A DNA stretch of 20,920 bases from a virus. Each line of letters starts with the position of its first letter. Within the stretch, counting starts at the first letter, position 1. Location: IMG/VR virus record IMGVR_UViG_3300045912_000183, positions 1-20,920 of that record. One strand, written 5' to 3'. Positions 1 through 20,920 of the stretch are shown here, one piece after another. Made by a program: the position numbers and the translations under genes. The notes under the pieces were generated by a model that worked only from the letters and a program-made list of their open reading frames with translations, was not told the DNA's origin and did not search any database.

Positions 1-1292
1 TTCGAGACACCGAGTTCGACCTTGTTGAGCAGGGTTTCGGTGTGCTCCTTCTCCGACCTCGGAGCCGGGTCTACCCACCGTGTCGAGAGCGACGCGCCAG
101 GGTGCCCGAGGATCGCCAGGCAGAAAGCCACCACGTCTTCCCAGGCGTTGCCGAAGGCTGTCTGCCTGTCCCTCACCTTCTTGATGAGCCGCGCCTCCAG
201 CGTCTTCAGGGCCTCGCCACTCGGCGGGTTGCCGGTGAGGAGGTGGAAGTAGTGCAGGGGCGTGCCGCTCACCCGCGCGATTTCCACGCGGAAGCCATCA
301 TTCACCGCCAGGAAGTGCTCCAGGTCCGAGGCCGGGAACTCGCCGAACTTCACCTCTCCCGAAGCGACGGCCCACAGTCGATCGACGCCTGGGATGAAGG
401 GCATTTTCGCCTTGCCGGTAAGCTCGTCGATTTCCGGCTCGAAGCCCGTCATCCACCTCTGCGGCAGGGCGTTGAACTCCATCGCCACGAGCAGGTCGAG
501 GTTCGACTTGTTGAGGGCGTCCTGAAGCGGGAGAACGTCTTTGAGTTCACTCCGGCCATAGCACCCGACGGGCGCGTTGTTGGCGAAGTGAAAAATGGGC
601 ACACGGCCGTAAGGGTTCGTGAGCGGCCACGGCTCACCCGGCACCGTGAACTGCTCGAAGGCGTTCGGATCGTCCGGCAGGGTGTGCCCCTCGACCTTCC
701 GCCGCGTGACCCACTTCTCCAGCCTGTCGGGGAAGTAGAGGGTGAGCCGGAGCCGGCCGTCTTCCTGCACCCACGCCTTCGCCGCCCAGACGACCTGCCG
801 AGGGTCTTCCGGGTTGTAGCGCACGGCGATCTGCTCCGTCTGTTGCGGGTAGATGATCGGGTAGCCGCTCGCGTCCGGCCAAACGAGCACGTAGGCGTCG
901 CCGAGCTTGAGCGCGTCCTGGTGAACCTGTCCGGCCTGGTGATCCATTCGATTGTCACGCCAGACCTTCTTGACGAGGTTCGTCATTTCCTCGCGGTGCG
1001 TTTCGAGTTCCTCGGCGAGCCCCTGGTCGTCGGTGTCTTCGATCAAGGCAAAGTCGAGGTCGCCCATTGCCGCAAGCTCGAAGCCGACGACCTCCAGGCG
1101 ATCGGCCACGGCGTCTACCACGGTCGGGCAGAGGTTGTCGGCGAACTTACAGAGAATCTGGCCGAAGGCGTTCCGCCACTTGTCGCTCGCGAACGCGATC
1201 GGGTGTCGGCCGTCATAGTAGTTGCGGAACCGCTCATAGTGAGCGAGCCGGGCCTGCACGCCCTCCAGGGCCTTCTTCAGTTCTCCCGCCAC
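1..1292 (-). CDS. Phage portal protein, SPP1 gp6-like (C-terminus cut by window edge)
   Basis: Portal proteins form the dodecameric ring at the capsid vertex through which DNA is packaged and ejected. Read from a GTG at 1292, the frame stays open to the window edge for 430 codons, close to the usual 440-480 residues, so only a short tail is missing. The N-terminus has the pattern typical of SPP1 gp6-like portals: a short helix, then RFRNYYDGRHP, then FADNLCPTVVDAVADRLEVVGF. Later come a WPDASGYPIIYPQ beta segment, a GRVPIFHFANN segment and the clip/stem-like stretch SGTPLHYFHLLTGNPPSGEALK. The start is set by GGAGGAG about five bases upstream. It lies 10 bases after the large terminase stop, the usual terminase-portal order. 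The family call is from remembered motifs, not a search. Confidence 0.9.
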   Translation of the reverse strand, partial: MAGELKKALEGVQARLAHYERFRNYYDGRHPIAFASDKWRNAFGQILCKFADNLCPTVVDAVADRLEVVGFELAAMGDLDFALIEDTDDQGLAEELETHREEMTNLVKKVWRDNRMDHQAGQVHQDALKLGDAYVLVWPDASGYPIIYPQQTEQIAVRYNPEDPRQVVWAAKAWVQEDGRLRLTLYFPDRLEKWVTRRKVEGHTLPDDPNAFEQFTVPGEPWPLTNPYGRVPIFHFANNAPVGCYGRSELKDVLPLQDALNKSNLDLLVAMEFNALPQRWMTGFEPEIDELTGKAKMPFIPGVDRLWAVASGEVKFGEFPASDLEHFLAVNDGFRVEIARVSGTPLHYFHLLTGNPPSGEALKTLEARLIKKVRDRQTAFGNAWEDVVAFCLAILGHPGASLSTRWVDPAPRSEKEHTETLLNKVELGVS

Positions 1293-1302
1293 TGGTCTCC
1301 TC

Positions 1303-2613
1303 CTACCACGCCCAAGCGCCCACCTTCTTCGTGTCGATCATCAGTTCGGTGAGCGCCCAAACGAGGGCGTCCATTCTGTCCGGGCTATCGTCGCCTGGCG
1401 TCCATTGGCACATTTGATCTTCGAGCTTGCCGAACGCTCCGACGTGGTGAACCCTGCCCTGCTCGTAAAGTGCGGAGATAGGCTCGGCCCGCGTAGCCTT
1501 GCCGCGCGCCGCTCGCACGCCCTTGTAAGCCACCGACTTGTCGGCCGTCCGAACCGTGTGCTCGACCATCGCGCCGCCCTGGTTCACCTCGGCGACGATC
1601 CGATCGGCTCCGAACTCATTATAGGCGGCCACGACCTTCGCTGCCCACTCGGCCGGCGTCGAGCGGAGCGAATAGTCGCCGAGCACGTAGCCGTGGCCGT
1701 CCATACCGAGCCCGGCCACCACGATCCCTGTCTCGGCCCCTGTCGTCTCGGCCTGCGGATCGACGCCCACCACGATCCGCTTGAGCTTCGGAGCCTTCCG
1801 CACCCGAAGCTCGTCGATCTTGTGTCGCTGCCAGAGCGCGTCCGGGTTGTCGTCGAGGAGCCGCGCTTCCAGTTCCTGAAGGCCGAGCCGCGTGCCCTCG
1901 TATAGCTTAATGATATGCTCGTAAAAAGACGGCGCGAGGTTCGCCCGGTTGTCGTAGGTCGTGCCCGTCGTCACCGCGCAGGTGTCGTCGGCGAGCAGGT
2001 CGCGAACGAGCTTGATCGGCCTCGGCGTCGTCGTGAGGAGCACCGAGGGCTCGGGCGGAAGCCGGAGCCCGAGCATTGCCTGGGTCCACGCCTCCTCGGA
2101 GTATCGCCAGGCCGCGCCCTCGTCGGCCCATAGCTTCTGGTGTTGCTTGCCGCGCAGGCGCTCCGGCTCGTCGGCCGTGAAGATGAGCGTCTCGGCTCCT
2201 GTCGGCCACCGGAGCTTCCGCTCACCCTTCAGGTAGCGAGGCCGCTCGTCGTCGCGGCATATCGACAGGATACCGCTCTCGCCTTCCACCATCACGTCGC
2301 GAGCGTCATCGGCCGTCGGGCCGATGATGTTGACGTGTTGGAAGTGGTGAACCTGTTCGCGAACCCACTCGGCACCGACGCGCGTCTTGCCGAAGCCGCG
2401 CCCGGCCATCACGAGCCACTTCGACCAGGGCCTACCGTTCGGAGCCTTCTCCGGTGGTAACTGGTTCGGCCGGCAGTGGGAGAGCCAGTCTTTCTCCAAC
2501 CACCTCCGCTGTTCCGGCGTCCTGCTCCTCAACCACTCCGAGTAGACCTCGGGCGGCCAGGACGGATCGGAATGAGCGTTCCAGCTCCTCAAGCGGGTCA
2601 TAGACGTTGACAT
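1303..2613 (-). CDS. terL: Terminase large subunit (TerL)
   Basis: Motor and nuclease of DNA packaging. The 436 residues show the full order expected: an adenine-binding-type PNQLPP stretch (49-54), Walker A GRGFGKTR (71-78), Walker B LWADE (161-165), and the TTTP coupling motif (194-197). The C-terminal RNase H-like nuclease has VGVDP (acidic D285), VAEVNQGG (E342) and DRMDALVWAL (second acidic cluster, about 412-415). Length is normal for the Terminase_6 type. The ATG at 2613 is followed by another in-frame ATG at 2601; GAGGTGA sits just upstream and would suit the second one better by spacing, so the true start may be 2601. The start lies inside the 3' end of the small subunit gene, giving a long out-of-frame overlap of 182 bases (170 from 2601). 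The portal gene follows after 10 bases. Confidence 0.96.
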   Translation of the reverse strand: MSTSMTRLRSWNAHSDPSWPPEVYSEWLRSRTPEQRRWLEKDWLSHCRPNQLPPEKAPNGRPWSKWLVMAGRGFGKTRVGAEWVREQVHHFQHVNIIGPTADDARDVMVEGESGILSICRDDERPRYLKGERKLRWPTGAETLIFTADEPERLRGKQHQKLWADEGAAWRYSEEAWTQAMLGLRLPPEPSVLLTTTPRPIKLVRDLLADDTCAVTTGTTYDNRANLAPSFYEHIIKLYEGTRLGLQELEARLLDDNPDALWQRHKIDELRVRKAPKLKRIVVGVDPQAETTGAETGIVVAGLGMDGHGYVLGDYSLRSTPAEWAAKVVAAYNEFGADRIVAEVNQGGAMVEHTVRTADKSVAYKGVRAARGKATRAEPISALYEQGRVHHVGAFGKLEDQMCQWTPGDDSPDRMDALVWALTELMIDTKKVGAWAW

Positions 2614-3010
2614 TCACCTCGACCTGCGGTTGATTGTAGCCCAGGCCGAGTATCTTCGCGCGTTGGGCGATGATCTTCAGGCACAGGTCTGCCGCGTGCC
2701 TGTCGCCGTTGTATGCCTGCGCCCAATACCGCCCCAGGAGCGCGTTGAGCCTTTTACACTCCTCGTCTACAAGCTCGTCATACTTCTCGGCCCGTTCCTC
2801 TTTCCACTCCTGCCTGATCGCCTTTACGTCCTTCGCGACCTGCCCGGCGCTCACACCCACGGCCCGGCCTATCTGTGCGTAGGTGCCGCCCGACAGAAGG
2901 AGCGTCGCCACCTGCCTGCGCCGCTCCTCAATCTCTGCCGCGTTGGCCGCCGCCTGCGGGTGACGCCCCTTCCCTCCCCCAGTCTTTGGGTTGGGCCTTT
3001 TACTACCCAT
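2432..3010 (-). CDS. terS: Terminase small subunit (TerS)
   Basis: DNA-recognition partner of TerL, 192 residues. After a basic, glycine-rich N-terminus (GGGKGRHPQA) comes a helix-turn-helix at about residues 43-65 (TYAQIGRAVGVSAGQVAKDV). A long helical oligomerisation region follows (RQEWKEERAEKYDELVDEECKRL and onward), then an acidic/hydrophobic tail that would contact TerL. The ATG at 3010 is chosen because it overlaps the stop of the ParB-methyltransferase gene (ATGGGTAG), which points to translational coupling; a longer in-frame extension to 3082 would lie wholly inside that upstream gene. Position directly before TerL supports the call. The family assignment rests on the helix-turn-helix plus context, since small terminases diverge strongly. 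Confidence 0.85.
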   Translation of the reverse strand: MGSKRPNPKTGGGKGRHPQAAANAAEIEERRRQVATLLLSGGTYAQIGRAVGVSAGQVAKDVKAIRQEWKEERAEKYDELVDEECKRLNALLGRYWAQAYNGDRHAADLCLKIIAQRAKILGLGYNQPQVEVNVNVYDPLEELERSFRSVLAARGLLGVVEEQDAGTAEVVGERLALPLPAEPVTTGEGSER

Positions 3011-4208
3011 CGACGCGCTCGGCCTTTTGCCCCGTGAGGCTCTCCCACCGTGCCACGATCGTGTCGCAATGCCTCGGCTCAAGCTCGGCCGCGTAGCACG
3101 CCCACCCCATCTGCTCGGCCGTTACGAGGGTCGAGCCGGAGCCGGCGAACGGATCGGCGACGGCGACGGGCTCGCCACTGCTCACCGTGAGGAGCTTCGC
3201 GAGCAGTTCCACCGGCTTCTGTGTGTCGTGCAGTTCGTTGCCTGTCCGCTTACACTGTATGACGTTGCCAGAGCCGCGCTTCGTGTCGAACGGATCGCGC
3301 ACGCGGCACCCGCACATAATGAGTTCGTGTTGGGCTCGCCACCCCTTGCCCATTCCAGGGTGCTCCTTGTCCCAGACGATCATCGAACGCACGCCGAAGC
3401 CTGCGCCCTCCATCACGTCAAAGAGCGGCACCCACATTCGCCAGTCGGTGAACACGTAAGCGATACCCGCCGGCCAGGTGCCGAGGGCTCCGCGAATGAG
3501 CGCCTGGAAGCCGCGCGTGGAGAGCGTGTCGTTGGCGATCTTCGGGTCGCCCTTCTTCTTGCGGTCGGTGTCCACGGAGCCGATCCGCCTGTCGCTCTCC
3601 TGCCAACCGCCCGAACAGTAGGGCGGATCGGTGAGCAAGACGAGGGGCGTGGCGTCGGCGAGCACGCGCGCCGCGAGGTGCTCATTCGTGCAGTCGCCGC
3701 ACCCGAGACGGTGCCGGCCCAGTTGCCACACCTCGCCCGTGTTCACGCGCTCCGGTGCCGCCACTTTCGGCTCATCCTGCACAACCACAGGCGTTTCGCC
3801 GATCTTCGCCAGGAGCTTCGAGAGGTCGTCTTCGTCCCACCCAGGAGGCATTGGGCCTTCGTCCGAGCACTCGCGCAGGAGCGACGCCAGGAGGGCGTCG
3901 TCAACCTCGCGAAGTTCGCCGATCCGATCGAAGGCCGCGAGGATACGGCGCTCGGTCGGCTCGTCAACGTCAATGACGCGCACCGGGATTGCCTCGTCGC
4001 CGGCTCGTGCCGCGAGGTGAGCACGGGCGTGGCCGTCAATGAGCCGGCCCGTGCGTCGGTTGAAGATCGGCACCGCGAGCCACCCGAACTCCTCGATCGA
4101 CGCGCGCAGGGCCTCCTGTTGCCGCTCCGGGTGCTTCCGCCAGTTGCGCGGGTTCGGCCGGAGCGTCTTCGGGTCGAGGTATTCGATAGTGAACAGTTGT
4201 TCGCTCAT
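3003..4208 (-). CDS. ParB-like domain fused to DNA methyltransferase
   Basis: A two-domain protein of 401 residues. Residues about 8-110 form a ParB/Srx-like domain, with the hallmark GWLAVPIFN (42-50) and RLIDGHARAHLAA (55-67). Residues about 155-395 form an N6-adenine or N4-cytosine DNA methyltransferase: catalytic DPPY (194-197) comes before the SAM-binding DPFAGSGST (352-360), the beta-class order, and HDTQKPVELL precedes the latter. Such fusions are frequent in phage packaging regions and are thought to modify phage DNA, giving protection from host restriction or marking DNA for packaging. The start ATG at 4208 overlaps the stop of the HAD gene (ATGA), and its own stop overlaps terS. The target sequence cannot be read from the protein; N6-adenine is the likelier chemistry with DPPY, but N4-cytosine is not excluded. 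Confidence 0.92.
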   Translation of the reverse strand: MSEQLFTIEYLDPKTLRPNPRNWRKHPERQQEALRASIEEFGWLAVPIFNRRTGRLIDGHARAHLAARAGDEAIPVRVIDVDEPTERRILAAFDRIGELREVDDALLASLLRECSDEGPMPPGWDEDDLSKLLAKIGETPVVVQDEPKVAAPERVNTGEVWQLGRHRLGCGDCTNEHLAARVLADATPLVLLTDPPYCSGGWQESDRRIGSVDTDRKKKGDPKIANDTLSTRGFQALIRGALGTWPAGIAYVFTDWRMWVPLFDVMEGAGFGVRSMIVWDKEHPGMGKGWRAQHELIMCGCRVRDPFDTKRGSGNVIQCKRTGNELHDTQKPVELLAKLLTVSSGEPVAVADPFAGSGSTLVTAEQMGWACYAAELEPRHCDTIVARWESLTGQKAERVDG

Positions 4209-4633
4209 TTCTCGTTCGGGCTCCTGTCGAACACCACGGCCCGCTCGTCGAGGAACTCCCCGGTGTTCGGTATCACTTGCCGGGCTCGATCGTCCCAAAG
4301 CTCGACCATCGCGTAATCCTTGTGGCATTGCACCGGCAGGGCTCGGCCGAGGTGCTCAAGGCACCACGCCTGGATGATCGCCTTCTGTGCCTCCACAGCC
4401 TTGTTGATACCCTCGGGCGCGACCGTAAGCACGGCCTCGGTAGGGGCGACGCGCGCCGTCACGATCCGCACGTCCCACCCCTCGGCGAGCTTCTCCTTCA
4501 CGCGGGCGACCATTCGCGGCACGGGCGCACCCACGGAGCCGTCCGCTCGCCACCCGTCGTAGCGGGCGAGGGTGCCGTCGAGGTCCACTCCGATCCAACC
4601 GCGAGGTCTGCCGCCTTCGTTGGGCGCTCTCAT
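4205..4633 (-). CDS. HAD-superfamily phosphatase
   Basis: 142 residues. It carries motif I DLDGTLA (17-23, nucleophile D17 and acid D19), motif II-like threonine in VRIVTAR (55-61), a lysine-bearing helix (NKAVEAQKAI, about 77-86), and the acidic motif IV LWDDRARQV (112-120). This arrangement resembles the short, cap-less HAD phosphatases of phages related to the phosphatase domain of polynucleotide kinase. Expected to be a cytoplasmic Mg-dependent phosphomonoesterase; the substrate, whether nucleotide or DNA 3' end, is unknown. The ATG at 4633 forms an ATGA overlap with the stop of the upstream 64-residue gene; an in-frame extension to 4666 is less likely. It is followed, also by ATGA, by the ParB-methyltransferase. 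Confidence 0.85.
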   Translation of the reverse strand: MRAPNEGGRPRGWIGVDLDGTLARYDGWRADGSVGAPVPRMVARVKEKLAEGWDVRIVTARVAPTEAVLTVAPEGINKAVEAQKAIIQAWCLEHLGRALPVQCHKDYAMVELWDDRARQVIPNTGEFLDERAVVFDRSPNEK

Positions 4634-4824
4634 TCGTCGTCTCCATCCATCGCCGCATAGACACACTGAAAGGCGAACTCGGCCTCACGCACCTCCTGGT
4701 TCGTCGCCTGCGCGACGACCAGGGGCTCCTTCTCGCCCTTCTTGTAGACGCGCACGCCGCACAGGTCGCCCGCGTTCTCCAGTGCGACCGTAAGTTCCTC
4801 GCCGAGCCGGAAGGTGATAACCAC
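4630..4824 (-). CDS. Small hypothetical protein (64 aa)
   Basis: Unrecognised small protein. The GTG start at 4824 has a clear AAGGAG seven bases upstream. The N-terminal half looks like beta-strands (VITFRLGEELTVAL, CGVRVYKKG, PLVVAQAT); the C-terminal half is an acidic helix ending in AAMDGDDE. There is no signal peptide or membrane segment. It sits between a metallophosphoesterase gene (9-base gap after its stop block) and the HAD phosphatase, with which it shares an ATGA junction, so it is co-expressed with both. Function unknown. Confidence 0.7.
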   Translation of the reverse strand: MVITFRLGEELTVALENAGDLCGVRVYKKGEKEPLVVAQATNQEVREAEFAFQCVYAAMDGDDE

Positions 4825-4835
4825 CGTTCGCTCCT

Positions 4836-5681
4836 TCAGTCGTCGAGGGTGTAGAGCCGAGAGCGGTCGAGGTCGGTCACGCCCTCTCTCTGCACCAGGT
4901 AGTAGTAGCCGTGTTGAACAGGTGCCGAGCGGTGCCCGAGCACGGCCCAGTCCGGCTCATCGCACAGGGCTCCGATTTCGTAGCAGTGAACGCGCGTCAC
5001 CGGGTCGAACCAGTAGCCCTGCCGGTGCGTGTGAGCCTGGAGGAGCACGCGATACGGCCACGGCTCCAGCTTGAGTTCACGCCTCCACTGCTGAAAGAAC
5101 TCATTCGCCAGGCGTGCGCCCCTTACCGGCGTCGCACCGCTCCGCTCGACGTGCCCTATCACGCAGTCGCCGATCTGATCGTAGAAGCAGAGCGTGGTGG
5201 TGCGCCCGTTCCGTCGTTTGAAGGGACGGGCGACCACCTCGACGCCGTGCCGCACCTTATACGCCTGCCGGAAGAACTCCTGTGTGAGCCAGTAATAGTC
5301 GGCTCCGAGTTGCGCGGCCTTGCGCCATAGCCGGGCGTCGTGGTTGCCTTCGAGCACACGCACGCGGCCGAAGTGCCTGGCAAGGGTCGCCAGGAAGGCG
5401 TCTTTCGCGCCCAGGAGGTCTTCGAGACTGCCCTCGGTGCAGTCTGTTTGGAGCCATCGGGAGAACTTGCCGAAGTCGAGCAGGTCGCCCGCTACCAGGC
5501 AGTTGTCGCCTTTGTGCCGGGCGCACACCTCGGCCACGAGGTCTTTCCGCTCCTGCGGAACGTGCGGATCGGAGAGCACCACCCACGGCCGCTCGCCGGG
5601 CGTTGGTTCGGCCGGCTTCGCTCGGCGGCCTGCGTCGCCGATCGCCTGCTCATACTCGGCCAGTTGCGCCTCGAAGTCCAT
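4836..5681 (-). CDS. Calcineurin-like metallophosphoesterase
   Basis: 281 residues with the ordered binuclear-metal motifs of the family: SDPH (37-40), GDLLD (65-69), GNHD (112-115), a GHVERSG histidine (about 176-182), and AHTH (216-219) in place of the common GHTH. It would hydrolyse phosphomonoesters or phosphodiesters in the cytoplasm with Mn or a similar metal; the substrate cannot be told. The first 30 residues are a short helical, proline-rich leader (EQAIGDAGRRAKPAEPTPGE). GGAGGGGG seven bases before the ATG at 5681 supports the start. The start lies inside the 3' end of the upstream 56-residue gene (32-base overlap). Two phosphatases in one packaging operon suggest DNA-end or nucleotide processing, but that is inference. 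Confidence 0.9.
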   Translation of the reverse strand: MDFEAQLAEYEQAIGDAGRRAKPAEPTPGERPWVVLSDPHVPQERKDLVAEVCARHKGDNCLVAGDLLDFGKFSRWLQTDCTEGSLEDLLGAKDAFLATLARHFGRVRVLEGNHDARLWRKAAQLGADYYWLTQEFFRQAYKVRHGVEVVARPFKRRNGRTTTLCFYDQIGDCVIGHVERSGATPVRGARLANEFFQQWRRELKLEPWPYRVLLQAHTHRQGYWFDPVTRVHCYEIGALCDEPDWAVLGHRSAPVQHGYYYLVQREGVTDLDRSRLYTLDD

Positions 5682-5820
5682 TGCGCGCCCCCTCCAGGTG
5701 CCAATCCCACAGGAGCCGCCGGCACCTTCGGCACCCCACCGTATCGGTGCGGTTCCCGTGTTGAACCACGATCCAATCGTGGAACCCGAGCAGACAGAGA
5801 AGCCGGTCGATCAACCTCAT
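5650..5820 (-). CDS. Small cysteine protein, DUF1660-like
   Basis: 56 residues. The N-terminus RLLCLLGFHDWIVV, followed by VGCRRCRRLLWDWH, resembles the short phage proteins of the DUF1660 type, which begin with a Cys-Leu-hydrophobic-GH-W pattern and end with a Cys-x-x-Cys knuckle. Probably binds one metal ion through C9, H14 and the CRRC pair. Function unknown. The ATG at 5820 overlaps the stop of the upstream zinc-ribbon gene (ATGA), which fixes the start; the 3' end overlaps the metallophosphoesterase start by 32 bases. The family resemblance is from memory and moderate. Confidence 0.65.
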   Translation of the reverse strand: MRLIDRLLCLLGFHDWIVVQHGNRTDTVGCRRCRRLLWDWHLEGARNGLRGATGRV

Positions 5821-6002
5821 ACCCGGAACCTCCCACGACAGGCCGGGCACAACCAGGTGAGTGCGCCCTTCACGCGCGCCCATAGCCAGGGCTCGACGTG
5901 CCCGAGGAAGCCGCACCGGCAGAGAACGAGCGAGCGCCCTCCGTCGGTGCGTTGAAACGACGCCCGTGGCGTCGGTGCTACCGTCGTGCCCGTGCGTCGC
6001 AT
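5817..6002 (-). CDS. Small zinc-ribbon-like protein (61 aa)
   Basis: 61 residues with two cysteine pairs, LCRCGFLGHV and WLCPACRGRF, separated by a tryptophan-rich helix (EPWLWARVKGALTW). The spacing fits a treble-clef or ribbon zinc fold, so a nucleic-acid or protein contact role is plausible but unproven. The ATG at 6002 lies 25 bases inside the end of the upstream membrane-protein gene, with only a weak ribosome site, so coupling is likely. The downstream junction is ATGA. No further family recognised. Confidence 0.6.
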   Translation of the reverse strand: MRRTGTTVAPTPRASFQRTDGGRSLVLCRCGFLGHVEPWLWARVKGALTWLCPACRGRFRV

Positions 6003-6340
6003 ATCCGCTTCAGTTCCGCTTCTGTGCCTCCGCGAGAGCACGCCTCGGCCGCGAGCCGCTCGGCGTCGTGCGGTTGCCACCCCCACCTCATCGCCGTGTC
6101 GCGTAGAACGAGGAACTCCGGGTGGCCGGCGTAGCGTGCGACGCTCACAAGCTCGGGCACGGTCGCCTTGCCCAGTTCGGTGTTCGGCGCAGTCGGCTCG
6201 CCGATCGTCGCGGCCGGCGGCACCGGCGGCCGTCGTCGCCCGAGAAGGGCGACGACCACCGGCACGAGCGCCTGGGCGATGAAGCCAAACAAGACGATGA
6301 GCCCCAGGTGTTCCTCGGCCCAAAGCTCAAGAGCCATCAT
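5978..6340 (-). CDS. Single-span membrane protein, candidate holin or lysis accessory
   Basis: 120 residues. The N-terminus has one strong membrane segment at about residues 12-34 (LGLIVLFGFIAQALVPVVVALLG), then RRR (positive-inside), a proline-rich linker, and a soluble helical domain (ATVPELVSVARYAGHPEFLVLRD, HDAERLAAEACSR). It immediately follows the amidase gene through an ATGA overlap, which is why a lysis role (holin, antiholin or anchor) is considered. The long cytoplasmic domain is unusual for a holin, so this stays tentative. Two ATGs, 6340 and 6337, are possible; 6340 gives the overlap. Confidence 0.7.
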   Translation of the reverse strand: MMALELWAEEHLGLIVLFGFIAQALVPVVVALLGRRRPPVPPAATIGEPTAPNTELGKATVPELVSVARYAGHPEFLVLRDTAMRWGWQPHDAERLAAEACSRGGTEAELKRICDARARR

Positions 6341-7059
6341 ACGCCCTCGCCTCCTTTCCGGCGACGGGTGCGAGCGAGCACGCCGTCGTCTGTCACGTCC
6401 GGGCCTTCCCACCCGAGCCCTTCGCACAGGTCGCGCAGGCAAACATACGTTCGCCCCTCGACGACGACGGCCCTCGGCTTGAGCACCGTCTGGGTAACGC
6501 CCGTGAGGGTCGAAGCCACCTCGATCGTGCAGGGGATACGGGTGGAGGTGACAGGCGGGTTGTCGGCTCCGAGCTTCGTCTGGATACCTGCGAGCGCGTG
6601 AACGAAGTCGTCGAGGTCTTCGGCTCGCGGTGTCCGGCACCACGCGCGCACGGCGTCAAGCGGGAACCGTCGCCCAGGGCACGCCGTCGGGTGCCCCGGC
6701 AGGGTCACTTCCTTGTGGCCGACCACCTGCGCCTGCGGGTGTTCGTCGAGCCAACGGTCGAGGAGGTTGCCGAGTTGCTCCAGTTGCGCGTCGGTCGGGT
6801 AGGCCGTCTCGAAGTTCCCGACCAGGCAGACGTGGAGCTTGCCCCGGTTGTTCTTGAAGACGCCCGCGCCCTGCAAGGTCGTGAGCCGGCCCTGCTCCAG
6901 TTTGCCATCGGCACCACCGCGCCCGTTGCAAATGACGGCGTGGTAGCCAATATCCTCAAAGCCGCGCGCCTTGTGCTCGCGGCGGAACGCCTCGACGTTG
7001 CCGCCTGGCGTCGCCGAGTGATGAATGACGAGGTGCGTCACCGCACCGAGTGGCTTCAT
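6337..7059 (-). CDS. Endolysin: N-acetylmuramoyl-L-alanine amidase
   Basis: 240 residues. Residues 1-150 form an Amidase_2/PGRP-like zinc amidase: THLVIHHSATPGG (8-20, zinc histidine), GYHAVI (38-43), VCLVGNF (77-83), VGHKEV (113-118, histidine) and TACPG (125-129, zinc cysteine). It cleaves the bond between muramic acid and the stem peptide to lyse the host at the end of infection. Residues about 165-235 form a second small domain (STRIPCTIEVAS, VVVEGRTYVCLRDLCEGLGW) resembling the stalk domain of copper amine oxidase N-terminal type, likely a wall-binding or accessory module. There is no signal peptide, so export would need a holin. The start ATG at 7059 overlaps the upstream stop (ATGA). 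Confidence 0.93.
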   Translation of the reverse strand: MKPLGAVTHLVIHHSATPGGNVEAFRREHKARGFEDIGYHAVICNGRGGADGKLEQGRLTTLQGAGVFKNNRGKLHVCLVGNFETAYPTDAQLEQLGNLLDRWLDEHPQAQVVGHKEVTLPGHPTACPGRRFPLDAVRAWCRTPRAEDLDDFVHALAGIQTKLGADNPPVTSTRIPCTIEVASTLTGVTQTVLKPRAVVVEGRTYVCLRDLCEGLGWEGPDVTDDGVLARTRRRKGGEGV

Positions 7060-7664
7060 TCGTCTGTCTCCATCGCCTCGGCCGTGAGGGTAGTCTCGGC
7101 CTCGAAGGCGAACAGGCCGGCGACACGTTGCTGGCAGAAAGCGAGCGCCCTCGCCAGGTTGCCACGTCGCCCTTCGAGGAGCTTCGCCTTCACCTCAAGC
7201 CTGGCGATCCGATTGCCGATTGCCGTGATACGCGCCTGGAGTTCCTGCCGCTCGGCCTTGAGGGCGTCAATCTCACCGAGCGTGTCGGCACGGCGCTCCT
7301 CAAGGGCCTCGATCGCGTCTTCCTGCCGGCTCATCCACGCCACGGCGTCTTGCGCCTGCTTGAGCGTCGCGGTGATTTCGCGGAGTTGCCGGAAGGAGAC
7401 GGGCTCCACGGCTCCGATCGTCGCGAGGATCGTGTCGGCTTCCTTGAGGTCGCTCGCCTGTTCGTCGGCCGGCAGTTCGGTGTATGGCGTATCCATCTGT
7501 CGCCGCCACCGCTCCACGAGCCGATCGGGAATGGCCGTCACCGTGCGGCAGTCGCCTGTCTCCTCGTCGAAAATGTCGAACTCTTCGCACTTGAGGAGGA
7601 GGTAGCTCATCCACCCGGACCAGGCACGGTGAGCGTAGTCGGCGAGCTTCTCGCGGGTCGTCAC
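7056..7664 (-). CDS. Hypothetical phage protein with C-terminal coiled coil
   Basis: 202 residues from a GTG at 7664 that overlaps the upstream stop (GTGA). The N-terminal 75 residues contain AHRAWSGWMSYLLLK and RWRRQMDTPYTELPADEQASD, a WSGWM...MxTxYxxL pattern I associate with uncharacterised phage proteins of about 100 residues. Residues about 85-190 are a long, charged, heptad-like helix (QEDAIEALEERRADTLGEID, RLEVKAKLLEGRRGN), predicted coiled coil. It lies in the lysis cluster between the amidase and another helical unknown. Function not known; it may be a dimer or scaffold. Confidence 0.75.
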   Translation of the reverse strand: MTTREKLADYAHRAWSGWMSYLLLKCEEFDIFDEETGDCRTVTAIPDRLVERWRRQMDTPYTELPADEQASDLKEADTILATIGAVEPVSFRQLREITATLKQAQDAVAWMSRQEDAIEALEERRADTLGEIDALKAERQELQARITAIGNRIARLEVKAKLLEGRRGNLARALAFCQQRVAGLFAFEAETTLTAEAMETDE

Positions 7665-8182
7665 GACGCCCACCGCCCCATCGTCGCCAGGAAGGCCGCT
7701 TCGAGCGCCAGGCGAACCTCCTCGCGCTTCTTCTCGCGCACCTGCCGAGCTTCCCGCAGGAGAGCCGCGAGCTTGAGCCGCTCCGGGTCGCCCTGGTCTT
7801 CGATCGCGTCGGCGGCCTCCTTGAGTGCGACGACACGCGCCGCCAGGGGCGCGTAGTTCGTGAGCGCCTGTGCCGCCTTCGCGAAGTGCAGGGCCGCCAC
7901 CTCGGCGAGCGACTGGGCGATTTCGCCGCGCTTCGCCGCGTCTACCCCGCGCACCTTCGCCTCGGCCACGGCGTCGATCTGCTTCGTGGTCGCGCGGGCG
8001 AGGTGCCGGCACCCGGCAATGCCTGCCTGCATTTCCACCTTCGTCCCAATGACGCGCTTGAGGCCGCCCATCAGAGCGTCGTCGAGAGGCTCACCCTCAC
8101 CGACGACGGTTTCCAGAAGCCCCTCGATCGGCCCCGGAAGGCCGACCGCTTCGACAAGCTCGTTGAGTAGGTCACGAACCAC
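7661..8182 (-). CDS. Hypothetical helical protein (173 aa)
   Basis: Not recognised. An almost entirely helical, alanine-rich 173-residue protein: an amphipathic N-terminus (VRDLLNELVEAVGLPG), a middle section rich in Ala and Lys, and a charged C-terminal helix (LKLAALLREARQVREKKREE). There is no convincing membrane span. The GTG at 8182 is preceded by GAGGTGA at a good distance and lies 11 bases inside the end of the upstream gene. The downstream junction is GTGA. The context is the lysis cluster; co-expressed, function unknown. Confidence 0.72.
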   Translation of the reverse strand: MVRDLLNELVEAVGLPGPIEGLLETVVGEGEPLDDALMGGLKRVIGTKVEMQAGIAGCRHLARATTKQIDAVAEAKVRGVDAAKRGEIAQSLAEVAALHFAKAAQALTNYAPLAARVVALKEAADAIEDQGDPERLKLAALLREARQVREKKREEVRLALEAAFLATMGRWAS

Positions 8183-8660
8183 TGCCGCTCACCTCCGACG
8201 ACGTGCCACTGGGCTCGTCGTCTTCGTCGTCGCCCTCGCCGGCCTCCGGGTCGAGGTCGCCGAGCACGGTGCCATCGTAGGCCGCGCGGGCCTCGTCTTC
8301 GACGAGCTTACGCGCCGCTTCGAGAGCCTTCTCGTTCTCCGCCGCGAGGATCGCCTTGACTTCCTCGGGGATTTCCAGGCGGAACTGTCGGGCCGCCTGT
8401 TGAGCCTCGAAGGCCGCCTGGGCTCGAAGCTCGGACTGCCGGATGATCGCCAGGCGTTGCTCATCCCGTTCGGCAACACCTGCCGCGTGACGTGCCACCG
8501 TATCGCGCAGGGTCGAAACGGCGAGAGCCGCGAGCGCCGCGCCCATCGCCTCCCACCACTTCATTTCGCCGCTCGCCCAGGCCGTGAAGGCCGTCACGAC
8601 ACCCGGCACCGAGACGAGCCAGAGTGTCTTCGAGCGTAGCCAATCTTCGGAAAACCTCAC
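8172..8660 (-). CDS. Two-span membrane protein, holin candidate
   Basis: 162 residues from a GTG at 8660 (GTGA overlap with the upstream stop). Two hydrophobic segments sit near the N-terminus: about 12-30 (TLWLVSVPGVVTAFTAWAS) and about 36-50 (WEAMGAALAALAVST). A long charged helix follows (AERDEQRLAIIRQSELRAQA and onward), then a very acidic serine-rich tail (GEGDDEDDE). The short hairpin of two spans is the layout of class II holins, and the gene is three genes upstream of the endolysin, but the long soluble tail is unusual. Alternative: a membrane-anchored structural or superinfection protein. Confidence 0.72.
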   Translation of the reverse strand: MRFSEDWLRSKTLWLVSVPGVVTAFTAWASGEMKWWEAMGAALAALAVSTLRDTVARHAAGVAERDEQRLAIIRQSELRAQAAFEAQQAARQFRLEIPEEVKAILAAENEKALEAARKLVEDEARAAYDGTVLGDLDPEAGEGDDEDDEPSGTSSEVSGSGS

Positions 8661-8950
8661 CGGGCTCCTCCTCTCAACGCGCGCACCTCCGAACGAAGGT
8701 CGCGGATCGCCTCGCGTAACTCATAAAGCCGGGCGTCGAGCTTACGGCCATCGGCAGTCGCTCGGTATTCGACCTCCTCGCGAACGACCGATCGAACCTG
8801 CGACAGAAGCCACGGATGAAGCCCGGCCGCGAGCCCTAGCACGGCTAAAAACGTCGCCACCGAGAGCCGAACGTGGGTCTTGTCGCTGATCGAAAAACCC
8901 CCATTGCGGCCGTTGCTACCGCTACCTACTGTCGAACATTCGTTCGCCAT
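8657..8950 (-). CDS. Single-span membrane protein with C-terminal coiled coil
   Basis: 97 residues. A polar N-terminus (first 26 residues), one membrane segment at about 29-49 (LSVATFLAVLGLAAGLHPWLL), then a charged heptad-rich helix (VRSVVREEVEYRATADGRKL, LYELREAIRDLRSEVRALR). This resembles the layout of small lysis accessory proteins (XhlA-like or spanin-like), here with N-out/C-in orientation uncertain. The ATG at 8950 has only a weak ribosome site (GGGGA). The stop overlaps the two-span protein start. First gene of the lysis block after the regulator gene, 36 bases downstream of it. Confidence 0.7.
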   Translation of the reverse strand: MANECSTVGSGSNGRNGGFSISDKTHVRLSVATFLAVLGLAAGLHPWLLSQVRSVVREEVEYRATADGRKLDARLYELREAIRDLRSEVRALRGGAR

Positions 8951-8986
8951 TGTGTAATCCCCAAACGCCCCAATCCGCTTACCCTT

Positions 8987-9190
8987 CTATTCTACCCGGC
9001 TCACCCCTCCCCCGTCCACCCGTATACGGTTGCGCTCCTCACACCACGCCTGGATCGCTTCACGCACGATCGCACCCAATGCACAACCACGCCGCCGTGC
9101 CTCCCGGTTGAGTGTATGCCACTCCTCGACAGGTATCTTGGCCGCGATCGTCTTCATTCCGAACAGAGCATTGTGTTCGCTTGCCTTCAT
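8987..9190 (-). CDS. Ribbon-helix-helix DNA-binding regulator
   Basis: 67 residues. The pattern MKTIAAKIPVEEWHTLNREA (12-31), then RRGCALGAIVREAIQAWCEE (33-52), is a beta-strand followed by two helices with a turn, the Arc/CopG ribbon-helix-helix fold. Such proteins bind operators as dimers through the strand and usually repress their own promoter. Directly upstream lies an AT-rich region with paired AAGGTCT repeats, one copy ending four bases before the ATG. The start may be 9190 or the inner ATG at 9157; neither has a strong ribosome site. It probably controls the lysis and packaging block that follows; the target is inferred from position. Confidence 0.85.
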   Translation of the reverse strand: MKASEHNALFGMKTIAAKIPVEEWHTLNREARRRGCALGAIVREAIQAWCEERNRIRVDGGGVSRVE

Positions 9191-9193
9191 CTG

Positions 9194-9210
9194 TAGACCT
9201 TTGAGACCTT
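9194..9210 (-). repeat. Operator-like direct repeat, copy 1
   Basis: On the minus strand this reads AAGGTCTCAAAGGTCTA, itself a tandem of the AAGGTCT word. It matches the copy at 9291-9307 in 16 of 17 positions. It ends four bases before the regulator ATG, so a bound protein would cover the ribosome site. Ribbon-helix-helix proteins typically bind such tandem short words; binding here is inference. Confidence 0.6.
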
Positions 9211-9250
9211 TCGCGGCACTTCAGACGCCGCACCAATGCACTGGGCGCTC

Positions 9251-9296
9251 GGTCTAATCATCCCTAAACAATAGTAAAATCAGGGACTAATAGACC
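9251..9296. repeat. Imperfect inverted repeat, possible operator
   Basis: Left arm GGTCTAATCATCCCT (9251-9265) and right arm AGGGACTAATAGACC (9282-9296) are complementary in 12 of 15 positions around a 16-base AT-rich centre. Both ends carry GGTCTA, the same word as in the direct repeats. This suggests a set of sites for one regulator rather than an RNA hairpin. Confidence 0.5.
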
Positions 9297-9307
9297 TTTA
9301 AGACCTT
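9291..9307 (-). repeat. Operator-like direct repeat, copy 2
   Basis: On the minus strand this reads AAGGTCTTAAAGGTCTA, the near-identical partner of 9194-9210 (one difference, T for C in the centre), 97 bases further upstream of the regulator gene. It partly overlaps the right arm of the inverted repeat at 9251-9296. Confidence 0.6.
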
Positions 9308-9393
9308 AGTTTGGTATAAACAAAACTGCCATTACTACTATAGAGAGTATATGGAAAATCCCTCCCAATCCGGTAAGGTCCACTACACACCAG

Positions 9394-9421
9394 TAAAAAG
9401 AGCCCGGCTCTCGCCGGGCTC
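9394..9421 (-). terminator. Rho-independent terminator
   Basis: On the minus strand GAGCCCGGC pairs perfectly with GCCGGGCTC (9-base stem, arms 9413-9421 and 9400-9408) around a GAGA loop (9409-9412), followed at once by TTTTT (9399-9395). It lies 12 bases after the stop of the nuclease gene at 9434, so it ends the transcription unit coming from the right. The only textbook U-tailed terminator in the window. Confidence 0.92.
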
Positions 9422-9433
9422 CATCCCCACGCT

Positions 9434-9862
9434 CTACCGAAACGGCCAACCGGGCAAAGCCGACCACCCGCGCACCTCACCGCCGACGCGATCGAGCCGC
9501 CGCACGCGATCCTTCACGTAGGGCCAACCGCAACGCCCCGGCCCGCGTGACAGGCACACCGCACGCACGGCACGCGCCGAGGGCACCCAAAGCACCGCGC
9601 ACCCAACACCGCCGGCTCCGGCGCACTCGCTCAACCACCCGACCTGGTGAGGCTCGAAGCCCCACGCCCCCCACGGATCGAGCGGCCACTCGCCGTTCCT
9701 CCAGGTGTCGAGCTTCTTCACCTCGACGAGCAGAGCGTGCCCACTCGACGTGAAGCCGGCAATGTCAACCGGGCCGCCGCCGTCCGGCACACGCCACGCC
9801 CTGTGCCCCTCGGCCTTGAGCCCGGCGATGATTTCGGGATACAAGACGCGCTCGTGCGGCAT
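9434..9862 (-). CDS. PD-(D/E)XK nuclease, resolvase/VRR-NUC-like
   Basis: 142 residues. RAWRVPDGGGPVDIAGF (21-37) followed by HALLVEVKKL (42-51) gives the D33...E47-x-K49 metal-binding signature of PD-(D/E)XK nucleases. The helix before it (LYPEIIAGLKAEGHRAWRV) and the later VGWLSECAGAGGVGCAVLWV fit the core of small Holliday-junction-resolvase or VRR-NUC-type enzymes. A role in recombination, branch resolution before packaging, or DNA degradation is possible. The start is ATG at 9862, three bases after the upstream gene's stop; a TTG at 9868 overlapping that stop (TTGA) is the alternative. Last gene before the strong terminator at 9394-9421. Confidence 0.8.
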   Translation of the reverse strand: MPHERVLYPEIIAGLKAEGHRAWRVPDGGGPVDIAGFTSSGHALLVEVKKLDTWRNGEWPLDPWGAWGFEPHQVGWLSECAGAGGVGCAVLWVPSARAVRAVCLSRGPGRCGWPYVKDRVRRLDRVGGEVRGWSALPGWPFR

Positions 9863-9864
9863 TG

Positions 9865-10275
9865 TCAAGCCCCCACGAAGAGTTGATCGAGTGCCTTAAT
9901 CTCATCATAGCACTCATACCAACTGTCTCGAAAGATGGCGTGAATGAAGCCGGCTTCCTCGCGATAGTCGAACCACCCTTCACGCGGCATATAGCCGCGA
10001 AACAACGGGCCTCCACCCTGTTTCTGCCAGAGAACGTGCAGATGTTGACTTCTCCACGGGCAGTTGTGCATACACGCGACGCGCCCCCAAACTTTGCCCT
10101 CCAACCAACATCGCAGAGTGCCGTCGCTGTCTGGGCCAACATACAAGAAGTCGGAGCTACCAGGCAGTTGCTTGTAGATTGCCAGGCTCATCTGACGAGG
10201 GCCAACGCACACCGTCTTAATCGTCGCCTGGGCAAGCTCGATCTTTGCCTCGTGTGCCATCACTGGCCGCTTCAT
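9865..10275 (-). CDS. Hypothetical protein, lower G+C than neighbours
   Basis: 136 residues, not recognised. It contains VCVGPRQMSLAIYKQLPGSS, a run seen in some uncharacterised phage proteins, a tryptophan-rich middle with C and H (RVACMHNCPWRSQHLHVLW), and an acidic aromatic C-terminus. The His/Cys content hints at metal binding, without a clear motif. The ATG at 10275 has an excellent GGGAGGG site seven bases upstream; GTG starts at 10377/10380 would extend the protein by 34-35 residues but would make the hairpin at 10324-10350 coding. Base use is visibly AT-richer than the flanking genes, which suggests separate acquisition. Confidence 0.72.
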   Translation of the reverse strand: MKRPVMAHEAKIELAQATIKTVCVGPRQMSLAIYKQLPGSSDFLYVGPDSDGTLRCWLEGKVWGRVACMHNCPWRSQHLHVLWQKQGGGPLFRGYMPREGWFDYREEAGFIHAIFRDSWYECYDEIKALDQLFVGA

Positions 10276-10323
10276 TATTTGCCCTCCCACCGCTTCTTCT
10301 GCTCGCGAGCGAAGCCCTGGCCC

Positions 10324-10350
10324 GAGGGCGTCGCGCGGAGCGACGCCCTC
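10324..10350 (-). terminator. Intergenic hairpin without U-tract
   Basis: Perfect 11-base stem: arm GAGGGCGTCGC and its complement (10324-10334 and 10340-10350) around a five-base loop. It lies 23 bases after the MazG-like gene stop and before the strong ribosome site at 10275. No T-run follows on the minus strand, so it may be a U-less terminator, a mRNA stabiliser or a processing site. Confidence 0.45.
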
Positions 10351-10373
10351 CTGGCGCTTGTTGCCGATACCCG

Positions 10374-10871
10374 TCACCACCGCTTCCCGCCGTGCCGCGC
10401 CGGGCGCGTCTGGTTGTAGCGGTGCTTCGCGATGATCGCCTCGCCCAGGTCTACCCCGAGCGCCTCGGCCAGGTCGGCAATGCGTATCACCGCGTCAGCA
10501 AGCTCGATCGCGAGCCCCTCCGGCTTCTCACAGCCTCGCCACCACTCGTGGCACCCGTGAAGCTCGAAGGGCTCACGCACGGCCTCGCCGCCGCGATCGT
10601 GGTTCACCACATACACCGTGTTGAGCGGCAGGCCGTTCCCGCGAGCCTCCTCGAAGGCTTCGCACACCTCCGAGACGCTCAACAACAAGGTCGCCGGCAG
10701 ACGAGCCTCGACGGCGCTCTCGGCCACCCTCGCGCCCATATCCGGCCAGAAGTCCTTCGCCCTGGCGAGCGCGTGACTTCTCCTCTGCAAAGCCGAGAAG
10801 GCCGCCAGGATGTCCTGCTCCTCCTCCTCGACGTATTCCGCCTGCTTCGTCAGTTCGTCGCGGTTCATCAT
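10374..10871 (-). CDS. MazG-like nucleotide pyrophosphohydrolase
   Basis: 165 residues. The all-alpha NTP-PPase metal motif is seen as SEVCEAFEE (67-75) and, later, IELADAVIRIADL (122-134), i.e. the ExxE...ExxD pattern. The end KHRYNQTRPARHGGKRW matches the usual MazG-like tail with Tyr-Asn and Gly-Gly-Lys. Such enzymes hydrolyse (d)NTPs to the monophosphate and pyrophosphate, or in some phages (p)ppGpp. The insertion at 76-118, with HGCHEWW, is longer than usual. The start is ATG 10871 or 10868; the first forms an ATGA overlap with the upstream stop, and GGAGAAGG precedes both. It fits with the dCMP deaminase and ThyX as part of dNTP-pool control. Confidence 0.85.
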   Translation of the reverse strand: MMNRDELTKQAEYVEEEEQDILAAFSALQRRSHALARAKDFWPDMGARVAESAVEARLPATLLLSVSEVCEAFEEARGNGLPLNTVYVVNHDRGGEAVREPFELHGCHEWWRGCEKPEGLAIELADAVIRIADLAEALGVDLGEAIIAKHRYNQTRPARHGGKRW

Positions 10872-11272
10872 CCTTCTCCGAGCCCGGCGACCTGTTGCCG
10901 GAACTCCACGAACGCCTCGGGCTCCGCGAACCACTGCCCGCGTTGCCACACCTCATCGGCCATCACCGCCGCGAGGTCGCCCAACGTCTCGTGCCACTGG
11001 GCGAGCCGCACGGCCTCGGCCGCGTCGTCGTCGATCGTCACGACGGCGACGCCGATACGGCCGCTCTCGTTGTCAACGAGGAGCCGGAAGCTCTCCTCCG
11101 CGCCGTCGTGCTTGAGCACCACGCGCACGTTCTCCGCCGTCGGTCGGCGACTGTGCGCCGCTGTCACGGCCGCCGCCACTGTCGCGCCCGGACGGAGCCC
11201 GAGCGTCTTCGCCACGGCGGCCTCGGCGATGAAGTTCTCAAGCTCTCGCTCTCGGCCCTTCCACTTGCTCAT
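10868..11272 (-). CDS. Hypothetical protein (134 aa)
   Basis: Not recognised. A charged N-terminal helix (KWKGRERELENFIAEAAVAK), a mixed alpha/beta middle with strands VRVVLKHD, FRLLVDN and IGVAVVTID, and an acidic C-terminal helix with tryptophans (ETLGDLAAVMADEVWQRGQW). There is no signal, membrane span or cysteine pattern. ATG at 11272 overlaps the upstream stop (ATGA), and its own stop overlaps the MazG-like gene, so it belongs to the same translation unit. Confidence 0.72.
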   Translation of the reverse strand: MSKWKGRERELENFIAEAAVAKTLGLRPGATVAAAVTAAHSRRPTAENVRVVLKHDGAEESFRLLVDNESGRIGVAVVTIDDDAAEAVRLAQWHETLGDLAAVMADEVWQRGQWFAEPEAFVEFRQQVAGLGEG

Positions 11273-11679
11273 TCGATGATACCCTCCGGTTCGTAATGAA
11301 CTGTCGTGGTCGTCACAATAGCACGCACGTCATATCGCGCGGGATCGCCTTTCGGTGCATATACTCGCGTGGCTCCATCATAGCCAGTCTTGACTTCGAC
11401 ACGAAGAATAGGGCCGTCGCCCCGAAAGGTGAGTAGATCACATTCGGCGTGTGGTCCGACGCTACGAAACACCGAGTAACCACGCTGAAGCAAATCGACG
11501 CACGCGCGCAGTTCACTCAAAGCGCCAACCTGCGACCGTTTGATCCCCAGTTCGGCACTCATTGAGCCCGTGCCGTATCGCCCCGGCTGGCTTGAGGGGC
11601 GACACGACACGTCGCAGTATTTCTGATCGCGCCGTGTCGGTTGAAACTTGCGCCCACAAGTCTCACACAGTTTCGTCAT
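11269..11679 (-). CDS. FCS-type zinc finger fused to PD-(D/E)XK nuclease domain
   Basis: 136 residues with two parts. N-terminal C5-x2-C8-x13-C22-x3-C26 (CETCGRKFQPTRRDQKYCDVSC region) is an FCS/MYM-like zinc finger. From residue 53, ALSELRACVDLLQRGYSVF (E56), AECDLL (D81) and ILRVEVKTGY (E95-x-K97) form the core of a PD-(D/E)XK nuclease of the resolvase/very-short-patch type. Zinc finger plus nuclease suggests sequence- or structure-guided DNA cleavage. The ATG at 11679 follows GAGAGGGA at five bases. G+C is lower than in its neighbours, as expected for a recent insertion such as a homing-type or moron gene, but no intron or flanking repeat was seen. Confidence 0.8.
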   Translation of the reverse strand: MTKLCETCGRKFQPTRRDQKYCDVSCRPSSQPGRYGTGSMSAELGIKRSQVGALSELRACVDLLQRGYSVFRSVGPHAECDLLTFRGDGPILRVEVKTGYDGATRVYAPKGDPARYDVRAIVTTTTVHYEPEGIIE

Positions 11680-11713
11680 TGAAGTCCCTCTCAAGCCTCT
11701 GTGGGCCTTTCTG

Positions 11714-12346
11714 CTAGTCGCGTGGAGGTTCGATACCCCAGGTGCGTCTCTCGGTCACGTTGACGCCCGAGCCGCCGCACTTCGGGCACGTCTGCTGCTT
11801 CCAGCGAGCACTCCCGAGGTAGCGGTTCTCCTCCATCACCTCGCCCCGGCCGCCGCAGACGTAGCACCGCTCGCTCACGACCTCCTCGCCGACGATCGAG
11901 AGGGAGGGCGTCTCGCGGCCTTCGTAGTCGAGCACGTCGCCCGACGACGCCGCGAGGTCGGCCAGGAACACGTCGCGAGCCTCCGACGGGTAGCCCTCAA
12001 CGAACCGCACCGCCTGCACTCCTGCCGCCAGGAGCGCCTTGAGGCACGCCAGGCACGGCTCGCACGTCACGTAGGCCGTGGTGCCCTCGGTCGAGACGCC
12101 GTTCCGTGAAGCCTGGGCTATGGCGTTCACCTCGGCGTGGATCGTCCGCACGCAGTGGCCGTCGTGCATAAGGCACTCGGCCTCGTCACAATGCGGAGCG
12201 CCGGGCAGGGAGCCATTGTAGCCCGTCGCGACGATATGCCCGGCCGGCGACACGAGCACGCAGCCAACCTTCCGCCGTGTGCAAGTCGCCCGCAGGGCCG
12301 CCGCCTGGGCGAGCAGAAGGAAGTAGGTCTCCTTCGTTAGTCTCAT
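11714..12346 (-). CDS. dCMP deaminase with C-terminal zinc ribbon
   Basis: 210 residues. The catalytic zinc site is HAE (70-72, proton-shuttling Glu72) with PCLAC (97-101). C53, C58 and C65 (CDEAEC, GHC) fit the second structural zinc site of phage-type dCMP deaminases; TGYNGSLPGAPHC is also typical. It converts dCMP to dUMP, the substrate of ThyX encoded at 15114-16064. The usual family length is 150-180; here about 50 residues are added, with CYVCGG (161-166) and CPKCGG (187-192), a DnaJ-like four-cysteine ribbon. ATG at 12346 overlaps the upstream stop and is preceded by GGAGGTGG. Confidence 0.92.
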   Translation of the reverse strand: MRLTKETYFLLLAQAAALRATCTRRKVGCVLVSPAGHIVATGYNGSLPGAPHCDEAECLMHDGHCVRTIHAEVNAIAQASRNGVSTEGTTAYVTCEPCLACLKALLAAGVQAVRFVEGYPSEARDVFLADLAASSGDVLDYEGRETPSLSIVGEEVVSERCYVCGGRGEVMEENRYLGSARWKQQTCPKCGGSGVNVTERRTWGIEPPRD

Positions 12347-12606
12347 TCCACCTCCCGTTCTCTTGCGCGAAGCTCATCAAATACGGCCTCGCGCGCCAGG
12401 CCGAGGTGTGCCTCGGCAACCTCACAGACCTTGCCGAGCGCCTCGGCGAACACCTCCCACTCCTGCAAGCTCGCGCAATCCTGCGGCCACGCGTTAATCA
12501 GGATCGCCAGGAGTTCCGTCAAGCAGTAGAGGTCGATCCGCGCCACCGATGAGTGAACCTTCCGCACCAGTTGCGGCCTCGGCTCCTCGCCAATCGTCGA
12601 TACCAT
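12343..12606 (-). CDS. Hypothetical protein overlapping its upstream gene (87 aa)
   Basis: 87 residues, unrecognised. Mostly helical: LTELLAILINAWPQD, WEVFAEALGKVCEVAEAHLG, REAVFDELRAREREVE. The start at 12606 has a near-perfect AGGAGGT eight bases upstream, although it lies 113 bases inside the 3' end of the preceding gene in another frame. Its stop forms an ATGA overlap with the dCMP deaminase. No membrane or metal motif. The strong ribosome site is the main reason to trust this start. Confidence 0.7.
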   Translation of the reverse strand: MVSTIGEEPRPQLVRKVHSSVARIDLYCLTELLAILINAWPQDCASLQEWEVFAEALGKVCEVAEAHLGLAREAVFDELRAREREVE

Positions 12607-13030
12607 ACGGCCCCACCTCCTGCACACGCACGGGCGAACACCAGAGGCCGTCAATCACCCGGCGCTCATACTGCCGGACGAGCGCCGCGCGAAGCTCCGG
12701 CGCGAGCCCGTCGCCTCCCAGTTCCGTCACCTGCCGGCCGACGAGAAGACGCACGTCAACGGCCACGGCTATCTCTTGTCGGGTGAACTCGATCGTGAGG
12801 GGCTCCAGGGTAATCACGAAGCGGCCGTCGTGCCACTTGCCGGGTGCTTTGCCCTCATCACGACGCTCGGCGACACCTCGCGCCTGCGCGAGTAGGTCGC
12901 GGTAGTTCGGTTGTCTCGCTACCCACGTAGGAAGGCCGGCGGCCTCCCTCCCGAGTGGGTCGTCGGGAAGGAAGAACCACCGGCCGCAGGCGCTCACGTA
13001 GTAGGAGAGCGTGAGCACGATCTGGGGCAT
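12494..13030 (-). CDS. Hypothetical protein (178 aa)
   Basis: Not recognised. Begins PQIVLTLSYYVSACGRWFFL, has a WVARQPNYRDLLAQAR helix, strands FVITLEPLTIEFTRQEIAVA and VDVRLLVGRQVTEL, and a glycine-rich C-terminus. There is no membrane span. ATG at 13030 shares one base with the upstream TAA (TAATG). Its last 113 bases are also read in another frame by the next gene, so the C-terminal residues (ATGAEGSLIGG onward) may be poorly conserved. Confidence 0.7.
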   Translation of the reverse strand: MPQIVLTLSYYVSACGRWFFLPDDPLGREAAGLPTWVARQPNYRDLLAQARGVAERRDEGKAPGKWHDGRFVITLEPLTIEFTRQEIAVAVDVRLLVGRQVTELGGDGLAPELRAALVRQYERRVIDGLWCSPVRVQEVGPYGIDDWRGAEAATGAEGSLIGGADRPLLLDGTPGDPD

Positions 13031-13488
13031 TAGAAGCCCTTGCCGTCGCCCGGCTTATAGGCCGGCGCGCACGGTTCGGAGGAGGCCGCACGACGGCCGA
13101 CGCCGAGGGTGGAAGGCGTCGCCGCGTCGGGCGAGGGGGACGACTTCTTCGGCTCGCACCGAGGGTCGAGCGTGAGCCGCTCGGCGACGAGGTTCGTCAC
13201 CTCACGGCACGCCTTCTCGGTGTCCCTCACGATGTTATCGAACTGACACGCGGTCGCGGCCATCAGTTCCGGTGCGTCGGTCGAGGCGAGCGCGAGCCCC
13301 TCGATCATACACTCCAGGCTCCGCGTGCAGTTCTTCAGGGTGCCGAGGGCGTGGCCGAGCGCCATACAGTTCTTCGCGTAGTTCGGGTTCCGCGCGAGCG
13401 CCGCGCGCTCCTCCGCCTCCGCCGAGTTGCCGCCACCGAGAAGCGCACCGAGAAGCGCCGCGCCGATACCGCCCTTCGTCATTTCCAC
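13030..13488 (-). CDS. Hypothetical cysteine-containing protein (152 aa)
   Basis: Unrecognised. A glycine/alanine-rich hydrophobic N-terminus (GGIGAALLGALLGGG), too short and lacking a clear cleavage site to call a signal peptide. Then a helical domain with regularly spaced cysteines (KNCMALGHA, KNCTRSLECMIEG, TACQFDN, KACREV), which may pair as disulfides or bind a metal, and a Ser/Pro-rich disordered tail. GTG at 13488 is preferred, because GGAG lies eight bases upstream; ATG at 13482 would be 14 bases away. Preceded by the hairpin at 13517-13544, so it may open a new transcript segment. Confidence 0.7.
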   Translation of the reverse strand: MEMTKGGIGAALLGALLGGGNSAEAEERAALARNPNYAKNCMALGHALGTLKNCTRSLECMIEGLALASTDAPELMAATACQFDNIVRDTEKACREVTNLVAERLTLDPRCEPKKSSPSPDAATPSTLGVGRRAASSEPCAPAYKPGDGKGF

Positions 13489-13516
13489 GTTTGTGTCTCC
13501 TGCGGAGTGTGTTCCC

Positions 13517-13544
13517 AGTGCCGGCGCTCCGCGTCGCCGGCACT
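13517..13544 (-). terminator. Intergenic hairpin without U-tract
   Basis: Perfect 10-base stem, AGTGCCGGCG paired with CGCCGGCACT (13517-13526 and 13535-13544), with an eight-base loop. It lies 25 bases downstream of the kinase gene stop at 13570. No T-run follows on the minus strand. A U-less terminator or an mRNA processing element is possible. Confidence 0.45.
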
Positions 13545-13569
13545 CTCTATCGTGCAAGGTGTGTGCCAA

Positions 13570-14556
13570 TCACACGTCGCAAAAACGCGCGAACGTATGG
13601 CCGAGGTCGTGCTTCCACTCGTCGTAACCGTCGATCGCCGACGAGGGGATACGCCCCACCTGGCTCCACGTCACGTCGTGGAAGTCCGAGGAGTTCCACG
13701 CCGAGCGGTAGAGGTCGGCCGCGCGTTCGCCGACGCAGAAGACGTGCCCGAGGTGGCCGCGTCTCTGCCCGACGAACTCCGCGAACCGCGCTGGTGTCGC
13801 GAAGGTGGAGGCATAGGTGTAGGTGCCCTCCCACCACCGCAGACCGATCGCACCGAAGGCCGCCCAAAGCGTGTCGGCCTCCTCACCGCGCGAGAAAGGG
13901 AGGTCCGGGTCGCTGCCGCACTCGTCCTTCGGCGGAGCCTCGGCCGGCGGAGCGTCGCCGAGCACCAGGAACTTCGCGGTCGGCGAGCCGAGCACGAGCG
14001 ACGCGGGCCGCCACGCGCGCCGCAGATAGCTCCGGCCGGGCGCGTAATACTGCTCGCGCATAAAGAGGTCGAGGTCGCCGGGCTCCTGCACCTCGGGCAA
14101 GGTGAGCACCGCCGTGGGGAGGGTCGTCACCCGACCGCACGCGCCCGGCGTCACCTGCTCGTGATACCGCTCGACCAGGGCCGTGATGTTGGGCAGGTTC
14201 CGCCCATACATCTCCTCTTCGCCCCACCGCGAGTAGATCGCCTCCGGCCTGTCGGTCATTACCACCTGGAGAGCGCCGCAGGTGTGGAGCATAAGCTCGC
14301 ACAACTGCCACTCCCGGTAGGTCATATCCGGCCCGTTCCGGTAGACGTGACCATACGACCAGTCGGACAGGTGCCACCTGTCGAGGATCATCGCCGGGTG
14401 GCTATCGGCGATTTGCCAGGCATAGTAGCGGTAGCACGGGGCGATCTTGCCTGGGTAAGTGAAGTGGCGGTAAGAGAAGCCGCCATACTTCCCACCCACG
14501 AGGCTCCGCGCTACCGTCGTCTTGCCGCACCGATCGACGCCTTCGAGCACGATCAT
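13570..14556 (-). CDS. Thymidylate-kinase-like P-loop kinase with C-terminal UDG-like domain
   Basis: 328 residues, about 120 longer than a normal dTMP kinase. The N-terminal part has IVLEGVDRCGKTT (Walker A, 6-14), LDRWHLSDWSYGHVY (58-72, the DR motif that positions the nucleotide) and VVMTDRPEAIYSRW. It would phosphorylate dTMP or a related (possibly modified) deoxynucleotide. From about residue 195, FLVLGDAPPAE, LPFSRGEEADTLWAAFGAIG, TYTYAST and HVFCVGERAADLYRSAW follow the order GD/EAPG - PF..G..L - N - lGe.A of the uracil-DNA-glycosylase superfamily fold; the key residues are degenerate. GGAGG eight bases before the ATG at 14556 fixes the start. The C-terminal assignment is by motif order only. 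Confidence 0.82.
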   Translation of the reverse strand: MIVLEGVDRCGKTTVARSLVGGKYGGFSYRHFTYPGKIAPCYRYYAWQIADSHPAMILDRWHLSDWSYGHVYRNGPDMTYREWQLCELMLHTCGALQVVMTDRPEAIYSRWGEEEMYGRNLPNITALVERYHEQVTPGACGRVTTLPTAVLTLPEVQEPGDLDLFMREQYYAPGRSYLRRAWRPASLVLGSPTAKFLVLGDAPPAEAPPKDECGSDPDLPFSRGEEADTLWAAFGAIGLRWWEGTYTYASTFATPARFAEFVGQRRGHLGHVFCVGERAADLYRSAWNSSDFHDVTWSQVGRIPSSAIDGYDEWKHDLGHTFARFCDV

Positions 14557-14560
14557 CGGC

Positions 14561-14815
14561 CTATCCTCCGAAGAACGGCGTGGGCACGCCGCAGAGTGTG
14601 AGTATCCAGGTGATAACGGCCGCCGGCACGAGCAGGCCGCCGCAGATGGCACCAGCCACCACGTCGGCATACCAGGGCACGCCCTTGCCGGCGACCGTGT
14701 AGAGCACGTAATCGAACAGACGGCCGTCGATCGTCGCGCCCAGGCACACCCAGGCGACCATCAACAGGCAACCCGCCGTCATTTCGGCGTCGGCGTTGCT
14801 CCTCCGTCGGGTCAT
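14561..14815 (-). CDS. Small two-span membrane protein
   Basis: 84 residues. Two hydrophobic segments, about 12-28 (MTAGCLLMVAWVCLGAT) and about 51-75 (DVVAGAICGGLLVPAAVITWILTLC), joined by a polar loop with aromatic residues. Preceded by a basic N-terminus (TRRRS), so the N-terminus is probably inside. ATG at 14815 overlaps the upstream stop (ATGA). It stands far from the lysis block, amid nucleotide-metabolism genes; an inner-membrane or superinfection-exclusion role is possible, without proof. Confidence 0.68.
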   Translation of the reverse strand: MTRRRSNADAEMTAGCLLMVAWVCLGATIDGRLFDYVLYTVAGKGVPWYADVVAGAICGGLLVPAAVITWILTLCGVPTPFFGG

Positions 14816-15117
14816 TCGAGTTCCTCCTTCTGCCGGTCACGGTGCCGGCGGCTTGCTTCGCGGTTCTTGCACGACGGCGAGCAGTAGACCTGGTTGAGCC
14901 GGCCAGGATGGAAGATCGAGCCGCACACGAGGCACTTGCGCCGACCTCGACCGCACCAGGCGCACGGCTTGAGCAGTTCACGCACAAGCCGAGGTATCAT
15001 TTCCTGGGCGAAAGAAATGAGGTCGCGCGAGGCATACGGTCCCCTGCCTGTCTCGACACGATCCACAATCGCGTCGAGGTCGGCCCCTGCCAGTCCTACT
15101 TGCTCGCCGTTGCTCAT
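14812..15117 (-). CDS. FCS-type zinc-finger protein (101 aa)
   Basis: 101 residues. An N-terminal acidic helix, then C52-x2-C55, then C62-x2-C65-x13-C79-x3-C83 (CLVCGSIFHPGRLNQVYCSPSC region), an FCS/MYM-like zinc finger followed by a basic helix (KNREASRRHRDRQKEE). Probably binds nucleic acid. The second cluster has exactly the same cysteine spacing as the zinc finger of the nuclease at 11269-11679. ATGA overlaps at both ends, with ThyX upstream and the membrane protein downstream. Confidence 0.78.
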   Translation of the reverse strand: MSNGEQVGLAGADLDAIVDRVETGRGPYASRDLISFAQEMIPRLVRELLKPCAWCGRGRRKCLVCGSIFHPGRLNQVYCSPSCKNREASRRHRDRQKEELE

Positions 15118-16064
15118 CGCTTGTATGCTTCGTCGTAGGGTATCACCGCGTAATAGCGCCAGTCGTGGGCGTAGCGGTCGCGGTGCTCATTGCCGGCGAT
15201 GATCTTCCGCAGTTGCGCCCAACCACGGAAGTTGCCGCAGACGCGCCGGGCGTCCGGGCGCATTTCCCACTGCTCGTCGAGCGCCGTCGCAACGTGCTCG
15301 AAGGGCGACCAGTGGCCGCTCTCGCGGAGCCGATCCGCGAGTGCGAGGTCGGCGTCGAGGTCGCGCCGGCCGTCGTGCGTGAGATACGACACCCTCGCAC
15401 ACCGCGCCGCCGAGACACGCGACACGCCCTCAATCCGCTCCTTCCAAGAGTGCGGCCACCTATCGCCGGCCGCCTCCCAGTCGGTGTCGTCGATCAAGGG
15501 CAGATGCCACCCACCGGACGGGTGAACGGAGGGCTCCGAGGTGTGATACGCCTCGGCCGCCAGGTTGGCGATCTTCTGCATTTCCGGTTGTGCGTCCGGG
15601 TGACACCGGAGCCAGAAGAAGTTCGCCCACTCCGTCGCCGACGCTATGACGGTGTGCCAAAGGAAGGGCTCCAAGAGCCGGTTTGCCGTCTGCTTGTGAA
15701 CCTCCAGGCCGGCAAGTAGCTCGGCCGCCTGCACCGCTCGGTTGCACGCCCAGAGCCAATGCTCGCGCGCTCTCTCGCCCTCGCACGTCTCAAGCCAGGT
15801 GCCGGCGCTCATTCCCTTCTGGTTCCGGCCGAACGCCTCGGGCACGAACGGATCGACCTTGACGCGCTCAAGGAGCTTCGCCGTCGGTATCGCCCGAGAC
15901 GAGGCCGAGTTCCGCGAGAGTAGACGGTGAGTGTTGAACTCGGCGAGGATGAAGCGAGGGAAGGTGAGTTCCATCGTCACGAGCCGGCACCTCGCCGGCC
16001 CGAGACTGTCGGCGAGCACTCTCGCCCGGTAGTTCCCGTCGCGTAGATCGACCGCGCACTCCAT
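15114..16064 (-). CDS. thyX: Flavin-dependent thymidylate synthase ThyX
   Basis: 316 residues. ThyX methylates dUMP to dTMP using methylene-tetrahydrofolate and FAD. The signature is seen as THRLLSRNSASSRAIP (45-60): the canonical RHR-x7-S pattern with the first Arg replaced by Thr, a variant I associate with phage forms. SPFEHVATA and FRGWAQLRK, typical of the C-terminal half, are present, as is an SNR-like RDRYAHDWRYY end. It is longer than bacterial ThyX (about 230-250). AGGAGG lies nine bases before the ATG at 16064, and a longer in-frame extension to 16268 would run into the upstream gene. Together with dCMP deaminase and the kinase it forms a dCMP to dTDP route. Confidence 0.93.
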   Translation of the reverse strand: MECAVDLRDGNYRARVLADSLGPARCRLVTMELTFPRFILAEFNTHRLLSRNSASSRAIPTAKLLERVKVDPFVPEAFGRNQKGMSAGTWLETCEGERAREHWLWACNRAVQAAELLAGLEVHKQTANRLLEPFLWHTVIASATEWANFFWLRCHPDAQPEMQKIANLAAEAYHTSEPSVHPSGGWHLPLIDDTDWEAAGDRWPHSWKERIEGVSRVSAARCARVSYLTHDGRRDLDADLALADRLRESGHWSPFEHVATALDEQWEMRPDARRVCGNFRGWAQLRKIIAGNEHRDRYAHDWRYYAVIPYDEAYKR

Positions 16065-16108
16065 CGCGCGTCTTCCTCCTGCGCTCACACGGAGCGCGAC
16101 TAGGTGCC

Positions 16109-16348
16109 TCAACAAGCCTCGACGAGCACCGGCTCCGGCGGCACTGGTCCGGCCGGTGTGCCTGCTGTTCCATCCTCGAAGGGCTTCGATCGCCTGGCAA
16201 TCTCTTCGCCGATCGCCTTGTGAATATCCTCGCACGGCCAGGGCTCGTTCGGCCGTCTGCGCTTCCATTCCTCACGATCGTGGAACAGTTCGCCCGAGGC
16301 CGTTTCGAGGAACTTCACGAGGTCAACCAGGCGAGGGTCGCGCTTCAT
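16109..16348 (-). CDS. Small hypothetical protein (79 aa)
   Basis: Unrecognised. An N-terminal helical half with RLVDLVKFLETASGELFHD, a middle EEWKRRRPNEPWPCEDIHKA, and a proline-rich disordered tail (GTPAGPVPPEPVL). ATG at 16348 overlaps the upstream stop (ATGA). It ends 44 bases before thyX; this gap contains a small six-base hairpin (16081-16097) and the thyX ribosome site. Confidence 0.65.
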   Translation of the reverse strand: MKRDPRLVDLVKFLETASGELFHDREEWKRRRPNEPWPCEDIHKAIGEEIARRSKPFEDGTAGTPAGPVPPEPVLVEAC

Positions 16349-16527
16349 TCCCTCACGACCTCATACCAGGCGTAGCCGTTGTTCGCGAGCCACTGCTCGA
16401 AGAGAGCCTGGGCCTCTTCTTCGACCTCCCGAGGGCTCGCGTTGTCGTCAAGCTCGATCTCCTTCACTTCCTCACGGCCACTGCCGACGTAGCCGCTATG
16501 GACGCCGAGCTTCACCTTGACTTTCAT
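16345..16527 (-). CDS. Small acidic phage protein (60 aa)
   Basis: 60 residues: a beta-strand MKVKVKLGVHSGYVGS, then REEVKEIELDD, then an acidic helix ending in a WLANNGYAWYEVV strand. This layout (MKVK...GYxGx..EE.xEldd...W..n) resembles a very common uncharacterised phage protein group, possibly DUF7167; the name is from memory and should be searched. ATG at 16527 overlaps the upstream stop (ATGA), which rules out a longer start at 16575. Confidence 0.7.
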   Translation of the reverse strand: MKVKVKLGVHSGYVGSGREEVKEIELDDNASPREVEEEAQALFEQWLANNGYAWYEVVRE

Positions 16528-16718
16528 TCCTGCGTCTGCCTCCTGCCGTGTAGCTCTCGATCCTCGGCGAGCCACCGGCCCATTTCATCCGTGGTCAACG
16601 GCTCGGTCGAAGTGCGACGGCGAGGCTTGAGCCTCGCCGCCGTCTTCTCATTCTCGTCGGGTTCACCGACGTTCACCGTTTGCCACGGGAACACCTTCGG
16701 CTTCCCGTCTTCACTCAT
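16524..16718 (-). CDS. Small hypothetical protein (64 aa)
   Basis: Unrecognised. Polar and probably disordered N-terminus (SEDGKPKVFPWQTVNVGE), basic centre (LKPRRRTST), then a short helix (TTDEMGRWLAEDRELHGRR). The ATG at 16718 has GGAG twelve bases upstream, a little far. First gene after the hairpin at 16735-16759, and joined to the next by ATGA. No function suggested. Confidence 0.6.
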   Translation of the reverse strand: MSEDGKPKVFPWQTVNVGEPDENEKTAARLKPRRRTSTEPLTTDEMGRWLAEDRELHGRRQTQE

Positions 16719-16734
16719 TCGGTGAGGTGCTCCA

Positions 16735-16759
16735 GGCGGGCCTCTGCACGAGGCCCGCC
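16735..16759 (-). terminator. Intergenic hairpin without U-tract
   Basis: Perfect nine-base stem GGCGGGCCT / AGGCCCGCC (16735-16743 and 16751-16759) with a seven-base loop, five bases after the stop of the secreted-protein gene. The position is typical of a terminator, but no T-run follows on the minus strand. Confidence 0.5.
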
Positions 16760-16764
16760 CTACG

Positions 16765-17259
16765 TTACGGGCCGAACTTGAAAGCGAGCCCGGCCCAGGT
16801 CCACTCGTCGCCGGTGTAGTAGCTTCGGCGAAACTCGCCGAAGAACTTACAGTCGTTACCCACCGGCACGTCGAACCCTGCCGTCATTCGCGCCTTCGAG
16901 CGCCAGTAATCGTCGTGGCTGAAGAAGTGCCGGGCTCCGACGTTGAGGCTCAACGGGCCGAGCAGGTTCGCGAGGGTGAGCTTGCCCTCGACCACCGGCA
17001 CCGCCTCGTGGAACGACACGCCCGGCACCGCGCCCGCGAGCTTGAGGTCGGCGAAGACAGCCGGACCAGTCAACGCCTGCGTGGGGCAACACGGGCACTC
17101 CGCCGCGCACCCCATCGCGCACTTTGGGGCGTCGTTCGCCCCGACCGCGAGCGCCGTGGCCGCCGTGCAGGTCGTGCAAGCCCGCGCGTCGCCGCTCACC
17201 AGGAGCGCGAGCAGGGCACACAGGACACCGAGCACGGCCCACTTCTGCTTGAGCTTCAT
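16765..17259 (-). CDS. Secreted cysteine-rich protein with signal peptide
   Basis: 164 residues. A clear signal peptide: basic start MKLKQK, hydrophobic core WAVLGVLCALLALLVS, and a cleavage site after ARA (25-27). The mature protein starts CTTCTAATA and has two further clusters, KCAMGC and CPCCPTQ, before a beta-rich half (GKLTLANLLGPLSLNVGARH, RMTAGFDVPVG, TWAGLAFKFGP) that alternates aromatic and polar residues, as in small beta-barrels. It is likely exported to the periplasm or outer membrane. AAGGAG is well placed before the ATG at 17259. It has its own flanking hairpins on both sides, so it looks like an independently expressed accessory gene. No lipobox. Function unknown; envelope modification or superinfection exclusion is conceivable. 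Confidence 0.78.
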   Translation of the reverse strand: MKLKQKWAVLGVLCALLALLVSGDARACTTCTAATALAVGANDAPKCAMGCAAECPCCPTQALTGPAVFADLKLAGAVPGVSFHEAVPVVEGKLTLANLLGPLSLNVGARHFFSHDDYWRSKARMTAGFDVPVGNDCKFFGEFRRSYYTGDEWTWAGLAFKFGP

Positions 17260-17289
17260 CAGTCTCTCCTTTGCCCGAGGAAGGGACCA

Positions 17290-17317
17290 CCCGGCACCGC
17301 TCGGGCACGGTGCCGGG
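17290..17317 (-). terminator. Intergenic hairpin without U-tract
   Basis: Stem CCCGGCACCG / CGGTGCCGGG (10 perfect pairs, arms 17290-17299 and 17308-17317) with an eight-base loop. It lies 15 bases after the stop at 17333 and just before the secreted-protein ribosome site. No T-run on the minus strand. Possible U-less terminator or leader structure. Confidence 0.45.
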
Positions 17318-17332
17318 CAAACTGTCGCCGCT

Positions 17333-18385
17333 CTACTCCTCGTCGCCGATCTGCTCGATAATCCGAGCACCGACGCGCACCGCCACCGGGCGAGGCATAC
17401 GAGCGGTCACGAGGTCGAAACCCTCGGCCCAGGCACCGGCTCCGGCCTGGAGCCGGCGGCCGAGGTCGCCGGGCAAAGCGGTGTGGGTCGCCAGGCGCGT
17501 CACCGCGTTGAGCATACCCCACTCGGTCGGTTCCGGCTCCGCCCGGTAGGCGTGCAGGAGGTCGTCGTGGTGCCGGCGAGGGATACCGAGCGAGCGCGCA
17601 CGCTCCAGAAGCGCCTCCTCCGGGTCGCCCTCGACGGCCGTCTCACTCATCCGACGGGCCTGGTTGAGAATGTTCTCATACGCGCCGAGAGCGCCGACGA
17701 TACCCTCTTGGAGCCACACCGCCTGGTGCCGGCGCGTGCCCTCGGCCTTCCGGTTCCACCGGAACTCGCCAGCCGTCCGGGTCATTCCGTTGAGGCACAC
17801 GAGCCGGCGGAGATAAAGCTCCACCTCGGTCGTGTCGCCATAGTCCTGCCGCACACAGATACCGGCCTGGAGCACGTCGCCCACCTTACGGGTGACGGGT
17901 TGCTGAATGTCAGTGAGGAGCTTCATCACGAGGCCGCTCTCGGTCGCGAACGCGCCCTCAATGTTCACCTCGCCGAGTGCCTGGGTGATCGTGTCGTAAG
18001 CCACCTGGGCCGTCTCGGAGTAAGCGAGCATTTCGCGCGCCGACGGCAGGAGGTCGGTGAGCCGGCCGTCGTGAAGGACGAGCCCAACCTCGCCGTCGTT
18101 GTGCGCCCTCACGCGGTCGTTGATAACCGACGCTTGGAGCCCGAGCGGTAGCTTCTGCACGAACTCGGTGGGGAACGTCACCTTGCCACCGAGGTCGGCG
18201 AGCGCCTGCGTCGTCACCGGCATTTCGCCGAGGTCGGCCTGGTGTGCGATCATCACGCCGTCGCGAGCGAAGAACTCCAGGGAGTGGAGCGGCACCGGCG
18301 CGAAGCTCGGTCGCGGCCACTCACCCCACGGCTGGTTGCGGTCGATTTCCACCTTCAGTTCGCGAGCGGTGATCGTCGTAGCCAT
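17333..18385 (-). CDS. Conserved-looking phage protein, DUF932-like
   Basis: 350 residues, alpha/beta. Features recalling the DUF932 / phage-plasmid-like group are a central strand-rich part (LHSLEFFARDGVMIAH, KVTFPTEFVQKLPLGLQ, GEVGLVLHDGRL) and RRLVCLNGMTRTAGEFRWN, similar to the VCSNGL segment of that family, followed by a long helical C-terminus (EGIVGALGAYENILNQARRM). DUF932 proteins are frequent near phage recombination or replication genes; their role is unknown. ATG at 18385 has AAAGGGA eight bases upstream. It follows a 147-base leader with a promoter candidate and hairpin, so it probably begins a transcription unit and is likely well expressed. Confidence 0.72.
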   Translation of the reverse strand: MATTITARELKVEIDRNQPWGEWPRPSFAPVPLHSLEFFARDGVMIAHQADLGEMPVTTQALADLGGKVTFPTEFVQKLPLGLQASVINDRVRAHNDGEVGLVLHDGRLTDLLPSAREMLAYSETAQVAYDTITQALGEVNIEGAFATESGLVMKLLTDIQQPVTRKVGDVLQAGICVRQDYGDTTEVELYLRRLVCLNGMTRTAGEFRWNRKAEGTRRHQAVWLQEGIVGALGAYENILNQARRMSETAVEGDPEEALLERARSLGIPRRHHDDLLHAYRAEPEPTEWGMLNAVTRLATHTALPGDLGRRLQAGAGAWAEGFDLVTARMPRPVAVRVGARIIEQIGDEE

Positions 18386-18428
18386 TGACGTGTTCCCTTT
18401 CTGGTCGTGCCTCGCCCTCTGAAAAGGT

Positions 18429-18452
18429 GGCCGGAGGGTTTCCCCTCCGGCC
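18429..18452 (-). terminator. GAAA-loop hairpin, terminator or leader attenuator
   Basis: On the minus strand GGCCGGAGGG pairs perfectly with CCCTCCGGCC (10 bases) around a GAAA tetraloop. After five bases comes TTTT (18425-18422). It is downstream of the nuclease stop (18533) but also downstream of the promoter candidate at 18479-18507, so it lies in the leader of the next gene. Either a terminator for the upstream unit, or an attenuator/stabiliser of the leader. Confidence 0.55.
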
Positions 18453-18478
18453 CGGAGGGAGAGAGTGAGCATTGCCCT

Positions 18479-18507
18479 AGTCTACCGATCTGCGGAGTAA
18501 TCCGCAA
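18479..18507 (-). promoter_or_regulatory. Candidate sigma70-type promoter with internal palindrome
   Basis: On the minus strand TTGCGG (18507-18502) and TAGACT (18484-18479) are separated by exactly 17 bases. A palindrome TGCGGA-TTAC-TCCGCA (18506-18491) covers the -35 box and half the spacer, as an operator would. The start point would be near 18472, giving a leader of about 87 bases to the ATG at 18385. Match to consensus is moderate. Confidence 0.45.
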
Positions 18508-18532
18508 CTGGTATTTCGAGATTACTTTCTCC

Positions 18533-19714
18533 CTATTTGTTGAGCGCCTTCAGGACGAGCGCCGGCTCCTGTAACTCCGAAGTCACCACTTCCGCAAGTT
18601 CGGGGAACTCCGCCACCTCCTTGTCGAGCGCCGACACCTTCACCGTGAACAGGTCGTCGAGGTGACTGTCAGTGAAGCGGTCGAGGTTCGGCTGGAGGAG
18701 TGCCCACACCTGCGAGAATGGAGCCGAGCGCCGCGAGCGCGTCTGGAGCTTGCCGACGTAGCGCCCGTCGGTGAAGGAGCCGCCTTCGCGCGCCACGAGG
18801 TCTTTCACCTCCTCCTTCAGTCGATCGACACGGGCCTCGGCGAGCTTGAGCACCGCCTGCGCCTCGGCATACCGCGCGAGGAGCGTGGCTTCCTCCTCCG
18901 GCTCGTCGCCGATCGTGCGGAGCGCCTCGAAGGCTCGCGCCGTCGTCGGGCACTCATTCACTCTCGGGCACGAGGAGCAGTAAGCGTTGAGCCGCTCCGG
19001 CCACTCGCCCGTCCGAGAGTAGACGCCAATCTCCGCGCACAGTTCGCGGAACTGTTCGGCGAAGGTGTAATCGTCCCACGGATCGGTGCGCCACCGCACC
19101 GTCTCGCCGAGCAGGGCGTAGCCGATCGCGAAGTCGATCGGATAGTCGGCCGGCGACCGCTCCAGAGCCTCCTTGCCGGCCTTCTTGCGCCGTGCCACGT
19201 CGCCCATCGCCGCGAGCCGACGGCGGAGCCACCACGCGTAGCACCTCTGCTGGATACGGCGCGACCAAACCTCGGCCGGCTCCGGGTGTCGGTTCGTCTT
19301 GTGGTCGAGGATTAGCCAACAACTGTTCGCATTATCCCAGGCGATGAGGTCGGGTTGCCCGCTGATCGCCGGCAGGCCGTCAGCCACCTTCGCGGTGAAC
19401 CTCGTCTCGATCGAGAGCACGCGGAGCCGGCCGTCGTCAACCTGCTCGCACAGGTCGGCCACGTAGCGTTCGGCGGCCTCGACCTCGTGCCGAGGCATAC
19501 GCTTCGGCGCGTTGCTCCACCACGCGCTCCAATCGGCCGAGCCCGGCCGCATTTCGCCGCGCAGGGCCTTCTCGCAAGCCGCGTGCGTCCAGGTTCCCCA
19601 GGCCGCATAGTCGTTGCCCTCCGGGTCGCGCTCCGTGTCGCGCTCGGCGTGCCATCGTGACGGGCACTCGACGAACGACGCGAGCGACGTGGGGCGAAGC
19701 ACCTCAAGTTCCAC
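18533..19714 (-). CDS. AddB/Cas4-like PD-(D/E)XK nuclease with Fe-S cluster motif
   Basis: 393 residues. PDDEXK_1 type: LRPTSLASFVECPSRW (6-21) opens the domain, THAACEKAL (43-51) gives the conserved His, SGQPDLI (118-124, D122) and ILDHKT (135-140, D137 and K139) give the metal site, and QQRCYAWWL (155-163) is the QxxxY motif. C17 with C246, C249 and C255 (YCSSCPRVNEC) forms the iron-sulfur staple of AddB, Cas4 and phage RecB-like exonucleases. Probably a single-strand or end-processing exonuclease in phage recombination. The C-terminal 120 residues form a coiled coil (RYAEAQAVLKLAEARVDRLK) plus an extra domain. The start is GTG at 19714 with AAGGAG eight bases upstream, overlapping the polymerase stop by 11 bases. 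Confidence 0.92.
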   Translation of the reverse strand: MELEVLRPTSLASFVECPSRWHAERDTERDPEGNDYAAWGTWTHAACEKALRGEMRPGSADWSAWWSNAPKRMPRHEVEAAERYVADLCEQVDDGRLRVLSIETRFTAKVADGLPAISGQPDLIAWDNANSCWLILDHKTNRHPEPAEVWSRRIQQRCYAWWLRRRLAAMGDVARRKKAGKEALERSPADYPIDFAIGYALLGETVRWRTDPWDDYTFAEQFRELCAEIGVYSRTGEWPERLNAYCSSCPRVNECPTTARAFEALRTIGDEPEEEATLLARYAEAQAVLKLAEARVDRLKEEVKDLVAREGGSFTDGRYVGKLQTRSRRSAPFSQVWALLQPNLDRFTDSHLDDLFTVKVSALDKEVAEFPELAEVVTSELQEPALVLKALNK

Positions 19715-20920
19715 TGCGTTTCTCCTTTCGCCGCTCGACCTGTGTCTTCAGTGAGCGGAGCACCTTGCCCGACTTCACGTAGAGCGTGTCGCCGGACCAC
19801 CACCCAACGACGAGCACCAGGTCGCCGTTCTTCATCGCCTTGATAGACGGGCCGACTTCCGCCAGGCGTCGCTTCGCGACGGCGACAGGAACCGCGCCCG
19901 TTTCATCCTCGACGACGATCTGGATTTTCTTCTGCTCGATCTTCCGGCCGGTGACGTATCCACAGAGGTGAACGTCGCCGTCGTAGGGTTCACCCTCGGG
20001 CAAGTCGCTCGCCTTCTGCCACCCCTTCCGGCTCCGCACGTTCCGGGCCGCCTGGTCAAGATCGACGACAGGGAACCACGGCGCGAGCCCGGCGAGTTCC
20101 TGCGGTGCCGGTTGCTTGTCCGGCAGTCCGGCTCGCTCGACGGCCTCGCGCGTCGCCTTCGGGAGAGCGGCCAGGAAGGCCGCCCAGTCGAAGAACGGCC
20201 CCTTCGCGAGCACCTTCGCGGCCGTCTTCTCACCGCACCCGGTAAGGTCGGCCAGGCCGCCGACGAGCACCTTCGGCTCCGGTGCCGATGTGCGAGCCTG
20301 GGAGAGCGCCGGGTCGAGCGCGACGACACGGCCGCCGAGCCGGAGGAACTCGCGCAGGAGCTTCTTCCGGGTGATCGGGCTCTCCTCGTGCGCCAGGTAG
20401 GCCGCGTAGAACTCCGTCGGGTGGTGCCGCTTGAGATACAACATCCAGTAGCCCAGGAGGGCATACGTCACGCAATGCGACTTGTTGAAGGAGTAGCCGC
20501 CGTGCGTCTGCACCTGCGCCCAGAGCGCCTTCGCGTCGCGCTCGCCGATCCCTTGCCGGCCGCACCCCTCGACGAAGCGAGCCTGCCACTCCTCGGACCA
20601 CCGGCGGTTCGCCTCACTGTCACCCGTCGCGCCGACCTTCTGCGACACCTCCTTGCGGAGCCGGTGAACGTCGCGCCAGTCAAGGCCGACGACCTCGCGC
20701 GCCACGGCCATTACCTGCTCCTGGTAGACAATGACACCAAACGTTGGCCGAACGATCGCGGCCACCGTCGGATGAAGCCCGGCGAGGTATGCCTCGAAGG
20801 CCGCCCGGTTGTGCTTGTTGCGCGCGTAGATTGGAATGAACTGGGACGGCCCAGGCCGGCAGATGGAGCCGGCCACCACAATATCGTCGAAGGTGTCGAG
20901 CCCAATCTCTGCGCCCGCGC
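19704..20920 (-). CDS. dnaE: DNA polymerase III alpha subunit, DnaE-like (N-terminus cut by window edge)
   Basis: The last 404 codons of a C-family replicative polymerase. Readable parts: FDDIVVAGSICRPGP (end of the palm), FGVIVYQEQVMAVAREVVGL, DVHRLRKEVSQK, the conserved GGYSFNKSHCVTYALLGYWM, and LKRHHPTEFYAAYL (fingers). Next come a helix-hairpin-helix GLADLTGCGEKTAAKVL and a C-terminal OB-fold (GDVHLCGYVTGRKIEQKK, GDLVLVVGWW). The catalytic aspartates and the PHP domain lie beyond the window. No beta-clamp-binding motif is obvious at the end (RRKEKRSGT). The frame is open to the window edge through AGAEIGLDT. Phage-encoded DnaE implies self-directed replication; the nuclease downstream is translationally coupled. 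Confidence 0.95.
   Translation of the reverse strand, partial: AGAEIGLDTFDDIVVAGSICRPGPSQFIPIYARNKHNRAAFEAYLAGLHPTVAAIVRPTFGVIVYQEQVMAVAREVVGLDWRDVHRLRKEVSQKVGATGDSEANRRWSEEWQARFVEGCGRQGIGERDAKALWAQVQTHGGYSFNKSHCVTYALLGYWMLYLKRHHPTEFYAAYLAHEESPITRKKLLREFLRLGGRVVALDPALSQARTSAPEPKVLVGGLADLTGCGEKTAAKVLAKGPFFDWAAFLAALPKATREAVERAGLPDKQPAPQELAGLAPWFPVVDLDQAARNVRSRKGWQKASDLPEGEPYDGDVHLCGYVTGRKIEQKKIQIVVEDETGAVPVAVAKRRLAEVGPSIKAMKNGDLVLVVGWWSGDTLYVKSGKVLRSLKTQVERRKEKRSGT

Follow-up and report, generated by a model that had tools for sequence, protein, structure and literature searches.

The window, by which we mean the whole stretch of DNA analysed here, is an entire virus record of 20,920 bases with a GC content of 65.9%. 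It is probably a fragment, because the DnaE frame at the contig end (19704-20879, with its start 41 bases from that end) matches only the later part of the polymerase profile (phrog_405, positions 673-913 of 1190). The gene under study, P0002, has the coordinates given for it in an earlier note on this DNA and lies on the minus strand. A GGAGGA is located at 14564-14569, 7 bases 5' of the ATG (spacing judged by eye), and GC3 is 0.86 over residues 1-170 and 0.89 over residues 171-328. The main parts of the gene and its relevant neighbours are as follows.

13570-14556, minus strand: P0002, whole gene, 328 amino acids plus stop, ATG at 14556
14047-14556, minus strand: P-loop dNMP kinase part, residues 1-170 with linker (phrog_761 match; identity to SunnyD)
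14515-14541, minus strand: Walker A, GVDRCGKTT, residues 6-14 (from the sequence; G6, G11 and K12 identical throughout 15 aligned sequences)
14377-14382, minus strand: Asp59-Arg60, the dNMP-kinase DR motif (identical throughout the same 15 sequences)
13573-14007, minus strand: domain like the uracil-DNA-glycosylase (UDG) superfamily, residues 184-328 (hhalign with controls; AlphaFold2 model and fold searches)
15114-16268, minus strand: ThyX, flavin-dependent thymidylate synthase (Thy1 E 9.2e-15; phrog_85 E 6.3e-69, residues 81-364)
11714-12346, minus strand: dCMP deaminase with a C-terminal Cys-rich extension (PF00383 E 5.8e-24)
10374-10949, minus strand: MazG-like pyrophosphatase (phrog_3301 E 4.7e-29; no Pfam match)

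The proximity of ThyX, dCMP deaminase and a MazG-like enzyme to P0002, as previously noticed, is borne out by the Thy1, PF00383 and phrog_3301 matches. ThyX has a canonical appearance by eye; its true start is uncertain, and the first part of the open reading frame may be untranslated. The CxxC-rich extension of the deaminase resembles DnaJ_CXXCXGXG (E 3.3e-6, 27.7 bits, under the cut-off of 32.7) and also matches Q-like antitermination PHROGs. Three further minus-strand genes of the window were noted. The protein of 3003-4328 joins a ParB-like N-terminus to an N4/N6 DNA methyltransferase (phrog_498 E 3.6e-84, phrog_620 E 1.1e-24, PF01555 E 4.3e-15). The product of 11269-11694 begins like a zinc finger and continues with a stretch resembling a PD-(D/E)XK endonuclease (PF11645 E 1.3e-5, just under cut-off; phrog_5018 E 6e-9). 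A DUF932-like protein is encoded at 17333-18472 (phrog_1362 E 4.8e-8; PF06067 E 0.0019, under cut-off), and no relative of it was confirmed in IMG/VR.

Residues 1 to about 150 of P0002 are a divergent P-loop dNMP kinase. The PHROGs thymidylate kinase family phrog_761 matches residues 1-134 with an E-value of 2.5e-6, and neither Pfam PF02223 Thymidylate_kin (12.4 bits; cut-off 27) nor TIGR00041 (14.8 bits; cut-off 83.25) reaches its threshold. The kinase assignment of the earlier note holds, but by the Pfam and phrog_761 scores this half is not as ordinary as described there. A tblastn search of 50,697 phage records with P0002 (E up to 0.01) returned three records, all from Curtobacterium phages, the best being SunnyD gp33, a thymidylate kinase with 36% identity over residues 1-82. 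As in the window, a MazG-like gene is found nearby (adjoining, in SunnyD); unlike P0002, gp33 is only 156 amino acids long and has no UDG-like domain. Searches of IMG/VR and GTDB contigs with short exact peptide patterns confirmed no close relative of P0002, and distant ones would escape such patterns. A plasmid search gave a single match, at E 0.3 and in the kinase part, and the C-terminal part alone retrieved only four records at E 7. In records holding relatives of the window ThyX or DnaE, P0002 was found in 0 of 20 and alignment A2 in 0 of 14, counts that are uninformative for want of a positive control.

The architecture of P0002 is nevertheless shared by a wider family. A typed UDG consensus searched against phage records led to gp315 of Bacillus phage G (NC_023719), a protein of 331 amino acids annotated as thymidylate kinase, in which PF03167 is recognized at residues 189-318 (E 1.5e-12). 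A tblastn search with gp315 led to Actinomycetia phage DSL-LC01 (kinase WJZ48531), and a scan of IMG/VR to the loci L098 (57% identical, PF03167 E 2.1e-13) and L099. Relatives of the DSL-LC01 protein occur at 65 IMG/VR loci and comprise 42 distinct proteins of 331-341 amino acids. The full-length HMM of this DSL family extends over residues 4-315 of gp315 (59.1 bits; 61.2 for the whole protein), and on P0002 it recognizes the kinase part only (13.8 bits). The plain UDG HMM gives no signal on DSL-LC01 (0.7 bits); it is the family profile alone that reveals the domain, matching the UDG profile over 123 columns (probability 94, E 1.4e-7). P0002 has the architecture of this family, a kinase followed by a UDG-like domain in about 330 residues. 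It shares with gp315 the same domains in the same order and a dCMP deaminase two genes away, the two kinase parts being 24% identical, and with the DSL-LC01 kinase and its 65 IMG/VR relatives the architecture and the order of the GD, LPF, LGR.A and xP elements. A further candidate, H72/L101, appeared to be a fusion in tblastn and proved to be a stand-alone UDG. The main text of the paper on DSL-LC01 (PMC10611076) names neither a thymidylate kinase or synthase nor a deaminase or glycosylase.

The kinase tree is poorly resolved, with kinases that carry the UDG-like domain interleaved with those that lack it. A separate origin of the P0002 fusion is no more than conceivable: P0002 groups with the domain-less kinases of SunnyD and Kurnik (80/87), on long branches. 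UDG-like domains are also found C-terminal on DnaE-type phage polymerase frames (20 ORFs, 17 distinct), at loci including L088, L066, L083, L057, L079, L086, L081, L084, L060 and L087. The UDG-like add-on of SPO1 gp31, phiLo 9qhs and PaBG gp205 is likewise carried by a polymerase, whereas in P0002 it is carried by a dNMP kinase.

The four UDG motifs previously reported for the C-terminal half (GDAPP, LPFSRG, TYAST, GERAADL) are all present where they had been placed, and a fifth, RIPSSAI, follows them. Positions were assigned with alignment A5, which consists of 45 trimmed C-domains (P0002, 42 DSL-family members, phage G and L098) and was picked among several sets for its motif line-up; in MAFFT, P0002, the DSL family, phage G and the polymerase UDGs were never all well aligned together, and the middle part of phage G is misaligned in A5. 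Numbers of T. thermophilus (Tth) UDG were counted from the alignment of 1ui0.

13945-13959, minus strand: GDAPP, residues 200-204, motif A equivalent (alignment A5; Asp201 at Tth Glu41)
13894-13902, minus strand: LPF, residues 219-221 (Phe221 at Tth Phe54; F in 42/42 DSL-family domains)
13804-13818, minus strand: TYAST, residues 247-251 (Ala249/Ser250 at Tth Asn80)
13711-13731, minus strand: GERAADL, residues 276-282 (LGxxA strand-helix turn of UDGs)
13633-13653, minus strand: RIPSSAI, residues 302-308 (UDG His-Pro-Ser place; Ile303 for Tth His155)

Conventional searches miss this domain. PF03167 gives no match to the whole record at E up to 10, and a Pfam search of P0002 detects no UDG domain; phage G gp315 and L098 reach the PF03167 cut-off, unlike P0002. 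An HMM of 13 phage UDGs scores 5.2 bits on P0002 and is beaten by 1 of 1000 shuffles of its own sequence. With hhalign, residues 171-328 were compared as a single sequence with a profile of 32 sequences (13 phage UDGs, 17 distinct phage DnaE-frame domains, phage G and L098). The score was 29.6 (probability 33), within the range of 21.8-40.5 covered by 42 single DSL-family domains. It was reached by 0 of 500 shuffles of the same sequence and by 0 of 300 ORFs sampled from six-frame translations and free of UDG HMM hits, the maximum being 23.4 in both sets. The tails of the UDG-less kinases of the Gordonia phages Forza and GMA2 scored 12.3 and 9.9, respectively. Against other profiles of the family, the score of P0002 was equalled by 1 of 100 shuffles (DSL family), by 38 of 100 (two-sequence phage G/L098 profile) and by 0 of 100 (joint fusion profile).

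A structural model of residues 184-328 was built with AlphaFold2 from the 45 rows of A5, in which P0002 is 14-24% identical to its relatives. The model has a pLDDT of 67.3 and a pTM of 0.66, with pLDDT below 50 at residues 184-186 and 204-219; a single-sequence model of full-length P0002 was useless (pLDDT 31). Foldseek returned 610 matches at E up to 10, of which one, a UDG, lay at or below 0.001 (5.2e-4). Rows 1-36 consist of UDGs and of complexes in which a UDG is included, with TM-scores of 0.41-0.53, and from row 37 onwards unrelated folds are mixed in. In VIA-align, which aligned 999 chains pre-chosen by Foldseek and in which rows less than 1 Z apart count as tied, all 50 matches listed belong to the UDG superfamily or to a polymerase with such a domain. 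The best among the matches listed is UdgX of M. smegmatis (6l6s; Z 11.7, rmsd 3.1, 131 residues), together with the phiLo polymerase (Z 11.1), the family-4 UDG of T. thermophilus (1ui1; Z 10.6, rmsd 3.2) and SMUG/MUG/TDG (Z 8.3-9.5). The fold search of BFVD gave no match at E up to 0.001 and placed phage G Gp315 second (E 5e-3). A C-terminal fold unrelated to UDG, which would have spoken against the earlier proposal, is thus not what Foldseek and VIA-align find for the predicted structure, although the model gives no independent check on homology because it was built from an alignment of UDG-like relatives, phage G included.

An unrelated Rossmann-like fold, in which a chance glycine-rich first strand was combined with an alignment-led structure prediction, is very unlikely in our judgement. 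Its attraction is that the hhalign match covers 55 of 158 residues and the first three motifs, that the HMMER scores are near noise, and that the AlphaFold2 alignment held only UDG-like relatives picked for motif line-up. It does not account for an hhalign score that none of the shuffles or other ORFs reached, or for the later motifs being in order as well, and gp315, of the same architecture and near-equal length, has its UDG domain called by Pfam itself. On the profile score and the model we conclude that residues about 184-328 of P0002 are a UDG-superfamily-like domain, as far as a predicted structure can indicate.

The pocket of this domain is altered. The motif A acid is present, with the conservative change of Tth Glu41 to Asp201, and so is Phe221, the counterpart of Phe54, which serves in base stacking. 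At Tth Asn80, the uracil-binding Asn, all 42 DSL-family domains have N and P0002 has A, and the His is replaced by Ile303. In lacking the uracil-pocket Asn and His, and in being fused to a kinase, P0002 differs from family-4 UDG and UdgX. Gly276 and Pro304 are invariant in 45/45 rows of A5 and in 62/62 rows of alignment A4. The hhalign controls, the predicted fold and the replaced Asn and His together uphold the previous description of P0002 as a kinase joined to a degenerate UDG-superfamily-like domain. Since the residues that hold uracil are replaced, P0002 is probably not a glycosylase, judging from its sequence.

Other members of the family differ at the same positions. The DSL family, unlike P0002, retains both residues: the motif Asp, the Phe and the Asn are found in 42/42 domains and the His is nearly invariant, so that DSL-type relatives may still be catalytic. 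In gp315 and L098 motif A has Gln in place of the Asp of P0002, while TN and His-Pro are retained, and L099, 235 amino acids in all, keeps only a remnant of the domain, as might be expected if its catalysis can be done without. Among the DnaE-linked domains, those of L081, L087 and L071 have Asn-Pro for His-Pro. This variation across P0002, phage G, L098, L099 and the DnaE-linked domains suggests a UDG fold that is retained while its catalytic residues drift. It would also suit an inert leftover of gene fusion, a domain that serves folding or the holding of subunits only, as would the largely lost domain of L099 and the interleaving of kinases with and without the domain in the poorly resolved tree. 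We regard such a leftover as rather unlikely, given that Asp, Phe and Asn do not vary among the 42 distinct DSL-family proteins and the His hardly does, and that the domain is found in phages as dissimilar as Bacillus phage G and DSL-LC01.

The genomic context of the relatives was examined at 69 loci, many of them near-identical (phage G, L098, L099, DSL-LC01 and 65 of the DSL family). A dCMP deaminase is present at 67, a thymidylate-synthase-like gene at 68 and both at 66. No synthase was seen at L098, and no deaminase at L128 and L143, where the stretches stop within about 530 bases of the synthase gene or inside it. In the DSL-LC01 family a cytosine-type synthase comes after the kinase, and at 63 of the 65 IMG/VR loci a dCMP deaminase does so too. 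None of the 69 loci has a match to the window ThyX. In 43 of 44 distinct synthase-like ORFs the position of E. coli Asn177 is taken by Asp, the exception being the truncated ORF of L143. Asp at this site is described as switching specificity to dCMP and as marking contigs with modified cytosine (PMC8670742), and the same residue is Asp179 of T4 dCMP hydroxymethylase (PMC6400193).

For the synthase-like proteins of phage G and DSL-LC01 the best solved match listed is the CMP 5-hydroxymethylase MilA (E 3.2e-28 and 2.2e-18, respectively), which ranks above thymidylate synthases among the matches listed. The T4 enzyme is not among the 60 matches listed for either protein, and the label hydroxymethylase therefore rests on MilA and the Asp. 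The cytosine-type Asp is present both in phage G gp319, annotated as thymidylate synthase (L095:5455-6501), and in the corresponding protein of L099 (L099:8510-9496). Two genes away from gp315, on the other strand, phage G encodes gp313, annotated as alpha-glucosyltransferase, and by its gene content this phage may carry modified cytosine. In L099, the dCMP deaminase frame (6693-7649) contains a long insert of intein-like appearance (by eye). Forza, GMA2 and Kurnik also have an Asp-type synthase (by eye), yet their kinases lack the UDG-like domain, which is therefore optional in this setting.

The Asp-type synthase and the MilA match point to modified cytosine, not hypermodified thymine, as the context of the relatives. 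The P0002 locus differs from it: the deaminase is there, but ThyX is found instead of an Asp-type synthase, whereas the synthase-like neighbour of gp315 is hydroxymethylase-like and not ThyX. A two-sequence profile of the relatives' genes found no synthase- or hydroxymethylase-like gene in the 20.9 kb record. The presence of ThyX and the lack of a hit with this profile mean that the cytosine reading cannot be transferred to the window, although missing genes may lie outside it because the record is probably a fragment. The clustering of kinase, dCMP deaminase, ThyX and MazG-like genes had suggested that P0002 might act as a kinase or sensor in a hypermodified-thymine pathway. This part of the earlier proposal is not supported, and we consider it extremely unlikely: the window has no gene matching the synthase profile, its ThyX is canonical by eye, and the synthase-like gene linked to the fusion in relatives is of the cytosine type. 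The other part of that proposal, a domain that senses or binds a base, may hold.

The same context could accommodate an editing kinase, in which wrong monophosphates (dUMP, hydroxymethyl-dUMP) are destroyed before they are charged, the UDG-like domain being, now or formerly, the N-glycosidase responsible. Hydroxymethyl-dUMP would arise by deamination, the domain would be active in DSL-type proteins, and that of P0002 would have decayed or changed its substrate. To our knowledge, the substrate of known UDGs is DNA and not monophosphates, which counts against this. In its favour are the Asp, Phe, Asn and nearly constant His of the 42 DSL-family proteins, the pairing of dCMP deaminase and synthase-like gene at 66/69 loci with the cytosine Asp in 43/44, from which deaminated products could arise, and UdgX, the best structural match listed, which was solved with dUMP (6ajp, according to its title). 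There are also precedents: a phage dNMP N-glycosidase of the NDT fold that is joined to a Dut-like pool enzyme (PMC12884076) and human DNPH1, which hydrolyses hydroxymethyl-dUMP (PMC10483697). Against these stand the missing Asn and His of P0002, the Gln at motif A in phage G and L098, the mere remnant in L099, and the domain-less kinases of Forza, GMA2 and Kurnik that adjoin the same kind of synthase. We find editing decidedly unlikely overall, and it is for P0002 itself that a glycosidase is least likely. A broader proposal, that these proteins form a class of dNMP kinases of modified-cytosine phages in which a second site, active or for reading, derives from a UDG, and of which P0002 would be a divergent member with an altered pocket, is hardly likely. 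If true, it would place proofreading at the nucleotide-kinase step, for example against hydroxymethyl-dUMP from deaminated hydroxymethyl-dCMP.

The explanation that we tentatively favour, with a little less than even confidence, is that P0002 is a two-domain pyrimidine-pathway enzyme whose C-terminal domain is a non-catalytic module that binds a base or nucleotide and tunes or docks the kinase. The N-terminal P-loop domain would phosphorylate a pyrimidine dNMP, in the window most likely dTMP supplied by ThyX and dCMP deaminase. We infer that the UDG fold has lost the cutting of glycosidic bonds with the replacement of the uracil-holding Asn and His, and that the appended domain may bind a base, a nucleotide, a DNA end or a partner and thereby tune or place the kinase. 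Several findings count against this explanation: P0002 has no confirmed homologue, Pfam and the plain UDG HMM miss the domain, and the model was built on relatives of 14-24% identity and has one Foldseek match at E up to 0.001. In addition, the DSL family retains Asp, Phe, Asn and His, so its members are perhaps catalytic, and the retention of Asp201 and Phe221 in P0002 counts against it too, as a merely structural domain needs neither.

The pairing of a UDG domain with a phage DNA polymerase is already in print (PMC7412058). For the pairing with a nucleotide kinase we found no account in the open-licence literature, judged mostly by titles and abstracts. Phage G, DSL-LC01 and the window all encode the fusion, and uncultivated phages add 42 distinct proteins with it. 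Its recurrence, together with the deaminase and the synthase-like gene close by at 66 of the relatives' 69 loci, leads to the prediction that virions of phage G-like and DSL-like phages would contain modified cytosine, and that a base-reading or base-removing step would be coupled to dNMP phosphorylation. As phage G has a named Bacillus host, both predictions could be tested there.
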